DNA from: Brevibacillus composti
GTDB lineage: Bacteria > Bacillota > Bacilli > Brevibacillales > Brevibacillaceae
Length of the DNA stretch: 64,000 nucleotides
Assembly: GCF_016406105.1 (NCBI RefSeq)
Contig: NZ_CP066308.1
Location: forward strand, 1,709,501 to 1,773,500
Direction: 5' to 3'
Shown here: piece after piece, positions 1 through 64,000 of the stretch
Numbering within the stretch: the first letter of the stretch is position 1
How the letters are laid out: each line of letters opens with the position of its first letter
Translations under genes and position numbers: made by a program
The notes under the pieces: model-generated
The model's input: only the letters and a program-made list of their open reading frames with translations
The model's database searches: none
Told to the model about the DNA's origin: nothing

Positions 1-1042
1 GACGAGTCAGCAGCAAAGGGAGCTGGCTGTCATCAAACGGCCCGTTCGGCTGTCGCGGCATAGCGAGCACGGCGAGACGGACTGCATTGTGGCGCCGATC
101 ATGCTGGATGGGCAAATATACGGGAACATCACCTGCTGGGCCTTTGACATGGAGCATCTGGAGATGGATCTCGCTCTGCTGGAAAAGGCGTCGACGCTGT
201 TGTCGCTCGAATTTTTGCGCTTGAAAGTAAGGTTTGACGTCGAGCAGCAATACAAAAGCGACTTTTTGCGGGAGCTGTTCATCAATGAAAGCCTGGTCCC
301 CGAGGATGTGCAGGAGCGGGGGCGGCCGTACGGCTTTTCCCTGGACACCTCCTATATTTGCATGGTGCTGCGATTTGAGGGACAGGAGAGGGCCAGCAAC
401 CCGTTTGATCTGGGAGATCATGCCGAGCGCATCATCCGGGAGTTTTACCCGGGGACGATTACCGGTTTTTTGCGGCAGGCGGTGTACTGTCTCTGTCCGG
501 TAGAACCGGGAGAGGAAGACGCGGCGATCAAGCAAAGGGCGCGGCAGATGGCCGACCCGCTGAAAAAACAGCTGTCAGCCAAAGGCTTTCAGCTGGGAAT
601 CGGGAGATATCACGGAACAGGCTTGGCTGCTGTCCGTGAGAGCTTTCGCGAAGCGGAAAAGGCGATATTGCTCGGAGCGGCGCTGCCCAAAAGACCGTCT
701 GTGATTCACTTTGACGATCTCGGGATCTACCGCCTCCTGGCCCAGTTCCGCGACACTGCTGAACTGCGGCATTTTTTCGAGGAGACCGTGGGAAAGCTGT
801 ACCAGTATGACCGAAGCAGCGATTTGGACCTGATCAAAACGCTTCGGCTCTATTTTCAGCATAATGAGACCTTGACCGAAACGGCCCAAGCGCTGTTTAT
901 CCATGTCAATACACTCAAATACCGGCTGCGGCGCATCGAAAAGATTTCCGGCCACAGCTTGCAGCAGTCCGAAGGGAAACTGATGCTCCACCTCGGCTTG
1001 AAAGTAGCAGAGATGATCAGTGACGATTATCGGTTTCACTAA
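1..1042 (+). CDS. PucR-family transcriptional regulator (5' end outside window)
   Basis: The reading frame is already open at the window edge, so the N-terminus is missing. The first visible part reads like the end of a GAF-type sensor domain. It is followed by a middle GGDEF-like region and a C-terminal PucR-type helix-turn-helix (ETLTETAQALFIHVNTLKYR, then RLRRIEKISG). PucR proteins regulate purine, allantoin and other nitrogen-compound catabolism. The gene lies just upstream of, and co-directional with, a carbamoylase/dihydroorotase-type catabolic operon, so it is the obvious candidate regulator of that operon. Family call is strong; the ligand is unknown. Confidence 0.85.
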   Translation, partial: TSQQQRELAVIKRPVRLSRHSEHGETDCIVAPIMLDGQIYGNITCWAFDMEHLEMDLALLEKASTLLSLEFLRLKVRFDVEQQYKSDFLRELFINESLVPEDVQERGRPYGFSLDTSYICMVLRFEGQERASNPFDLGDHAERIIREFYPGTITGFLRQAVYCLCPVEPGEEDAAIKQRARQMADPLKKQLSAKGFQLGIGRYHGTGLAAVRESFREAEKAILLGAALPKRPSVIHFDDLGIYRLLAQFRDTAELRHFFEETVGKLYQYDRSSDLDLIKTLRLYFQHNETLTETAQALFIHVNTLKYRLRRIEKISGHSLQQSEGKLMLHLGLKVAEMISDDYRFH

Positions 1043-1099
1043 GCAGCAGTCGCTTTTTTTGTCTAAACGGCTAAAGGGATTCCACACACGGGACAAGAA

Positions 1100-1123
1100 T
1101 TTCCGTAATAAAAATAGCGGAAA
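1100..1123. promoter_or_regulatory. Inverted repeat upstream of the catabolic operon
   Basis: TTTCCG and CGGAAA form a perfect 6-bp dyad separated by 12 bases, inside the 104-base gap between the PucR gene and the M20 hydrolase gene. It could be a regulator site. The arms are short and no strong sigma-A promoter was identified beside it, so chance is possible. Confidence 0.3.
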
Positions 1124-1146
1124 ATCTAAGAACTGTGGAGGCAGCG

Positions 1147-2424
1147 ATGAACCAGAAGCGTTTAGAACAGACCATTCGCACATTCAATCAATTTGGCTAC
1201 TCGGACAATGCTGTCAATCGATTGGCGTATACGGCAGCCGAGCGGCAGGCGGTTCGCGGACTGGCGGAAATGTGTCTGCAAGCAGGCATGACCGTACGGA
1301 TGGACGCCGCGGGCAATCTGATCGCCAGACGACCGGGCTCCGATCCCTCACTGCCTGCTGTCGCCTGCGGTTCCCATCTGGATTCCGTCATCGACGCCGG
1401 GCAGTATGACGGCGTGATTGGCGTGGCGGCCGGTTTGGAGGCGGTGCGCTCGCTGAATGAGCAGGGAATCGTCACCCGCCATCCCATCGAGCTGATCTGC
1501 TTTACCTGTGAAGAATCCTCCCGTTTCGGGGTCGCCACCATCGGCAGCAAGGCGATGGCGGGCATTCTCGATCAGCAAGCGGTCGGCGCTTTGCGGGACC
1601 GGATGGGGATCTCCTTTCGTGAAGCCTTGGCGGAATGTTTTCTGAATTTTGACAAGATAGGCGAAGCGGCCCGGAAGCCAGGGGAGCTGAAAATGTTTGT
1701 GGAGCTCCATATCGAGCAGGGACCCGTTTTGGAGCAGGAGGAGAAGCCGGTGGGAATTGTCACCGGCATCGCGGGACCGACCCGGCTGCAGGTTCGCGTG
1801 CAGGGAAAAGCCTCCCATACCGGGACCACGCCGATGGATCGCAGGCATGACGCCTTTCTGGGGGCGGCCGAGATCGGGCTGGCATTGGAGCAGGCCGCAC
1901 GGGAAGAGGCCGCTTACGGTACGGTGGGCACGGTCGGCGTCTGCCAAATCACCCCCGGTGCAATGAATGTCGTGCCGGATGCCGCCGAATTGAAAATCGA
2001 TATTCGCGGCATCCATACGGCATCAAAGCAGCGAGTCTTGGAAAAGCTGCTGCTGGCCTTTCGCCAGGCTGAACAGAAAAGAGGGCTGCGCGTCGCGTGG
2101 AGCCTCCTGAGCGACGAAGAGCCTGTGCTCCTGGACGAAGGCGTCATCGGCTCGCTCGAAGAAAGCTGCCGGGTGCTGAACATCCCGTATCATAAGATGC
2201 CGAGCGGCGCCGGACATGACGCGATGAACATGGCGAGGCTTTGCCCGGCAGGGATGATTTTCGTGCCCTCTCGGGATGGGCTTAGCCACCACAGGGACGA
2301 GTACACGCCGCCCGAACAGATCGGGATCGGAGCGCGTCTGCTCGAAGCGATGCTAAAAAAATGGGCGGTGGCCGAGGAGAGTCATGCAGGGGAGAATACG
2401 GAGCGAGTGGGGGAGAGCAGATGA
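1147..2424 (+). CDS. M20-family N-carbamoyl-amino-acid hydrolase / allantoate amidohydrolase-type enzyme
   Basis: Zinc amidohydrolase of about 425 residues that removes a carbamoyl or ureido group from an amino acid-like substrate. Metal-site motifs are visible: GSHLDS with H77, the bridging D88 in GQYDGV, the EE pair at 122-123 in CEESSRFG, H188 in ELHIEQGP, and a late HH in GLSHHRDEY. The dimerisation-domain signature GKASHTGTTPMDRRHDA is also present. The ATG at 1147 is chosen because GGAGG ends six bases before it; an in-frame GTG at 1135 is the alternative. The stop overlaps the next start (ATGA), so translation is coupled. Family members hydrolyse N-carbamoyl-L-amino acids, allantoate, beta-ureidopropionate or ureidosuccinate. 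Context favours N-carbamoyl-aspartate or beta-ureidopropionate. Confidence 0.85.
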   Translation: MNQKRLEQTIRTFNQFGYSDNAVNRLAYTAAERQAVRGLAEMCLQAGMTVRMDAAGNLIARRPGSDPSLPAVACGSHLDSVIDAGQYDGVIGVAAGLEAVRSLNEQGIVTRHPIELICFTCEESSRFGVATIGSKAMAGILDQQAVGALRDRMGISFREALAECFLNFDKIGEAARKPGELKMFVELHIEQGPVLEQEEKPVGIVTGIAGPTRLQVRVQGKASHTGTTPMDRRHDAFLGAAEIGLALEQAAREEAAYGTVGTVGVCQITPGAMNVVPDAAELKIDIRGIHTASKQRVLEKLLLAFRQAEQKRGLRVAWSLLSDEEPVLLDEGVIGSLEESCRVLNIPYHKMPSGAGHDAMNMARLCPAGMIFVPSRDGLSHHRDEYTPPEQIGIGARLLEAMLKKWAVAEESHAGENTERVGESR

Positions 2425-3206
2425 AGCAGATGCACATGAGGATTCTGTCCAATCAGCAGGTGAGTGATCGTTATTGGCACATGGTGGTCGATGCTGCGGG
2501 TCTGGATGCCGAGGTAATGCCCGGACAGTTTTTTAACATCCGCTGTTCCGGGGAAACCTATCCGCTGCTTCGCCGGCCGTTCAGCATTTATCGCATCAAC
2601 CGAAACGAGCGGACGCTGGAATTCCTCTATCTGGTCAAAGGGCTGGGCACCAAGCGGCTGACGGAGCGAAAAGCGGGGGAGACGGTGGACATCTTCGGCC
2701 CGCTCGGACGTTCTTTTGAGCTGCAGGACGGCTGGAAAACCGTGCTCTTGGTCGCCAGAGGCGTGGGCATTGCCACGCTCACGGCCCTGGCCCAGGATGC
2801 CGCCGAAAAAGGTATCCGCGCTGCTGCGATTCTCAGCGCCCGTTCGCGCAATGACTTGCTGGCGGCAGAAACGCTCCAGGGCTTCGGCGCACACGTCTAC
2901 AAAGTGACCGAGGAGAACGGAAACAGCGACGTCGAGTCGGTGCATCGACTGATCGAGCAAATACTGGCCGAACATAAGATCGACGCCGCCTTTACCTGCG
3001 GATCCAAACGGCTCTCCCGCCTGCTTCGGGACGTGACCGCCTCCCGCGGGATTCCCGCCCAGATCGCGCTGGAAGAGCATATGGGCTGCGCGATGGGGGT
3101 ATGCTTTGCCTGCGTCTGCGATGTGCGTGAGGGAGAAGCGCTCAAGACCGTGCGCGTTTGCAAGGAAGGTCCTGTATTCCCGCTGGAAAAGGTGGTGCTC
3201 GCATGA
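2421..3206 (+). CDS. PyrK-like dihydroorotate dehydrogenase electron-transfer subunit
   Basis: About 261 residues, the usual PyrK length. It has a ferredoxin-reductase fold: the FAD-binding motif RRPFSIYR near residue 55, an NAD-binding ARGVGIAT segment near 115, and a C-terminal [2Fe-2S] cluster set of C223, C228, C231 and C247 (CX4CX2CX15C). In class 1B dihydroorotate dehydrogenase this subunit passes electrons between NAD(H) and the PyrD flavin. It overlaps the upstream hydrolase and the downstream PyrD-like gene by ATGA junctions, which implies a stoichiometric complex. It lies outside any pyrimidine biosynthetic operon, so a catabolic paralogue is inferred. Confidence 0.85.
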   Translation: MKQMHMRILSNQQVSDRYWHMVVDAAGLDAEVMPGQFFNIRCSGETYPLLRRPFSIYRINRNERTLEFLYLVKGLGTKRLTERKAGETVDIFGPLGRSFELQDGWKTVLLVARGVGIATLTALAQDAAEKGIRAAAILSARSRNDLLAAETLQGFGAHVYKVTEENGNSDVESVHRLIEQILAEHKIDAAFTCGSKRLSRLLRDVTASRGIPAQIALEEHMGCAMGVCFACVCDVREGEALKTVRVCKEGPVFPLEKVVLA

Positions 3207-4129
3207 CGATCAAACAAGAGCTGGATCTGACCGTCAACATCGGCAGTTTGACGCTGCGCAATCCGATCATGCCCGCATCGGGGGCTTTTGGCGAAGATAT
3301 GGAGCAGGTCATCGATTTCGAACAGTTGGGGGCCGTCGTGCCCAAAAGCATCACCAAGGAACCGCGAAAAGGAAATGCCACCCCCCGCGTCTGCGAAACG
3401 GTAGGCGGCATGATTAATTCCATCGGGATACAAAGCAAGGGGATCGTCTATTATCTGGAGCACATCGTGCCGTACTACCGCCGTTACAACACGCCGCTCA
3501 TCTCCAGCATCTCCGCCGATTCTATCGAGGAGTTTGTGGAAATGTCCGAGATCATCGCAAGCCGGGAGGAAGTGGCTGCGCTGGAGCTGAACATCTCTTG
3601 TCCCAATCTGAAAGGAAACGGCCTGGCCTTTGGGATGGACCCGGAGATTACCTACCGGCTGCTGCAGGCGGTGCGGCAGGTGACTGACAAACCGCTCATC
3701 GCCAAGCTGACGCCCAATGTGACCAGCATCCAGGAGATTGCCATCGCGGCCGATGAAGGCGGTGCAGACAGCCTCAACGTCGCCAATACGATCCTGGCGA
3801 TGGCGATCGACGTGCACACGCGAAAACCAAAGATCGGCAATGGGATGGGCGGGCTGTCCGGACCGGCCGTCAAACCGATCATCGTCCGGATGATCTATCA
3901 GGTGAGGCAGGTCTCTGCCCTCCCGATTATCGGCTGCGGCGGCGTCATGAATGGAGAGGATGCCATCGAGATGATCCTGGCCGGAGCCAGTGCCGTACAG
4001 GTGGGGACGGCCAGCTTCATCCAGCCGACAGCGATGCTCGATATTCTGGAGGAAATCAAGCAGTACATGCGAACATATGGAATCGCCAACATCAAGTCGC
4101 TCGTCGGGCAGGTAAGCGCAACGAAATAG
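3203..4129 (+). CDS. PyrD class 1B-like dihydroorotate dehydrogenase, probable catabolic paralogue
   Basis: TIM-barrel FMN enzyme of 308 residues. Class 1B features are the catalytic-base cysteine C133 in ELNISCPN, K48 in PKSITKEPR, N72 in GGMINSIG, the phosphate-binding GGLSGPA segment and IIGCGGV. B. subtilis PyrD has GLQN where this protein has GIQS, a small change near the substrate loop. It is translationally coupled to the PyrK-like gene. Linked hydrolase and cyclic amidohydrolase genes suggest it runs in the reductive direction on orotate or uracil. The family call is firm; the direction and substrate are inferred from context. Confidence 0.85.
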   Translation: MTIKQELDLTVNIGSLTLRNPIMPASGAFGEDMEQVIDFEQLGAVVPKSITKEPRKGNATPRVCETVGGMINSIGIQSKGIVYYLEHIVPYYRRYNTPLISSISADSIEEFVEMSEIIASREEVAALELNISCPNLKGNGLAFGMDPEITYRLLQAVRQVTDKPLIAKLTPNVTSIQEIAIAADEGGADSLNVANTILAMAIDVHTRKPKIGNGMGGLSGPAVKPIIVRMIYQVRQVSALPIIGCGGVMNGEDAIEMILAGASAVQVGTASFIQPTAMLDILEEIKQYMRTYGIANIKSLVGQVSATK

Positions 4130-4147
4130 AAAATGGAGGAATGCTAC

Positions 4148-5554
4148 ATGAAGTGGGATCACATCATCCGCAATGGGCAAGTCGTTACCCCCCAAGAAAC
4201 ATACCAGGCCGATCTGTACATCAAAGATGGGAAGATCGCTGCCATCTCCCCCTCATCGCAGCCTCTACCGGGCACAGCAGCAGAAGAAACGGATGCAGCC
4301 GGAAAATACGTGCTGCCGGGCTTTATGGATATCCATGTCCATTCCCGCGACCCCGGCGCGACGTACAAGGAAGATTTCTATCACTCCAGCCAGGCTGCCG
4401 CAGCCGGCGGGATCACCACGATCTTTGAAATGCCCAATACCAATCCGCCGATCAACAACGTGGAAAATTTCCACAAGCAAGTGGAAAACCTGCAAGGAAA
4501 AGCGCATGTGGATTTCGGCATTTGGGCGATCTGCCTCGGCCATCTGAATCTGGCGGATATCCTGCCGCTTCACGAAGCGGGCGTCATCGGGTTCAAGTTC
4601 TTCTGGGGATACGCCGTGCACAGCAAAACCTACCAGCTGATGTACAACTACAAGGAAGGCATGGAGGATGTCATTCCGCCCTTTAAAGACGGGGATGTCC
4701 TGGATATCTTCCGGGAAGCGGCGAAGACAGGCCAGGTGCTGGCGATTCACGCGGAAAGCAATGACATCATTCAGCATCTCACCAAAAAGGTAGAGGCCAG
4801 CGGACGGCGGGACTACGAGGCGCTGCTGGAAGGGCGTCCCAACCTGGCCGAAATCGTCACAGTGCAGACCGGCATTGCGTTTGCCAAGGAGACGGGAGCG
4901 CGCCTGCATATCCTGCACGTCAGCACCGGGGAAGCGGTCGATCTGATCAAGCAGGCGCAAGCGGAAGGCTATCCGATTACGGCCGAAACCTGCCCGCATT
5001 ACCTCTTCCTCGACAATGAGGATTTTCATACGATCGGCCCTGCGATGAAAGTGTATCCGCCGGTGAAGTACAAAAAGGATCAGCTGCGCCTCTGGCAAGG
5101 CATTCAGGAGGGCGTGATCTCCGTGGTCTGCTCCGACCATGCTCCGCACACGGAGGAGGAGAAGGATGGCGATCTCTGGTCGATTCCGGCGGGGATGTGC
5201 GGCGTCGAGACATTGGCTCCGCTGATGCTCAATGCCGTTCACGAGGGCAAGCTGACGCTGCAGCAAGCGGTAGCCGTCCTGTCCGAGCAGCCGGCCAAGC
5301 TGTTTGGCATTTACCCGCAAAAAGGATCGTTGCAGGTGGGCACCGACGCAGATATCACGATCGTCGACATGGATCGTCCGTTTACGATCAAACGAGAAAA
5401 TCTGCACAGCAAGAGCAAGGTAACCGCCTATGACGGCTGGAGCGGCACGGGCAGTCCGGTCGCGACGATTGTCCGCGGCCAAACGGTCATGAGGGACGGC
5501 AGAATCGTCAGCGGTCCTGTCGGCCGGCTGGTCAAGCCCCAGACAAAATCATAA
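4148..5554 (+). CDS. Dihydroorotase/allantoinase-type cyclic amidohydrolase
   Basis: Binuclear-metal amidohydrolase of 468 residues. Ligands are readable: H63 and H65 in DIHVHSRDPG, the likely carboxylated lysine K150 in GFKFFWGYA, H201 in AIHAES, H257 in ILHVST and D330 in CSDHAPHT. The HVHxRDPG form is typical of the dihydroorotase/allantoinase branch rather than classical hydantoinase. The start is ATG 4148 because GGAGG lies nine bases before it; ATG 4133 overlaps that ribosome site and is rejected. It follows the PyrD-like gene by 18 bases. Ring opening of dihydroorotate, allantoin or dihydropyrimidine is possible; the operon favours dihydroorotate or dihydropyrimidine. Confidence 0.82.
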   Translation: MKWDHIIRNGQVVTPQETYQADLYIKDGKIAAISPSSQPLPGTAAEETDAAGKYVLPGFMDIHVHSRDPGATYKEDFYHSSQAAAAGGITTIFEMPNTNPPINNVENFHKQVENLQGKAHVDFGIWAICLGHLNLADILPLHEAGVIGFKFFWGYAVHSKTYQLMYNYKEGMEDVIPPFKDGDVLDIFREAAKTGQVLAIHAESNDIIQHLTKKVEASGRRDYEALLEGRPNLAEIVTVQTGIAFAKETGARLHILHVSTGEAVDLIKQAQAEGYPITAETCPHYLFLDNEDFHTIGPAMKVYPPVKYKKDQLRLWQGIQEGVISVVCSDHAPHTEEEKDGDLWSIPAGMCGVETLAPLMLNAVHEGKLTLQQAVAVLSEQPAKLFGIYPQKGSLQVGTDADITIVDMDRPFTIKRENLHSKSKVTAYDGWSGTGSPVATIVRGQTVMRDGRIVSGPVGRLVKPQTKS

Positions 5555-5577
5555 CGAGCGCAAGGAGGCACGTCACT

Positions 5578-6318
5578 TTGCAGACAGAGGTAACACAGTT
5601 GATGCAATCCCATCGGTCAATCCGCAGATACACGGATGAGCCGATTCCGGAAGAGGTATTGGCCGACATCCTGGCATGTGCGCAGTGGGCGCCGTCTTCC
5701 CATAATGTCCAAGCCTACAGCATCATCGTCATCCGCTCGGCGGAAAAGAAGAAACAGCTCGCCCAATATTGCGGGGGACAGAGATGGGTGGAGAACTGCC
5801 CGGTTTTCCTCGTCTTCTGCGCCGATTTTTATCGGCTGAAGCTGGCTTGCGACATGCACGGCACAGACCTGGCTGTCGACGAGGTGGAAAATCTGCTGGT
5901 GGCCGCTGTGGATACGGCATTGGCTGCGGAAAATACGTTGGTAGCGGCCCGGTCGCACGGGCTGGGCGGCGTGATGATCGGCGGTATTCGCAACCAGCCG
6001 GAGGAAGTGGCCCGCCTGCTCAATCTGCCGCCGCTGACGACGCCGATCATGGGCATGTGTCTCGGCTATCCTGATCAGGACGTGGCGCAGAAGCCGAGAG
6101 TGCCCGCCCGCGGCGTCATTCACGAAGAGGAATACAGGACCGAGCATTTGGCCGAGGTTCTGGAAGAGTATGAGGCAATCAGTTCTGCGTATTATGCGCA
6201 GCGGACCGGAGGGGAGCGCGCGGAGGGCTGGACAAAGCAGATGGCTGACTATCTGCAAAAGCCGCGCCGTCCGCATCTGTCCGCCTTTTTGCGGCAGCAG
6301 GGCTTTCCTTTGAAATAA
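5578..6318 (+). CDS. NfsA/NfrA-type FMN nitroreductase
   Basis: Flavin oxidoreductase of 246 residues, typical for the NfsA/Frp branch. It has the N-terminal FMN motif HRSIRRYTDEPI, the APSSHNVQ loop and the ARSHGLGGVMIGGIRN segment. The start is TTG, supported by AGGAGG nine bases upstream. It follows the amidohydrolase by 23 bases and is probably in the same transcript. These enzymes reduce nitro, quinone or other acceptors with NAD(P)H. A specific role in the upstream pathway cannot be assigned; it might recycle flavin or act on a heterocycle. Confidence 0.82.
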   Translation: MQTEVTQLMQSHRSIRRYTDEPIPEEVLADILACAQWAPSSHNVQAYSIIVIRSAEKKKQLAQYCGGQRWVENCPVFLVFCADFYRLKLACDMHGTDLAVDEVENLLVAAVDTALAAENTLVAARSHGLGGVMIGGIRNQPEEVARLLNLPPLTTPIMGMCLGYPDQDVAQKPRVPARGVIHEEEYRTEHLAEVLEEYEAISSAYYAQRTGGERAEGWTKQMADYLQKPRRPHLSAFLRQQGFPLK

Positions 6319-6366
6319 GCGCGAAGGAGATGGCGGCTCATGGGGAAATCGCACGGAGGAAAGCAG

Positions 6367-7656
6367 ATGAGTTTTGCCGCGACGGGAGACAGTTTTATTA
6401 CGCGGAGACTGCCCTCCCGAGGGGCGGAGGGGTTTCGGGAGGTAGCCGCTCTGCTTTCACAGGCCGAATTTCGCTTTACCAATCTGGAGGTGACGGCCCA
6501 CCGATTCGAAGGCTTTCCTTTTGCCTTCAGCGGGGGCACCTGGGCGATTGCACCCCCGGAGGTATTGACCGATCTGCAGGCATACGGGTTCAATATCATG
6601 GCCTGGGCCAATAACCATACGATGGATTACGGGTATGGCGGGCTGGAGGCTACGCGCCGCTATCTGGATCAGTACGGGATCGCCCACGCCGGGGTCGGGC
6701 TGAATCTGGCCGAAGCGAGCCAGCCGACCTACCTCGAGTGCCCGGGCGGTCGGGTGGCGCTGATCGCGGCCACCTCCACCTTTCATGAATCTTGGGCGGC
6801 GGGGGAACAGCGGCCCGACATGGCTGGCCGCCCGGGGGTGAATCCGCTGCGCTACACCACCACCTATCACCTGCCCGAAGAGGCGCTCGGCCATTTGCAG
6901 GAAATCGCGGGGATGATCCCGATCAACGCAGAGCACAACCTGAACGTGAAGGAGGGCTTCGCCGTCGATCCGCAGGACGGCGGCGTGCGGTTTGGCAGCT
7001 ATCTGTTTCGGCCGGGAAGCGAGGCGAGCTGCACCACAGCCCCGTTGGAAAAGGATTGGCAGCGGATCAGGCGCGCGATCAGCGAGGCGCGCCGCCAATC
7101 CGACTATGTCGTGGTCAGTATCCATTCGCATGAAATGAGCGGGGAAGACAAGAAGAAGGCGGCCATGTTTCTTGAGACTTTCTCGCGCAGGTGCATCGAC
7201 GAGGGAGCCGATGCCGTCATCGGCCATGGCCCGCATGTGCTGAGAGGCATCGAGATCTACAGAAATCGGCCCATCTTCTACAGCCTGGGCAACTTCATTT
7301 TTCAAAATGAAACCGTCAGCCGTCTTCCGGCGGACTTCTATGAAAAATACGGCCTGGGGCATGAACACGGCGTGGCCGACGCATTGGATACGCGGAAGGA
7401 AAACAACACAAAAGGCCTCGGCGTCAATCCGTATGTCTGGGAATCGGTTATCCCGCTCTGGAAAATGGAGGGCGGGGAGCTGACGGAGATTGCGCTTCAT
7501 CCTGTCGAGCTTGGGTTCGGGAGGCCCCGCTATGAGCGGGGATGGCCGGTGCTCTCAGGACGCACGGAGATTCTGGAGCATTTGCAGAAGCTGAGTCAGC
7601 CGTACGGGACCAAAATCGTCATCGACGGAAATGTGGGAAGAGTGCGATTGTCCTGA
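6367..7656 (+). CDS. CapA-family metallophosphatase-like protein, no signal peptide
   Basis: About 429 residues with the PGA_cap/CapA calcineurin-like motifs in order: TGDSF at the N-terminus, FTNLEVT, WANNHTMDYG, SIHSHE and GHGPHVLRGIEIY. Poly-gamma-glutamate CapA is normally membrane-anchored. This protein starts directly at the first motif with no signal peptide or transmembrane segment, so it should be cytosolic. ATG 6367 has GGAGGA six bases ahead; ATG 6340 is an alternative. It closes the catabolic operon before a terminator. No capB or capC is nearby, so a capsule role is unlikely; a hydrolase or amide-ligase role is unproven. Confidence 0.75.
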   Translation: MSFAATGDSFITRRLPSRGAEGFREVAALLSQAEFRFTNLEVTAHRFEGFPFAFSGGTWAIAPPEVLTDLQAYGFNIMAWANNHTMDYGYGGLEATRRYLDQYGIAHAGVGLNLAEASQPTYLECPGGRVALIAATSTFHESWAAGEQRPDMAGRPGVNPLRYTTTYHLPEEALGHLQEIAGMIPINAEHNLNVKEGFAVDPQDGGVRFGSYLFRPGSEASCTTAPLEKDWQRIRRAISEARRQSDYVVVSIHSHEMSGEDKKKAAMFLETFSRRCIDEGADAVIGHGPHVLRGIEIYRNRPIFYSLGNFIFQNETVSRLPADFYEKYGLGHEHGVADALDTRKENNTKGLGVNPYVWESVIPLWKMEGGELTEIALHPVELGFGRPRYERGWPVLSGRTEILEHLQKLSQPYGTKIVIDGNVGRVRLS

Positions 7657-7694
7657 CATTGAGCGACCTCCGATGAATCGCCGAGGGTTCAACG

Positions 7695-7754
7695 AAAAAA
7701 GAGACTTGTCCGGGCTGAAGTGCGAGTGCACCGGGTCTGCAAGTCTCTTTTTTT
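7695..7754. terminator. Bidirectional terminator between the catabolic operon and the tetR gene
   Basis: AAAAAAGAGACTTG pairs with CAAGTCTCTTTTTTT across a GC-rich loop. The A-run and T-run make it functional on both strands, fitting the convergent genes on either side. Confidence 0.85.
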
Positions 7755-7783
7755 GTTGATTTTCAGAAGGTATTCCCATTCTG

Positions 7784-8401
7784 TCATGCGTACAACCCTC
7801 CGGTATAAATCGCTGTCAGTGTTTTCGCGATCTCCTCCAGAGTGGACTGATGCCTTCTGTGGACGATATCCCATAAGTACATTTCATGTGAGTAAAACCA
7901 GCCGCGTGCGACCAATTCGGCGTCGAGAGCCCCCCGAGCCAATTTGCGGCTTTGCGAATAGCCGATATCCTGAGCGATGCGGCTGATAAACCGTTCGCGG
8001 ATTTCCGTCCATTTGGCCTGCGCGGAAAGAGAGACACCGATCGCTTCTCCGAGTACCTGCAGCATCTGATGTTCAGATTCGGCCAACTGCAAAAACGAGA
8101 GCGTCTGATGCTGGATCAGCTGCTCGGCCTCTTCGCGCGTGGCCGGTGTAAAAGGCAGCTCTGCGATGCTGTAAAAAGAGGCCATCACGTCTTCCATCAG
8201 TACGATCAAGAGATCGTCCTTTCCGGTAAAATGCACGTAAGCGGTCCCGTATCCGGTTTTTGCCCGTTTAATGATTTGTGAGATGGTGGCCTTGTGAAAG
8301 CCTTCCTCCTGAAAAACCTCTTTGGCTGCCTCCAGCAGCTTTTGCCGCGTCTGTTGCGAACGCATATGGCGTCCATCGGTTGCTTGTTTGATTCCTTCCA
8401 C
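7784..8401 (-). CDS. TetR/AcrR-family transcriptional regulator, probable repressor of the kyn operon
   Basis: 205-residue TetR-type repressor. The N-terminal helix-turn-helix is visible ([20 protein letters not shown], then [22 protein letters not shown]), followed by a helical ligand domain. The start is GTG with AGGAGG about nine bases upstream. It is divergent from kynU across 152 bases that hold a consensus promoter with a palindrome over the -35 box. That arrangement suggests it represses the kyn operon and responds to tryptophan, kynurenine or a related effector. Regulation is inferred; the family is clear. Confidence 0.85.
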
Positions 8402-8490
8402 CGCTGCGTTCCTCCTTTATAGTTCCAGCATACAGGGAAAAGCTGCAAAAAGAAAGGGAGCGCGGAGCGGAGGCTGTCGAATCGAGAATA

Positions 8491-8519
8491 TTGACACGAT
8501 GTCAACTTTTCAGTAATCT
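8491..8519 (+). promoter_or_regulatory. kyn operon promoter with palindromic operator candidate
   Basis: TTGACA, a 17-base spacer and TAATCT form a good sigma-A promoter 35 bases upstream of kynU. Bases 8491-8505 read TTGACA-CGA-TGTCAA, a perfect dyad including the -35 box. A repressor bound there would block RNA polymerase. Confidence 0.75.
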
Positions 8520-8553
8520 GGTTCTAAATACTGGAAGAGAAGGGGGTTTTCTC

Positions 8554-9840
8554 TTGAACGGTTCACTGTTTCTACCTTCTGAGGCGTATGCTCTCGAACG
8601 GGATGCAGCCGACGGCCTGGCTCATTTTCGCAGCGAATTTTACCTTCCGCAAAAAGGGATTTATCTGGACGGTAATTCGCTCGGAGTGATGTCAGTTCGC
8701 GCAGAGCAAGCAGTCGCGGATGTGATGGACGATTGGAAGCGCCACGGGATTGACGGCTGGACAGAGGGAGAGCGTCCCTGGTTTTATCAGGCGGAGAGGC
8801 TTGCGGAGTGGATGGCGCCGCTAGTCGGAGCGGCTGCTGATGAAGTAATTGTAAGCGGTTCCACGACTGTCAATCTGCATCAGCTAGCTGCTACTTTTTA
8901 TCAGCCAGTCGGTAAACGAACCAAAATCCTGGCAGACGAGCTGACCTTTCCATCAGATTTGTACGCCTTGCAGAGCCAGTTGCGGCTCCGCGGATATGAC
9001 CCGGATGAACATCTGGTTCTGGTCAAGAGCAGAGACGGACGTTTTTTGGATGAGGCGGACATCATCAGCAGCATGACGGAGGAAATCGCCTTGATTGTAC
9101 TGCCCACTGTTCTGTATCGGAGCGGTCAGCTTTTGGATATTCCCCTGCTGACTGCGGAGGCGCACAAGCGCGGCATCCCCATCGGCTTTGACGGATGCCA
9201 CTCGGTCGGCGTGATTCCCCACCGCTTCCAGGAGTGGGACGTGGATTTTGCCTACTGGTGCAGCTACAAATACCTAAACGGCGGACCGGGTAGCGTCGCA
9301 GCGCTCTACGTAAACCGCAGGCATCTCGGGCGCATGCCGGGCTTGGCCGGCTGGTTCGGCTCAGACAAGGAAAAACAGTTTGATCTGGGGCCGGTCTTCA
9401 CTCCGGCTAGTACAGCGGGCGCCTACCAGATCGGCACGCCGCATATTCTCAGCATGGCTCCGTTGCTAGGCGCGCTGCCGATGTTCGCCGAAGCCGGAAT
9501 CGAAGCGATCCGGGAAAAATCGCTGCAGCTAACCGCGTATCTAATGGCGCTGCTGGAAGCCGAGCTGGCCGGATACGGTTTTGTCATCGGCAATCCGCGG
9601 GAGGATGAGAGGAGAGGGGGGCATGTCAGTCTGGAGCATCCGGAGGCAGCCCGCATCTGCAAAGCGCTAAAGGCAAACGGAGTTATCCCCGACTTCCGTG
9701 CGCCCCACGTGATCCGTCTCGCTCCCGTGCCGCTGTACACCTCTTTCCATGATGTGTGGAGCGCCGTACGGAGACTGAAGCAGATTATGGAGGAGCGCAG
9801 CTATGAGCAGTTCGAGAACAGGCGCGGCGTGATCGCCTGA
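8554..9840 (+). CDS. kynU: Kynureninase
   Basis: PLP enzyme that cleaves kynurenine to anthranilate and alanine. Its 428 residues match the family. Motifs: IYLDGNSLG near the N-terminus, the phosphate-loop segment [27 protein letters not shown] with the PLP-contacting aspartate, and the lysine in [12 protein letters not shown] that forms the Schiff base. The start is TTG 8554 with an AAGGGGG ribosome site; TTG 8491 lies inside the promoter and is rejected. It is the first gene of an operon with kynB and a kynA-like gene spaced by 16 and 47 bases. Confidence 0.93.
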
Positions 9841-9856
9841 GCGGGAGGGAAGAGAC

Positions 9857-10510
9857 ATGGCATGGATTGATATTTCTCGTCCGCTCGCGACCGGAGCGCC
9901 GACCTGGCCGGGGGATACGCCGTACTGCTATGAGGTCAGCTGGCCCAAATCGGAAAGCGGCTCAGTCAATGTCGGCAAGCTGACGACAAGCCTCCACACG
10001 GGCACGCATGTGGATGCGCCGTATCATTTTGCCGATGACGGGGAGAAAATTATCGATTTGCCGATCGATTTGTACATCGGGCCTGCGAGAGTGCTGGATG
10101 TATCGCATATGGCGAGCGTCGGGGCAGAAGATATGGCCGCCTTTGATCTGAGGGGAGTGACCCGCCTGTTGCTTCGTACCGGCTCATGGCGGGACCCGCA
10201 CCAGTTTCCCGCAAAGATCACGCATCTGCGACCCGATCTGGCCCCTTTCCTGGCGCAGCGGGGGATACGCCTGATCGGAGTGGATACCCCTTCGGTCGAT
10301 CCGCTGGACAGCAAAGAGATGGCAGCCCATCACGCGCTCCATGCTCACCGGATACAGATAGTGGAGGGGCTTTTGCTTGATCATGTCGAGCCGGGGGATT
10401 ACGAGCTGATCGCCCTGCCTCTGCCTTTAATTGAAGCCGACGGCAGCCCGGTCCGGGCGGTACTGCGCAAAAGCCCGCAATCACCCCGGGACCCTGCCTC
10501 GGCGACATGA
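9857..10510 (+). CDS. kynB: Kynurenine formamidase (arylformamidase), cyclase-type
   Basis: 217-residue metal-dependent hydrolase of the cyclase family that converts N-formylkynurenine to kynurenine. The metal motif HTGTHVDAPYHF is intact near residue 47, and the downstream GVDTPSVDP and HHALH segments match KynB. A GGGAGG ribosome site precedes the ATG. Its position between kynU and the TDO-like gene supports the assignment over other cyclase-family hydrolases. Confidence 0.92.
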   Translation: MAWIDISRPLATGAPTWPGDTPYCYEVSWPKSESGSVNVGKLTTSLHTGTHVDAPYHFADDGEKIIDLPIDLYIGPARVLDVSHMASVGAEDMAAFDLRGVTRLLLRTGSWRDPHQFPAKITHLRPDLAPFLAQRGIRLIGVDTPSVDPLDSKEMAAHHALHAHRIQIVEGLLLDHVEPGDYELIALPLPLIEADGSPVRAVLRKSPQSPRDPASAT

Positions 10511-10557
10511 CTCTTCCGGGCGCGGGCGGCGAATGGCGATAAAAGGAGGCGAGTCCG

Positions 10558-11253
10558 TTGAACAGAGAGCTGACCGATTACGAGAAGTACATTCGGACGG
10601 AAGAGCTGCTGCGTCTGCAAAAGAACGACGATCAATTGGCGTGCGCCGATGAACTCACCTTTCAGGTGATTCATCAGATCGCAGAGCTTCACTTCAAGCT
10701 GATTATGCAGTATCTGGGACTGGCAAAAGAGGCGATGAAGAGGGGAGAGGCAGAGGCGGCGAGCGGGCAGCTTCGCCGTGTCAATCTTCACCTGAAGCAT
10801 CTGCCGGAGATCTTTTCGCTGGTGAAAGTGATAACACCGCGGGATTACCATACCATTCGGCTCGCACTCGGAAGGGGCAGCGGACAGGATTCGCCGGGCT
10901 TTAATCAAATCCTGCAGACAGGCCCTGCGTTATGGGAGCCTTTCCAGCAGTTGATGGACGAAAAAGGGGTCGATTCGCTGGCGCTGCTGAAAGATCCCGC
11001 CGCCCATCCCGCCCTGTACCGCTTGCAGCAGGAGTTGCTGCAGTTTGACGAGGGCTTTCAGAGCTTTCGCTACTATCATCTCCAGCTCGTTCGCCGCATG
11101 ATCGGACTGGAGACGAACAGTCTGAAGGGAGTGCCGGCGCAAGCGCTGCAAAAAGGAGTGCGGCATGAGTTTTACCCCGTGCTGTGGAAGGCGATCAGCG
11201 AGCTGACCGACTGGACCGGCTCCAGTTATGGCGCAAAACCGCTCGGCGAATGA
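10558..11253 (+). CDS. kynA: Tryptophan 2,3-dioxygenase-superfamily protein, short and divergent
   Basis: Helical heme dioxygenase homologue of 231 residues; typical TDO has about 260-300. FQVIHQIAELHFKL matches the TDO motif with the distal histidine, and SFRYYHLQLVRRMIG matches the region with the proximal heme histidine. However, the usual SGFQSxxYR substrate loop reads GSGQDSPGFNQI, losing the carboxylate-binding arginine, and the GTGGS loop near the C-terminus is not recognisable. The start is TTG with AAAAGGAGG upstream. In a kynU-kynB operon it is the expected first pathway enzyme, but activity on L-tryptophan is less certain than the operon suggests. Confidence 0.75.
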   Translation: MNRELTDYEKYIRTEELLRLQKNDDQLACADELTFQVIHQIAELHFKLIMQYLGLAKEAMKRGEAEAASGQLRRVNLHLKHLPEIFSLVKVITPRDYHTIRLALGRGSGQDSPGFNQILQTGPALWEPFQQLMDEKGVDSLALLKDPAAHPALYRLQQELLQFDEGFQSFRYYHLQLVRRMIGLETNSLKGVPAQALQKGVRHEFYPVLWKAISELTDWTGSSYGAKPLGE

Positions 11254-11254
11254 G

Positions 11255-11309
11255 GAGGCTCCTCCCCGGTGAGAGAGAAAGGTTCTACCGGGGAGGAGCC
11301 TCTTTTTTT
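11255..11309 (+). terminator. Strong rho-independent terminator of the kyn operon
   Basis: A 16-bp perfect stem, GAGGCTCCTCCCCGGT with ACCGGGGAGGAGCCTC, is followed by seven T residues. It starts directly after the kynA stop codon. Confidence 0.9.
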
Positions 11310-11328
11310 GATGCGAAAAGAGGGAGAT

Positions 11329-12480
11329 CTACTCCAGTTTGATTTCCGACCAGATGCGGTCGTACAGAGTGGCGGCTTCCCCGATGTCAATCATGTATTC
11401 GCCTTTCGCCAACTCCTCCTTCGGCGGATAGACGGCAGGATCCTCAAGCACCTCCTTGTCGATCAGCTCGTGGGCAGCCAGATTCGGGTTGGCGTAGGGA
11501 TAGTGCTTGGAAATTTCGGCGCTGATCTCGGGGCGGAGGACGAAGTTGATAAAGGTCTCCGCGGTCAGCTTGTTCGGACTTCCTTTGGGGATGATGAAAT
11601 TATCCTGCCACAGCTCCATGCCTTCTTCGGGCAGCACGGCCTGGATCTTGGGATTCTCCTGCCGGGCCAGCGAGGCTTCGGCGCCGTACACGATGCCGGC
11701 GGCCACCTCTCCCGTGACCAGCATCGTCTTGGGGCTGTCGCTGTCGAAGGCCTTGATGTTGGGCAAAAGCTGGCGGAGCAGTTCCTTCGACTTTTCCAGG
11801 GCGGCGGGGTCTGTTTCATTGAGCGATTTCCCTTGCATCTGGTTGGCGATCCCGATCATCGACCGCGAGTCATCCAGCACGACCAGGGAATCCTTGAACT
11901 CCGGCCGGAGCAGATCCCGGTAGCTGGCGACCGGGACACGCACCTTTTCCGTATTGACGGCGATCAGGACGTTGCCCCACATGTAGGGAACAGAGTAGGC
12001 ACCCTCGGGGTCGGCGGAGCGCTTCAAAAATTCCGGTCCGATGTTTTGGATATTGCCGATGTTGGCAAAGTCTAGTTTCTCCATCAGCTGCTGTTTGCGC
12101 ATCAGGTCGACCATGTAGTCGCTGGCGACGGCCAGGTCGTATCCCGCCGAATGGACGGAGAGCTTGGCGAACATCTCCTCATTGGACGAGTAGGTGCTGA
12201 TGTTTACTTTCACGCCGTACTCTTTTTCGAAGGCTTCCAGCACGCTGGTGGGAATGTATTCAGACCAGATAAACAGATTGAGCGATTTGGCCAGCTTGGG
12301 CTGATTCTGACCGCTTTCCCCGCTGGCAGTGCCGCTGCCGTCCGAAGAGGAATTTGTCCCGGCGGAGGCTTGCGGGGCGGAGGAGGCGGCAGGACCGCCG
12401 CAGCCGGCGAGACCGGCGAACAGAGCAGCGATCAGCAGCAGGATCATCCAGACACGGCTTGTCCGCTTTTTCATCATCAT
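11329..12480 (-). CDS. PotD-type ABC transporter substrate-binding lipoprotein (orphan)
   Basis: 383-residue exported lipoprotein. A hydrophobic signal sequence ends in the lipobox LAGCG near residue 27 and is followed by a Ser/Gly linker. The mature domain is a spermidine/putrescine-type binding protein, with the N-terminal LFIWSEYIPTSVLEAFEKEYG signature region. No ATPase or permease gene lies beside it, so it must borrow a transporter encoded elsewhere or act as a sensor. It is downstream of, and co-directional with, a saccharopine/carboxynorspermidine dehydrogenase-like gene, which fits a polyamine theme. Exact ligand unknown. Confidence 0.8.
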   Translation of the reverse strand: MMMKKRTSRVWMILLLIAALFAGLAGCGGPAASSAPQASAGTNSSSDGSGTASGESGQNQPKLAKSLNLFIWSEYIPTSVLEAFEKEYGVKVNISTYSSNEEMFAKLSVHSAGYDLAVASDYMVDLMRKQQLMEKLDFANIGNIQNIGPEFLKRSADPEGAYSVPYMWGNVLIAVNTEKVRVPVASYRDLLRPEFKDSLVVLDDSRSMIGIANQMQGKSLNETDPAALEKSKELLRQLLPNIKAFDSDSPKTMLVTGEVAAGIVYGAEASLARQENPKIQAVLPEEGMELWQDNFIIPKGSPNKLTAETFINFVLRPEISAEISKHYPYANPNLAAHELIDKEVLEDPAVYPPKEELAKGEYMIDIGEAATLYDRIWSEIKLE

Positions 12481-12516
12481 GGATCTTTTTCACCTTCATT
12501 TCCCTATGGAATGAAA

Positions 12517-12552
12517 GATCGGGACGGTCCCTCGATCGCGTCCATCCCGATC
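12517..12552 (-). terminator. Intercistronic hairpin between dehydrogenase and PotD-type genes
   Basis: GATCGGGA pairs perfectly with TCCCGATC, with a nested GGACGGTCC element. On the minus strand it is followed only by TTTC, so it is more likely a partial terminator or a transcript-processing hairpin than a full stop. Confidence 0.5.
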
Positions 12553-12573
12553 CTGCTATCGTCAAGTTACGCT

Positions 12574-13776
12574 TTACGATATCTGCCGTAGAGGGGCCGT
12601 CTTTTCAATGACATCCCACATCATGCCGCGAGCCTTCATGCGCTCCAAAAACGGGAGCGGGTCGATCAGCTCAGGCGGAATGCAGCCGGTCGCTTGGAGC
12701 AGACCTTCCGCCATCATGTCAACAGCGACAACTGGCGGGATGCCGGTCTGCCAGATCGTAGCCTGGAATTCCGTCTTGAAAAATACCTCATCATGGTTGG
12801 CCATCGTGTAGACGTAAACTTCTTTTCGCTTGTTATTTTTCCGGCCTTTGACGAGCGCGCCGACCGAAGAGTAGCCGTGGATTTTTCCGGCGAGATCAGC
12901 CGGCTTGGGCATCGTCGTTACGACGACGTCCCGCGGGACGACTTTCACGCCTTTGACCTCGATCTCCTCGTCGCTGTCCAGCCCCAGGTAGCTGAGCACC
13001 TTCAGCGTGTTGACGAAATCGGGGTGAAGCGCGTACTTAAAATCCACGTATTTGCACCCTTTGGCTCTGCCGATTGTCTCGCCGAGCGTGGTGGCTTCTT
13101 CATGCTCTACGTTGTAGCAGTCCATCCAGCCAATGGGCTCGGGGAACTCGAACTCCTCTTTGTTGGCAAAGGGAGTGGGCAGATACTGTTCCCCTTTGTC
13201 CGCCGTCCAGTAATTGGGTTTGGCGAGGCATTCCTGAATGGCCGTCTGCGGGCTGAAGAAGGAGCAGAAGCCGTCATAGTCGACGACAGAATTATCTGCG
13301 TCGCGGATCAAAATCTCGTCGACCTCATCCAACTGGTCGACGGCGTAACGCGCCGCGATATTGGAGAAGCCTGGATCGCAGCCGAGCCCCATGATGCCGA
13401 GGATGCCCGCCGCTTTGAATTTGTCGCTCCAGGCGAGCTGCTTTCTGAGCCACTGCGGGCCGCAGGAAGCCGTGTCGATATAGTGGGTTTTCGTATTCAG
13501 ACATGCCTTCATCACGTCAAAATTGTTCTCGGGTAGTCCGATGTGAAGCAGCACATCGATATCGTGCAAAATATTTTGGACACTGGACACATCGCGGGCA
13601 TCGACCCGCTTTACCTGAATTTCCACATCGGTTTCCCGGCGCAGTTCGGCAGCCAGCTCTTCCGCCGGCCCGATGGAAATATCGGCCAACACCAGTTTTT
13701 TCAGATATTTGGACTTCACAATTTCACAAGCACTTACCTGTCCAACACCGCCAACACCTAATATAGCGACTCGCAT
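12574..13776 (-). CDS. Saccharopine dehydrogenase-family protein, carboxynorspermidine dehydrogenase-like
   Basis: 400-residue NAD(P)-dependent enzyme. The Rossmann motif ILGVGGVGQVSACEI is at the N-terminus, LGIMGLGCDPGFSNIAARYAV is typical of the saccharopine-reductase fold, and a C-terminal HGYSSVGALVKGR segment is shared with carboxynorspermidine dehydrogenases. AGGAAGGAGGACTCT supports ATG 13776. It sits upstream of the PotD-type polyamine-binding protein, so reductive condensation in polyamine metabolism is plausible. Lysine-pathway saccharopine dehydrogenase is the alternative; substrate is not proven. Confidence 0.75.
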   Translation of the reverse strand: MRVAILGVGGVGQVSACEIVKSKYLKKLVLADISIGPAEELAAELRRETDVEIQVKRVDARDVSSVQNILHDIDVLLHIGLPENNFDVMKACLNTKTHYIDTASCGPQWLRKQLAWSDKFKAAGILGIMGLGCDPGFSNIAARYAVDQLDEVDEILIRDADNSVVDYDGFCSFFSPQTAIQECLAKPNYWTADKGEQYLPTPFANKEEFEFPEPIGWMDCYNVEHEEATTLGETIGRAKGCKYVDFKYALHPDFVNTLKVLSYLGLDSDEEIEVKGVKVVPRDVVVTTMPKPADLAGKIHGYSSVGALVKGRKNNKRKEVYVYTMANHDEVFFKTEFQATIWQTGIPPVVAVDMMAEGLLQATGCIPPELIDPLPFLERMKARGMMWDVIEKTAPLRQIS

Positions 13777-13806
13777 AGAGTCCTCCTTCCTAATGGTCAC
13801 CACATT

Positions 13807-13914
13807 CTATCTTCGCATTCGAAACAGCCATTTCTGCAGATGCAGATCGATCGTAGCGGGAAAAACCATCACTTGCCGTACGACTTCAAACAGTTCACGG
13901 GAACGGATATCCAT
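13807..13914 (-). CDS. Unrecognised 35-residue mini-protein upstream of the saccharopine-type gene
   Basis: Short frame with an excellent ribosome site (GAAGGAGG about seven bases before ATG). It begins MDIRSRELFEVVRQVMVFPA and ends in a basic tail WLFRMRR. It stops 31 bases before the dehydrogenase start and lies downstream of a promoter-like pair and a palindrome on the same strand. It could be a regulatory leader peptide or a small amphipathic protein. No homologue is recognised. Confidence 0.5.
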   Translation of the reverse strand: MDIRSRELFEVVRQVMVFPATIDLHLQKWLFRMRR

Positions 13915-13929
13915 TCAGCCAGCCTCCTT

Positions 13930-13975
13930 CTACCGAAACGGTAGGAAATATAGTGGAAAATGCTAAGTCGGACAA
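13930..13975 (-). promoter_or_regulatory. Minus-strand promoter and adjacent palindrome for the mini-ORF/dehydrogenase/PotD unit
   Basis: On the minus strand TTGTCC (13970-13975), a 17-base spacer and TATATT (13947-13952) form a plausible sigma-A promoter. Just downstream, 13930-13944 is a perfect dyad CTACCG-TTT-CGGTAG. It covers the likely transcription start and abuts the ribosome site of the mini-ORF. It may be an operator or an RNA hairpin that occludes translation. Confidence 0.55.
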
Positions 13976-14007
13976 AGATACAGGTTAACAGGCATACGCC
14001 TTCGCAT
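13963..14007 (-). CDS. Possible 14-residue leader ORF
   Basis: MRRRMPVNLYLCPT is preceded by a near-perfect ribosome site, AAAGGAGGTGATTTTG-ATG. The frame overlaps the promoter proposed for the downstream mini-ORF, so it would need an earlier transcript start. It may be a true leader peptide or the remnant of a gene start. Confidence 0.3.
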   Translation of the reverse strand: MRRRMPVNLYLCPT

Positions 14008-14328
14008 CAAAATCACCTCCTTTCCCGCTTTCCATCATCTATATTCGTCATGGCGGGAGTCCGATGCGCAAGGAGTGAAAAAATAAAAGTCGCACTTTTC
14101 TGAACAAACATGCAAGATTGGTTCCAGCAGAAATCCCCGCCTGATTATCAAAGCTACGCGTCCCAGACGCCTCACATGTTCTCAAAAATGAGGAGAAAAA
14201 GAGGGGAAAGCGCATGAAGAAAGTGCGGGAAGCCGCTTCCTGCCAGTCGGTGCGCAATTTCTTGAAAGTGAGAAACAATCCTGTTCAAAAGTGATACCAA
14301 ATCTCGGAAATTGGATCAGGAAAGGGTA
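14008..14328. other. Intergenic region with no recognised gene
   Basis: Between the minus-strand mini-ORF cluster and the second tetR promoter. Frames on both strands lack ribosome sites and recognisable protein character. Nothing convincing seen. Confidence 0.5.
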
Positions 14329-14384
14329 TTGCAAAGTAGTCGGAATTGATTTACTATTTAGTAAAAATGACAACTGATTCAGTT
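14329..14384 (+). promoter_or_regulatory. Promoter and two palindromes ahead of the second tetR gene
   Basis: TTGCAA, 17 bases and TACTAT form a moderate promoter. TTACTA-TT-TAGTAA (14351-14364) overlaps the -10 box, and AACTGA-T-TCAGTT (14372-14384) lies just downstream. Both are perfect dyads, a layout that suits autoregulation by the TetR protein. Confidence 0.55.
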
Positions 14385-14427
14385 TTCAGTTTTGTTGCAA
14401 GTCTGTTTGTCAAAAGGATGGTGTGAC

Positions 14428-15066
14428 ATGCCCGAACATATTTCCGAAACACATACCGCGATGAAAACGCCCGTCACCACAAAGGGGGCAAAAACGCGCC
14501 AACGATTGCTGGATACGGCGGAAGAGGTATTCGGCCGAAAGGGGTACTTCGATGCGTCGATCGTGGACATCACCCAGCAGGCCAATGTGGCGCAGGGGAC
14601 CTTTTACAATTATTTTTCATCGAAGTACGAAATCTTCGCGGAGCTAATAAAGCAGTTGAGCCGGGATTTTCGCAGCCAAATCAAACAGGAGGTAGCCAAG
14701 GCGAAAAGCTACCAGGATGCGCAGCGAATCGGCTTCAACCAATTTTTTAAATGGGTCAAGGCGCACAGAAATCTGTACAGTATCGTGCAGCAAGCGGTGC
14801 TGGTGGATGAGGCGCTTTATCGCTCGTATTACGAGCGCCTGGCGACCGGCTATGTAAGCGGCCTGGAGGAAGCGATGGGAAAGGGGGAGTTCAAGCCGTT
14901 GCACGCCGAAACAGTCGCCTACTGTTTGATGGGGATGAGCCAATTTATCGGCATGAGGTGGGTGTACTGGGAGGGGGAGGACGTTCCCGAGCAGGTGTTT
15001 GAAGATGCCATGACCCTTATTTTTGAAGGTCTAGCTGCAAGCGAAAGCAAAGGGAAGGTGGAGTGA
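14428..15066 (+). CDS. TetR/AcrR-family regulator heading the acyl-CoA/ABC transporter operon
   Basis: 212-residue repressor. The helix-turn-helix is clear (KTRQRLLDTAEEVFGRKGYF, DASIVDITQQANVAQGTFYNYF) and is followed by a helical effector domain of the size seen in FadR-like regulators. ATG 14428 follows an AAAGGATGG ribosome site. It lies two bases ahead of the acyl-CoA ligase gene and is therefore part of the operon it probably controls. An acyl-CoA effector is a reasonable guess by analogy with fatty-acid regulators; the sequence does not prove it. Confidence 0.85.
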   Translation: MPEHISETHTAMKTPVTTKGAKTRQRLLDTAEEVFGRKGYFDASIVDITQQANVAQGTFYNYFSSKYEIFAELIKQLSRDFRSQIKQEVAKAKSYQDAQRIGFNQFFKWVKAHRNLYSIVQQAVLVDEALYRSYYERLATGYVSGLEEAMGKGEFKPLHAETVAYCLMGMSQFIGMRWVYWEGEDVPEQVFEDAMTLIFEGLAASESKGKVE

Positions 15067-15067
15067 G

Positions 15068-16609
15068 ATGGACGGAATCGCGAAGTGGATTGAAAAACGC
15101 ACCGCCATTACACCCGAGAGAACTGCGTTGATCGGCGCACGGCGATGGTTGAGCTACCGGGAGATGAACGGTGAAGTAAACCGAATCGCCCGGATGCTGT
15201 TGGACCGGTACAGGCTGCAGCCGCAAGAGCGGATCGCGATATTGGCGAATAACGGCATCGAGTATTTGCTGCTGCTGTTTGCTGCCGCCAGGCTGGGTTT
15301 GATCGCGGTTGTTTTAAATCACAGGCTGACTCCGCGGGAATTGCAATTTCAGGTGAACGACAGCGGTGTAAAAGTATTGATTGCCGAGGACTGTTTCCGG
15401 CAAGCGGTCGAAGAATTCATCAGAGAAACAGCCATCGGACAGGTGTTGTGGTTTGACCCGAGCGGCTCATCTGCCGAGCCGTTGGAAAGGCAGGCTTCCG
15501 CCTACTCGGCCGAGGATCTCGCAGAAGAGAGGGCCGATGGCTCCAGCCCCTTTATCATTTGCTATACCTCCGGAACGACAGGACGGCCCAAAGGCGCAGT
15601 TCTGACCCAGGAGAACATGTTTTGGAATGCCGTCAACAACTGCGTCGGGCTGGACATCACCTCATCCGACCGAGTTCTTACGTTATTGCCGCTGTTTCAT
15701 ATCGGCGGGATCGGATTGTTTGCCTTGCCGGCTTTATTTGCGGGAGGATCGGTGATAGTTCCTGACCGGTTTGAACCGGAAAAAACCTTGCAAGTGATCG
15801 AAGAGTGCCGGGTGACGTTAGTGATGGGCGTCCCCACCATATACGATCTGCTGCGGAAAAGTCCGAGCTTCGCAAAAACGGATTTTCGTTCGGTGCGGAC
15901 GTTATACAGCGGCGGCGCCCCTTGTCCGCATGAACTGATCTCGTTTTACCTGGAGCGGGGGATTCCTTTTGGCCAGGGATTTGGCATGACAGAAACATCG
16001 CCTACCGTGTTTTTGCTCTCGAGGGAGGACTACCACCGAAAAATCGGTTCGATTGGCAAGCCAGTCCTGTTTTGTGACATTCGGGTGGTAGATGAACAGA
16101 GGCGGGATCTGCCGGCGGGCGAAGTGGGGGAGTTGCTTGTAAGAGGTCCCCATGTCATGCGCGGCTACTGGAATCTGCCCGAGGAAACTGCCGCCGCTAT
16201 ACAGGATGGATGGTTGGCCACGGGCGATCTGGTGAGAAGAGATGAAGAAGGTTTTGTCTATATTGCCGGACGCAAGAAAGAAATGATCATTTCCGGTGGG
16301 GAAAATATCTATCCGCTGGAAATTGAGCAGGTAATCGGCGAGCTTCCGGCTGTAGACGAAGTTGCGGTGACTGGAGCAGCCGACGACAAATGGGGGGAAG
16401 TGCCGGTCGCTGTCATCGTGGTGAAGGAGGCGATGGAGCTGGATCAGGAGACGGTGAAAAACCACTGTCTCCGGCGGTTGGCCAAATACAAAGTGCCCCA
16501 TCTTGTTCATTTTGTAAGCGCTTTACCAAAAAATGCAACAGGCAAGATTGACAAGAAGCAATTGCGAAAGCAAATCGAAGAGAGTACGGGGTGGAAACAG
16601 TATGGGTAA
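15068..16609 (+). CDS. Acyl-CoA synthetase (class I adenylate-forming ligase)
   Basis: 513-residue ligase that would activate a carboxylic acid to its CoA thioester with ATP. Motifs in order: YTSGTTGRPKGA near residue 165, GQGFGMTETSP near 300, GWLATGDLVRRDEEG near 380, GRKKEMIISGGENIYPLEIE near 400, and the catalytic lysine in PKNATGKIDKKQL close to the C-terminus. GGAAGGTGGAG precedes the ATG. It is followed by an overlapping MaoC gene. The family includes medium/long-chain and aromatic-acid ligases; substrate class cannot be read directly. Confidence 0.88.
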   Translation: MDGIAKWIEKRTAITPERTALIGARRWLSYREMNGEVNRIARMLLDRYRLQPQERIAILANNGIEYLLLLFAAARLGLIAVVLNHRLTPRELQFQVNDSGVKVLIAEDCFRQAVEEFIRETAIGQVLWFDPSGSSAEPLERQASAYSAEDLAEERADGSSPFIICYTSGTTGRPKGAVLTQENMFWNAVNNCVGLDITSSDRVLTLLPLFHIGGIGLFALPALFAGGSVIVPDRFEPEKTLQVIEECRVTLVMGVPTIYDLLRKSPSFAKTDFRSVRTLYSGGAPCPHELISFYLERGIPFGQGFGMTETSPTVFLLSREDYHRKIGSIGKPVLFCDIRVVDEQRRDLPAGEVGELLVRGPHVMRGYWNLPEETAAAIQDGWLATGDLVRRDEEGFVYIAGRKKEMIISGGENIYPLEIEQVIGELPAVDEVAVTGAADDKWGEVPVAVIVVKEAMELDQETVKNHCLRRLAKYKVPHLVHFVSALPKNATGKIDKKQLRKQIEESTGWKQYG

Positions 16610-17018
16610 GTATTTCATCGGGCAGAAAGCCTCATTCGGCAAGACGATCACCGAAGCGGATCTGGCCCAATTCGCTGGCATAAGCGGAGACTTTAATCCC
16701 ATCCACATCGACAGCGAATATGCGAAACAGACGAGATTCGGGCAGCGAATTGCGCATGGCATGTTGACAACCAGCTTGTTATCCGGACTGCTCGGCATGC
16801 ATTTGCCCGGAAAAGGATCCGTCTATCTGGGGCAAACTTTGCGCTTTGTAAAACCGGTGTTTATCGGCGATACGGTGACGGCCCAGGCGGAGGTCGTTCA
16901 GTTCGATCCCGACAAGGGCATCATGAAGCTGAGAACGGAGTGTCTAAAACAGGATGGCACCCTGGTATTGGAGGGGGAAGCCACCATGTTAGTTCCGAGA
17001 GAGGAGACGGCCAGATGA
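16602..17018 (+). CDS. MaoC-like (R)-specific enoyl-CoA hydratase
   Basis: 138-residue single hot-dog domain. The hydratase motif is intact: GDFNPIHID with catalytic D30 and H35, then RFGQRIAHGML. Such proteins hydrate trans-2-enoyl-CoA to (R)-3-hydroxyacyl-CoA. The start overlaps the ligase stop by eight bases, and its own stop overlaps the next start, so it is translationally coupled on both sides. Confidence 0.85.
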   Translation: MGKYFIGQKASFGKTITEADLAQFAGISGDFNPIHIDSEYAKQTRFGQRIAHGMLTTSLLSGLLGMHLPGKGSVYLGQTLRFVKPVFIGDTVTAQAEVVQFDPDKGIMKLRTECLKQDGTLVLEGEATMLVPREETAR

Positions 17019-18019
17019 TTGATGTGGGAATTGCCGCGACGGGCGTCTTTTTTCCGCCGCATGTGGAGACGGCAAAGGATTTGGTGGAGAAGACAGGAAT
17101 ACCCGAAGAAATTATTATCGAAAAATTCGGACTTATACAGAAGCATGTCTCCGATTCCTCTATGCATGCTTCCGACCTGGCCGCTCAGGCAGCGAAATCG
17201 ATCGTCGAAAAAACAGGTGCTCCGGCGATTGACGTTTTGATCTATTTTGGCAGCCCCTATAAAGAGTATCCGGTCTGGTCTTGCGCGACGAAAATCCAGT
17301 ATGAACTGGGACTTGAGAATGCCTTCGTGTTTGAGATCATGAACGTCAGCTCATGCTTTCCGATCGCATTGAAAGTGGCGAAGGATATGCTTGTCTCCGA
17401 CCGATCGATAGGAAACATCCTGCTGGTCGGAGGGTGCAAAGAATCGGACGTGATTGATTACAAGAATACCCGTTCCCGCTTCATGTTCAACTTCGCTGAC
17501 GGCGGAGCGGCCGCACTGGTTCAGAGAGGCACAGCGAAAAGCAGGATTCTCGGCAGCAGCATCATCACAGACGGTTCTTTTTACGATGATGTGAAGGTTC
17601 CCGCCGGCGGGTCCGTGATGCCGGCCAGTATCCAGACCGTGCAAGAGCGGCTTCACTTTCTCGACGTAAAAGACCCGCAGGGGATGAAGAAGAGATTGGA
17701 CCCTCTCTCCGTCCCAAACTTTGTCAAAGTGGTAAAAACCGCTGTGGAGAAAAGCGGGTACAGCCTCAGCGACATTGACTACCTCTTCCCGCTGCACACC
17801 AAACGATCCATGTTTTTCGAGCTGCTGGAGCAGCTTGGCTTGAAAGAAGAGCAGGCCGTTTATCTTGATCGCTATGGCCATATGTCTGCCCTGGACCCGT
17901 GCGTTGGTTTACATCTCGCGGAGCGGCAAGGGCTCGTGAAAAAGGGAGACCTGCTGGTCACCGTCAGCGCGGGAACGGGCTACACATGGGCAGCGACAGT
18001 AATTGAATGGGGAGGTTAA
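17015..18019 (+). CDS. KAS III/FabH-like condensing enzyme with altered Cys-His-Asn triad
   Basis: 334-residue thiolase-fold protein of the 3-oxoacyl-ACP synthase III group. The nucleophile region is NVSSCFPIAL with C114, and the histidine region is LFPLHTKRSM with H261. Where FabH has YGNTSAAS, this protein has YGHMSALDP, so the triad asparagine is replaced by H289. It is therefore unlikely to be the housekeeping FabH. It sits between a MaoC hydratase and a LIV-type ABC transporter. A specialised acyl condensation or thiolytic cleavage is possible; the exact reaction is unknown. Confidence 0.8.
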   Translation: MIDVGIAATGVFFPPHVETAKDLVEKTGIPEEIIIEKFGLIQKHVSDSSMHASDLAAQAAKSIVEKTGAPAIDVLIYFGSPYKEYPVWSCATKIQYELGLENAFVFEIMNVSSCFPIALKVAKDMLVSDRSIGNILLVGGCKESDVIDYKNTRSRFMFNFADGGAAALVQRGTAKSRILGSSIITDGSFYDDVKVPAGGSVMPASIQTVQERLHFLDVKDPQGMKKRLDPLSVPNFVKVVKTAVEKSGYSLSDIDYLFPLHTKRSMFFELLEQLGLKEEQAVYLDRYGHMSALDPCVGLHLAERQGLVKKGDLLVTVSAGTGYTWAATVIEWGG

Positions 18020-18023
18020 CGCG

Positions 18024-19328
18024 ATGAAACAGGGTACTGATGCAAGGAAAGAAGGGTGGAAGCCGAGGCTGAAAGGCAGGCGCTCCCAAGCTGCCGGTCT
18101 ACTGCTGTCGGCCGTGCTGCTAGTGTTCGTCTCGGCGTGCGGGAGCCAGCAAGCGGCCCAGCCGCAAAGCCCAAACCCGTCGGATTCGCAAGCGCAGACG
18201 CAGCCGGAAAAGAAAAAAGAACCGATCAGAATCGGAGTGCTGGCTTCGCAGACGGGAGCTTTGGAGGACTACGGCAAACAGACGGTGCGAGGCTTTGAAT
18301 TGGGCATCGAGTATGCCACAGGCGGGACGAAGGAAGTGGCCGGACACCCCATCGAAATGATCGTCGAGGATACAGAAACAAAAGCGGACGTCGCCGTGAA
18401 GAAGGCGACCAAGCTGATTGAGGACGATCACGTGGACTTCCTGGTGGGATCGTCCAGCTCTGCCGATACCCTGGCGGTTGTTCCCTTGGCCGAGGAATAC
18501 AAAAAGGTGATGATCGTGGAACCTGCAGCCGCCGACAGCATTACCGGAGCAAACTGGAACAAGTACATTTTCCGAACGCAGCGCAACTCCTCCCAGGATG
18601 CGATCGCAGCAGCGCTGGCCATTGCCAAAACAGGCACAAAAATCGCCACGCTGGCACAAGATTACGCATTTGGCCGGGACGGTGTGGCTGCATTCAAAGA
18701 AGCGGCGGAGAAGCTGGGAGCCGAAATTATTTTGGAGGAGTACGCCGATCCGAAAGCGACGGACGTTACGGCCAATCTGCAAAAAATCATCCAGGCCAAA
18801 CCGGAGTACCTGTACGTGGTATGGGCGGGCGCGAATACACCCTGGACGCAGATCGCCAACATGAAGGTACAGGAGCAAGGCATTAAGCTGACTACCGGCA
18901 CGGCAGACTTCGCCGCTTTAAAAACAATGAAATCGCTGATTGGCATGGAAGGCTTTACGCTCTACTATTACGATCTGCCCAAAAACAAAGTGAACGACTG
19001 GCTTGTGGCCGAGCATAAAAAACGCTTTAACGGTGAACCGCCCGACCTGTTTGTGCCGGGGGGCATGACGGCCGCTATTTCCATCGTGGAGGCGTTGAAG
19101 AAAACAAACGGCGTTACCGATGCGGACACGTTGATTTCGGCTATGGAAGGAATGAAATTTGTGACGCCAAAAGGCGAGATGATCTTCCGTCCTGAGGATC
19201 ACCAGGCGCTTCAGTCGATGTATGTGGTGACGCTAGAAAACAAAGAGGGAGTGGATTACCCGGTTCCCGTCCTGATAACAGAACTCGCTCCTGACGAAAC
19301 GGCTCCGCCGATTCGCAATAACAAGTAG
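18024..19328 (+). CDS. LIV-type ABC transporter substrate-binding lipoprotein
   Basis: 434-residue exported binding protein. A basic N-terminus and hydrophobic stretch lead to the lipobox VSACG near residue 40, then a Gln/Pro-rich linker and a Leu/Ile/Val-type periplasmic binding domain starting IRIGVLASQTGALEDYG. GGGGAGG precedes ATG 18024. It is the first of five genes for a full LIV-type system. This family also imports aromatic acids, urea and amides, so linkage to acyl-CoA genes suggests an organic acid ligand. Confidence 0.87.
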   Translation: MKQGTDARKEGWKPRLKGRRSQAAGLLLSAVLLVFVSACGSQQAAQPQSPNPSDSQAQTQPEKKKEPIRIGVLASQTGALEDYGKQTVRGFELGIEYATGGTKEVAGHPIEMIVEDTETKADVAVKKATKLIEDDHVDFLVGSSSSADTLAVVPLAEEYKKVMIVEPAAADSITGANWNKYIFRTQRNSSQDAIAAALAIAKTGTKIATLAQDYAFGRDGVAAFKEAAEKLGAEIILEEYADPKATDVTANLQKIIQAKPEYLYVVWAGANTPWTQIANMKVQEQGIKLTTGTADFAALKTMKSLIGMEGFTLYYYDLPKNKVNDWLVAEHKKRFNGEPPDLFVPGGMTAAISIVEALKKTNGVTDADTLISAMEGMKFVTPKGEMIFRPEDHQALQSMYVVTLENKEGVDYPVPVLITELAPDETAPPIRNNK

Positions 19329-19347
19329 GGGAAAGCAGGTGGGACAG

Positions 19348-20112
19348 ATGCAGCCGGTCCTGGAAACCAAAGACTTGACCATTTCCTTCGGCGGACACAC
19401 TGCGGTAAGCGGAGTGAGCTTGCAGGTAATGGCCCATACGTTTACCTCCATTATTGGTCCGAATGGCGCAGGCAAGACTACTTTCTTCAACCTGTTGAGC
19501 GGGCAGTTCCGCCCGACAAGCGGAAAGGTGTTTATAAAGGGGAAGGATGTCACGCATCTTTCCCCTGCCAAACGCACGCGTCTGGGAATGGGACGTTCGT
19601 TTCAAATCACCAATGTCTTTCCTTCGCTGACGGTTTTGGAAAACGTGCGGCTGGCCGTGCAGGCGCAAGCAGGCGTTTTCTATAACATGTTTGCCCATCG
19701 CAAAACGTACGCCGCTTTTGAAGAAAAAGCATACGAATTGCTGAAAACCGTTCTGCTCAGCCAAAAGAGCGACTCGCTGGCAAAGCATTTGGCGCATGGT
19801 GAAAAAAGAAAACTGGAAATTGCCATGCTGCTGGCACTCGGCACGGAGGTTCTGCTGCTGGATGAACCTACGGCGGGGATGTCTCTGGAAGAAGTGCCGG
19901 CGATCCTCGACGTGATCCGCAGCATAAAAGAGGAGGGGAACCGCACGATCCTTTTGATCGAGCACAAGATGGACATGGTGCTCGACTTGTCCGACCGGCT
20001 GATGGTTCTTTTCAATGGAAAGCTGTTGGCCGAGGACACCCCGGAGAAGATCATGCAGAATGAGCTGGTCCAATCTGCCTACCTGGGAGGGTTGTATGAC
20101 GACGCTTCTTAA
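19348..20112 (+). CDS. livG: LIV-type ABC transporter ATP-binding protein, LivG-like
   Basis: 254-residue ATPase with Walker A GPNGAGKTT, the signature LAHGEKRKLEIAMLL, Walker B VLLLDEPTAGMS and the switch histidine in LLIEHKMDMV. The LivG-type extended C-terminus is present. ATG 19348 follows AGGTGGG; GTG 19339 with an upstream GGGGA is an alternative. It overlaps livF by 17 bases. Membrane-associated partner of LivH and LivM. Confidence 0.87.
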   Translation: MQPVLETKDLTISFGGHTAVSGVSLQVMAHTFTSIIGPNGAGKTTFFNLLSGQFRPTSGKVFIKGKDVTHLSPAKRTRLGMGRSFQITNVFPSLTVLENVRLAVQAQAGVFYNMFAHRKTYAAFEEKAYELLKTVLLSQKSDSLAKHLAHGEKRKLEIAMLLALGTEVLLLDEPTAGMSLEEVPAILDVIRSIKEEGNRTILLIEHKMDMVLDLSDRLMVLFNGKLLAEDTPEKIMQNELVQSAYLGGLYDDAS

Positions 20113-20803
20113 CGTGGAACAGATAGAAACATACATCGGACAGTACCACATTTTGCAGGGAGTCACTTTTGAAGTGCGGATGGGGGAAGTTACCGTTCTG
20201 CTCGGCCGAAACGGTGCGGGCAAAACAACCACCCTGCGCTCGTTAATGGGGCTGAACCCCATTTCCAAAGGAAAGATTCTCTTCAAGGGAGAAGAGATCC
20301 ACAGCTTGCCCACCTATGAGATCGCACGAAAAGGAATCGGCTATGTCCCTGAAGATCAGGGGGTGTTTCCGCACTTGACGATCGAGGAAAACTTCAAATT
20401 GGCCATACAGAAGCCGGATGAGGCCACATTGGCGAGGCAGGAGTGGATCGTCGATCTGTTTCCCGATTTAAAAACATTTTGGAAAAAACACGCAGGGCTG
20501 CTGAGCGGCGGCCAAAAACAGATGCTTGCCATCGCCAGGGCTTATGTTAATGACAATCAGCTCCTCTTGATTGACGAACCGAGCAAAGGATTGGCACCGA
20601 TTGTTGTGGAAAAAGTGATCCGCTCTTTGCATGAGATGAAAAAGAGGGTGACGGTTGTGCTGGTGGAGCAAAATTTTCACATGGCGAGCGCAATCGGCGA
20701 CCGTTACTACATCATCGACGACGGCATGTCCGTCCACACAGGAATGATGGAAGAGCTGAAGACCAATGAAAAGTTGAAAAAGGAGTACCTGGGCATTGCA
20801 TAA
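20096..20803 (+). CDS. livF: LIV-type ABC transporter ATP-binding protein, LivF-like
   Basis: 235-residue ATPase, the shorter LivF form. Walker A GRNGAGKTT, signature LSGGQKQMLAIARA, Walker B LLLIDEPSKGLAP and the switch histidine region VEQNFHMA are all present. The start lies inside the end of livG, indicating coupled translation. It pairs with LivG on the cytoplasmic face of the LivHM channel. Confidence 0.87.
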   Translation: MTTLLNVEQIETYIGQYHILQGVTFEVRMGEVTVLLGRNGAGKTTTLRSLMGLNPISKGKILFKGEEIHSLPTYEIARKGIGYVPEDQGVFPHLTIEENFKLAIQKPDEATLARQEWIVDLFPDLKTFWKKHAGLLSGGQKQMLAIARAYVNDNQLLLIDEPSKGLAPIVVEKVIRSLHEMKKRVTVVLVEQNFHMASAIGDRYYIIDDGMSVHTGMMEELKTNEKLKKEYLGIA

Positions 20804-20830
20804 GCGAAGGTGGAAAGGGGGGACTCGCGG

Positions 20831-21691
20831 GTGGAGGTGCTGGTCGGATTAACGGTAAACGGACTTGCCACAGGATGCTTGATATTCCTGTTGGCAGCCG
20901 GATTGACGCTGATTTTTGGCTTGATGAATGTACTTAACTTCGCACACGGGGCTCTATTCGCCTGGGGGGCATACGCGGGAGTCTGGATCTACGTCCTATC
21001 GGGGAACTATCTGGTCGGCATCGCAGGCGCCATCCTCGTCGGCATGCTGCTCGGCTGGGCGTTGGAGCGGTTCATCGTGCAGCCGGTGTACGGAAACCAT
21101 ATGTCGCAAATCTTGATCACGCTAGGCGTCCTGTTGGTGTTGAATGAATTATTAAAAGTCTTTTTTGGCCCGAATCAAATCAGTGTTCCGCTCCCTGACT
21201 ATCTCAGCGAGAGCTGGCTCGTGGGGGGCGTCGTCCTGATCAAATACCGGTTGTTCATCATTGTCGTCGGTGCCTTGGTCTTTTTCGGCATTCAGTACGT
21301 TCTCAAGCGGACAAAACTGGGGCTGATCGTCCGTGCGGGCGTGATGAACAAAGAGATGGTGCAAGCATTGGGAATCAACATCAAAAAAGTGTTTCTCTTC
21401 GTATTTATCCTGGGTTCGGGAATGGCTGCGCTTGGCGGCATGCTGTTTGCTCCCTATTCCGGTGTCATTCACGCGGAAATCGGAATGGATTATGGCATTC
21501 TTGCCTTCATCGTCGTCGTCATCGGCGGCATGGGCAGCATTGGCGGATCGGCGCTTGCCGCTATTCTGGTCGGCGTGCTGGGGGCGTATATGGCCTATTA
21601 TGTGCCCAGTTTGTCTCTTGCTGTAAATATGCTGCTGATGGTCGGCGTCCTGATGTTTCGACCTACGGGCCTGTTAGGGGGGAAGGGATAA
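20831..21691 (+). CDS. livH: LIV-type ABC transporter permease, LivH-like
   Basis: 286-residue polytopic membrane protein. It has the LivH hallmarks LIFGLMNVLNFAHGALFAWGAY near the N-terminus and IGGMGSIGGSALAAILVGV near the C-terminus. GTG 20831 is chosen because AAAGGGGGG ends seven bases before it; GTG 20810 is possible but lacks a ribosome site. The stop overlaps the livM start. Confidence 0.87.
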   Translation: MEVLVGLTVNGLATGCLIFLLAAGLTLIFGLMNVLNFAHGALFAWGAYAGVWIYVLSGNYLVGIAGAILVGMLLGWALERFIVQPVYGNHMSQILITLGVLLVLNELLKVFFGPNQISVPLPDYLSESWLVGGVVLIKYRLFIIVVGALVFFGIQYVLKRTKLGLIVRAGVMNKEMVQALGINIKKVFLFVFILGSGMAALGGMLFAPYSGVIHAEIGMDYGILAFIVVVIGGMGSIGGSALAAILVGVLGAYMAYYVPSLSLAVNMLLMVGVLMFRPTGLLGGKG

Positions 21692-22719
21692 TGCTGCGGA
21701 CAAACTTGCTGTCCTTCTCGCGCCTGGCGATGGCCGTGGCGGTTGCGATACTCGTTTTGTTTCCGTTTTTGAGCGACTCGCGGAGCGCGCTGATCTTGCT
21801 CACGCAAATTTTTATTTATGCCGTATTTGCGATGAGTTACGACATCCTGCTCGGGTATACGGGAATCATCTCCTTTGGCCATGCGATGTTCTTCGGTATA
21901 GGCGCATACACGACCGCCATCATGATGAGCCGATGGGAGGAATCGGTTGTTGTCTTTCTCGTCGCGCAGGCGGTCGTGCTGATCCTGACTGGCATTGTCA
22001 GTTATTTGATCGGGGCTCTTTCGCTGCGGCTGAAAAGCCACTACTACGCCATGCTGACGCTAGCCTTCGCCGGCTTGTTCTACGTGCTTGCAGAGAAATG
22101 GCGCAGCGTAACGAAGGGGAACGACGGATTTCCTTTTCAGATTCCAGACCTGTTTCGTGACCGCTTGGTTTTTTACTTTGTCGCGCTGGCCTTTATGCTG
22201 GTGACGTTGTACGCCTTGAAACGGTTTACGGAATCTCCGGTAGGAAAAGTGCTGCAGGCCATCCGGGAAAACGAGCAGCGGACAGAGTCGCTCGGCTACC
22301 AGGTTATCCACTACAAGATCATTGCCAGCATCGTGGCAGGAGTGGTTGCCGGTCTCAGCGGATCGATGTACGCGGTTACGCTGCGCTTTGTCAATACGGC
22401 GGTCTTTTCCACAAACGTGACGCTTGACGCGCTGTTGATGACGATTATCGGCGGGGTCGGTACCCTGTACGGGGGGATCATCGGGTCGGCGCTGATTTTG
22501 CTGGCGCATGCGGGCTTAACCGATCTTGCCAAGGTTCACTGGATTTTTGAGCGGTGGATGATTTTCTTTGGGGCCGTGTATATTCTCGCTGTCATGTTTT
22601 TCCCGCAGGGGATCATCGGCGGCATGAAAAACTGGCTGTCAAAACGGAGAAAAAGCATGGAGGAAAAGAAGCCTGACAACGCCCAAGAAAGAATGCGGTA
22701 CGTATCAGAAGAGGAGTGA
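21691..22719 (+). CDS. livM: LIV-type ABC transporter permease, LivM-like
   Basis: 342-residue membrane permease with the LivM motif GYTGIISFGHAMFFGIGAYT and the conserved cytoplasmic loop AIRENEQRTESLGYQV, which contacts the ATPases. It ends in a charged tail of about 30 residues. The start shares one base with the livH stop. Second half of the translocation channel. Confidence 0.87.
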   Translation: MLRTNLLSFSRLAMAVAVAILVLFPFLSDSRSALILLTQIFIYAVFAMSYDILLGYTGIISFGHAMFFGIGAYTTAIMMSRWEESVVVFLVAQAVVLILTGIVSYLIGALSLRLKSHYYAMLTLAFAGLFYVLAEKWRSVTKGNDGFPFQIPDLFRDRLVFYFVALAFMLVTLYALKRFTESPVGKVLQAIRENEQRTESLGYQVIHYKIIASIVAGVVAGLSGSMYAVTLRFVNTAVFSTNVTLDALLMTIIGGVGTLYGGIIGSALILLAHAGLTDLAKVHWIFERWMIFFGAVYILAVMFFPQGIIGGMKNWLSKRRKSMEEKKPDNAQERMRYVSEEE

Positions 22720-22725
22720 AGCTGA

Positions 22726-23508
22726 TTGGCAAAGGGCGCCATTTCGCTGCGCTACGTCCTGGAGGGAACAGGCCATGATGTGGTATTGATTCATGGATTG
22801 GGCCAAAGGCTGGAAGATTGGGATGTGCAAAAAGAGGCGTTGGTCAACAATGGGTACCGTGTATTGACCTTTGATTTGAGAGGACATGGCGAGTCGGAAT
22901 GGACCGCGGAAGAGGTGAATATCCGGACCTATGCGCATGACCTGAACCGGTTGTTGTGTCAGTTGTCGATTGATAGGGCGCATCTGGTTGGGCTGTCCAT
23001 GGGAGGCGCCATCGCGCAAATGTTTTATCGGGACTTTCCGGAAAAGGTTCAGACGCTTGTTCTCGCCGCCACATTTTCCTACTTTCCCGAAAATATGAAA
23101 CAGTCCAGCTTGGAGAGCCGACTCTCTTACATCGATCAGGGGAAAATGGAAGAGTTGGCTGAGTTGATTGCGAGACGGTCGTTTACCGAGAATGCTCCGA
23201 TCGAGTTGATCGAGAACATGAAAAAGACCATCGCTGATAATCATCTTGCCGCTTACAGAGGCTCCATGATCGCCTCCATAAATGCGGACAGCAGAGAGTA
23301 TTTGGCAGAAATCGAAGTGCCTGTTCTCATCATCGTGGGAGAGGGAGACCTGACAACTCCCCTGGCATGCAGCCAGTATCTGCACCAGCATATAAAAAAC
23401 TCCCGCTTGGTGGTAATACCCGAAGCACGGCATATGCTAACGCAGGAACGACCGGACTCATTCAATCGGGAGCTGCTGCAATTTTTGCGTGAAATGCGTG
23501 AACGATGA
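22726..23508 (+). CDS. Alpha/beta-hydrolase fold protein
   Basis: 260-residue serine hydrolase. The oxyanion segment is IHGLGQRLEDW, the nucleophile elbow is GLSMGGAIAQ, the acid is the aspartate in VGEGDLTTP and the histidine lies in PEARHMLTQERP. It resembles the 3-oxoadipate enol-lactonase/MenH-like group. The start is TTG with GAGGAG upstream, six bases after livM, so it is the last gene of the operon. It may release the imported acid from an ester or lactone, or hydrolyse a pathway thioester; substrate unknown. Confidence 0.8.
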   Translation: MAKGAISLRYVLEGTGHDVVLIHGLGQRLEDWDVQKEALVNNGYRVLTFDLRGHGESEWTAEEVNIRTYAHDLNRLLCQLSIDRAHLVGLSMGGAIAQMFYRDFPEKVQTLVLAATFSYFPENMKQSSLESRLSYIDQGKMEELAELIARRSFTENAPIELIENMKKTIADNHLAAYRGSMIASINADSREYLAEIEVPVLIIVGEGDLTTPLACSQYLHQHIKNSRLVVIPEARHMLTQERPDSFNRELLQFLREMRER

Positions 23509-23556
23509 CAGCATGTCGGTATCCCTCTCAGCGCCGGATCCCGATTGATCATGTTC

Positions 23557-23585
23557 TTGACGTGTTTCATGGAATTCTTTACAAT
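23557..23585 (+). promoter_or_regulatory. Sigma-A promoter of the hom transcript
   Basis: TTGACG, a 17-base spacer and TACAAT. Transcription should begin about 20 bases before the first SAM aptamer. Confidence 0.75.
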
Positions 23586-23608
23586 GAAAGCGAAACAGGT
23601 TACCACCA

Positions 23609-23777
23609 TTCTTATCCAGAGAGGCAGAGGGACTGGCCCGATGAAGCCCGGCAACCGTCGCGTTCGCGCGACAAGGTGCCAATTCCTGCAAGACGATTTG
23701 TCGTCTTGGCAGATAAGAAGCGAGAGCATGTGCGTATGTAAAGCCGGCCTTCTTCTTGTCTGAAGAGGGTTTTTTTA
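23609..23777 (+). promoter_or_regulatory. SAM-I (S-box) riboswitch 1 with its own terminator
   Basis: S-box aptamer: P1 is TTCTTATC (23609-23616) with GATAAGAA (23712-23719). The conserved core is AGAGAGGCAGAGGGACTGGC, then CCCGATGAAGCCCGGCAACC and the AAGGTGCCAATTCCTGC element. A terminator follows, CCTTCTTC with GAAGAGGG and eight T residues. The 3' side of P1 can pair with the terminator 5' arm, giving the classical antiterminator switch: SAM binding stops transcription. Confidence 0.92.
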
Positions 23778-23796
23778 TTACCAAAAAATATACAGC

Positions 23797-23958
23797 TTTC
23801 TTATCCAGAGAGGCGGAGGGACTGGCCCGATGAAGCCCGGCAACCGTCACGTTCAGCGTGACAAGGTGCCAATTCCTGCAGGACGCTTGAAGTGTCCTGA
23901 AAGATAAGAAGGAGGCCCCCGTCTCTACACAAGCCTTCTTCTGCGGAAGAGGGCTTTT
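23797..23958 (+). promoter_or_regulatory. SAM-I (S-box) riboswitch 2 with its own terminator, in tandem with the first
   Basis: Second S-box, nearly identical in the core to the first. P1 is TTTCTTATC with GATAAG (23903-23908). The terminator is AAGCCTTCTTC with GAAGAGGGCTT and a short T-run at 23955-23958. No promoter was found between the two elements, so one transcript must pass both to reach hom. Confidence 0.92.
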
Positions 23959-23996
23959 CCGCTTTCTGGGTCTGAAAGAAAAAGGAGTGTTTGGCG

Positions 23997-26769
<2,773 letters not shown>

Positions 26770-26892
26770 GGTGAGTGGTCCCCTTCGCTAGAAAAGAACT
26801 GACCACTGACAAACAAACAAACAAGCCTTCCCGCATATGGATGTATCGAGGGGATCGCCCCGAAAAAAAGCGAGGTCGGTCAGGTGGTTATG

Positions 26893-27006
26893 ATGTTTCG
26901 TCCAAGGGGAAAAATTTCCGCCCGAATCATCCTGAACGAAGCGCTGGATGCACTCGCGCTGGCTGTATCGGTCGGCACAAAGGAATTGTGGTTTCCACCT
27001 GAATAA
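26893..27006 (+). CDS. Possible 37-residue protein between glpK and glpD
   Basis: A frame starting MFRPRGKISARIILNEALDA and ending KELWFPPE is preceded by AGGTGG five bases before the second of two adjacent ATG codons. The middle is helical in character. No family is recognised and it may not be real. It lies in the 363-base gap between glpK and glpD. Confidence 0.35.
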   Translation: MFRPRGKISARIILNEALDALALAVSVGTKELWFPPE

Positions 27007-27050
27007 TTGAAAATAGGGAAGAGATGAGGAGATACCCCTTTGAGAAGGCG

Positions 27051-27076
27051 GCTTGCCCGATGGCAGGCAGTCTTTT
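27051..27076 (+). terminator. Terminator-like hairpin in the glpD leader
   Basis: GCTTGCC pairs with GGCAGGC (one G-U pair) across a four-base loop and is followed by AGTCTTTTT, 58 bases before glpD. In B. subtilis the glpD leader terminator is overcome by GlpP with glycerol-3-phosphate. A similar attenuator is inferred here. Confidence 0.5.
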
Positions 27077-27133
27077 TCATGGGGGGTTTTTGTTTGTCAA
27101 AACGTCTGGCGCGAGCCGGAAAGGAGGCTTACT

Positions 27134-28807
27134 GTGGGAAACCCGTTTTCAGCGCGAACCAGACAGAATGATCTGCAAGAGATGGAAAAAGAGACGCTCG
27201 ACCTGCTCGTCATCGGCGGCGGCATCACGGGAGCAGGGATCGCCCTCGATGCGAGCAAGCGGGGAATCCGCGTGGGATTGGTGGAAAAGAATGATTTTGG
27301 GTCCGGCACCAGCAGCCGTTCGACGAAGCTGATCCACGGCGGACTGCGCTATCTGAAACAGGGGGAAGTGAAGCTGGTCCGGGAGGTGGGGCGCGAACGG
27401 GCCATTTTGTATCAAAACGCTCCGCATCTGGTCATCCCGGCCCCGATGCTGCTGCCGATCTATCAGGGCGGCTCGTATGGGTACTGGGCCACCTCGATCG
27501 GGCTGTTCATCTACGATGTCCTGGCCGGCGTGGCCCGCAGAGAGAGGCGGAACATGCTGGGCAAAGAGGAGACGCTGGCCCATGAGCCTTTGCTCAAAGG
27601 GGAAGGGCTGAAAGGCGGAGGCCTCTATGTTGAATACCGGACCGATGATGCCCGGCTGACGCTGGATATTCTGAAAACGGCTGCAGGACTGGGGGCAAAA
27701 GCGGTCAATTACGCAGAGGCCGGCTCTTTTCTCTACGAGGACGGCAGGCTGAAGGGGATCATGGTGACCGACCGTCTGTCAGGAAAACAATACGCCCTCA
27801 AAGCCAAACATGTGGTGAATGCCGCCGGTCCATGGGTAGACCGCGTGCGCCAGATGGACGGTTCCCTGGAGGGCAAACGGCTGTATTTGACAAAAGGGGT
27901 GCATCTGGTCGTCTCGGCGGAGCGCTTGCCTGTGAGGCAATCCGCTTATTTTGATACCCCGGACGGGCGCATGGTCTTCGTCATTCCGCGGGGGAAAATC
28001 ACCTACATCGGGACGACCGATACGTCCTACCGCCACTCGATTGACGAGCCGAGAACGACGGCGGCAGATCGCGACTACCTGCTGCGGGCCGTAAACAGCA
28101 TGTTTCCCACGGTCCATCTGCGAACCGAAGATGTCCTGTCCCATTGGGCAGGGCTGCGGCCGCTGATCTACGAAGAGGGGAAAGGGGCGTCCGAACTGTC
28201 CCGCAAGGACGAAATCTTCCACTCGTCGACCGGATTGATTACGATCGCCGGCGGGAAGCTGACAGGCTTTCGGAAGATGGCGGAAAAAGTGGTGAATTTG
28301 GTCGCGCGGAAACTGCAGGCGGAGGAAGGCAAGAGATATCCCGGATGCTCCACCGACGCGATCGTGATCAGCGGCGGAGAGAGACACGGCTACGACAATT
28401 ACGCGGAGTGGAAGCGGGAAATGCATCGCCTGGGCACAGATCTAGGCGTAGATGCTGACACGGCCTGGGAGTGGATCGACACGTACGGCACCAATACGCT
28501 GAGGATCTACGAGCGCATCGATCGCATCAGTGCAAGCGGGAATGCGGATAGTCTGCTGGCTGCTCAAATCCGTTACGCGATTGAGGAGGAGAGGACTGTC
28601 CGTGCGCTGGATTTTCTTCGGCTGCGTACCGGATGGACGTATTTTCAAGTGGAGAAGGCCGAAGCCGAAAAGGAGCGGGTGATCCGTCTGATGGCCGAGG
28701 AGCTGGGGTGGTCCGCAGAAGAAGCGGCCAGACAGCGGGAAGAAGCCGAGCGTTACCTGCATGCGTTGAAACATCTCCCGCCCACAGATGAGGAGGTCCC
28801 CCGTTGA
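27134..28807 (+). CDS. glpD: Glycerol-3-phosphate dehydrogenase, FAD-dependent aerobic type
   Basis: 557-residue flavoprotein that oxidises glycerol-3-phosphate to dihydroxyacetone phosphate at the membrane. The FAD-binding motif LLVIGGGITGAGIALDAS is near residue 25. It is followed by GTSSRSTKLIHGGLRYL, VNAAGPWVD, YIGTTDT and a C-terminal GITIAGGKLTGFRKMAE-like segment (read as LITIAGGKLTGFRKMAEKV), then the DAO_C domain. The start is GTG with AAAGGAGG ahead. It follows glpK after an attenuator-like leader; no glpF or glpP is in the window. Confidence 0.95.
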   Translation: MGNPFSARTRQNDLQEMEKETLDLLVIGGGITGAGIALDASKRGIRVGLVEKNDFGSGTSSRSTKLIHGGLRYLKQGEVKLVREVGRERAILYQNAPHLVIPAPMLLPIYQGGSYGYWATSIGLFIYDVLAGVARRERRNMLGKEETLAHEPLLKGEGLKGGGLYVEYRTDDARLTLDILKTAAGLGAKAVNYAEAGSFLYEDGRLKGIMVTDRLSGKQYALKAKHVVNAAGPWVDRVRQMDGSLEGKRLYLTKGVHLVVSAERLPVRQSAYFDTPDGRMVFVIPRGKITYIGTTDTSYRHSIDEPRTTAADRDYLLRAVNSMFPTVHLRTEDVLSHWAGLRPLIYEEGKGASELSRKDEIFHSSTGLITIAGGKLTGFRKMAEKVVNLVARKLQAEEGKRYPGCSTDAIVISGGERHGYDNYAEWKREMHRLGTDLGVDADTAWEWIDTYGTNTLRIYERIDRISASGNADSLLAAQIRYAIEEERTVRALDFLRLRTGWTYFQVEKAEAEKERVIRLMAEELGWSAEEAARQREEAERYLHALKHLPPTDEEVPR

Positions 28808-28865
28808 CTTTCTGCCGGGATGAGGTACGATTTGGGAAAAAGACATGGGAAAGAAGGCGGGTTGG

Positions 28866-29669
28866 GTGAAACTCTCATTTGATCATCTGGTGCACTTTCT
28901 CTACAGGCCTCCGGCAGAAGCTCTGGAGCCGCTTGGGGACGCCGGTTTTCACGCGGTGGCGGGGGGACAACACGAGGCGTGGGGGACCTATAACAGCTTG
29001 AGCTACTTTGGCTTGTCTTACATCGAGTTCTTCGCCGCGCGGTCGACGGAGATTGCGGCGAAGTCAGAGAATCCGCTGGTCCAACAGCTATTGGCCGATC
29101 GGCCCTGCGGCGAAGGGATGGGACAGATCGCCCTTCGCACCAGTGAGATCGAGCGCTGGTCAGAGCGCTTTCGCGAGCAAGGCTGCCAAGTGACAGGTCC
29201 GCTTGCGGGAAGCAGGAGACGGGAAGACGGCAGCCTGATCCAGTGGAAAATGCTGTTTGCAAAAGATCCGCGGCGGAAGTACCGCATGCCGTTTTTGATT
29301 GAGTGGGCGGATACGGACGAGAGCCGGCTTGCGGATTTGACCCGTCGGGGAGTGGTGGCGCCGCATCCTAATGGCGCAAGCGAAATCGCCTATGTCGCCA
29401 TCGCGGCCCATGATCAGGCCGATGCGGCAGAAGCCTGGCAGGAGTGGTTGGGACTCAAAGCCGGCCCGGACTATTACGACGAGGAGCTTCAAGCGACCTG
29501 CAGACGGCTGTCCTGTCCCGGGGGCGATCTCGTCTTTTGCCGTCCGGAAGGCGATGGACCTGCTGGCGAGGCATTGGCAGCCAGAGGAGAACGGCCTTTT
29601 TTGATCCGTTTTGCCGGGGCGGATGCCGGCCGGCGGGTATGGTTATTTGGAAGCAGATACGCGTGGTAA
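28866..29669 (+). CDS. VOC/glyoxalase-like domain protein
   Basis: About 267 residues with two vicinal-oxygen-chelate-like halves. The N-terminus LSFDHLVHF matches glyoxalase-like proteins, and the second half contains SEIAYVAIAAHDQADAAEAWQEWLG. GTG 28866 is preceded by AGAAGG at good spacing and gives the usual N-terminus; ATG 28845 would add seven residues. The metal-binding residues of active glyoxalases are not clearly conserved. Function unknown; it stands alone after glpD. Confidence 0.7.
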   Translation: MKLSFDHLVHFLYRPPAEALEPLGDAGFHAVAGGQHEAWGTYNSLSYFGLSYIEFFAARSTEIAAKSENPLVQQLLADRPCGEGMGQIALRTSEIERWSERFREQGCQVTGPLAGSRRREDGSLIQWKMLFAKDPRRKYRMPFLIEWADTDESRLADLTRRGVVAPHPNGASEIAYVAIAAHDQADAAEAWQEWLGLKAGPDYYDEELQATCRRLSCPGGDLVFCRPEGDGPAGEALAARGERPFLIRFAGADAGRRVWLFGSRYAW

Positions 29670-29674
29670 CAAAA

Positions 29675-29713
29675 AAGAGCAGGCCCCGTACATGTGAAAA
29701 GGGCTCTGCTCTT
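29675..29713 (-). terminator. Terminator for the ccdC-like gene (minus strand)
   Basis: AAGAGCAG pairs with CTGCTCTT with an inner GCCC/GGGC contact. On the minus strand the stem ends in TTTTTT. Confidence 0.75.
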
Positions 29714-29725
29714 ATCTTTGTAGAC

Positions 29726-30205
29726 TTACGTCCGCACCGGTTTTTTGACCAATTGCCGGTACATATACAGCATCGCGAGGCGCCAGGGCAGGATCATGCC
29801 GTACGCCAAGACGAAGAAGAGACCGGCTGTTTGCATGACGGTAAACGAATCGTTGACCACCAGCTTGATCGCGGTTCGGATCACCAACAGACCCAGCAAT
29901 ATCAGAAAAAACGCTCGGGAGCGCTTGAGATAGACCTCCTGGCCGACGAATTCAAACCGGGATGTCAGGATCAGCGGGATCGACAGTACCAGCCCGATCA
30001 GGAAGGCCGTAACATGATACGCAAACGGGGTTGCCGTTTCCGGAAAGTGAAACATGGCAAAGCCCGTGGACATAAACAAGGGCGGCAAGATAATTCGACG
30101 CGCGGAAACCGGTTTTTTTTGAGCCCGCATCCGTACAAAGATGACTGCGGTCGCCATGAGTAACGGGATCAGCATCCCGAGAGCGCTCGATGACAACATG
30201 TTCAT
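29726..30205 (-). CDS. ccdC: CcdC-family integral membrane protein
   Basis: 159-residue protein with about five hydrophobic segments and short basic loops (MRAQKKPVSARR, YLKRSR), matching the CcdC/DUF1453 family of spore-formers. B. subtilis ccdC lies with the cytochrome c biogenesis gene ccdA, but its own function is not established. AAGGAGGAGCC supports ATG 30205. Here it is next to an insertion sequence rather than ccdA. Confidence 0.75.
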   Translation of the reverse strand: MNMLSSSALGMLIPLLMATAVIFVRMRAQKKPVSARRIILPPLFMSTGFAMFHFPETATPFAYHVTAFLIGLVLSIPLILTSRFEFVGQEVYLKRSRAFFLILLGLLVIRTAIKLVVNDSFTVMQTAGLFFVLAYGMILPWRLAMLYMYRQLVKKPVRT

Positions 30206-30337
30206 GAATAGGCTCCTCCTTACCCCATGATGGTACTAGTGTACACCATTTTTTCCGAGAGGGGAAAGTGGACGTTTTGCGTCGTGTGAGTCAAGCCATA
30301 GTGGGCAGGATTTTTTTGTCTCCAAAATAAGACTTCT

Positions 30338-31816
30338 GGTTTCCTCTTCTTGAAAGCGCTTTATTTTTGTATGATTCCTTTCTTCCACTCGATTTTTGCC
30401 TCATCCGCGAAGGGCTTTTAAGGCCAGCCCGGTAGGGCTGCTTTGATATGACCCGTGCAACAGGCGGATCGTCCCGTTTATATAGCCTTTTGCCTGCTCT
30501 TTCACTTCCCGTAGCAAGTCCTTCACTCGGACCATTGGGTTGGGCTGTAACACTTGCTTCTTCGCTATCGCCTGGCCGCTCAAACGACTTCCCTCTTGTC
30601 GTGCCATAATGGCTCGCAACATCGCTTGTACTCCCCGTACACTCCAACTGTAGCCGCCTCGTTTGGTCCTTTTTGCCATCACCCGCATTTGCGCTTCCGC
30701 ACTCCCCATTGGACGCATGCCCGTCGTGTCGATACCAGCTTCACCCAGAACCTTTCGATAGTCGATAAGATGCCTTCGATGCCGCCGTAAATAGGCCACG
30801 TATTTCCGCCATTCGTTCCGGTGCTCTTCCAGAATCTTTTCCTCCGGTACGGACTCTACTGTCGCCAGCAAGATATCCGCTTCAAAGGCCGCCAACGCCT
30901 GCCTTACCGTCTGCCACGTCTCTGGCAACTGACCCAGGAATCGGCGCAATTCTCGCGCCACATGAAAGCGATCCAGTGTGTAAATACAGCGGTGAAAGTA
31001 GGATTCGCATTCTCCAATCCAATTGGCCCCATCCCCATTGACTACGATCCATGTGTTTTCATCCATGTCGTAATGACGAACCAGAAAGTCGCCAAACCCT
31101 TCCCAGAACTCTCCCTTCGTCGTATGCAGGTAATGGCGTTTCGACCTAAGCCGCACTCGGTCCCCCTCTTGTTCCCATCCTTCGTGCACAATCGCCATTC
31201 GATTTTCCATTCCCCGCTGGCGTTGCCTCTGCAATGAGGTGTAAAGTCCATCCACTTCCACAAACAATACGCGAACCGACCTTCGGGTCGCTTTCGACAC
31301 GATGGTTGATGCTTGTTCAACCCGCGTGATTAGTTTGTCCCGAATGGCCTCATGGCTCAGTACCCGATACCCCAGTAACGCTTCCAAGCGTTTTGCGCTG
31401 TCCCGGTACGAGGGGCCTTGGCTAGCAAATTCGATCGCTATCTCTTCCAAAAACGGGCTTAGCTTCTCCCGCCCGTCAAAGGCCAGCATACGATCCAACA
31501 AATACACATGTTGACCCTTCACGCGATCCTGATACAATCGCCGTTTGAATCGAACCGTACCAAAGAGTGTGTCGATCTGGACTTCTCGTTGGTCCTTTAG
31601 CCGAAAGCGTGAATGATCCCGTTGATGCATCAGATACTCGTCCAACGCTTCCAAAATATAAGCCATACCGGCAGCGAACTGTTCCTGCAACGTTCGAAAC
31701 AACAACGTTTCAAGCTCTTTCATTGTGGGAAATTCCGTGGTAAACTTGCTCACAGGGTTTCTCCTCCTTGGTGTGTTTGGTTTTGGCGCTTTACACTTTA
31801 CCAAGAAGAGAAGCCC
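30338..31816 (-). mobile_element. ISLre2-family insertion sequence
   Basis: A single transposase gene sits between flanking imperfect inverted repeats: GGTTTCCTCTTCTTG (30338-30352) and the complement of CAAGAAGAGAAGCCC (31802-31816), matching at 12 of 15 positions. These are offered as the likely termini, giving about 1.48 kb. No clear target-site duplication was found, so the ends are provisional. It lies between ccdC and an MFS gene and does not visibly break either. Confidence 0.6.
30401..31753 (-). CDS. ISLre2-family transposase (UPF0236)
   Basis: 450-residue transposase, apparently full length. Recognisable UPF0236/ISLre2 features are an N-terminal REVQIDTLFGTVRFKRRLYQ segment, RVLFVEVDGLYTSLQRQRQR with acidic active-site candidates, IVVNGDGANWIGE and YTLDRFHVARELRRFLGQLP. 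The start is GTG 31753, supported by AAGGAGGAG; upstream in-frame codons lack a ribosome site. With no frameshift or internal stop the element is potentially active. Confidence 0.9.
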   Translation of the reverse strand: MSKFTTEFPTMKELETLLFRTLQEQFAAGMAYILEALDEYLMHQRDHSRFRLKDQREVQIDTLFGTVRFKRRLYQDRVKGQHVYLLDRMLAFDGREKLSPFLEEIAIEFASQGPSYRDSAKRLEALLGYRVLSHEAIRDKLITRVEQASTIVSKATRRSVRVLFVEVDGLYTSLQRQRQRGMENRMAIVHEGWEQEGDRVRLRSKRHYLHTTKGEFWEGFGDFLVRHYDMDENTWIVVNGDGANWIGECESYFHRCIYTLDRFHVARELRRFLGQLPETWQTVRQALAAFEADILLATVESVPEEKILEEHRNEWRKYVAYLRRHRRHLIDYRKVLGEAGIDTTGMRPMGSAEAQMRVMAKRTKRGGYSWSVRGVQAMLRAIMARQEGSRLSGQAIAKKQVLQPNPMVRVKDLLREVKEQAKGYINGTIRLLHGSYQSSPTGLALKALRG

Positions 31817-31903
31817 TTTTCTATACCCTCCAACTGATTTTTCTTCAAAAATTTCTTTTCGGTTTGCCCACGAACATTTTACTCATACTTTTGCGTCCGC
31901 ATG

Positions 31904-33109
31904 TTACGCAGCCGCAACCGGCTCATCTGTCTCCCGTACATCCAGCTTGTGCCTTTTGCTGTAATACAGCGTCAGTGCGGCCATCAACAGGGTGACGGAA
32001 CCGATCCCGATCATGTAGCCCGACACGCCGAAGAGATCGAGGCAGACCCCGGTCGTTCCCAAGGCGACCAAAAAGAACCCGCGGTCCAGCATGCCCTTAA
32101 ACGAGAAAAAGCGGCCTTGCTGGTGTTCCTCCAGTCTGCGTTGAAAAATCGTGGTCGTCACAGGGAAAAAGAACGCCACCGTAAATCCAAACAGGCCAAA
32201 GGAAGCGAGTACCATCACACGGCTTTCCGCAAAAGACATGCCGTACTGGGAGAGGGCGAAGACAAACAGCAGGAGGGTCGAGGCGGCAATCAGATTGCGT
32301 CCGCCGATCCACCGCTTTGCCAGCAAACCTCCGGCGAGAATACTGGTTCCCTCGACGGTGTAGATCCAGCCCATCAGATCGGGGCGCGCCTGGATTTCAC
32401 TGAAGTTGAGTACGAGCAGGTTAAATCCGCCGAGAAACAGCGTGATCAAGCCGGTATTGAGCAGCGCGACCATCAGCGCGTGATCCCGCTTGATCAGCGT
32501 AAATACCTCGCGAAACTCCACTTTTTCCTGGCGCTTGCGAGCGTCAATCGGCGGGATTTGCAGGAATCGGGTGACGACGGCCAGCGCCAGATAGGCTCCG
32601 AGCGAAAACAGGTACAGGGTGGACAAATCCATCGCCGTGACGAGTATGCCGCCCAGTGCCGTTCCGCCGATGCGGGACAGGGTGGCGATGTTCAGATAGA
32701 CGCTGTTTGCCTTTAACAGTTCCGCCGGACTGAGAATCGCCGGGAGGGAAGCCTGCACGGTCGGGAAATAAAAGGCTGCCGAGACTTGCATGATGATCAG
32801 CGAGACGACCATCCAGGTGAGGGAGCTGTAAGCGATGGCTGGGAGCATGCAGAGAGGACTGAGACTGCGGACCAGACTGGCCCATAGCATAATGCTTCTT
32901 TTGTCGATGCGGTCGATGGTGACGCCGGCTTTGGGTGACAGCAAGATGCTGACGATCAGCCCGCTCATCAAGACCAGCCCCTTCACCGTATCGGAAGGGA
33001 TCATATGCTGCATGAACTGGAGGTTGGCGATGATGGATATCCACATACCCGCACCGGCGATAACCTCTCCTGTCATGAGCAGAAGAAAGGTATGATTGCG
33101 CCACAACAT
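31904..33109 (-). CDS. MFS transporter, EntS/MFS_3-like
   Basis: 401-residue polytopic transporter with about 12 hydrophobic segments. The cytoplasmic GVTIDRIDKRSIMLW loop between helices 2 and 3 is the MFS signature region, and overall it resembles the EntS/multidrug MFS_3 group. ATG 33109 is used because GAAGGAGTG ends seven bases before it; the GTG nine bases earlier is inside that ribosome site. It is divergent from the CPBP protease gene. Substrate unknown. Confidence 0.8.
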   Translation of the reverse strand: MLWRNHTFLLLMTGEVIAGAGMWISIIANLQFMQHMIPSDTVKGLVLMSGLIVSILLSPKAGVTIDRIDKRSIMLWASLVRSLSPLCMLPAIAYSSLTWMVVSLIIMQVSAAFYFPTVQASLPAILSPAELLKANSVYLNIATLSRIGGTALGGILVTAMDLSTLYLFSLGAYLALAVVTRFLQIPPIDARKRQEKVEFREVFTLIKRDHALMVALLNTGLITLFLGGFNLLVLNFSEIQARPDLMGWIYTVEGTSILAGGLLAKRWIGGRNLIAASTLLLFVFALSQYGMSFAESRVMVLASFGLFGFTVAFFFPVTTTIFQRRLEEHQQGRFFSFKGMLDRGFFLVALGTTGVCLDLFGVSGYMIGIGSVTLLMAALTLYYSKRHKLDVRETDEPVAAA

Positions 33110-33266
33110 GTCAGACACTCCTTCTGTCTAGTCAAATAATTTTTACCAGTGGATTCAAACAGTATAGCATTTACCCAAAATTTTGTATATTGATTCCGTG
33201 CAATCGAATGTCAACGAGAGACATGGGGAACGCTAAGTTTGTCAAAGTGGATAAGGGAGTCCCTGA

Positions 33267-33947
33267 ATGAAAAGGAAGCCTGTGCTATTACTCCTGTTGG
33301 CTTATGGATTCGCGGCCACGCTGTCCGTTTTTTACGGGCTGGTGGAGAAGCGAAGCCTGTTTGTCACCTTTGTCTCCTTTCATTTGCTGGTCTGTCTGCT
33401 CGTGCCGATTCTGCATGGCTGGTGGGAACAGGAGCTGTCCCTGCAGTGGAGAAAGGCATGGGTGCCTCTGGACAAAGAGGGGATTGCCTATGGCCTGGCG
33501 ATCGGGGTGATGCTGATGACGGGCATCATCGCGGGAGCCTGGCTGCTGCTGGAGGGAGAGGTCCATGCGGTTCATATACGGCTCGTCTTGGAAACATGGG
33601 GGCTGACGAGACAGCTTCTGCTGCCTTTTTCTCTCTATCTGGTGGTGGTCAATTCACTCTTAGAGGAGCTATTGTGGCGCGGATTTGTGCTGGAGCGCTT
33701 GCTCGCCTCGCTCAATCGCATACAGGCTGTGGTCGTGAGCAGTTTTTTCTACAGTCTCTACCATCTGATTATCGCGGTGGTCCTGTTCGGCTTGTTCTGG
33801 GGAGGGGTGATCACGCTCTTGGTCTTCGGGGCTGGACTGCTCTGGGGCTGGATGAAACGGTGGTACCCGGCCGCCTACGCGACATGGCTCAGCCACCTCC
33901 TCGCCGATCTCGGGATCATCGCGGTGCTGGTGATCTGGATATACTGA
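33267..33947 (+). CDS. CPBP-family intramembrane metalloprotease (Abi/CAAX-like)
   Basis: 226-residue membrane protein with six or more hydrophobic helices. The protease motifs are visible: LLEELLWRGFVLERL (EExxxR), SSFFYSLYHL with a histidine, and a C-terminal SHLLADLG. Bacterial members process membrane peptides, act in bacteriocin self-immunity or serve as scaffolds. AAGGGAG precedes the ATG. The next gene starts 22 bases later. Confidence 0.82.
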   Translation: MKRKPVLLLLLAYGFAATLSVFYGLVEKRSLFVTFVSFHLLVCLLVPILHGWWEQELSLQWRKAWVPLDKEGIAYGLAIGVMLMTGIIAGAWLLLEGEVHAVHIRLVLETWGLTRQLLLPFSLYLVVVNSLLEELLWRGFVLERLLASLNRIQAVVVSSFFYSLYHLIIAVVLFGLFWGGVITLLVFGAGLLWGWMKRWYPAAYATWLSHLLADLGIIAVLVIWIY

Positions 33948-33968
33948 CGGGAAGCGGAGGGATGCGCG

Positions 33969-34526
33969 GTGCTGAAGGACTACGAAGATAGGCTGCGAAA
34001 AAAGCTGCTGTCTGTTCTGCGGCAAAACGGAGAAGAACTGACGCTCTACTATGATACCTACGGGTATACGCCCATCCAGCCGTTATTAACCTATCTCCGC
34101 GGGCTGAAGGGCTGCGGCAGCGTCACCCGCGAGGAGATTCGGCAGGTCGTGGACGCCGACCCCCAGCAGCGAATCGAATGGGACGGGGGCGAATTGATCC
34201 GCGCCACCTACGGGTTTATGCCGGGTCCCAAAAAGGTGGGGGAGGAGGTAGAGCCGCCGGAGAGGCTCTACTACGGCACGCATCGGAGATTGCTGGGTCA
34301 AGTGCTGGAGGGTGGCCTGCTGCCGATCGCCAGCGATACTGTGCAGCTGGCAGCGACCCCCCAGGCGATCGGAGAAGAAGCGGGGACACTGGCGATTTGC
34401 GAAGTAAAGGCGCGGGATGCCTGGGAGCGGGGGATTCGCTTTTTCCAGGGAGCCTGGCCTCACTTTTATGCAGAGGCGATTCCCGCAGTCTATGTGTCGG
34501 AGCCGGTGCTGCGATCGCGCGGCTGA
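33969..34526 (+). CDS. Divergent RNA 2'-phosphotransferase (Tpt1/KptA)-like protein
   Basis: 185 residues that align by eye over the whole KptA length: an N-terminal winged-helix-like half (LLSVLRQNGEELTLYYDTYG), IRATYGFMPG in place of IRAxQGHS, LYYGTHRRLLGQVLEGGLLP in place of LYHGTxxxxxxxIxxxGL, VQLAATPQAIGEEAG, and IRFFQGAWPHFYAEAIPAVYVSE. Tpt1 removes a 2'-phosphate from RNA using NAD+. The catalytic Arg-His pair reads R18-Q19 here and the later Lys/Arg-rich strand is shortened, so activity may be altered. The start is GTG. It overlaps DUF309 convergently by 37 bases. Confidence 0.6.
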   Translation: MLKDYEDRLRKKLLSVLRQNGEELTLYYDTYGYTPIQPLLTYLRGLKGCGSVTREEIRQVVDADPQQRIEWDGGELIRATYGFMPGPKKVGEEVEPPERLYYGTHRRLLGQVLEGGLLPIASDTVQLAATPQAIGEEAGTLAICEVKARDAWERGIRFFQGAWPHFYAEAIPAVYVSEPVLRSRG

Positions 34527-35035
34527 CTGCGCCGGCGGAGTTGACGCTCCCGCTCTTCGACGACATCCGATCTGTCGCGCAGCGTATGCTTGTGCAGGAG
34601 AAATTCATTTTGCAAATCGCTTTCGCGGTCAAAGGACAGGCCTCTGTCGGCGCAGATCGTACGGCAAGCCTCAAGCAGAGCGGGATCGGCGATCGGGAGG
34701 CTGATGCTCCGGTAAGGCTGGCGGGCTTCCTGCTGTGCCGCTGCCAGGCGGAGCATCGCCAGGAGCGAGTCGACGTCCAGGCCGAGCGCTTTGACCGCAG
34801 CTTTTTCACGCATGATCCCGGCAATCGCGCTGCGCATCATTTTGAGGGCCCCGGCAAAATTGCCTCTCCGCTGGTGGTAGAGGGATACCGCGATCTGAAT
34901 CAGCGCCACCCATACCGCCTGGCGCTCCCCGGGCGGACTTTCTTTCCAGTATTCTTCCAAAATTTCATGGCACTCGAAATAATCCCGTTCCGCGTGAAAC
35001 TGAACGAGATACTCCACATAAGCCTCAGGATACAT
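34490..35035 (-). CDS. DUF309 protein
   Basis: 181 residues. The N-terminal half has the DUF309 signature FHAERDYFECHEILEEYWKE and continues with an all-helical ALIQIAVSLYHQRRGNFAGALKMM segment; the C-terminus is basic and less conserved. Biochemical function is unknown. Convergent overlap with the KptA-like gene affects only the last residues. Confidence 0.82.
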   Translation of the reverse strand: MYPEAYVEYLVQFHAERDYFECHEILEEYWKESPPGERQAVWVALIQIAVSLYHQRRGNFAGALKMMRSAIAGIMREKAAVKALGLDVDSLLAMLRLAAAQQEARQPYRSISLPIADPALLEACRTICADRGLSFDRESDLQNEFLLHKHTLRDRSDVVEERERQLRRRSQPRDRSTGSDT

Positions 35036-35096
35036 TTGCTTACCTCGCTCTTTTGTTTTCCTTTTTCCCTATGTACAATTATATAGGATCATCCCT

Positions 35097-35357
35097 ATGA
35101 AAAACGAGGTGTACACGGAAATGACGAAGGAAGAAATTCTGGCCGTCCTGGAAGAGAGACAGCTGACAGATATCATCGAGTTGATCGAAGATGCGGAATC
35201 CGGAGATCTGGAGGAGCTGGAGCTCGTGGAGAGCCTTGGGCTGCTCCTGGATCAAGAGCTGAATCGGGAGGTTATCGGGCTGCTGGAGAGCCTGGGAGTA
35301 ACCATTGTCTATGTCACGGACGAAGACGATGAGGATGGCGAAGAAGAAGAGGATTGA
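35097..35357 (+). CDS. Small acidic protein resembling sigma-70 region 1.1
   Basis: 86 residues (or 78 if translation begins at ATG 35121, which has GAGGTG nine bases before it). The pattern TKEEILAVLEERQLTDIIEL followed by NREVIGLLESLGVTIVYVTD and a run of Asp/Glu resembles region 1.1 of primary sigma factors, which ends in a similar strand and acidic tail. No sigma regions 2-4 are present. It may mimic DNA or touch RNA polymerase; this is an inference from pattern only. Confidence 0.6.
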   Translation: MKNEVYTEMTKEEILAVLEERQLTDIIELIEDAESGDLEELELVESLGLLLDQELNREVIGLLESLGVTIVYVTDEDDEDGEEEED

Positions 35358-35364
35358 CCTGCGA

Positions 35365-35453
35365 AAAAAAGAACCAATCTTGTCAATGAAGTGTACCTTG
35401 TTAGCGGTGTCTAACAATGGAGGTGCTCTTCACAAGCGGATTGGTTCTTTTTT
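35365..35453. terminator. Bidirectional terminator with a nested hairpin
   Basis: AAAAAAGAACCAATC and GATTGGTTCTTTTTT pair perfectly over 15 bp. The 58-base loop holds a second perfect hairpin, TTGTTAG-CGGTGT-CTAACAA. It separates the sigma-1.1-like gene from the convergent yjzC-like gene. Confidence 0.85.
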
Positions 35454-35481
35454 GTGTTTGCCTCGATTGGTTGCGTTTTCC

Positions 35482-35652
35482 CTATTTTTGCGTCCAGACC
35501 CGGTTTTTATTGCGGGTGGGAGGAAATTTATCGCCTTTGCTCAATTCGATAATCATCGGGTCCTGCACCCCGGCCCCCGTCTCTCCGATTTCCATGTAGA
35601 CGGCGTTTTTCGGGGACTTGTCGCCTTCACGAAAACGGCTCTGCTCGCCCAA
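35482..35652 (-). CDS. yjzC: YjzC-like small protein
   Basis: 56-residue frame on the minus strand containing SRFREGDKSPKNAVYMEIGE and then DKFPPTRNKNRVWTQK. This matches the YjzC family pattern of spore-formers, NRFxPGDKAPNNGVYxEIGET followed by GDxFPxTxxxxxxW. The start is TTG with GCGGGG ahead. It ends at the bidirectional terminator. The function of YjzC is unknown. Confidence 0.72.
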   Translation of the reverse strand: MGEQSRFREGDKSPKNAVYMEIGETGAGVQDPMIIELSKGDKFPPTRNKNRVWTQK

Positions 35653-35795
35653 CTTGCGTCACCCCGCTTTCCTCTATTGATATACTCCTGGTTAGTATTC
35701 GTTGGCTGCGGAGCGTTCATCCCAAGGCTGGATATTGACGATACATTCAGAATTGATTTACGATTGAAATTACATGATAGTGGGGAGGTTGTGAA

Positions 35796-36743
35796 GTGCT
35801 GCGCCTTTCTTTGCACAAAGAATCCAATGTGTCGTATCACGAGCAATTGTATCAGCAAATTGCATCCGCCATCCGCAGCGGTGAACTGCCTCCGCATGCA
35901 CATCTTCCCACGGTCAGAGATCTGGCAGCACAGCTCAAGGTTAACTACAACACCATTCGCAGCGTCTACCTCCGACTGCAGCAGGAAGGGCTGGTTGACT
36001 CCCGGCAGGGGCGAGGCACCATCGTCAGCAATGTCGTCAACGATCCGCTGCTCACCCGCAATCCCGCCCATCTGGCCCTGCTCGCCAAAGAGACCATCCA
36101 TAAGGTGAAAGCCATGGGGTATTCGATGGATGAATTTACGCGCGTCCTCTCTGTCGTCATGCATGAGATCAACCAGTTTCCGGTACTATTTATCCGCTTC
36201 ACCGAGCTCGAGCTGGCTGAATACCTCAGGCTGGTCCAGTATCACCTGCCCAGCGCGATGGTGGAGGGACGCACATTGGAAGAATTCTGGGAACTGCTGG
36301 AGCAGGAAGAGGCAAAAGGGTTGCAGCAGTACAAAGCCATCGTGACGCACCCTTCCGTCAGCGCACGGGTCAAACAGACATTGCCGCGGGAGGCGCCCCC
36401 GATTGTCAGTCTGGATTTCATACCCGATCCGACGACGGTCATTCCAGCCATGGAAGCCTATCCGCGAAATACCAAAGTGGGGTTGATCTGCGCCACGATC
36501 CGCGGAGCGGAAGGCATGATCGCCGATCTGCACAACGCCGGCATCACCCACCTGGATTTGCGCACGATCGAGGCGAATCATCCCAACGTATTCGAACTGA
36601 TCGCCAATTGCGATGTCGTCTATATCTCCAAGCCGGGATACATGACCAGACCGCATCTCCTGACGCTGCCCAAAGTGAAGGAATTCCAGGAAATTCCCGA
36701 CCATCACGGGATCAAGGAGTTGCGCAAGATCGTGACCCAGTAA
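35796..36743 (+). CDS. GntR-family transcriptional regulator with large effector domain
   Basis: 315 residues. The N-terminal winged helix is clear: SYHEQLYQQIASAIRSGELP, HLPTVRDLAAQLKVNYNTIR, SVYLRLQQEGLVDSRQGRGT. The C-terminal two thirds is not an aminotransferase or UTRA domain that I can recognise. It has alternating strands and helices (PPIVSLDFIPDPTTVIPAMEA, TKVGLICATIRGAEGMIADL) suggesting a periplasmic-binding-like effector fold. The start is GTG with GGGGAGG upstream. Target genes are not obvious. Confidence 0.8.
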   Translation: MLRLSLHKESNVSYHEQLYQQIASAIRSGELPPHAHLPTVRDLAAQLKVNYNTIRSVYLRLQQEGLVDSRQGRGTIVSNVVNDPLLTRNPAHLALLAKETIHKVKAMGYSMDEFTRVLSVVMHEINQFPVLFIRFTELELAEYLRLVQYHLPSAMVEGRTLEEFWELLEQEEAKGLQQYKAIVTHPSVSARVKQTLPREAPPIVSLDFIPDPTTVIPAMEAYPRNTKVGLICATIRGAEGMIADLHNAGITHLDLRTIEANHPNVFELIANCDVVYISKPGYMTRPHLLTLPKVKEFQEIPDHHGIKELRKIVTQ

Positions 36744-36917
36744 AGATAGCGGAAAATGGAATAGGCGCAACATCACCCATGTGAGCGCATCTGCAAAACC
36801 CTGGCAATTGACTCAGGAACAAAAGCTCATTTACCTCGCGTATAGATAGCTGTACCATGCCGAAGAACTCACCCCTACATATTTTGTAACTGTACGAAGG
36901 CAGAGGGGGTGAAGCGA

Positions 36918-37100
36918 GTGAGCTGCGGATGCAAAAAGTCTTACGGCCATTGCTATCACAAAAAGTGCTGTAAAAAGAAATACTACCAGAAAAAATGCTA
37001 CTACAAGCCGGTATACAAATACGACTGCCATAGCTACAAAAAAGGTTACGGCGGCGGCTACGATTCTTCCAGTTCTTCCGGCTACGATAGCCGGTACTAA
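36918..37100 (+). CDS. Cys/Lys/Tyr-rich small protein, probable spore coat component
   Basis: 60 residues, extremely rich in Cys, Lys, Tyr, His and Gly: it begins MSCGCKKSYGHCYHKKCCKK and ends in a Gly/Ser/Tyr tail. Such composition is typical of cross-linked coat or crust proteins of spore-formers. GTG 36918 lies five bases after GGGGGTG; GTG 36909 is an alternative. A CATATTTTG element at 36878 resembles a sigma-K -10 box, but no -35 partner was found. Localisation is inferred. Confidence 0.55.
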   Translation: MSCGCKKSYGHCYHKKCCKKKYYQKKCYYKPVYKYDCHSYKKGYGGGYDSSSSSGYDSRY

Positions 37101-37165
37101 GGAAAACTGCTGAGGTCCGCTTTTCTCCTCTGGCAGGGGATGAAAAAGAAATGTTGATCGTACGC

Positions 37166-37217
37166 AAAAAAGCGAGGGGAATGCTAGGCAGTCGCCAGCG
37201 ATTCCCTGCGCTTTTTT
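37166..37217. terminator. Terminator after the coat-like gene
   Basis: AAAAAAGCG and the adjacent AGGGGAATGCT pair with AGCGATTCCCT and CGCTTTTTT. The A-run and T-run make it potentially bidirectional. Confidence 0.8.
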
Positions 37218-37296
37218 GTTTTGCTTGGAAAAAAGAGGATTGCCGCCGGCAGAAAACGAAATGTATGGGGAAAGGGGTGAAAGGAGCGGTCAACCC

Positions 37297-38481
37297 ATGC
37301 TTGCAGGGATTACGGTAGTCGATTTTTCGCGCCATCTTCCCGGACCGTTTTGCACCATGCGCTTGGCTGACTTGGGAGCGGAAGTGATCAAGCTCGAAAC
37401 TCATCCGGCCGGGGATCCTGGTCGCGGGATGGGACCGAAAGTGGCGTGTTCAGGAGCTCTGTTTCACAGTTCGAACCGCAACAAAAAAAGCGTTGCCTTG
37501 AATCTGCGGACCAGCGAAGGAAAGGAACTCGCCTATCGGCTGGCCAGCCAAGCGGATGTGATCGTAGAGAGCTTCCGCCCCGGCGTCATGAGCCTTCTCG
37601 GACTTGATTATGAACGACTGTCGGCCGGGAATGAAGCGATCGTTTACTGCTCCGTTACGGGATATGGCCAAAGCGGGGCCATGCGTCAGCTGGGCGGCCA
37701 CGATCTCAACTTTCAGGCCGTCAGCGGTCTCTTGTCGACGATCCGCGACAGCGAGGGGAGACCGGTGATCGCGGAAGTGCCGCTTGCCGACTTCGCCTGT
37801 GGCATGTACGCTGCCGAACAGATCTGTGCGGCCCTGATCGGACGTTTTCGCACGGGCCGCGGCGCCTATTTGGACATTGCTGCCGTCGATGCCTTGGCTT
37901 CCTGGATGGGGATGCACGCCCTTTTTGTCGGACAAGCAGAAACGGCGAAGGAGATGACGCGCTTTTTCAAAAGCCATCTGGCTTATCACGTATTCGAAAC
38001 AGCCGACGGCAAATACGTGGCCCTTGCCGCGCTGGAAGAGAAGTTCTGGCTGAATTTTTGCAGAGCTGTCGGGAGAGAGGATTGGGAGGGCTTGCACGGA
38101 GCGGGCAAGGAGGATCATCCCGATGTTTTCGAAGAGTTGAAAGCGCTTTTCTTGTCGCGGACGCAGGCCGAATGGAGCGAGCTGGGGCATGAAGTGGACT
38201 GTTGTCTCACCGCGGTAGAAGAGGCGGACACGTGGACCGCCTGCACGTATGTGCAAAGTAGAGAGCTCCTCTTCCCGCTCTACGGGAGCGAACTGGGGAA
38301 GACGCTGCAGGTGCGGACGCATCCCCATGTGCTCAGCGGGCGGATGTCTGAATATCCCGCCTGGGCTCCTCCGGCGTACGGCGCGCACACCCGCCGAGTG
38401 CTCGCCGGCAAGCTGGGGTTGTCCGCGAGCGATCTGTCCCGCCTGGAGGCGGAGGGCGTCATTCCTGTCACAAAAAAATGA
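37297..38481 (+). CDS. CaiB/BaiF family CoA-transferase
   Basis: 394-residue class III CoA-transferase. The N-terminal DFSRHLPGPFCTMRLADLGAEVIKLE is the family signature, and the catalytic aspartate lies in EVPLADFACGMYAAEQ near residue 167. ATG 37297 follows GAAAGGAGCGG. Family members move CoA between carboxylic acids. It is 16 bases upstream of a PaaG-like isomerase gene, so the pair probably handles one acyl-CoA. Substrate unknown. Confidence 0.87.
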   Translation: MLAGITVVDFSRHLPGPFCTMRLADLGAEVIKLETHPAGDPGRGMGPKVACSGALFHSSNRNKKSVALNLRTSEGKELAYRLASQADVIVESFRPGVMSLLGLDYERLSAGNEAIVYCSVTGYGQSGAMRQLGGHDLNFQAVSGLLSTIRDSEGRPVIAEVPLADFACGMYAAEQICAALIGRFRTGRGAYLDIAAVDALASWMGMHALFVGQAETAKEMTRFFKSHLAYHVFETADGKYVALAALEEKFWLNFCRAVGREDWEGLHGAGKEDHPDVFEELKALFLSRTQAEWSELGHEVDCCLTAVEEADTWTACTYVQSRELLFPLYGSELGKTLQVRTHPHVLSGRMSEYPAWAPPAYGAHTRRVLAGKLGLSASDLSRLEAEGVIPVTKK

Positions 38482-38497
38482 ATGGAGGTACAGCCTG

Positions 38498-39274
38498 ATG
38501 GATCATGCACAGCAACCATCCATACCGATCATACGGGAACAGCGAGAGGACATCCTGATGATCACCCTGAACCGGCCCCGGGTACTCAATGCGCTGACCG
38601 TGGAGATGTTTTCCTTGTTAAAAGAAGCCGTCGCGTATGCAGCAGCCGAGGAGAGCGTACGCCTCGTCGTGTTGCGCGGGGCGGGAGGCAATTTTTGCTC
38701 GGGAGCGGATTTGAGCGTGCTCGGGATGCTGAAGGAGCCGGATCAGGCGGATGAGGCACTGACGATCATCAACGACTTATTGCTGCAGCTGCATCGCATG
38801 CCCAAACCGGTTATTGCCGTCGTCGAAGGGGCGGCCGTAGGTGCCGGTCTCAATCTTGCGCTGCATGCGGACTTTGTCCTAGCTTCCAAGGAGGCTGTCT
38901 TGCAGGAGCCGTTTGTCCAGATCGGATTGACGACGGATTTTGGCGGGACGTATCTCTTGCCCAGGCTGGTTGGCATGGCGCAAGCAAAAAAACTGGCCTT
39001 GCTAGGCGAGAAAATCAGCGGCAGCGAGGCGGAAGCCATCGGCTTGATCTACAAGGCTGTTGAGGCGGCCGCGCTTCCCCAGGAGCTCGATCGTTTGCTC
39101 GCCGCATTGCGCAGGATGCCCGGACAAGCCTGGGCTGTGACCAAACAGGGACTGCAGGTCTGTCTGGAGGGAGATCTGGAAAAGGCGCTGGCCTGGGAAA
39201 AAGAGCAGCAGCCAAAGCTGATCACCCATCCGGAATTTCAGGAAGTGATCCGTCAGCGATTGAAAAAAGGGTAG
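38498..39274 (+). CDS. Crotonase-fold enoyl-CoA isomerase, PaaG-like
   Basis: 258-residue crotonase. The CoA/oxyanion elements are present (NALTVEMFSLL, GNFCSGADLSV, EGAAVGAGLNLAL). Both hydratase glutamates are missing: the GGGCE position is GAGLN and the QPE position is EPF. Instead TTDFGGTYLLPRLVG keeps the aspartate found in PaaG-type isomerases (PDCGGTWLLPRVAG). An isomerase rather than a hydratase is therefore likely. ATGGAGG precedes the start. It forms an operon with the upstream CoA-transferase. Confidence 0.8.
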   Translation: MDHAQQPSIPIIREQREDILMITLNRPRVLNALTVEMFSLLKEAVAYAAAEESVRLVVLRGAGGNFCSGADLSVLGMLKEPDQADEALTIINDLLLQLHRMPKPVIAVVEGAAVGAGLNLALHADFVLASKEAVLQEPFVQIGLTTDFGGTYLLPRLVGMAQAKKLALLGEKISGSEAEAIGLIYKAVEAAALPQELDRLLAALRRMPGQAWAVTKQGLQVCLEGDLEKALAWEKEQQPKLITHPEFQEVIRQRLKKG

Positions 39275-39302
39275 GAACCAAGCGGTTTGGAGAATTTATC
39301 CA

Positions 39303-39331
39303 TTGAGAAGCGCCAAAACCTGTGATAAAGT
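39303..39331 (+). promoter_or_regulatory. Promoter of the 6S-like RNA
   Basis: TTGAGA, a 17-base spacer and TAAAGT. It places transcription start at about 39339, in a stretch with no coding frame behind it. Confidence 0.55.
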
Positions 39332-39338
39332 AATGATC

Positions 39339-39533
39339 AACAAGATCCTGCGATGTGCGTAAGGCTCTAAATGTTTCTAACCTTATACGTATGATCTGGG
39401 AGACAGAACTTCACGGATATGTCAGGCCCACCTCCCGACGGGACGCATGGGAAGGCAGACACGTGGACGGGTCACCCACCTGTGTGAGCGCAGGTTATAG
39501 AAACATGAGGTCGGACGGCAGAGCGGGTTTTTT
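39339..39533 (+). ncRNA. ssrS: Stand-alone structured RNA, probable 6S RNA
   Basis: About 195 bases with its own promoter, no plausible coding frame and a terminal T-run. The ends form an interrupted closing stem: CCTGC (39347-39351) with GCGGG (39523-39527), and ATGTTTCTA (39371-39379) with TAGAAACAT (39498-39506), extended by CCT/AGG. The 5' start CCTGCGATGTGCGTAAGG resembles the 6S closing-stem strand. Size, rod-like fold and open central region suit 6S RNA, which binds sigma-A polymerase. Identification is by pattern only and a different RNA is possible. Confidence 0.45.
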
Positions 39534-39586
39534 GTCCAAGCTCCTGCTTGGCCAAGAAGTACTTAGATCACTCTCAACAAATGATG

Positions 39587-39628
39587 AATCCCCTTGCTTC
39601 GACCGTTGTCAGGGCAAGGGGATTTTTT
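39587..39628 (+). terminator. Rho-independent terminator downstream of the 6S-like RNA
   Basis: AATCCCCTTGC pairs with GCAAGGGGATT, followed by six T residues. It may catch read-through from the RNA gene. Confidence 0.8.
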
Positions 39629-39651
39629 GTCTGTAAAAAATGAGGCGGCCC

Positions 39652-40101
39652 TCACGATTGCTGGTTTTTCCCAGGGATGGAGTTCCCCGCGTTTTTACTG
39701 CTGCTGCCATTGTTTCCACCCTGATTTTGTTGATCGTCTGTCTGGACGATCGTCAGGCTTTGCTCCAGTTCCCGGGTGTCCTTGGCGTCCTGCAGGATCT
39801 GGTACATCTGCAGGAAGTTAGCTTTTTGCCCCTCGGGGATTCCCTTGATGCGAACCGTCAGTTCCTGAGGAGCGTTTTGCTGCTGGTTGCCGTTGCTGTT
39901 GCCTTGGCTGCCTTGGGTCTCGCTGAAGTTCTGATCCTCGAGAAAACTGAGAAACAGGGACTGATCGTTTTGCTCATTTCCGCCCTGATCCGGAGATGCC
40001 TGCTGATTTCCATTTTGCTGTCCCTGTCCGCCTTGTTGTTCCGGTTCAAACAGGACGCTGAACTCATTCAAATCCGTCTGGATGATCCCGATGACGTTCA
40101 T
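39652..40101 (-). CDS. Gln/Asn-rich hypothetical protein
   Basis: 149 residues dominated by Gln, Asn, Gly and Ser in two low-complexity stretches (residues about 20-45 and 60-78, and the C-terminal 25). A more regular segment lies between, ELTVRIKGIPEGQKANFLQM. AGGAGG is correctly placed before ATG 40101. No family is recognised. The composition is hydrophilic and probably disordered. It is followed upstream on the same strand by yndM. Confidence 0.65.
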   Translation of the reverse strand: MNVIGIIQTDLNEFSVLFEPEQQGGQGQQNGNQQASPDQGGNEQNDQSLFLSFLEDQNFSETQGSQGNSNGNQQQNAPQELTVRIKGIPEGQKANFLQMYQILQDAKDTRELEQSLTIVQTDDQQNQGGNNGSSSKNAGNSIPGKNQQS

Positions 40102-40132
40102 CCCGGTCCTCCTTCTAGCTTAAAGTGATGCA

Positions 40133-40477
40133 TCAGCCTGGATGCTTCGTATGATGGGCACCGCGGTGCAGTAAGTAATTGTGGTAGAAATACTCTACGA
40201 CGGAGAGGGCAAATGCCGTCAAAAACAAGCCCGTCAGACTGTATGCCGCGACGAAAAGGGCGCATGAGAGCCATAAAAGAGCAAAGTTGAGCCCGAAGTC
40301 TGCGGTGCTGGCAAAGGTGTTATTGGTCCGGGGAAGGATGTAGAGATCCCCGATCAAGTACGAGATCAGACTGATGGCGACACTGGCGACGAGCGCGAAC
40401 GAGGCTGACGTTCCTGACCAGATCAGCCCTGGCACAGCAATGATTCCATTACTTAAGAGCTTGACCAGGATGCTCAA
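40133..40477 (-). CDS. YndM-family membrane protein (DUF2512)
   Basis: 114 residues with four hydrophobic helices and the DUF2512/YndM pattern SYLIGDLYILPRTNNTFASTADFGL. The C-terminus is short and histidine-rich (HRGAHHTKHPG). The start is TTG, supported by AAAGGAGGTG. Function is unknown; the family is common in spore-formers. Confidence 0.78.
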   Translation of the reverse strand: MSILVKLLSNGIIAVPGLIWSGTSASFALVASVAISLISYLIGDLYILPRTNNTFASTADFGLNFALLWLSCALFVAAYSLTGLFLTAFALSVVEYFYHNYLLHRGAHHTKHPG

Positions 40478-40512
40478 GAACGAGCACCTCCTTTCCTGCT
40501 CTTAGTATGGAC

Positions 40513-42255
40513 CTAGGGAGTCCGGCTATTCGCCCGTTCCCGATGATTTGCCTTTAATTCTCGGACGAGACGCTCATCCGGGGTGACGTACAGCGTCCGC
40601 TGCTGTTCGTAGATAACGTATCCCGGCTTGGAGCCGCTCGGTTTTTTCACGTGTTTGACCAGGGTGTAGTCGACGGGCACCTGACTGCCTTGCTGGGCTT
40701 TGCTGAAGTAAGCGGCGAGACGGGCTGCCTCGACCAGCGTCTGTTCGCTCACCGTCCGCGAGCGAATGACGACGTGCGAACCGGGGATATCCTTGGTATG
40801 CAGCCAGGTTTCCCCCGGGGCGGCCAGCTTGTTCGTCAGATACTCGTTTTGCTTGTTGTTTTTGCCCACCAGGATCTCGGTTCCGTCGGAGGACAGATAG
40901 GCATCCAGCTCGGGCCGGTGGTCTTTTTTCTTCTTGCCGAGACGCTTCTGCCTGTTGCGGATATAGCCTTGCTCCGCCAGCTCTTCGCGAATCTCCTCGG
41001 TCTCTTGAATGCTGGCGTGGTCCAGCTGCACGAGCAAGCCGTCGAGGTAGACGATTTCCTCGCGCGCCTGCTCAATTTGTTCGGCCACAATGCTGAGGCT
41101 GTTTTTCGCTTTGTTGTATCGCTTGTAGTACGCCTGCAGATTTTCCGAAGGCGTCTTCAATGGGTCGAGCGGGATGCTGACGGTGCCGCCCGCCTCATCG
41201 TACCAGTTCACGGTCTGAAGCACGGTATCGCCTCGCTTGAGCAGATGCATATTGGCCGTGATCAGCTCTCCGTAGAGGCGGAATTGCTCCGCTTCCTGCG
41301 CTTCGACCAGCGTCTGCTCCAGCTTCTCGATTTTCTTCGCGTTCTTGTTCCGCTCATTGGTCACGATACGAATCAGATCGTGCACCTTCTGTTTGACGGT
41401 GTCCCGCTGCGCCTTGCCTTCATAATAGGCTTGCAGACACTGACTGACAGAGGGGTAGGCGGACACTTCCGCCCCTTTGAGCTGCGTCAGGGCAAAGACG
41501 TGAAAGGAGGCTTTTTCCTGCGTGATCGCGATCTGCGGTTCGTAATCGTGGCGGCTCGCTCTCTGCATCACAGCGGAAAAGGCCTGCCACAATGCTTCGC
41601 GCGTCGGCAGACCGGCACGGTGGACGATTTCCTTGGCCAAAAGCGGACTGATCCCGGTGAAGGTATCGACGAGCTGTTTGTCGAGACGGCCGACATTCCA
41701 GTTCAAGAGCCCGGTAAACATTTGCTCCGTCACCTGCAGCGGATTTTTTTTGTCCTGGCTGGGCGGCGCGACGTACGTTTTGCCCGGCAAGACCTGCCGG
41801 TACTGACTGACAGCCAGCGATACGTGCAGGGCGCTGTCCAGGATCATGCCTGTATCGGCATCCAATAAAATGATGTTGCTGTGCTTGCCCATGATCTCGA
41901 TCACAATCCGCCGGCGGGCCGTATCTCCCAGCTCGTCGCGCGACCGGATGTTCAGGTGGACGATTCTCTCCATGTCGACCTGCTCGATCGATTCGATCAG
42001 ACCGCCCTCGCAGTGCTTTCGCAGCAGCATGCAAAACATGGGCGCTTCCAGCGGGTTGGTAAACTCCTCGGTCGTCAGGTGAAACCGGGGGTAGGTCGGA
42101 TTGGCGGACAGGAGCAGCTTTGCATTGTCGCCCGGCATCCGCAGTTGCAAGACGATATCGCTGGTATGGGGCTGGTGGATTTTGGCAATCCGCGCCCCCT
42201 CAAAACGTTTCAATTCATGCACAACGGCACGAGTCACAATACCGTCAAAAGCCAT
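40513..42255 (-). CDS. rqcH: RqcH/NFACT-family ribosome quality-control protein (FbpA, YloA)
   Basis: 580-residue NFACT protein that binds stalled 50S-peptidyl-tRNA and directs C-terminal alanine tailing. It has the NFACT-N start MAFDGIVTRAVVHELK, a long central coiled coil (about 280-440) and the NFACT-R end EILVGKNNKQNEYLT with WLHTKDIPGSHVVIR. The functionally important Asp-Arg pair of B. subtilis RqcH appears as E96-R97 in VDMERIVHL, a conservative change. GAGGTGAG supports ATG 42255. Divergent from the yicC operon, as in B. subtilis where yloA opens this gene block. Confidence 0.9.
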   Translation of the reverse strand: MAFDGIVTRAVVHELKRFEGARIAKIHQPHTSDIVLQLRMPGDNAKLLLSANPTYPRFHLTTEEFTNPLEAPMFCMLLRKHCEGGLIESIEQVDMERIVHLNIRSRDELGDTARRRIVIEIMGKHSNIILLDADTGMILDSALHVSLAVSQYRQVLPGKTYVAPPSQDKKNPLQVTEQMFTGLLNWNVGRLDKQLVDTFTGISPLLAKEIVHRAGLPTREALWQAFSAVMQRASRHDYEPQIAITQEKASFHVFALTQLKGAEVSAYPSVSQCLQAYYEGKAQRDTVKQKVHDLIRIVTNERNKNAKKIEKLEQTLVEAQEAEQFRLYGELITANMHLLKRGDTVLQTVNWYDEAGGTVSIPLDPLKTPSENLQAYYKRYNKAKNSLSIVAEQIEQAREEIVYLDGLLVQLDHASIQETEEIREELAEQGYIRNRQKRLGKKKKDHRPELDAYLSSDGTEILVGKNNKQNEYLTNKLAAPGETWLHTKDIPGSHVVIRSRTVSEQTLVEAARLAAYFSKAQQGSQVPVDYTLVKHVKKPSGSKPGYVIYEQQRTLYVTPDERLVRELKANHRERANSRTP

Positions 42256-42335
42256 TGTACTCACCTCATGGTAGGATAAAGAATAGTGTACCATAATCAT
42301 CCCCTGGGCGGCAGTAGCGGAAGAGTCTGCTTCGG

Positions 42336-42365
42336 TTGACACTGCAAAGAGTTGTCTCCTATAAT
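42336..42365 (+). promoter_or_regulatory. Consensus sigma-A promoter of the yicC-remA-gmk-rpoZ operon
   Basis: TTGACA and TATAAT, both perfect hexamers, with an 18-base spacer, 35 bases before the yicC start. Confidence 0.9.
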
Positions 42366-42400
42366 GAATTAACGATTTTACGACAATGGAAGTGATATCC

Positions 42401-43288
42401 ATGGTCCGAAGCATGACGGGTTACGGCCGCAAGGAAACCATGTTCGGTGCGCTCCGGCTCTCCGTGGAGATGCGTGCCGTCAACCATCGGTTTTGCGAAA
42501 TCCAGGTTCGTTTGCCAAAGGCATATGCCGTACTGGAGGACCCGGTCCGCAGAGCGGTGGCCGAGTATGTCCGCCGCGGACGGGTAGACGTGACGGTTTC
42601 GATTGAAGAGGAGGCTGCCGCCGAAACCGGGTTTGATGTCAATTGGGAAGTTGCGGGCCAGTATGTGAAAGCCCTTCGGGAAATGAAGGAGCGCTTTTCG
42701 CTGAGCGAGCCGCTGTCCGCCAAGGATCTGCTCCTCATGCCAGGGGTGATCGCCGAGCAGGAAGCGAAGGAGACGCCACCCGAGGCTGTTGCCGAACCCC
42801 TTTTGTCCGTAGTCAGAGAAGCCTCCCAAGAGCTTCTCCTGCTGAAGCAAAAGGAAGGACAGAAGCTAGAGGAAGATCTCAAAAGACGGTTGGCCGGGAT
42901 TGTCTCCTGGACGAAAGAAATCGCACAGCATGCTCCCGGTGTCGTGGAAGAGTACCGCGCCCGGCTTATGCAGCGCGTACAGGAATGGGCCCAGAGCGTT
43001 ACGGCGGAGATCGACGAGCAGCGCTTGGCCCAAGAGGCCGTGCTCTTTGCGGATCGAAGCGATATCAGTGAAGAGATCACGCGTCTGGAAAGCCACGCAG
43101 CCCAGTTCGCAGAGCAGCTTGAACAAGACGAAGCGGTTGGGCGAAAGCTCGACTTTTACCTGCAGGAAATGAATCGGGAAGCGAATACGATCGCTTCCAA
43201 GGCGAACCATCTGCTGATTCAGCGGTTAGCCATCGAGATTAAAACCGAGTTGGAAAAGATGAGAGAACAGGTACAAAACATCGAGTAG
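42401..43288 (+). CDS. yicC: YicC/YloC-family endoribonuclease-like protein
   Basis: 295 residues beginning [12 protein letters not shown], the family hallmark, and ending with the DUF1732 segment [20 protein letters not shown]. YicC homologues are RNases linked to small-RNA turnover. ATG 42401 is chosen over 42386 because GGAAGTGA precedes it and family proteins begin at this point. First gene of the large core operon. Confidence 0.92.
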
Positions 43289-43313
43289 CGATGAAGGGGT
43301 GGGCGGTGCCGAC

Positions 43314-43574
43314 ATGGCCATAAAACTTATCAATATCGGGTTTGGCAACATCGTCAATGCCAACCGGATCATTTCGATTGTCAGTCCGGAGTCCGCGCCA
43401 ATCAAGCGCATCATCCAAGAAGCGCGGGATCGCAATATGCTCGTGGACGCTACATACGGCAGAAGAACGCGAGCCGTGATCATTACGGACAGCGACCATG
43501 TGATTCTGTCGGCTGTGCAGCCGGAAACGGTCGCGCAGCGGCTGGCCAATAAAGACGACGAATCGGACGAATGA
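43314..43574 (+). CDS. remA: RemA extracellular matrix regulator (DUF370)
   Basis: 86-residue DNA-binding regulator of biofilm matrix genes. It has the diagnostic [20 protein letters not shown] and [17 protein letters not shown] segments, nearly identical to B. subtilis RemA, then the basic [11 protein letters not shown]. The ATG matches the family N-terminus; GTG 43299 is rejected. The stop is close to, or overlaps, the gmk start. Confidence 0.95.
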
Positions 43575-43594
43575 AGCAGGAGTTGAATACATTC

Positions 43595-44209
43595 ATGAGT
43601 GATAGGGGTCTCCTTCTGGTTCTCTCAGGACCGTCAGGTGTGGGGAAGGGCACGGTGTGCAAGGCGCTCCGCGAAAGCATGCCGGATCTGGTATACTCCG
43701 TTTCGGCCACGACGCGTTCTCCGCGTGCAGGAGAAGTGGAAGGAGTAAACTACTTTTTTACGAGCAAGGAAGATTTTCGCCGGATGATCGAGCAGGATGA
43801 GCTGCTCGAATGGGCGGAATACGTGGGGAACTACTACGGCACACCGCGCAAGTTTGTGGAAGAAACACTGGACAGCGGGCGCGACGTCATCTTGGAGATC
43901 GAAGTGCAGGGAGCCTTGCAGGTGAAGAAAAAGTTTCCGCAGGGAATTTTTCTGTTCCTGGCGCCACCCGATCTGGCCGAGCTGGAAAACCGGATCGTAG
44001 GCAGGGGCACGGAGTCGGAGGAAACCATCCGGCACCGCATGGAGATGGCCCGCACCGAGATCGAGCTGATGGATCAGTACGACTACGTGGTGGTCAATGA
44101 TCAAATCGAATGTGCGTGCTCGCGTATTCAATCGATCATTACGGCCGAACATTTAAAAAAGGAACGTCAAATCCACAAGTTTCGCAAATGGCTCAAGGAG
44201 GTAGAATAG
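43595..44209 (+). CDS. gmk: Guanylate kinase
   Basis: 204-residue enzyme converting GMP to GDP. The P-loop [16 protein letters not shown], the GMP-binding [19 protein letters not shown] and the lid region [13 protein letters not shown] are all present. ATG 43595 gives the B. subtilis length. ATG 43571, overlapping the remA stop, would add eight residues and cannot be excluded. Confidence 0.95.
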
Positions 44210-44212
44210 ACG

Positions 44213-44419
44213 ATGCTATATCCGTCGATTGACAAGCTGACTGCACAAGTTGAGAGCAAATACACCCTGGTGACGATTGCCGCCAAGCGCGCTCGCCAGA
44301 TTCGCGAGAACAGCCAAATCCAAGTGGAAAAACCAAAGTCCAAAAAGTTTGTTGGCCAGGCATTGGAAGAACTGATCGAAAATCAATTGGTTCTCGATGT
44401 CTCTGAAGCTCGCAAATAA
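44213..44419 (+). CDS. rpoZ: RNA polymerase omega subunit
   Basis: 68 residues: [20 protein letters not shown] then [12 protein letters not shown], the classic omega N-terminus that folds around the beta' tail. AAGGAGGTAGAA precedes the ATG, three bases after the gmk stop. Confidence 0.95.
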
Positions 44420-44451
44420 GCGGACGGCAAGCCGCGTACTCGCTTTCCCAA

Positions 44452-44478
44452 AACAACCTCACGCAGGTTGTTTTTTTT
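44452..44478 (+). terminator. Intra-operon terminator between rpoZ and coaBC
   Basis: AACAACCT pairs with AGGTTGTT across a five-base loop, followed by a run of T residues. It should reduce expression of coaBC relative to rpoZ unless read through. Confidence 0.8.
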
Positions 44479-44518
44479 CGGACTGGATACTTTTGTCTTT
44501 AGTAAAGGAGAGATAGGC

Positions 44519-45754
44519 ATGCTTCCTTTGACAGGCAAGCAGATCGTACTCGGAGTGTCGGGCGGAATTGCCGCCTACAAAGCTGCGGCGTTGACCAGCA
44601 AGCTGACGCAGGCGGGCGCCAGGGTGCACGTGGTGTTGACAGAGAGCGCCGCCAAATTTGTGCAGCCTTTGACGTTCCAGGCGCTATCCCGTGGACCGGT
44701 CTATGCGGATGTCTTTTTCGAGCCCGATCCGCAGGTGATCAGCCATATCGACCTGGCCGACCGTGCGGATCTGGTTTTGATCGCACCCGCGACCGCCAAT
44801 GTGATCGGCAAAATGGCAAATGGCCTCGCCGATGATATGCTGACCACGACGGTCCTGGCCACCAAAGCGCCGGTCATGCTGGCGCCCGCGATGAATGTCA
44901 ATATGTATGGACACCCCGCGGTGGCAGCCAATATGCAAAAACTGGCCAGCTACGGCTACCGCTTCATCGAGCCGGGCGAAGGACTTCTGGCCTGTGGCTG
45001 GGTCGGAAAAGGCAGGCTGGCGGAACCGGAGGAAATCCTGGCTGCCGTCATCCGCTTTTTTGCCGAACAATCTGACAGGAAGCGCGATCTCCAAGGGAAG
45101 ACGGTGCTGGTCACAGCCGGTCCGACGCGGGAGAAAATCGATCCCGTTCGCTATATAACCAACCACGCTTCCGGAAAGATGGGCTATGCCATCGCGGAAG
45201 CGGCACAGCAGCGGGGAGCCAGTGTGGTGCTGATCAGCGGACCTACGAATCTGCCTGTGCCGCCGGGTGTGGAGTGCATCCCGGTCGAGTCTGTGCAGGA
45301 GATGTACGATGCGGTGATGGATGCGTTGCCGAAGAGCGATATCGTGATCAAATCCGCTGCTGTATCCGATTACCGTCCCAAAGAGGTTCATGCCCACAAG
45401 ATGAAAAAAGGGGAGGGGCCGCTGGTGCTTGAATTGGACAAGGCTCCGGACATCCTGAAGGAAGTGGGCAAGCGCAAGGAAAGGCAGTATGTGGTCGGCT
45501 TTGCGGCGGAGACGCAGGAGGTGCTGCAGCATGCAAAAAGCAAGCTGGAGCGGAAAAACCTGGACATGATCGTCGCCAACGACGTCCTTCAGGAAGGTGC
45601 CGGGATGGGCAGCGATACGAATATCGTCACCTTGCTGACGAAGGAAGGAGAGCAGGTAGCGCTGGAGATGCTGAGCAAACGGGAAGTGGCGGACAAGCTG
45701 ATCGACGCCATTTTGCTCAAGCTGGGCGGCCAGGCTCTGCCTGAGCAGCTATGA
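44519..45754 (+). CDS. coaBC: Bifunctional phosphopantothenoylcysteine decarboxylase/synthetase
   Basis: 411-residue coenzyme A biosynthesis enzyme. The CoaC flavin half has GVSGGIAAYKAA, APATANVIGKMANGLADDM, PAMNVNMYGHPA and the active-site cysteine in LLACGWVGKG. The CoaB half starts near residue 190 with VLVTAGPTREKIDPVRYITN, then SGKMGYAIAEAA and KSAAVSDYRP. AAAGGAG supports ATG 44519. The stop overlaps priA. Confidence 0.95.
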   Translation: MLPLTGKQIVLGVSGGIAAYKAAALTSKLTQAGARVHVVLTESAAKFVQPLTFQALSRGPVYADVFFEPDPQVISHIDLADRADLVLIAPATANVIGKMANGLADDMLTTTVLATKAPVMLAPAMNVNMYGHPAVAANMQKLASYGYRFIEPGEGLLACGWVGKGRLAEPEEILAAVIRFFAEQSDRKRDLQGKTVLVTAGPTREKIDPVRYITNHASGKMGYAIAEAAQQRGASVVLISGPTNLPVPPGVECIPVESVQEMYDAVMDALPKSDIVIKSAAVSDYRPKEVHAHKMKKGEGPLVLELDKAPDILKEVGKRKERQYVVGFAAETQEVLQHAKSKLERKNLDMIVANDVLQEGAGMGSDTNIVTLLTKEGEQVALEMLSKREVADKLIDAILLKLGGQALPEQL

Positions 45755-48183
45755 TCGCTCGCGTCATCGTCGATGTGCCGGTCAACCGTACCAATCGGCC
45801 ATTTGATTACCGGGTCCCGGATTGGCTTCTGCCGCTGATCCAGCCGGGCAGCCGGGTCGTCGTCCCGTTCGGCCCGCGCAAGCTGCAGGGGTATGTGATC
45901 GGCTTAGAGGCGCAGCCGGACCCGGAGGCGCTGGGGAAATTGCGGGACATCGACCAGGTGCTCGACGACCAGCCGCCGCTCACCGGCGAGCTGATCCGGC
46001 TCGGTGAGTGGATGTCCCGCCAGTATCTCTGTCCGTGGGTGACCGCCCTGCAGGCCATGATTCCGGCTGTCTTGAAGGGGCGTTCGGAGAAATGGCTGTT
46101 TGCCTCGGCGCGGCTGGAGGAGGGAGCCTGTGGCGCGTTCCCCTTGCTGTGGGAGCTGTACCGCAGGCAGAAGCTGCCCTTGGCAGAGGTGGACAAGCAT
46201 TTTCCAGACGAAGCGATGCTCGTCCCCGGCTGGATCGCCAGCGGCCTCTTGTACACCGGTTACCAGGTGACGGACCGGGCGGTGCGGAAGCAGCAGTCCT
46301 TCGTTCGCAGTCTGTTGAGCGATCAGGAGCTGGCGGAGGCGATCCGCTCCTTGCCGGCTCGGGCTGAGCAGATGCGCCGCGTGCTGGAGGTGCTGGCTGA
46401 TAGGAGCGGCCAGTCGCTGTCGGTCAAAATGCTGCAAGAGGAGCTGGGCATCACGCGCTCGCCGCTGAAAAGCCTGGAGGCGAAAGGCTGGGTCGCGATC
46501 GAGCAGCAGGAGGTGTACCGCGATCCTTACGCGCATCGCCGCTTTGCGAACGCGGCCAAGCCGGATTTTACCCCGCAGCAGGAAGAAGTCCTGCGCGCGA
46601 TCCTTGGCCCGATCGAGCAGGAGGAATACCGTTCCTTTCTCCTTCATGGGGTGACGGGAAGCGGCAAGACGGAGGTCTATCTGGAAGCGATCGAAAAGAC
46701 GCTGGCCAAAGGGCGCGAAGCGATTTTGCTCGTGCCGGAGATATCGCTCACGCCGCAGATGGTGGAGAAGTTCAAGGCCCGCTTCGGCGACGAGGTAGCC
46801 GTGCTGCACAGCGCGCTGTCCCAAGGGGAACGCTATGACGAGTGGCGCAAAATCATCCGCAAAGAGGTAAGCGTCGTCGTCGGAGCGCGCTCGGCCGTCT
46901 TCGCTCCGTTCCAAAATCTCGGCCTGATCGTCATCGACGAGGAGCATGAGAGCTCCTACAAGCAGGAGGAGACGCCGCGCTACCACGCCCGGGAGGTGGC
47001 GATGTGGCGCGCTCGCGAGAACAAGGCGGTCCTCCTCATGGGGAGCGCCACGCCCGCGCTGGAGACCTACGCTTTGGCCGAGCGGGGACGCTACACGCTG
47101 CTTTCCATGCCCGACCGCGTGGGAAATCGTCCGCTGCCTCAAGTGCATGTAGTGGACATGCGCGAAGAGCTGCGCTCCGAAAACCGCTCGATGTTCAGCC
47201 GCCGCTTGCATGAGATGATCGGGGAGCGGCTGGACAGACAGGAACAGATGGTGCTGTTTCTGAATCGCAGGGGCTTTTCCACTTTCGTCATGTGCCGCTC
47301 CTGCGGCTACACCCTTCGCTGCAACCATTGTGACATTTCGCTGACCTACCACCGGACGAATCACACGGCGCGCTGCCACTACTGCGGCTATACGATCAAA
47401 CAGCCCGCCCACTGCCCGGAGTGCCAGAGCGAGCACATCCGCTTTTTTGGGACGGGCACGCAAAAGGTGGAGGAAGAGCTGGCGCGGCTCTATCCGGGCA
47501 TTCGCGTGATTCGCATGGATGTGGACACCACTTCGCGAAAAGGGGCCCATGAAGAGCTGTTGCAGCGATTCCGCACAGGGCAGGGGGATGTCCTCCTCGG
47601 TACGCAAATGATCGCCAAGGGACTTGATTTTCCCCGCGTCACCCTGGTTGGGGTGATCGCCGCGGACACGTCGCTCTTTTTGCCCGATTTTCGCTCCGCG
47701 GAGAAAACCTTCCAACTGCTTACGCAGGTGGGAGGACGGGCGGGCCGCCACGAACTGAAAGGGGATGTGGTGATCCAGACCTACGCGCCGGAGCACTATA
47801 GCATCATGCACGCGACCCGGCATGATTATCCCTCTTTTTACCGCGAGGAGATGCTGCAGCGCAGGCGCACCGGCTACCCGCCGTACTTTAGGCTGGTGCT
47901 GATCACCTTTTCCCACGAAGAGGTGCCGGTCGTCGTCAAAGCGGCCCATCTGGTGGCGGATTACCTGCGGCCCCGGCTGGCGGAGACGACCATCCTGCTC
48001 GGTCCCGTAGCCTCGCCCATCGCTCGCGTGAAGGATAGATTTCGGTTCCAAATCATGTTAAAATATCGGGATGAATCGCGGCTGCAAGACTTGCTCGCGC
48101 AGGCGACAGCCGCTTTTGAAGAATGGAACAAACAGCAGAAGGTACTGATGACGATCGACGTCGATCCGTATGTGCTGCTTTAG
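45751..48183 (+). CDS. priA: Primosomal replication restart helicase PriA
   Basis: 810-residue superfamily 2 helicase. The N-terminal 3'-DNA-binding domain begins VDVPVNRTNRPFDYRVPDWL. Walker A is LLHGVTGSGKTEVYLEA near residue 300, the DEEH box is IVIDEEHESSYKQ, and paired zinc-binding cysteines lie in CRSCGYTLRCNHC and CHYCGYTIKQPAHCPEC near 515-550. It restarts stalled replication forks. The start overlaps coaBC by four bases. Confidence 0.95.
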   Translation: MIARVIVDVPVNRTNRPFDYRVPDWLLPLIQPGSRVVVPFGPRKLQGYVIGLEAQPDPEALGKLRDIDQVLDDQPPLTGELIRLGEWMSRQYLCPWVTALQAMIPAVLKGRSEKWLFASARLEEGACGAFPLLWELYRRQKLPLAEVDKHFPDEAMLVPGWIASGLLYTGYQVTDRAVRKQQSFVRSLLSDQELAEAIRSLPARAEQMRRVLEVLADRSGQSLSVKMLQEELGITRSPLKSLEAKGWVAIEQQEVYRDPYAHRRFANAAKPDFTPQQEEVLRAILGPIEQEEYRSFLLHGVTGSGKTEVYLEAIEKTLAKGREAILLVPEISLTPQMVEKFKARFGDEVAVLHSALSQGERYDEWRKIIRKEVSVVVGARSAVFAPFQNLGLIVIDEEHESSYKQEETPRYHAREVAMWRARENKAVLLMGSATPALETYALAERGRYTLLSMPDRVGNRPLPQVHVVDMREELRSENRSMFSRRLHEMIGERLDRQEQMVLFLNRRGFSTFVMCRSCGYTLRCNHCDISLTYHRTNHTARCHYCGYTIKQPAHCPECQSEHIRFFGTGTQKVEEELARLYPGIRVIRMDVDTTSRKGAHEELLQRFRTGQGDVLLGTQMIAKGLDFPRVTLVGVIAADTSLFLPDFRSAEKTFQLLTQVGGRAGRHELKGDVVIQTYAPEHYSIMHATRHDYPSFYREEMLQRRRTGYPPYFRLVLITFSHEEVPVVVKAAHLVADYLRPRLAETTILLGPVASPIARVKDRFRFQIMLKYRDESRLQDLLAQATAAFEEWNKQQKVLMTIDVDPYVLL

Positions 48184-48199
48184 GGAGGATAAACAACCA

Positions 48200-48676
48200 A
48201 TGGCGATACGCACAATTGTGAAACACCCGGACTCGATTCTGAGAGAAAAAGCAATTCCCGTAACCAAATTCAATGCCAATCTGCACAAGCTGCTCGACGA
48301 TATGGCCGACACCATGTACGACGCGGACGGCGTGGGCCTGGCGGCGCCGCAGGTAGGCATTTCCAAGCGCGTCATCGTGATGGACTGCGGCGAAGGACTG
48401 ATCGAGATGGTGAATCCGGAGATCATCGCGCACGAGGGCGAGCAGTTTGACTACCCGGAGGGCTGCCTCAGCATCCCCGGCCTGCGCGGAGATGTCCGCC
48501 GCCACAAGTGGATCAAGCTGCGCGGCCAGGACCGCCACGGCAATGTGTTTGAGATGGAGGCGGACGATCTGCTCTCCCGCTGCGCCCAGCATGAGATCGA
48601 CCATCTGAATGGCGTGCTCTTCATCGACGTGGCCGATCGGGTCTATCCGGTCAATCCCGATGAGGAAGGGGAATAA
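48200..48676 (+). CDS. def: Peptide deformylase
   Basis: 158-residue metalloenzyme that removes the formyl group from nascent proteins. All three motifs are intact: [18 protein letters not shown] with the metal cysteine, and [12 protein letters not shown] with the two metal histidines. AGGGAGGAT precedes the ATG. It neighbours fmt, its functional counterpart. Confidence 0.96.
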
Positions 48677-48681
48677 GCCCA

Positions 48682-49632
48682 TTGAAGGATGTGCGCATAC
48701 TTTTCATGGGGACACCTGACTTTGCCGTGCCCTGCCTGGAAGCCCTGGTTCGCGAGGGCTATCAGGTCGTCGCGGCGGTGACGCAGCCGGATCGGCCCGT
48801 GGGCCGCAAACAGGTGCTGACTCCGCCGCCGGTGAAGGAAGCGGCCCAAAGACATGGCATACCCGTACTGCAGCCGGAAAGAATCAAGACGGCCGAGGCG
48901 CTGGAGGAAGTCCTCGCCCTGCGCCCGGATTTGATCGTCACTGCAGCCTACGGCCAGATTTTGCCCAAGCAGCTGTTGGATGCGCCCCGCTTTGGCTGCA
49001 TCAATGTGCATGCCTCACTGCTTCCGAAGTACCGCGGCGGCGCGCCGATTCATAAAGCGATTATCGAAGGGGAAACGGAATCGGGTGTGACCATCATGTA
49101 CATGGTGGAGGCGCTCGACGCCGGAGATATGCTGTCCAAGACGGTCGTTCCAATCGAGGAGCGGGACACCGCCGGCAGCTTGTTTGAAAAACTTTCGGCC
49201 GCAGGTGCCAAACTACTGGTAGACACCCTGCCGGGACTCTTGGCCGGGGAGATCACCCCGGAGCCGCAGGATCACGACCGCGCCACGTTTGCGCCCACAA
49301 TCAAGCGGGCAGAAGAACAAATCGACTGGTCGAAAACAGCCGAGCAGGTATACAACCAGGTCAGGGGGCTTCACCCGTGGCCTGTCGCATTTACGAGTTA
49401 TGCAGGCAAAATATGGAAAGTATGGTGGGTGGAAAAGCATGGAGCTGCCCATGCGGACGCAGCTCCCGGCACCATCATCGCTCTCGAACCGGACGGGCTG
49501 GTCATCGCTTGCGGCAGCGGCTCGGTCAAGCTCACGGAATTGCAGCCGGAGGGCAAAAAACGGATGAGCGCGTTTGATTTTTTGCGCGGAGCCGGAAGCA
49601 GCATCGAAATCGGCACAAAGGTAGGAGAATGA
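48682..49632 (+). CDS. fmt: Methionyl-tRNA formyltransferase
   Basis: 316-residue enzyme that formylates initiator Met-tRNA. It has [19 protein letters not shown] at the N-terminus and the folate/catalytic segment [21 protein letters not shown] with the catalytic Asn and His, followed by the C-terminal OB-like tRNA domain. The start is TTG, five bases after def, with GGGGAA upstream. Coupled to def and rsmB. Confidence 0.95.
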
Positions 49633-49635
49633 TCT

Positions 49636-50982
49636 GTGGCAAAAAAAGGTGCGCGTGACATCGCTCTCGATGTCCTGAACCGGGTAGAAGAGCATCAGTC
49701 TTACAGCAATCTGGAACTGCGCCACGTGCTCGACCGGGAAGAGCTGCGCGCGGCGGATGCGGGACTGGTGACCGAACTGGTCTACGGCACGATCCAGCGC
49801 CGACTGACGCTGGATACGGCGCTGGCCCGATTTATCCAAGGAAAAAAGGTGCAGACCTGGGTGAAAAACCTGCTGCGGCTCAGCCTGTACCAGATTCGCT
49901 ATCTCGACCGGATTCCGGACCGCGCCGTCGTGCATGAGGCGGTGGAAATCGCCAAGCGGAGAGGACATCAGGGCATATCCGCGATGGTCAACGGCGTCCT
50001 ACGCAACGTCCTGCGCCAGCCCGACCTCTGGGACCAGCTCGCCGTAGGAGACCCGATCAAGCAGCTGTCTATCGCGGAATCCCATCCGGAATGGCTCGTG
50101 CGGAGGTGGGCCGGGCAGTACGGCCTGGAGCAGACGCGGCTGATTCTCGAAAGCAATAACCGCCAGCCGCGGACTTCGGTGCGGGTAAACAGGCTGAAGC
50201 TGAGCCGCGAGGAGCTGCTCGCCAAGCTGGCTGAACAGTTTCCCTCCGTCGCCCCGTCCGCAGTCAGCCCCGACGGCCTCCTGCTGGACGGCGGCCATGC
50301 CGCGGGCACGGAGTGGTTCCGCCAAGGCTATTTTTCGATCCAGGACGAAAGTTCGATGCTGGTCGCCCCGGCTCTCGCGGTGGAGCCCGGCATGAAGGTG
50401 CTCGACGCCTGCGCGGCGCCAGGAGGGAAGACGACCCATATCGCGGAGCTGATGCAGGATCGCGGGAAGCTGATCGCCAGCGACGTGCATCCCCACAAGC
50501 GGGATCTGATCGCGCAAAATGCAAGGCGTCTGGGGCTGACGGTCGTCGAGCCGATCGTCTCCGATGCGCTTCATCTCGGGGAGAAGGGGCTGGGCAGCTT
50601 CGACCGGATTCTCTTGGATGCGCCCTGCACCGGATTTGGCGTGATTCGCAGAAAGCCCGATCTGAAGTGGAACAAAACACCGGAGGACGTCAACGCGATT
50701 GCACAGCTGCAGTACCGCTTGCTGGAACATGTAGCGGAGCTGTTGATGCCCGGAGGCTTGCTCGTCTACAGCACTTGCACGATCGAGCCAAAGGAGAACG
50801 AGGACATCGTCCGGCGCTTCGTGGCGGAACATCCTGAATTCGAACTGGACCTGGCGCTTATCGATGATCTGCCTGATGCAGTCTCCGAAAAAGCAGTGAC
50901 GGGCGAAGGATTCGTTCAGCTTTTGCCGCATCACTTTGAGAGCGACGGTTTTTTCATCGCCAGATTGAAACGAAAAAATTGA
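49636..50982 (+). CDS. rsmB: 16S rRNA m5C967 methyltransferase RsmB
   Basis: 448 residues. The N-terminal NusB-like RNA-binding domain (1-140) is followed by a SAM methyltransferase domain: DACAAPGGKTTHIAELM, the catalytic-loop DAPCTGFGVIRRKPDLKW and the second cysteine motif YSTCTIEPKENED. The start is GTG with GTAGGAG upstream. Last gene of the long core operon before a fresh promoter. Confidence 0.95.
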   Translation: MAKKGARDIALDVLNRVEEHQSYSNLELRHVLDREELRAADAGLVTELVYGTIQRRLTLDTALARFIQGKKVQTWVKNLLRLSLYQIRYLDRIPDRAVVHEAVEIAKRRGHQGISAMVNGVLRNVLRQPDLWDQLAVGDPIKQLSIAESHPEWLVRRWAGQYGLEQTRLILESNNRQPRTSVRVNRLKLSREELLAKLAEQFPSVAPSAVSPDGLLLDGGHAAGTEWFRQGYFSIQDESSMLVAPALAVEPGMKVLDACAAPGGKTTHIAELMQDRGKLIASDVHPHKRDLIAQNARRLGLTVVEPIVSDALHLGEKGLGSFDRILLDAPCTGFGVIRRKPDLKWNKTPEDVNAIAQLQYRLLEHVAELLMPGGLLVYSTCTIEPKENEDIVRRFVAEHPEFELDLALIDDLPDAVSEKAVTGEGFVQLLPHHFESDGFFIARLKRKN

Positions 50983-51101
50983 GGTCAAAGGGGGTGGCAT
51001 ACCGTTTTCCGGATAGGCCGCTCCCTTGCCGTTTGTACTTGGGCAGAATGGTTTACACTAGGAGGAGCGAAGCATTTTCCGCTGTTTTGCCCATTATCTG
51101 T

Positions 51102-51130
51102 TTGAAGCTGTAGACATTGCAGGGTACAAT
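51102..51130 (+). promoter_or_regulatory. Promoter upstream of rlmN
   Basis: TTGAAG, a 17-base spacer and TACAAT lie in the 201-base gap between rsmB and rlmN. Confidence 0.65.
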
Positions 51131-51183
51131 GATAAAATGATGATTTGCAGGAAGCCAATTACTTGAGGATGTGAATATGTAGA

Positions 51184-52254
51184 ATGCCGGTAACTTCCTA
51201 TACGAGCGAAAAACCGCTCATTTACAGCCTGACCCTCGGCGAGATGAAAGACTGGCTCACCGAGCATGGAGACAAGGCGTTCCGCGCCCAGCAGATTTTC
51301 GACTGGCTGTACGTCAAGCGGGTGCGTACCTTTGATGAGATGACCAATTTGTCCAAAGACCTTCGCCAGAAGCTGCAGGAGACCTTCCGCATCGAGGCGA
51401 TGAAGGAAATTACCCATCAGACCTCGTCGGACGGGACCATCAAGTTTCTCTTCCAATTGGTCGACGGCCATGCGATCGAGACCGTGATCATGCGTCACAG
51501 CTACGGCAACAGCATCTGTGTAACGACGCAGGTCGGATGCCGGATCGGCTGTACGTTCTGCGCTTCTACGCTGGGCGGACTGAAGCGGAATCTGGATGCG
51601 GGCGAGATCGTCGCACAAGTCCTGATGGCCCAGCGGAAGCTGGATGAAGAGGAAGAACGCGCGAGCCACGTCGTGGTCATGGGAATTGGCGAGCCGTTTG
51701 AGAACTTCGAAAACCTGATGGCCTTTTTGGAGATTATCAACGACAACCGTGGCCTGAACATCGGCGCGCGCCATATCACCGTCTCTACCAGCGGCATCGT
51801 GCCGAAAATTTACGAGTTTGCCGATCGCGGCGGACAGGTGAACCTGGCGATCTCGCTGCACGCGCCAAACACCGAGCTGCGTACCCAGCTGATGCCGATC
51901 AACCGTGGCTTCCCGCTGGATAAGCTGCTGGAGGCATGCCGCTATTACATCGCCAAGACGAGACGCCGGATCAGCTTTGAGTACGGCTTGTTCGGGGGCA
52001 AAAACGACCAGCCCGAGCATGCGGAGGAGCTGGCCGATCTGATTGGCGACATGCTTTGCCACGTCAATCTGATCCCGGTCAACTACGTGCCGGAGCGGGA
52101 TTACGTGCGGACGCCGCGCAATGATATTTTCCGCTTCAAGAATATCCTCGAAGAACGGGGAATCAATGTAACCATACGGCGAGAGCAGGGCAGCGACATC
52201 GCCGCCGCATGCGGACAATTGAGAGCCCAATACGCCAAAGAAACCGTGGGGTGA
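51184..52254 (+). CDS. rlmN: Dual-specificity 23S rRNA/tRNA A2503/A37 C2-methyltransferase RlmN
   Basis: 356-residue radical SAM enzyme. The CX3CX2C cluster motif is [10 protein letters not shown] near residue 120, followed by [15 protein letters not shown] and [16 protein letters not shown], with the C-terminal mechanistic cysteine in the [12 protein letters not shown] segment. RlmN methylates adenosine in 23S rRNA and some tRNAs. Same place as B. subtilis yloN. Confidence 0.94.
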
Positions 52255-52258
52255 TACC

Positions 52259-53020
52259 ATGGAAATCGCAATGAAATCTCACGTCGGCTGTGTCCGTCAA
52301 GTCAATGAGGACTACTACGCGTGTATCGTCGATGTGAGCGGCCGGGTGCTGGCTGTCGTTGCAGATGGAATGGGCGGGCATCAGGCTGGCGATGTCGCCA
52401 GCCGCCTTGCCGTTGAGCGAATAGTAAAAGAACTGCGTCATCTGGAACCTGACCTGGAAGAGGAAGACGCCAAGGAACAATTGATGCATGCGATCCTCAT
52501 GGCCAATGAAGAGGTCTACCAGTACGCCCAGGAGCATCCCGAGTGCAGCGGCATGGGCACGACCGTCGTCGCCGCGCTGCTGGGACCGGACGGCGGGGTG
52601 ACCGCCCACATCGGCGACAGCCGCCTGTATCATTTTCAAAATGAAGAATTGGTGCAAAGAACAGAAGACCACACCCTTGTGCATGAGCTCTTGAAAAGCG
52701 GCCAGATTACCGCGCAGGAAGCATCTGTCCATCCACAGCGGAATGTCATTATGCGGGCGCTGGGCACGGAGCCGGACGTCCGCATCGACCTCGGCTATTT
52801 CGATTGGACGCCAGGCGATGTCGTTCTGCTGTGCACGGACGGACTGACGAATAAAGTGCAGGTGGGCACCTTGGTGGACTGGCTGAAAAAGCCGCTGTCC
52901 CTGCAGGCGCAGGTAGAGGGCCTGGTCCATCAGGCATTGGAATCCGGCGGCGAGGACAATATCACGCTAGTGGCCGTTCGCAATCAGCGAAAAGTTGACA
53001 CCGTTCAGAAAGAGGGGTGA
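52259..53020 (+). CDS. prpC: PP2C-type serine/threonine phosphatase
   Basis: 253-residue manganese phosphatase. Metal motifs: QVNEDYYACIVD, VADGMGGHQAGDVASR, TAHIGDSRLYHF, CTDGLTNKV and GGEDNITLV. It reverses phosphorylation by the adjacent kinase PrkC. Four bases separate it from rlmN and six from prkC. Confidence 0.95.
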   Translation: MEIAMKSHVGCVRQVNEDYYACIVDVSGRVLAVVADGMGGHQAGDVASRLAVERIVKELRHLEPDLEEEDAKEQLMHAILMANEEVYQYAQEHPECSGMGTTVVAALLGPDGGVTAHIGDSRLYHFQNEELVQRTEDHTLVHELLKSGQITAQEASVHPQRNVIMRALGTEPDVRIDLGYFDWTPGDVVLLCTDGLTNKVQVGTLVDWLKKPLSLQAQVEGLVHQALESGGEDNITLVAVRNQRKVDTVQKEG

Positions 53021-53025
53021 GAGAG

Positions 53026-54975
53026 ATGGAAGGTCAACGACTGGGGGGACGCTACCAACTGGAAGCTCGCGTTGGTGGCGGCGGCATGGCGATTGTATAC
53101 AGGGCCAAGGATTTGGTGCTCAATCGTCCGGTGGCGGTAAAAGTTCTCCGCTCGCAATTCGGGACGGACGAAGACTTCGTCACCCGATTCCGGCGCGAAG
53201 CTCAGGCGGTGGCAAGCCTGTCTCATCCCAATGTAGTCGGTGTGTACGACGTGGGACAGGACGGCGATACCCATTACATGGTGATGGAATACGTCGAAGG
53301 CTATACCCTCAAGGAACTGATCACTCGCAATGGAGCCCTCCCTGTAGAGGATGCGGTTGAGATTGCCGCCGAGATATGCGACGCACTGGAGCATGCTCAC
53401 GCCAATCAGATTATTCACCGCGATATAAAACCGCATAATATTCTGATCGGGAAAAACGGCCGGATCAAGGTAACCGACTTCGGGATCGCCCGGGCCGTCA
53501 CATCGACCACGATCACGCATACCAATTCGGTGCTCGGCTCCGTCCACTACTTCTCTCCGGAGCAGGCGCGGGGCGGAATTACCGCGGAAAAGTCGGACAT
53601 CTATTCGCTCGGCATCGTGCTCTATGAGATGGTGACGGGACAATTGCCCTTTTCCGGCGAATCACCGATCTCCGTCGCGCTGAAGCACTTGCAGGAGCCT
53701 TTGCCGGAGCCGCGTCAGGTTAATCCGGCGATTCCGCAAAGCGTAGAAAACGTCATCCTGAAGGCATTGGTGAAAGACCCGTCTTACCGTTACGCTTCGG
53801 CGAGGGAGATGCTGGAGGATTTGGAGACGTGCCTGCTGCCCGAGAGATTGGACGAAGATAAGTTTGAAATTCCGGTCGATGAAGAGGCCACACGGACGTA
53901 TCCCGTGATCACCCCGGAGATGCTGGAGAGTCATGGCAGAACCGGCACGCCTCCCCGCAAGGAGGCGGAGACAAAGAAAAAGCGCCCCTGGTGGATGAAA
54001 ACGGCTCTCTGGACGGGCGCGATCGGACTGTTTTTTGTACTGGCCTTTCTCGGGTTTAACCTCATCATGGAGCTGTTCCCTTCCGTGCCGGAGGTGCAGG
54101 TGCCTCACGTAGAGGGCACGAGCGTCACACTGGCGGAACAGAGAATACGCGAGAAAAAGCTGGTGCCGAAAATTGTCGAGCAGCCCCACGACGAGATCGA
54201 GAAGGGCATCGTCATCAGTCAGGATCCGGCGCCGCCGATGAGGTTAAAGGAAAATGCGGTCGTCACCCTGTACGTCAGCAGCGGGCAGGAAGCGATCAGC
54301 ATGCCCAACCTGGTCACCATGGTGCGCACGGTGGCGGAAAACGAGCTGAAGGCAAAAGGATTTACGGTCACCGACAGCACATTCGTAGAAAAAGAGTCGG
54401 ATGAAGTACCGGAGGGGCAGGTCATCAATCAGTTTCCGCCCGCCGGCCAGCAGGTGGTGCCGGGGCAGACAGAGGTCCGGGTCGAGATCAGCAAAGGGCG
54501 GGGATTGGTGAAAATGCCGGATCTGCGCAACAAGACGCTGGAGCAAGCGCGGATCGACCTGTTCAAACTGGGCCTGTTGGTGGATGAGGCAGCCATCCGA
54601 TACGAACCATCGTATGTGACGGAAAAGCCCAACATCGTCTTGCATTCCCATCCCCATGACCCTGGCATGATGGTGGAGAAAGGCACAGCGATCCAGCTCA
54701 CCGTAAGCAACGGGCAATTCCCGGCGGATGCCAAAATCGTCAGCCACCCCATCTATGTAGAGATCCTCGAGGGAGAAAGCCAGGTGCCGATCAAAATCGT
54801 GGTCAGTGACGCGAGGGGAAACAATCTGGTGGTCCTCGACGAGCGGATCGATGAAAGCAGGCAATTTGATGTTCCGGTCGTCCTGTCTCCGCAAAAGAAC
54901 GCCACGATCAAGGTGTTCCGGAGCGATATCGAAGCCTCGCAAGTGCAAATCAATTATGACAGTGTTCAGTACTAA
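53026..54975 (+). CDS. prkC: PASTA-domain serine/threonine kinase PrkC
   Basis: 649-residue membrane kinase that senses muropeptides and promotes spore germination. The kinase domain (10-270) has GGGGMAIVYRA, VAVKVL, IHRDIKPHNIL, TDFGIAR and the activation-loop THTNSVLGSVHYFSPEQARG. A single transmembrane helix lies near 325-347. Three extracellular PASTA repeats follow, then a C-terminal beta domain. ATG 53026 is preceded by AGAGGGGTG. Partner of PrpC. Confidence 0.95.
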   Translation: MEGQRLGGRYQLEARVGGGGMAIVYRAKDLVLNRPVAVKVLRSQFGTDEDFVTRFRREAQAVASLSHPNVVGVYDVGQDGDTHYMVMEYVEGYTLKELITRNGALPVEDAVEIAAEICDALEHAHANQIIHRDIKPHNILIGKNGRIKVTDFGIARAVTSTTITHTNSVLGSVHYFSPEQARGGITAEKSDIYSLGIVLYEMVTGQLPFSGESPISVALKHLQEPLPEPRQVNPAIPQSVENVILKALVKDPSYRYASAREMLEDLETCLLPERLDEDKFEIPVDEEATRTYPVITPEMLESHGRTGTPPRKEAETKKKRPWWMKTALWTGAIGLFFVLAFLGFNLIMELFPSVPEVQVPHVEGTSVTLAEQRIREKKLVPKIVEQPHDEIEKGIVISQDPAPPMRLKENAVVTLYVSSGQEAISMPNLVTMVRTVAENELKAKGFTVTDSTFVEKESDEVPEGQVINQFPPAGQQVVPGQTEVRVEISKGRGLVKMPDLRNKTLEQARIDLFKLGLLVDEAAIRYEPSYVTEKPNIVLHSHPHDPGMMVEKGTAIQLTVSNGQFPADAKIVSHPIYVEILEGESQVPIKIVVSDARGNNLVVLDERIDESRQFDVPVVLSPQKNATIKVFRSDIEASQVQINYDSVQY

Positions 54976-54993
54976 GCTGTTGGAGGGACATGA

Positions 54994-55884
54994 ATGCCAG
55001 AAGGACGGATCGTCAAAGCGTTAAGCGGTTTCTACTACGTGGACAATGGCCAGCAGGTGTTTCAATGCCGGGCGCGCGGCCTGTTCAAGAAAAAAGGAGC
55101 CAAAATCAATCCGCTGGTGGGCGATTGGGTCGTGTACGATGCGATCAGCGAGACGGAAGGATACGTGATGGAGGTGGGCGAGCGCTCCAGTGAGCTGCTT
55201 CGCCCGCCGATCTCCAACGTAGACCAGGCCGTGCTCGTTTTTTCCATGGCGGAGCCTGCCTTCGCTCCCTTTTTGCTGGACAAGTTTTTGGTCCACACAG
55301 AAAACGCCCAGATTGACGCCGTGATCGTGCTCTCCAAGGCGGACAAAGCGGAGCGGAGCGAAGTGGAAGCAATCGCAGAAAAGTATGAAGCGATCGGGTA
55401 CCGCGTCATCCCTACGTCGACCAAGCAGAAGCAGGGTCTCGACCAGGTGCGGGAGGTGCTGCAGGGCCGCATCTCCGTCTTTGCCGGTCAGTCTGGCGTA
55501 GGCAAATCCTCGCTGATCAACGCCGTGTATTCCGGGATCAGTCTGCAGACCGGCGACATCAGCCAAAAGCTGGGGAGAGGACGCCATACCACTCGCCACG
55601 TGGAGCTGATTCCGCTGGAGGGCGGAGGCTATGTGGCCGATACGCCGGGATTCAGCTCGCTGGAATTCGTCGGGATGGACGAGCAGGACCTGGCCGAGGG
55701 GTTCCGTGACTTTGCCGCGCTCAGCGGTCAGTGCAAGTTCCGGGGATGCCTCCACATCAGCGAGCCTGCCTGCGCGGTGCAGCAGGCCCTGGAGGAAGGC
55801 CGCCTGCACCTGGATCGCTATGAACACTACAAGCAATTTCGGGAAGAACTGAAAGAATACCAACGGAGGAACAAACCATGGTAA
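54994..55884 (+). CDS. rsgA: Ribosome small subunit biogenesis GTPase RsgA
   Basis: 296-residue circularly permuted GTPase. The N-terminal OB domain is followed by G4 ([11 protein letters not shown], with Ser in place of the usual Asn), G1 ([14 protein letters not shown]), G3 (DTPGFSS) and a C-terminal zinc domain [16 protein letters not shown]. Assists 30S maturation. The stop overlaps the rpe start. Confidence 0.95.
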
Positions 55885-56525
55885 AGATCGCCCCTTCGAT
55901 CCTGTCTGCCGATTTTGCCCGTCTGGGCGAGGAAATCCGCGATGTTGAACGCGGCGGAGCAGATTGGATTCACGTCGATGTAATGGACGGACATTTTGTT
56001 CCCAACATTACGATCGGCCCGCTGATTGTCGATGCCATCCGCCCGGTGACACAATTGCCGCTGGATGTGCATCTGATGATCGAGGAGCCGGACCGCTACA
56101 TCTCGCAGTTTGCCAAAAGCGGAGCGGACTGGATCACCGTCCATCAGGAGGCTTGCCGCCACCTGCACCGGACCGTTTATTTGATCAAGGAGCAGGGCGT
56201 CAAAGCGGGCGTCGTGCTGAATCCGGCGACACCGCTGGTCACCATCGAGTCGCTGCTGCCCGATCTGGACATCGTTCTGCTCATGACCGTAAACCCGGGA
56301 TTTGGCGGCCAGAAGTTTATCCAGCAGGTGGTGCCGAAGATCCGGGAGCTGCGCCGGATGCTGGATGAGCGCGGATTAGGTCATGTCGAGATTGAGGTGG
56401 ATGGCGGCGTGAATGCCGAAACCGCCCGCCTCTGCACCGAAGCGGGGGCTACCGTCCTGGTGGCCGGCAACGCCGTATTCGGCCAGGCTGATCGCGCCGC
56501 TGCGATCGCAGCCATTCGCGGCTAA
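55878..56525 (+). CDS. rpe: Ribulose-phosphate 3-epimerase
   Basis: 215-residue TIM barrel of the pentose phosphate pathway. The motifs [58 protein letters not shown] and [11 protein letters not shown] carry the metal and catalytic Asp/His residues. Overlaps rsgA by seven bases. Followed by a bidirectional terminator. Confidence 0.96.
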
Positions 56526-56548
56526 TAACTGTTTCTCTCTATACGCAA

Positions 56549-56580
56549 AAAAAGACCGGTGTGCTTGCACCGGTCTTTTT
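56549..56580. terminator. Bidirectional terminator after rpe
   Basis: AAAAAGACCGGTG and CACCGGTCTTTTT pair perfectly (13 bp) around TGCTTG. Serves rpe and the convergent RDD gene. Confidence 0.92.
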
Positions 56581-56598
56581 CTGTCTCTATCCATATGA

Positions 56599-57042
56599 TT
56601 AAGGCGTATCCGAGGTTACATAAGTGCCTGCAATCAAATCGTGAATCGAGCGTTTGTCTTCCCGCACGCCCACCATGATCGCGCTGACGATCGCCCCGAT
56701 TCCAAAGGTGAGCCCGTATACGAGGCCCATGCCCACGATCGTGCGTAGCAGCATGGTTCCAATCCCTACCTGGCTGCCATCCACTTTGACGATGCGAATC
56801 CCCACAATTTTCTTTCCGACCGTATAACCCGCCCAGAAGACAGGCACTAACACGTAATACAGAGTAGACAGCATATTGGCGACGAAATTGTCTTCGAGAC
56901 TTCCGGTAATGAGCCAGCTGATCAAAACGAGCGGCACACCGATGATGAGGCCGTCGAGCAAACTTCCCCCCAGGCGGCGCCAAAAACCGACAGGATTGCT
57001 CAAGGCTGGTTTCGCAGTTTCCATGTTGCGACACACTCCCAT
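56599..57042 (-). CDS. RDD-family integral membrane protein
   Basis: 147 residues with three to four hydrophobic helices and the RDD pattern: FWRRLGGSLLDGLIIG near the start, WAGYTVGKKIVGIRIVKVDG centrally and REDKRSIHDLIAGTYV at the end. ATG 57042 has GGGAG six bases before it; ATG 57024 is the next choice. RDD proteins include ion transporters, but most are uncharacterised. Inserted between rpe and the amino acid transporter. Confidence 0.8.
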   Translation of the reverse strand: MGVCRNMETAKPALSNPVGFWRRLGGSLLDGLIIGVPLVLISWLITGSLEDNFVANMLSTLYYVLVPVFWAGYTVGKKIVGIRIVKVDGSQVGIGTMLLRTIVGMGLVYGLTFGIGAIVSAIMVGVREDKRSIHDLIAGTYVTSDTP

Positions 57043-57173
57043 TTTTTCTCCCATTATATGCCTGTTAGAAAAAAATAACAAGATTGGGAACCGTTGAACA
57101 ATCGGGAAAATGGAATGGGTTCCCGGTTGGAAAATGCATAATTTTTTCAATATTTGCTGAAATCATTTTCATA

Positions 57174-57212
57174 TTGATTAAAATACGCAAGTTGTTGTAT
57201 AAATATAACTTG
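57174..57212 (+). promoter_or_regulatory. Promoter and inverted repeat ahead of the amino acid ABC transporter
   Basis: TTGATT, 18 bases and TATAAA form a promoter in an AT-rich 266-base gap. CAAGTT (57188-57193) and AACTTG (57207-57212) form a perfect dyad that brackets the -10 box, a candidate operator. Confidence 0.5.
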
Positions 57213-57308
57213 TCGGGAAGAGTATTTTTGCTTAGTCGTACACAGACTAGGATTTCCTGTAGATGATCAACCACAAACGAGAACCAGATGTATAAGGGGG
57301 AAGTAATC

Positions 57309-58124
57309 ATGAAAAAATCATCACTGTTTTCTGTAGCAATGTCTTCACTATTGGCCGTCGCTGTCTTGGCCGGCTGTGGCACGGGCAATCCACAAGGTGC
57401 CGGACAACAGCCAGCGGGTCAAGAACCTGCGGGACAAGCCGGAGAGCAAAAGAAGCTGGTCATGGCCACATCGGCTGACTTCAAGCCGTATGAGTTCCAC
57501 GATTTGTCCAGCGGCAAGGATGAGATCGTCGGATTTGACGTCGATATCGCGAAGTATATCGGGAAAGAGCTCGGCTTTGAAGTGGAAATCGTCGACATGA
57601 ACTTCGACGGTCTCGTGCCTGCCCTCCAAGCCAAACGCGCCGACTTCGTCATGGCGGGAATGACGCCTACTCCCGAGCGTGAGAAAAACGTAGACTTTTC
57701 GATCGTCTACTACGATTCCAAAAACAGTATCGTGTCCAAAAAGGACAGCGGCCTGACCAAGCCGGAGCAGCTCGCGGGTAAAAAAGTAACCGTACAAACC
57801 GGTTCGATTCAGGAAGGCGCTGCAAAAGAACTGCAAAAAACCTTGCAAGGCATGGAAATCATCTCTCTGAACAAAACTGGCGAAATTGTCGAAGAGGTAA
57901 AAACCGGACGCGTCGATGCCGCCATCCTGGAAAACACGGTAGCCAAAGGCTTTATCGAGGCCAATCCTGAGCTGCAATTCACGACCTTCGAAGGGGATTC
58001 CAAGCTGAATACGGCGATTGCTTTCCCGAAAGGCTCCCCGTATGTGGAAGACTTCAACAAAGTGATCAAACAGATGCAAGAAAATGGAGAAATGGAAAAA
58101 CTGATCAAGAAGTGGTTTGAATAA
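57309..58124 (+). CDS. Polar amino acid ABC transporter substrate-binding lipoprotein
   Basis: 271 residues. The signal sequence ends in lipobox VLAGCG near residue 24, then a Gln/Gly/Pro linker. The mature part is a family 3 binding domain: MATSADFKPYEFHD, GFDVDIAKYIGKELGFEVEI, DFVMAGMTPTPEREKNVDFS and GRVDAAILENTVAKGF. Ligand probably a polar amino acid such as arginine or glutamine. First gene of a three-gene importer operon. Confidence 0.88.
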   Translation: MKKSSLFSVAMSSLLAVAVLAGCGTGNPQGAGQQPAGQEPAGQAGEQKKLVMATSADFKPYEFHDLSSGKDEIVGFDVDIAKYIGKELGFEVEIVDMNFDGLVPALQAKRADFVMAGMTPTPEREKNVDFSIVYYDSKNSIVSKKDSGLTKPEQLAGKKVTVQTGSIQEGAAKELQKTLQGMEIISLNKTGEIVEEVKTGRVDAAILENTVAKGFIEANPELQFTTFEGDSKLNTAIAFPKGSPYVEDFNKVIKQMQENGEMEKLIKKWFE

Positions 58125-58187
58125 ATCCACGTGAGGGAAGAAACGCTTCTCTAGCAGACATTTATACAGATGGGAGTCGAACAGGGC

Positions 58188-58847
58188 ATGAATTTGGATT
58201 TTGCACAAATTGTGCCCTATATCCCTTTTATTCTGAAGGGGATAAAGGTCACATTACAGGTAACATTTTTCTCGGTCGTGCTCGGGTTTTTATGGGGCTC
58301 TGTTTTAGCTCTCATCAAAATATCCAATATCCGCATATTGAAAGCATTGGCAGTCGGCTACACCTCGATTTTTCGGGGGACGCCGCTGATTCTGCAGTTG
58401 ACGTTCGTCTACTTTGCCACCCCGCAGTTGACGGGCTATAACATTTCGCAGTTCGAGGCGGCCATCCTCACGTTTACGCTCAACTCGGGCGCCTATATCT
58501 CCGAGACCATTCGCGGCGGGATTCTCGCCGTTGACAAAGGACAGTGGGAAGCGGCCAAGGCTTTGGGCGTCCCTTACCGCCGGATGATGACCGACATCAT
58601 CTTGCCGCAAGCCGTAAAAAACATTTTGCCCGCCCTGGTCAACGAGACGATCGCGCTCCTCAAGGAATCAGCGCTCGTCTCTACGATCGGCCTGGCGGAT
58701 CTCATGCAAAACGCCAATATCGTCAAAGGAACGATCTACCGCTACTTTGAACCGTATCTCCTGGCTGGATTCTGCTACTACGTCATGGTGATGCTGCTCA
58801 CATGGGTAGCTCGTGTGCTCGAACGGAGGTTGAGACGAAGTGATTAA
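58188..58847 (+). CDS. Polar amino acid ABC transporter permease, ArtQ-like
   Basis: 219-residue permease of the HisM/GlnP type with about five helices and the cytoplasmic EAA-type loop GQWEAAKALGVPYRRMMTDI. ATG 58188 gives the usual length and N-terminus; ATG 58170 is possible. It overlaps the ATPase gene by eight bases. Confidence 0.88.
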   Translation: MNLDFAQIVPYIPFILKGIKVTLQVTFFSVVLGFLWGSVLALIKISNIRILKALAVGYTSIFRGTPLILQLTFVYFATPQLTGYNISQFEAAILTFTLNSGAYISETIRGGILAVDKGQWEAAKALGVPYRRMMTDIILPQAVKNILPALVNETIALLKESALVSTIGLADLMQNANIVKGTIYRYFEPYLLAGFCYYVMVMLLTWVARVLERRLRRSD

Positions 58848-59562
58848 AGTCCAAAATGTAAGCAAATCGTTCGGCTCGCTCGACGTTCTGCATGACATTT
58901 CCACAGAGATCGGGCGCGGAGACGTCGTCGCGATTATCGGTCCTTCCGGTTCGGGAAAATCGACTTTTTTGCGCTGCCTCAACCTGTTGGAGGTGCCGAC
59001 GAAGGGGAAAATTTTCATTGACGGCCGCGACATCACCGATCCCAAAGCCGATGTGATGGCGATCCGCCAGAAAATCGGCATGGTGTTCCAGCATTTTCAC
59101 CTGTTCCCGCATATGAGCGTACTGGACAACCTGACGTATGCCCCGGTAAAGGTGAAGGGACTGTCCAAAGCGGCGGCGGAAGCCAAGGCAAAAGAATTGC
59201 TGGCCCGCGTCGGCCTGTCCGACAAAGCGGATGTCTTCCCGTCGAGGCTCTCCGGCGGGCAGAAACAGCGGGTGGCGATCGCCCGCTCTCTCGCGATGGA
59301 GCCGGAGATCATGCTGTTTGACGAGCCGACCTCGGCTCTGGACCCGGAGATGGTCAAAGAGGTCCTGGATGTCATGAAGGGTCTCGCCCATACCGGGATG
59401 ACCATGGCCATCGTCACGCATGAGATGAATTTTGCTCGTGAAGTGGCTGACCGCATCTGCTTTTTGGATGGGGGACGGCTGGTGGAAGATGCGCCGCCAA
59501 GCCAGTTCTTCACCAATCCGCAGAGCTCACGCGCCAAACAGTTTCTGGAAAAGATGCTGTAA
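58840..59562 (+). CDS. Polar amino acid ABC transporter ATP-binding protein, ArtR/GlnQ-like
   Basis: 240-residue ATPase with Walker A GPSGSGKSTFLRCLN, Q-loop QHFHLFPHMSVLDNL, signature LSGGQKQRVAIARSLA, Walker B IMLFDEPTSALDPEM and switch VTHEMNFAREVADR, all typical of GlnQ. The start is GTG with ACGGAGG ahead. Last gene before a terminator. Confidence 0.9.
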   Translation: MIKVQNVSKSFGSLDVLHDISTEIGRGDVVAIIGPSGSGKSTFLRCLNLLEVPTKGKIFIDGRDITDPKADVMAIRQKIGMVFQHFHLFPHMSVLDNLTYAPVKVKGLSKAAAEAKAKELLARVGLSDKADVFPSRLSGGQKQRVAIARSLAMEPEIMLFDEPTSALDPEMVKEVLDVMKGLAHTGMTMAIVTHEMNFAREVADRICFLDGGRLVEDAPPSQFFTNPQSSRAKQFLEKML

Positions 59563-59579
59563 GCCAGAAATGCAATGCC

Positions 59580-59612
59580 AACGCCCCGCCCCCAATGGGA
59601 TGACGGGGCGTT
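59580..59612 (+). terminator. Terminator of the amino acid transporter operon
   Basis: AACGCCCCG pairs with CGGGGCGTT, followed by TTCTTTT. Confidence 0.85.
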
Positions 59613-59666
59613 TTCTTTTGACAGAAGGCCTTGCTTGGGCTAGAATCGGTTACAGTCAAGGAATCA

Positions 59667-59695
59667 TTGACAAATGTTAGACTCATCAGGATGAT
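59667..59695 (+). promoter_or_regulatory. Promoter of the thiT gene
   Basis: TTGACA, 17 bases, GATGAT. No THI-box elements are visible between here and the gene, so TPP riboswitch control is not indicated. Confidence 0.5.
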
Positions 59696-59719
59696 CAGAA
59701 AAAAGGGAGTGGATTTACC

Positions 59720-60280
59720 GTGTCTCGGCAACGTTTGCTCATTTTACTGGAAGTGGCGATGATGACGGCGCTTGCGGTCGTTTTCAGTGAAATGAAAGTG
59801 TTTCAAATGCCTCAGGGAGGCTCCGTGTCACTCGTCATGGTGCCAATCGCTCTCCTGGCAGTTCGCCGCGGCTTGCTGCCCGGTGTGATTTGCGGTCTGT
59901 TGGTTGGCGTGCTGCAAACCTTTCTCGGCAGCTATGTCGTCCATCCGATCCAGCTCTTGCTCGACTACCCGCTTGCCTTTGGAGCCCTGGGATTGGCCGG
60001 CCTGATCCGCCTCTCGACGATGGAGGAGCGGATGACCAAGGTCATGGCGCTGTGGAGCGTTTTGTTCGTCGGTGTAATCGGACGCCTGGCTTGCCATTTT
60101 ATCTCCGGAATCGTCTGGTTCGGAGAATACGCGCCGGAGGGCGTGCCCGTCGCATGGCATTCATTTGTCTACAACATCACGTACCTTTTGCCGGAGATGG
60201 TGATTACCGGAATCGTGCTGACGGTCGTCATGACCAGCGCGCCGCAGCTTCTCTTCCCGGTGCGCAACCGCCTGGCGTAG
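59720..60280 (+). CDS. thiT: ThiT energy-coupled thiamine transporter S component
   Basis: 186-residue membrane protein with six helices. The S-component pattern is visible: ALAVVFSEMKVFQMPQGGSVSLVMVPI, HPIQLLLDYPLAFGALGLAGL and the thiamine-pocket region IVWFGEYAPEGVPVAWHSFVYN, rich in Trp and Tyr. It needs the shared EcfAA'T module, encoded elsewhere. The start is GTG with AAAGGGAG upstream. B. subtilis carries thiN, not thiT, at a comparable place in this block. Confidence 0.88.
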   Translation: MSRQRLLILLEVAMMTALAVVFSEMKVFQMPQGGSVSLVMVPIALLAVRRGLLPGVICGLLVGVLQTFLGSYVVHPIQLLLDYPLAFGALGLAGLIRLSTMEERMTKVMALWSVLFVGVIGRLACHFISGIVWFGEYAPEGVPVAWHSFVYNITYLLPEMVITGIVLTVVMTSAPQLLFPVRNRLA

Positions 60281-60332
60281 CAAAAAGATTGCGGAACCAA
60301 CAGACATATTGGCGAATGGCGCCACATAAAGT

Positions 60333-60366
60333 ATTCAGGCAGCGAAATGTTGCCTGAATTTTTTTT
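60333..60366 (+). terminator. Terminator after thiT
   Basis: ATTCAGGCA pairs with TGCCTGAAT, followed by seven T residues. Confidence 0.88.
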
Positions 60367-60458
60367 GATTCGACAAGGTGAGACACATGTTTATCCCATT
60401 GCGGAATAAGATGTAATATGCACGTTTAAAAGAACGCCTAAAGGAGGTGCGGCATGAG

Positions 60459-60635
60459 ATGGGATTGCGCTCCTTCCGCCTGCGACAGGGGGGCGCCTTG
60501 CGACGTGTTCTCGGGGTGGCATTGGCTGTCGGAGGAATCACCATTATCCTGTACACGGCACCTCCGTGGGTTTGGTATAGCCTGCTTGGATTTGGACTCA
60601 TGGGGGCTGGCTGGCACTTGTATCACATGAAGTAA
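60459..60635 (+). CDS. Small membrane protein upstream of spoVM
   Basis: 58 residues: a basic N-terminus (MGLRSFRLRQGGALRRV) followed by two hydrophobic helices, GVALAVGGITIILYTA and YSLLGFGLMGAGWHLY. AAAGGAGGTG is nine bases before ATG 60459. An overlapping frame from ATG 60454 is Cys/Trp-rich and not protein-like. It ends 22 bases before spoVM and may be co-expressed during sporulation. No named family is recognised. Confidence 0.6.
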   Translation: MGLRSFRLRQGGALRRVLGVALAVGGITIILYTAPPWVWYSLLGFGLMGAGWHLYHMK

Positions 60636-60657
60636 TTTCGGTAAGGAGGGGTACGTC

Positions 60658-60741
60658 ATGCGGTTCTACACCATCAAGTTGCCGAAGTTTATAGGTGGCA
60701 TGATTCGCGCTGTCATCGAGGCATTCAATAAGAAAAAATGA
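60658..60741 (+). CDS. spoVM: Stage V sporulation protein M, 27-residue amphipathic helix
   Basis: The peptide reads MRFYTIKLPKFIGGMIRAVI then EAFNKKK, matching B. subtilis SpoVM (MKFYTIKLPKFLGGIVRAML...) including the helix-bending proline near residue 9. SpoVM recognises the convex forespore membrane and anchors the coat scaffold SpoIVA. GTAAGGAGGGG lies ahead of the ATG. Conserved position next to rpmB. Its presence shows the organism forms endospores. Confidence 0.95.
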   Translation: MRFYTIKLPKFIGGMIRAVIEAFNKKK

Positions 60742-60788
60742 AGGCAGCGATCTCCTTCAGTTGCAGCAGGGGAAGCAGCAGGAAAAGC

Positions 60789-60817
60789 AAAAAAGCACCT
60801 CGTGGGTGCTTTTTTTA
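60789..60817. terminator. Bidirectional terminator between spoVM and rpmB
   Basis: AAAAAAGCACC and GGTGCTTTTTTT pair around TCGTG. Serves both convergent genes. Confidence 0.9.
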
Positions 60818-60845
60818 CATGGCTTGAAATTGTAAGGTTGCGCGA

Positions 60846-61034
60846 CTATACGCGCGTTACCAGACCGGATTTCAGCGCTCGAGTGCTTACATACACACGC
60901 TTTGGTTTACCATCTACGAGAATGCGCACTTTTTGTACGTTAACACCCCATTTGCGGCGGTTTGCGCGCATGGAGTGGGAGCGAGCGTTTCCAGTTTTGC
61001 CAGAACGGCCAGTTACAAAGCAGCGACGTGCCAT
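60846..61034 (-). CDS. rpmB: 50S ribosomal protein L28
   Basis: 62 residues: [20 protein letters not shown] then [20 protein letters not shown] and [22 protein letters not shown]. Only one cysteine remains, so this is the zinc-free form. GGGAGGTGG supports ATG 61034. On the minus strand next to spoVM, as in B. subtilis. Confidence 0.97.
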
Positions 61035-61435
61035 TACATTCCACCTCCCTCAGAAGCATATAAGCGGGAATTCATTGATTCTTGTAATTACAAATACTTG
61101 ACTATAGTAGCATACGACCCTGTCAATTGCAATACTTGACAAGAGGAAATGAGGGAGATTCTCTCTTTTGGAGACGATTCGACAAAACGCTTCATTTCTA
61201 CCTATTCATGGTGTAAAATTGGGAGAAGCATGGAAATGCGCAGGAGGCCGCTATTTTGGCGAGTAAGCCCTCCTTTTTCACAAGCAGTAGTCGTTCATCG
61301 CACCCCCTGCCCGCGGGCCGGGCGCGTCGAAGCAAATCTATGCGGTATGGATAGCAGCAATGACGTACATGCTGAATGGTACGGTTACAGGTAGAAAAAT
61401 GCGGCTTTGCCGCTTGAAAAAGGAGGAGTCCTTGC
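61035..61435. other. Intergenic region between rpmB and the Asp23 gene
   Basis: AT-rich near rpmB, with a 12-bp palindrome TTGTAATTACAA (61082-61093), and two direct copies of TACTTGAC (61095-61102 and 61131-61138) that could carry promoter elements. GC-richer towards the Asp23 gene, with a small GCGGC/GCCGC hairpin just before its ribosome site. Open frames here have poor protein character. No gene called. Confidence 0.4.
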
Positions 61436-61801
61436 ATGACAGTGGAAATGAGCACCCCTCTCGGTAAAATTGACGTGACAGAAGATGTGATTGCACGGAT
61501 TGCTGGAGGCGCAGCCATCGAAGTGTTCGGCCTGGTCGGCATGGCATCGCGCAAAGCGTTGAAGGATGGACTCGCGGAAATGCTGGGGAGAGACAATCTC
61601 AGCAAGGGAGTCGTGGTCCACACCCAAAACGGCGAGGTCACTCTCGATATGCATATTATTGTCAGCTACGGCGTGAAAATCTCGGAGGTAGCCGGCAATG
61701 TACAGAGGCGCGTCCGCTACACGCTGGAGCAAATGGTAGGCATCGACGTGGCGGCTGTCAATATTTTTGTGCAAGGAGTTCGCACAGACAGGGATTCGTA
61801 A
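61436..61801 (+). CDS. yloU: Asp23/Gls24 family envelope stress protein (YloU)
   Basis: 121 residues with the Asp23 pattern: STPLGKIDVTEDVIARIAGG, AAIEVFGLVGMASR, VVVHTQNGEVTLDMHIIVSY, and the late VNIFVQGVR. Family members associate with the membrane and respond to envelope stress. AAAAAGGAGGAG precedes the ATG. Twelve bases separate it from fakA. Confidence 0.92.
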   Translation: MTVEMSTPLGKIDVTEDVIARIAGGAAIEVFGLVGMASRKALKDGLAEMLGRDNLSKGVVVHTQNGEVTLDMHIIVSYGVKISEVAGNVQRRVRYTLEQMVGIDVAAVNIFVQGVRTDRDS

Positions 61802-61813
61802 GGAGGAACATCA

Positions 61814-63496
61814 GTGGTACATAAGCGTCTTGATGGCCTGCTGTTTAGCCAGATGGTTTATATGGGGGCAGGACTTCTGTCCAAAAACGCAAAGCTGGTG
61901 GACGGGCTTAATGTCTTTCCCGTACCGGACGGCGATACAGGAACCAATATGAATTTGACCCTCACATCGGGAGCCGAAGAGCTGGCGCGGAGAGAATCTC
62001 CGAAGATCGGAGAATCTTCCGCCGCTCTTGCCAAGGGGCTCTTGATGGGGGCGCGGGGGAATTCCGGGGTCATTCTCTCCCAGTTGTTCCGCGGTTTCAG
62101 CAAAGCCGTGAACGGCAAAGACGAGATCAATGCCCGCCAGTTTGCCGAGGCGTTGAAAGCCGGGGTCGATTCCGCCTACCAGGCCGTGATGAAGCCGGTC
62201 GAGGGCACGATCCTCACGGTTGCCAGAGAAGCGGCTGACATGGCAGTGCGGGCCGCCCGCGCTACGGACGATATCCAGCTCGTGATGGAGAAAACCTATG
62301 AGCAGGCACAGGCGACGCTGCTTCGGACGCCGGAGATGCTCCCGGTCTTGAAAGAGGTGGGGGTCGTCGATTCCGGCGGACAAGGTCTGCTCTTCGTCTA
62401 CGAAGGATTTATCCGGGCGCTGCGCGGCGAGACGGCAGACCAAATTCGGGAAGCGCATACAAATGCGGCCCTGTCTTCTGCCGACATGGATGAGTGGGTG
62501 CACGAGCAGCACGCGCAGCTCCACATGAAGACCGAAGACATCCAATTCGGCTACTGTACGGAGTTTATGGTTCACCTGAAGCACAGCACCGAAGCAAATA
62601 AAAAGCCGTTTTCGGAAATGGTGTTTCGCAACCAGCTGGACCAGATGGGCGATTCCCTTTTGGTCATTTCCGATGACGAGATGGTAAAGGTACATATCCA
62701 TGCGGAGCAACCCGGCAATGTGCTCCAGTATGCTCAGCAATTCGGCAGTCTGCACCGCATCAAGATCGAGAACATGCGCGAGCAGCATGCCAACATCCTG
62801 CGCCAGGAAGAGCAAAAAGAGAAGAAGGCGGAGGCGGCGCTGCCTTACGGGCTGATTGCGGTCGCAGCCGGTCCCGGCCTTGCGGACATTTTCCGCAGCA
62901 TGGGGGTTCACGTCGTCGTCGAGGGCGGACAGACCATGAATCCGAGCACGGAGGATTTCCTCTCGGCCATCTCCGGGCTGAATGCGGAGCACATCATCAT
63001 TCTGCCGAACAACAGCAATATCGTGATGGCGGCCAACCAGGCGGCCGAGCTGGCAGAAAAATCGGTGACGGTAGTCCCTTCCAAAAGCATCCCGCAGGGC
63101 ATGGCGGCGCTGGTGGCGTTCAATGCGGGCGCCTCTCTGGACGAGAACCGGGAGGGCATGACTTCCGCCATCGGACAAGTCAAGACAGGGATGGTGACCC
63201 ACGCCGTTCGCGATACGCGGATGGGCGATGTGGAGATCAAAGAAGGGAATTTCATCGGGATCGCCGAAAAAGAGATTGTCTCCGCAGGCGACGACCTGAT
63301 GAAGATCGCAAAAGAGCTCCTATCTCAGCTGGTTGATGAAGAGACGGGCATCGTCACGATTTTTATCGGCGAAGGCGCGGACGAAGCGCAGGCTGAAGAG
63401 CTGGGCGAATTCCTCAACGAGTCCTTTGCGGATGTAGATGTAGAAATCCATCACGGCGGTCAGCCGCTCTATCCCTATCTCTTTGCCGTGGAATAG
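61814..63496 (+). CDS. fakA: Fatty acid kinase FakA (YloV, DAK2-domain)
   Basis: 560-residue kinase that phosphorylates fatty acids held by FakB. The N-terminal DhaL-like ATP domain has the magnesium-binding LNVFPVPDGDTGTNMNLTL and GARGNSGVILSQLFRGFS. The middle and C-terminal halves match YloV (ELTHNS... region NNSNIVMAANQAAEL, then EKSVTVVPSKSIPQGMAALV). The start is GTG with AAGGAGGAAC ahead. The next gene encodes a DegV/FakB protein, its expected partner. Confidence 0.92.
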   Translation: MVHKRLDGLLFSQMVYMGAGLLSKNAKLVDGLNVFPVPDGDTGTNMNLTLTSGAEELARRESPKIGESSAALAKGLLMGARGNSGVILSQLFRGFSKAVNGKDEINARQFAEALKAGVDSAYQAVMKPVEGTILTVAREAADMAVRAARATDDIQLVMEKTYEQAQATLLRTPEMLPVLKEVGVVDSGGQGLLFVYEGFIRALRGETADQIREAHTNAALSSADMDEWVHEQHAQLHMKTEDIQFGYCTEFMVHLKHSTEANKKPFSEMVFRNQLDQMGDSLLVISDDEMVKVHIHAEQPGNVLQYAQQFGSLHRIKIENMREQHANILRQEEQKEKKAEAALPYGLIAVAAGPGLADIFRSMGVHVVVEGGQTMNPSTEDFLSAISGLNAEHIIILPNNSNIVMAANQAAELAEKSVTVVPSKSIPQGMAALVAFNAGASLDENREGMTSAIGQVKTGMVTHAVRDTRMGDVEIKEGNFIGIAEKEIVSAGDDLMKIAKELLSQLVDEETGIVTIFIGEGADEAQAEELGEFLNESFADVDVEIHHGGQPLYPYLFAVE

Positions 63497-63558
63497 ACGG
63501 CCAGTCGCGTCTTCTCGGGACGCATGACCGGCGCATATCTGTGAAGGGAGTTGTGTTG

Positions 63559-64000
63559 ATGTCCATTGTAATCGTAACCGACAGCGCATCAGACATCGAT
63601 TCCGAGCTGCGCGAATCGCTCGGGATCGTCTCTGTCCCGCTGAAGGTGATGTTTGGTGACGAGACCTATACGGACGGCGTCACGATCACCTCTACCATGT
63701 TTTTTGAAAAGCTGAAGCAGACGGACGTACTGCCTACCACGTCACAACCGTCCCCGATTGATTTCGCGGAAGCGTACAAAGGGATCGTGGAGAAGCACGG
63801 CAGAGACGTGCAGATCATCGTCCTGACGCTGTCCGCAGCCCTCTCCGGCACGTATCAGTCGGCCGTGATCGCAAAATCGATGATGGAAGAAGAGCTGGAC
63901 ATTACCGTGATCGACACGCGCAAGGCTTCTTTTGTCTTTGGCATGCTCTGTGTCGAAGCGGCGCAGGCCGCGCGCGAGGGGAAAAGCAAGCAGCAGATTC
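63559..64000 (+). CDS. DegV/FakB family fatty-acid-binding protein (3' end outside window)
   Basis: The first 147 residues are visible. VIVTDSASDIDSEL and GIVSVPLKVMFGDETYTDGV are the DegV N-terminal signature, and PTTSQPSPIDFAEAY and LTLSAALSGTYQSA line the fatty-acid carboxylate site. AAGGGAG precedes the ATG. Adjacent to fakA, it probably delivers exogenous fatty acids for phosphorylation. B. subtilis has sdaAB at this place. Confidence 0.9.
   Translation, partial: MSIVIVTDSASDIDSELRESLGIVSVPLKVMFGDETYTDGVTITSTMFFEKLKQTDVLPTTSQPSPIDFAEAYKGIVEKHGRDVQIIVLTLSAALSGTYQSAVIAKSMMEEELDITVIDTRKASFVFGMLCVEAAQAAREGKSKQQI

Follow-up and report, generated by a model that had tools for sequence, protein, structure and literature searches.

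The locus analyzed here raises the question of why the genes of a PyrK-PyrD pair are joined in one operon to a cyclic amidohydrolase and an M20 hydrolase. It lies in a window of 64,000 nucleotides (contig NZ_CP066308.1, positions 1,709,501 to 1,773,500) of the genome of the soil bacterium Brevibacillus composti, which consists of 4.47 Mb in two contigs. The chemistry by which orotate is degraded has been familiar since the 1950s, and Clostridium (Zymobacterium, now Faecalicatena) oroticum ferments this compound by means of a dihydroorotate dehydrogenase, a dihydroorotase and a ureidosuccinase. The original prediction read the operon in the same sense, from orotate through dihydroorotate and N-carbamoyl-aspartate to aspartate. 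Every independent line examined in this study supported that reading, in which orotate is the substrate that we infer, and it is very probable from the sequences compared that the operon is dedicated to orotate catabolism.

The M20 hydrolase, PyrK, PyrD and cyclic amidohydrolase genes form, in this order and as had been claimed, a single tight operon on the + strand (positions 1147 to 5554). The ATG of PyrK lies on the stop codon of the M20 gene in a four-base ATGA overlap, a second ATGA overlap joins PyrK and PyrD, and the amidohydrolase gene is preceded by GGAGGA. The operon is longer than first described, as a nitroreductase gene and then a CapA-type gene follow with gaps of about 20 bases. 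On the 5' side of the PucR gene there is an MFS transporter gene and then the pyr operon.

1 to 1042, + strand: PucR-family regulator, C-terminal part in the window; the gene starts upstream of it, at genome position 1708932
1043 to 1146, + strand: intergenic region, probable promoter or regulator site, compared with the upstream regions of relatives
1147 to 2424, + strand: M20 carbamoylase, putative N-carbamoyl-L-aspartate amidohydrolase (ureidosuccinase), with R213 and S124
2421 to 3206, + strand: PyrK, the subunit on the NADH side of class 1B dihydroorotate dehydrogenase, with FAD and 2Fe-2S
3203 to 4129, + strand: PyrD of class 1B, putative catabolic orotate reductase, with the orotate-contact residues and Cys, in a distinct clade
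4148 to 5554, + strand: dihydroorotase-type cyclic amidohydrolase of the carboxylated-Lys type, with an R67/N97/H334 carboxylate triad; in the place of PyrC in Kyrpidia-type genomes
5578 to 6318, + strand: NfsA-type nitroreductase (NF008033 over the cut-off), an operon member in some relatives
6340 to 7656, + strand: CapA/PGA_cap-type protein (PF09587), related to the peptide epimerase MslH (NF038314, below the cut-off)

The Rfam scan of positions 1 to 12000 gave no match, and sigma-70 and terminator scans of the operon strand revealed nothing above chance. Profile scores upheld the family assignments proposed for the four genes. PyrD exceeded the class 1 cut-off (NF005574, 377.5 versus 269 bits) and PyrK that of its Fe-S domain (PF10418, 53.4 versus 23.9 bits), with a 2Fe-2S site at Cys 223, 228, 231 and 247 and an RRPFSIY motif. 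The M20 protein scored above the hydantoinase/carbamoylase cut-off (TIGR01879, 416.9 versus 204) and the amidohydrolase above that of dihydroorotases (TIGR00857, pyrC_multi, 352.1 versus 279.05).

A separate and complete pyr operon had been proposed as a sign of a catabolic role. Such an operon is present (pyrC-carA-carB-pyrF-pyrE) but it is devoid of pyrKD, carB being directly followed by pyrF, and the genome carries a class 2 PyrD. Taken alone, this arrangement and the presence of a single PyrK in the genome would fit a biosynthetic pair that had moved. The original prediction held that a sole pyrDK would speak against it, and the PyrK of the operon is literally the only one in the genome. 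However, this does not refute the catabolic reading, because the genus synthesizes pyrimidines via class 2 PyrD and because, in other Bacillales, the cluster PyrD coexists with a separate pyr-operon PyrKD. A class 2 PyrD scored over the curated cut-off in 26 of the 26 genomes of the genus, so that PyrKD is dispensable for synthesis. PyrK was found in only five of them, always at this locus, and the amidohydrolase is encoded in precisely those five (5/5 with the hydrolase versus 0/21 without it, p about 1.5 × 10−5 by simple counting, uncorrected for shared ancestry).

When about 85,000 species genomes were scanned with the amidohydrolase as query, 80 loci were retrieved, to which six relatives were added. 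Cluster-type PyrK and PyrD accompanied the hydrolase in 34 loci, 33 of them distinct, L036 and L043 being one contig, and a recurrence of this extent indicates that the gene arrangement is not due to chance. The carriers included Brevibacillus (with L042, the locus of Brevibacillus centrosporus NRRL NRS-664), Sporolactobacillus, Halalkalibacter, Planococcus, Oceanobacillus, Virgibacillus, Lentibacillus, Lysinibacillus and a Kyrpidia-like genome, among others. The M20 gene was present in 33 of the 34 loci; the order M20-PyrK-PyrD-hydrolase was found in 28 and PyrK-PyrD-M20-hydrolase in three. A PucR-type regulator was encoded in 24 loci and a transporter in 31, either TRAP (16) or aromatic-acid-type MFS (15) and never both. 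An aspartate ammonia-lyase gene adjoins four complete clusters as well as L047, a cluster without PyrKD, and this points to L-aspartate as the probable end product. CapA appeared in 19/34 loci and NfsA in 8/34; both are too regular to be ignored and do not fit into the route proposed here, which is a point against orotate as the substrate. The same must be said of the four loci in which the hydrolase and M20 genes occur without PyrKD (L047, L072, L075 and L076). The genomes of L047 and L072 were checked and contained only pyr-operon-type PyrD; therefore, both hydrolases also act with a different point of entry, perhaps dihydroorotate, carboxymethylhydantoin or N-carbamoyl-aspartate. A Lachnospiraceae locus (L081) with hydrolase, CapA, M20, PyrC-like, PyrK and PyrD genes was considered as an anaerobic catabolic version and was not counted, since no other class 1B PyrD was found in that MAG and the one present forms a very long branch.

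With respect to PyrD, the residues Lys48, Asn72, Gly75, Asn132, Cys135 and Thr198 (Lactococcus lactis PyrDB numbering), which we take to be the orotate contacts of the solved structures, are present in the window protein and in all 57 cluster PyrDs. These 57 proteins also share Ser49 and Ile76, whereas nearly all other PyrDs have Ala or Gly at position 49 and Leu at position 76. The cluster PyrDs form a clade of their own in the tree, the branch that separates 34 of them from nine pyr-operon PyrDs having a support of 100/100; the PyrD of L091, encoded inside a pyr operon, was placed with the pyr-operon proteins and not with the cluster ones. Outside the family of the window, all the cluster-bearing genomes checked except G078 have a second class 1B PyrD. 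The second copies that were fetched as loci adjoin pyrF and pyrE, with the exception of L144, in which only PyrF was recognised. In these genomes, identity to the window PyrD was 49 to 72% for the cluster copy and 42 to 47% for the second one. Most of the Bacillales genomes checked have both types, the cluster type with 61 to 79% and the pyr-operon type with 42 to 47% identity. Taken together, these traits suggest that the window PyrD acts as a catabolic orotate reductase.

The amidohydrolase also exceeded the cut-off of the allantoinase model AllB (TIGR03178, 384.8 versus 357.85); the two models overlap, and therefore the score alone does not decide its identity. Its nearest solved relatives, an L-hydantoinase and an allantoinase, are a point against the orotate reading. 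The enzyme is of the carboxylated-lysine kind (K150) and has the triad R67, N97 and H334, which is also found in the B. anthracis dihydroorotase 4yiw and in the PyrC of the same genome. In dihydroorotases, this Arg/Asn/His triad binds the carboxylate of dihydroorotate. The equivalent residues are I, I and H in the L-hydantoinase 1gkr, N, N and S in the allantoinase 3hm7, and D, L and F in the hydantoinase of the genome itself. Arg67 was part of the pattern used for retrieval, so its conservation among the retrieved loci is partly due to selection; Asn97 and His334 were not in the pattern.

Additional information came from genomes in which this subfamily stands in the place of PyrC. In Alicyclobacillaceae L085 and Kyrpidia L091, the pyr genes run pyrB-carA-carB-pyrK-pyrD-pyrF, followed by a member of the hydrolase subfamily and without pyrC, while in G056 (a single contig, 99% complete) the cluster is placed after pyrF. 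In each of these three genomes no protein other than the subfamily member exceeds the dihydroorotase cut-off, although a second amidohydrolase falls just under it (257 to 270 bits), and no E. coli-type PyrC was found when it was sought there. That a sole protein over the cut-off goes with a pyr operon lacking pyrC suggests that members of the subfamily act as dihydroorotases.

Regarding the M20 protein, the nearest solved chain is 3n5f, an N-carbamoyl-L-amino acid hydrolase. R213 and S124 are specific to the cluster enzymes, in which both are invariant (39/39); at the position of R213, five paralogues and the characterised enzymes have Trp or Ser. R213 may bind the second carboxylate of N-carbamoyl-aspartate; this private residue and the aspartate ammonia-lyase genes next to some clusters are indirect signs that the M20 enzyme could be a ureidosuccinase.

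The PucR-type regulator announced upstream of the operon proved to be real. It is 536 amino acids long and its PucR, GGDEF_2 and HTH_30 domains all score over the cut-off (PF07905, PF17853 and PF13556). The upstream regions of relatives share a motif like ACAAAGGTT, of which the window has a degenerate version, CTAAAGGGATT, within positions 1043 to 1146; no sigma-70-like match was found in this intergenic region. For the MFS transporter, whose gene lies between pyrE and that of PucR, the best family match was aromatic acid/H+ symport, below the cut-off. In the proposed route, orotate would be imported, here probably by this transporter, and the PyrK-PyrD complex would use NADH to reduce orotate to L-dihydroorotate. 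The amidohydrolase would then open the ring to give N-carbamoyl-L-aspartate, from which the M20 enzyme would release L-aspartate, CO2 and ammonia. The probable activator of the operon is PucR.

The original prediction offered as its alternative a reductive uracil or thymine pathway, in which PyrDK would replace PreTA and the hydrolases would be a dihydropyrimidinase and a beta-ureidopropionase. The step logic is the same, and PyrD and PreA are homologous. Nevertheless, this alternative is weakened by a separate locus at 2.097-2.101 Mb that encodes PreT-PreA and a hydantoinase, with a PreA of 688.9 bits against a cut-off of 335. The window PyrD reached 151.5 bits with that PreA equivalog model, is 308 amino acids long without the C-terminal 4Fe-4S domain, and has the DHODH loop and orotate contacts instead of the PreA residues. 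In addition, the carboxylate-binding triad of the hydrolase would be unneeded for dihydrouracil and the transporters of the related loci belong to acid-carrying families (TRAP or aromatic-acid MFS), all of which makes a uracil route highly improbable. The AllB score, the PucR-type regulator and the fact that the M20 protein passes the allantoate amidohydrolase subfamily model PRK09290.1-5 would agree with an allantoin or allantoate operon that had received an unrelated PyrDK insertion. However, PyrKD lies inside the operon with its four-base overlaps, PyrKD recurs across the 34 loci, the AllC allantoate deiminase cut-off is widely missed by the M20 protein (TIGR03176, 251.5 versus 597.75), and the hydrolase takes the place of PyrC in the Kyrpidia-type genomes. 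The allantoin route is also weakened by the active-site residues of the amidohydrolase, R67 and H334 standing where the allantoinase 3hm7 has N and S; it was rejected, and we consider it very unlikely.

It is also unlikely, if somewhat less far-fetched, that the true substrate is another carboxylated ring, such as an orotate substituted at position 5 or an unsaturated carboxymethyl-hydantoin, the nitroreductase and CapA then performing extra steps. Such a substrate would explain the frequency of these two genes, which plain orotate does not, and it would agree with the second amidohydrolase copies at L072, L087 and L089 and with a weaker kinship to the hydantoin-5-propionate hydrolase ErtD and the N-carbamyl-glutamate hydrolase ErtE. 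Against it, 15 of the 34 clusters are without CapA and 26 without NfsA, the orotate contacts of PyrD are unchanged, and the linkage to pyr operons is repeated.

Orotate catabolism thus being the preferred reading, its relation to known systems must be considered. The reaction chain proposed is the same as that of Clostridium oroticum; that organism is a strict anaerobe of the Lachnospiraceae, whereas the operon type of the window is found in Bacillales, with PucR and TRAP or MFS transport. According to the title of Argyrou et al. (2000), as cited in PMC9326563 and PMC10395836, the dihydroorotate dehydrogenase of C. oroticum is of class 1B. The biosynthetic class 1B PyrDK of B. subtilis and L. 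lactis (1ep1) has subunits, cofactor motifs, orotate contacts and catalytic Cys in common with the cluster pair and differs from it in clade and in residues 49 and 76. The PreTA, dihydropyrimidinase and beta-ureidopropionase pathway likewise reduces its substrate, opens the ring and removes the carbamoyl group, but employs a PreA with an extra 4Fe-4S domain together with PreT, on a substrate without carboxylate. In ergothioneine utilisation, the ErtD/ErtE pair similarly opens a carboxylated hydantoin and removes the carbamoyl group from an acidic amino acid, but that system has no PyrKD, and the window amidohydrolase and M20 protein fall below the ErtD/ErtE cut-offs.

Our search of the open literature did not yield any paper that describes orotate degradation at the level of genes, including the genes of C. 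oroticum, and both the gene set and its distribution among Bacillales appear to be undescribed. We find it reasonably likely that the module represents a previously undefined and widespread orotate catabolism of Bacillota, with its own PyrKD clade, split off from the biosynthetic one, and with a ring hydrolase that represents a dihydroorotase lineage of independent origin, which in Kyrpidia-type bacteria also took over from PyrC. In the module, CapA and the nitroreductase may contribute further steps that act on modified orotates. A definable operon would make orotate degradation a trait that is predictable from genomes and directly testable. It would also correct the annotation of such PyrD, amidohydrolase and M20 proteins, which would otherwise be labelled as a biosynthetic dihydroorotate dehydrogenase, an allantoinase and an allantoate amidohydrolase. 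Finally, it would be a clear example of how a redox enzyme pair from biosynthesis can be recruited to run in the opposite direction while forming a clade of its own.

The operon is accompanied by two additional genes and lies beside a kynurenine operon, and a further PyrD-like protein is encoded elsewhere in the genome:

5578-6318, NfsA-type nitroreductase, within the operon (also in 8 related loci)
6340-7656, CapA/PGA_cap-type protein, accompanying the operon (also in 19 related loci)
8491-11253, kynurenine operon (kynureninase, arylformamidase, tryptophan 2,3-dioxygenase-like ORF), beside the cluster
genome contig C1:1570461-1572515 (locus L009), class 2-like PyrD domain and membrane region in one 684-aa protein

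The CapA/PGA_cap-type protein is kin to the lasso-peptide epimerase MslH, and plain orotate chemistry gives no explanation for the nitroreductase. A kynurenine operon likewise adjoins the cluster at locus L031. Long proteins resembling the 684-aa PyrD-like protein were found in most genomes of the genus.

Comparison of upstream regions revealed that many relatives carry, 5' of their first gene, a ACAAAGGTT(A/T)-like motif, which is degenerate in B. composti (1043-1146) and could be a PucR-type site.

The amidohydrolase was also observed in other gene settings. Loci L070 and L074 lack PyrKD, and its neighbours there are aspartate ammonia-lyase, carbamate kinase and molybdenum hydroxylases, a gene set that perhaps represents a fermentative route with ATP gained from carbamoyl phosphate. 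An additional copy, about 50% identical and close to an ornithine-cyclodeaminase-like gene, is present at L072, L087 and L089 and possibly constitutes a carboxymethylhydantoinase branch.

In the Alicyclobacillaceae locus L085, the Kyrpidia locus L091 and L037 (genomes G092, G093 and G056, respectively), pyrC is absent from the pyr operons, and the cluster-type amidohydrolase, which adjoins pyrF or comes after the cluster, is the sole dihydroorotase above the curated TIGR00857 cut-off in these genomes. There, it is probably a non-orthologous replacement of PyrC.

Follow-up and report, generated by a model that had tools for sequence, protein, structure and literature searches.

The window analyzed here is a stretch of 64,000 nucleotides of the Brevibacillus composti genome, in which a hom gene for homoserine dehydrogenase is closely followed by glpK and is preceded on the same strand by two SAM-I aptamers arranged in series, each with its own predicted antiterminator and terminator. 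The features are collected in Table 1 along with two other elements of the window, a 6S RNA and a transposase-like reading frame.

Table 1. Features of the hom leader, of the genes behind it and of two other elements of the window (positions are those of the window)
Feature	Position	Strand	Evidence and remarks
Sigma-A-like promoter TTGACG-17-TACAAT	23557-23585	+	consensus scan; 5′ of unit 1
SAM-I aptamer, unit 1	23609-23719	+	RF00162, 98.4 bits, E 1.4e-22, model 1-108 of 108
Antiterminator 1 (predicted)	23710-23762	+	P1 3′ strand pairs with terminator 1 5′ arm; -21.2 kcal/mol, z -3.17
Terminator 1 and U run (predicted)	23746-23776	+	hairpin 23746-23771, -13.6 kcal/mol, z -3.03; in terminator scan
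SAM-I aptamer, unit 2	23798-23910	+	RF00162, 100.4 bits, E 3.8e-23, model 1-108 of 108
Antiterminator 2 (predicted)	23907-23942	+	-14.0 kcal/mol, z -1.84; 12 of 200 shuffles as good
Terminator 2 (predicted)	about 23931-23958	+	hairpin about 23931-23956, -17.5 kcal/mol, z -3.49; interrupted U-tract UUUUCC
hom, homoserine dehydrogenase	23991-25253	+	NF004976, 429.7 bits; ATG at 23997 also a possible start
glpK, glycerol kinase	25276-26769	+	TIGR01311, 740.6 bits; possibly cotranscribed with hom under SAM control
467-aa ORF	30401-31804	-	transposase-like by look of sequence
6S RNA	39342-39533		73.7 bits (gathering score 46.4)

The two aptamers were tracked by cmscan against Rfam 15, where both are full-length matches to RF00162 on the plus strand and both lie far above the gathering score of this family (44.4). 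They are separated by a linker of 78 nt and can be aligned with each other across aptamer and platform, and the ORF list gives no plus-strand ORF of at least 80 aa in the hom leader. The first-pass annotation had placed two SAM-I riboswitches in series ahead of hom, and both parts of that statement are borne out, the riboswitches by the paired matches and the gene by its NF004976 score. That one aptamer, or two overlapping ones, had been counted twice by chance or as an annotation artefact has no point in its support and can be put aside with near certainty, since the aptamers are separate and complete at the given distance and score, both were recovered again in a separate whole-genome search, and the pair is kept at 24 of 24 hom loci.

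The whole genome carries 12 SAM-I aptamers, among which the hom tandem is the only close pair on the same strand. A divergent SAM-I pair is also present in this genome, at G000:C1:828236-828388 (minus strand) and 828611-828755 (plus strand), with a spacing of 222 nt. The plasmid search matched 23 records, none of them reaching 80% query coverage, and among those listed the matches are short and fall on aptamer parts of the query. Patterns for the pocket and pseudoknot segments, namely P1/J1-2, CAACC, GGUGCCAAUUCC and the 3′ GAU, fit all 48 units of the 24 hom leaders, and within these segments lie the residues which we take to touch SAM in the pocket.

Promoter and expression platforms

The promoter-like site of Table 1 is the only one on the plus strand within 23200-24400. 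A site of the same kind, with TTGACG, a 17-nt spacer and a -10 element ending 20-23 nt before unit 1, is the best upstream site at 23 of the 24 hom loci, and at the remaining one (L043) the scan gave another site of equal score while TTGACG-18-TACAAT is visible by eye. Within the window's linker the best match is 7/12, and 99 of 100 mononucleotide shuffles do as well; over the 24 loci the mean match is 7.5/12 in the linkers against 10.0 upstream, and with 100 such shuffles per locus the lowest fraction as good is 0.25, in L014. With a single promoter-like site upstream and nothing comparable in the linkers, both units lie on one transcript by the measure of consensus scans, which agrees with the earlier statement that no promoter lies between them. 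It is very improbable that the units are independently promoted on two separate transcripts, as no point was found in favour of this and the linker scores, both in the window and as a mean over the loci, stand against it.

In unit 1 the 5′ arm of terminator 1 is shared by an antiterminator fold and a terminator fold which are mutually exclusive. Mutually exclusive folds are present in unit 2 as well, in a weaker form, as seen from the z-score of antiterminator 2 and the short U-tract. Terminator 2 is absent from the simple terminator scan because its tail reads UUUUCC. When the 24 hom leaders were searched, all 48 units proved to be followed by a terminator-like hairpin and a T-rich tail; the printed T counts are lowered in some rows, mostly of unit 1, where an over-extended helix was chosen. 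The statement that each aptamer is followed by its own terminator is in keeping with the z-scores of both hairpins, with the qualification that the U-tract of terminator 2 is poor: the T count after it is 4 of 8, the lowest among the second units (5-7 in the other 23) and also among the lowest of all 48 units.

Because of this poor U-tract, and because antiterminator 2 barely beats the shuffles, the second switch may have only a weak effect in this species. It could even be that unit 1 alone terminates efficiently, that unit 2 is a weak or decaying copy here and that the leader works approximately as a single switch. This is favoured by the tail of terminator 2, which the scan missed, and by the low z-score of antiterminator 2, but it is set against an aptamer 2 which outscores aptamer 1, a terminator 2 stem which is strong, and a unit 2 which the other 23 loci keep with 5-7 T among the first 8 bases past the stem; we therefore consider it improbable and retain two working units as the preferred reading.

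Conservation and history of the two units

The conservation sample comprised all 24 hom loci of this type with their 48 units. The type occurs in 23 of the 26 genomes of the genus and in 1 of the 13 other family genomes searched, the family being represented by 39 genomes and an order-wide search giving the same 39. Three genomes of the genus (G014, G015 and G016) are without the hom gene itself and not without the switch alone. The Hom proteins of the 24 genomes have 60 to 80% identity to the window Hom, and the homologues of named genomes filed as L049-L127 are distant (38-49% identity). Two SAM-I aptamers lie 5′ of hom in every one of the 24 genomes having this type. Conservation in relatives had been proposed as a check on the tandem and was thus observed, and because the pair is kept throughout these genomes the tandem is not due to chance.

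In the tree of the 48 units the labels of unit 1 and unit 2 change 4 times, as compared with 16 times in shuffles. A clean split would need only one change, and the four changes count against the tandem explanation; a single clade of first units is not rejected (p-AU 0.32). Long branches are seen for L013_u2, L018_u2 and both units of L043. By this tree the two units largely form separate lineages, and for this reason the duplication is most likely older than the genus. A recent duplication special to this genome was ruled out, the pair being present at 24 of 24 loci and the units clustering by position.

One difference between the units is conserved. At the tip of P2 (consensus GAGGGA), the first position of the loop is U in unit 1 of 18 of the 24 loci (L016, L018-L024 and L026-L035) and in unit 2 of none, and both units of the window have A. 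The U-bearing pattern is found once each in 20 of the 39 family genomes, in 18 of them at hom unit 1 and in 2 elsewhere (G033, G038). A repeated origin of this A-to-U change in unit 1 was considered and rejected, as the hom tree holds it as a single change. We take this loop position to be A24 of the Thermoanaerobacter aptamer. In the bound structure A24 forms the (A85-U64)-A24 triple, according to PMC9580860, and the literature search for a SAM-I riboswitch with A24U found no paper in the collection searched.

The P3 hairpins of unit 1 and unit 2 have a similarity of 0.712 when both belong to the same genome and of 0.641 when they belong to other genomes (24 genomes, 0 of 5000 permutations), and for 12 representatives of the 24 the values are 0.771 and 0.670 (again 0 of 5000). 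P4 gave no within-genome excess (1358 of 5000 in the 24 genomes and 1271 of 5000 in the 12 representatives), nor did the platform (400 of 5000 and 715 of 5000, respectively), and the P2 segment gave a slight one (99 of 5000, 24 genomes). The simplest reading, which we put forward only as a lead, suggests that P3 was homogenised by local gene conversion between the tandem aptamers. The likeness of P3 between the units of one genome is visible, for example, in L016 and L025.

hom, glpK and the neighbouring elements

Two hom genes are present in the genome and the window copy is the second paralogue. The window Hom has no Pfam ACT match. Its C-terminal domain was also considered as a hidden ACT domain and this found no support, there being no Pfam match and hhalign giving a probability of 0.1% against the C-terminus of the paralogue, a result limited by the small alignments. 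The other hom gene, at G000:C1:3023498, bears an ACT domain (PF01842, 29.5 bits) and adjoins ORFs which by the look of their sequences resemble threonine synthase and a small ACT protein; the 3957-base stretch taken as this locus gave no Rfam match. None of the 11 loci of the other paralogue that were examined has a SAM-I pair, and in 2 of the 11 (L045, L047) a single SAM-I element lies somewhere in the stretch. The window Hom is probably a methionine-branch enzyme free of threonine feedback.

The start of glpK lies 22 nt after the stop of hom (gap 25254-25275), and neither a promoter nor a terminator was found in this gap. The promoter search of 24900-27300 likewise found none, and within the final 400 nt of hom the best candidate for an internal glpK promoter reaches 7/12 and does not surpass the shuffles, in a scan which would miss weak or activator-dependent promoters. 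The scan for cre-like patterns gave no site in the gap, the nearest being at 26459 within glpK. This glpK is the only one of the genome at E below 1e-120.

A glpK gene comes next after hom at 6 of the 24 hom loci, with a spacing of 22 nt in the window, 101 nt in L014 and about 130 nt in L022, L023 and L032, and with an overlap in L015. In two further genomes, G003 and G025, hom and glpK are separated by a glpP-type and a glpF-type gene. The search of 10 genomes for a MIP-family (glpF) gene found none in G000 (the genome of the window), G004 and G021, in which glpK is close behind hom or overlaps it, and none in G014. Between glpK and glpD of the window there is no intact glpP gene; a degraded glpP-like remnant at about 26812-27003 matches the GlpP of G021 in pieces, with 69% over 32 aa at E 1.9e-8 and 53% over 38 aa at E 1.1e-4, and the sole PF04309 protein of the genome is located elsewhere.

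SAM may thus gate glycerol kinase, because glpK lies so closely behind hom and the scans gave neither a promoter nor a terminator in between. We put it forward tentatively, at somewhat under even chances, that the tandem controls a hom-glpK operon here and in the two nearest sampled relatives and that SAM gates the only close glycerol kinase. If this is true, the loss of glycerol-specific control would have put glycerol use under a methionine-pathway switch, that is, once a pathway-specific regulator was lost, glycerol use would have been rewired to a riboswitch that senses an unrelated metabolite. The literature search linking a SAM riboswitch with glpK gave a single review, which is on a different topic.

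A cobalamin riboswitch lies upstream within 1.5 kb at 8 of the 24 hom loci, at 389-701 nt from the SAM pair. At nine loci (L020, L024, L027, L029, L030, L031, L033, L034 and L035) the stretch upstream of the SAM pair holds a small conserved ORF, 44 aa in most, whose product has paired cysteines and a WCGY motif and looks like a tiny metal-binding protein. The ORF lies 3′ of the cobalamin riboswitch in 8 of the 9, and L029 is without a cobalamin match. With this ORF in between, and with a promoter-like site that belongs to the SAM pair, the two kinds of riboswitch probably do not share a leader in this genus.

Expected SAM response and published tandems

Taken with the folds and the conservation, the leader is very probably a tandem of the pseudo-cooperative kind, made up of two complete SAM-I (S-box) riboswitches that act by transcription termination. 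For SAM binding and termination we infer the following course. RNA polymerase would start from the upstream promoter and reach unit 1, where bound SAM would let P1 sequester the antiterminator strand, so that terminator 1 can form and end transcription near 23776. When SAM is not bound, antiterminator 1 would form and the polymerase would continue to unit 2, which would repeat the same decision, and hom would be reached only by those transcripts which pass both units. The output would then be the product of two read-through probabilities, with less leak and a steeper and narrower response to SAM.

The dose response was considered by simple arithmetic, with the off-switches taken as independent. 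To bring the output from 90% down to 10%, the ligand must rise 81-fold with a single switch and 40-fold with two switches of equal affinity; this range climbs to 75-fold when the affinities differ 100-fold, and none of the ratios tried, up to 100, brought it to 81-fold. The factors of maximal repression multiply, as when 10-fold becomes 100-fold at 10% leak each, and the loss in the on-state multiplies too across two units in series. The tighter shut-off which had been proposed for the pair is thus plausible, as residual read-through would multiply across the units. The wider response range proposed along with it does not follow on the ligand axis, because the two-switch range never exceeded that of the single switch in the cases tried, and the published view (PMC9481103) is also of a narrower range.

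The pair could instead grade the response by two thresholds, with aptamers that differ clearly in SAM affinity or kinetics. The conserved unit-specific U at the position equated with A24, a member of the base triple described above, speaks in favour of this, but both units of the window carry A, the U of the 18 genomes goes back to one change on the hom tree and not to repeated selection, and unequal affinities gave no range wider than that of a single switch. Two thresholds are on this account unlikely, though less so than a leader with only one effective unit, and the pseudo-cooperative tandem is kept as the preferred explanation.

The tandem SAM-I arrangement is already published and the hom locus is one member of it. 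In the main text of PMC9481103, 164 double and one triple SAM-I riboswitches are counted and predicted to be pseudo-cooperative, with a narrower ligand range and a more digital response; these are likewise at least two complete SAM-I switches before one gene, and the hom tandem does not differ from them in kind. The words homoserine, hom and Brevibacillus are absent from this main text, and the literature search for a tandem S-box, or a tandem SAM riboswitch in Brevibacillus, found no paper in the collection searched. That tandems of one aptamer class are uncommon, as the first-pass annotation had it, holds only in a relative sense, given the 164 published doubles and a tandem which is a fixed trait of this hom family.

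A close published case is hom1 in Bacillota, for which the main text of PMC12452182 gives, among contiguous cases, SAM SAM in 30%, Cobalamin SAM SAM in 9% and T-box T-box in 61%. Pairs of SAM riboswitches lie upstream there as here and hom1 is also monocistronic there, whereas the window hom has glpK close behind; Brevibacillus and glpK are absent from that main text. As to the Cobalamin SAM SAM order of the same source, the cobalamin element is set apart from the two SAM switches in this genus by a short ORF and by a promoter-like site of their own. Among tandems with other ligands, those of TPP riboswitches, which serve as the natural example in the main text of PMC9481103, also join two complete switches for one ligand with a steeper response, but belong to another ligand and aptamer class. 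The Bacillus clausii metE tandem of SAM-I and AdoCbl riboswitches, as cited in that main text, likewise joins a SAM-I off-switch to another off-switch in series; it responds to two ligands as a NOR gate, whereas the hom tandem would sense the same ligand twice.

The hom tandem adds a well-conserved family to the described class of tandem SAM-I riboswitches. As both units are kept in 24 genomes, this family also provides a natural test set in which unit 1 and unit 2 can be directly compared.
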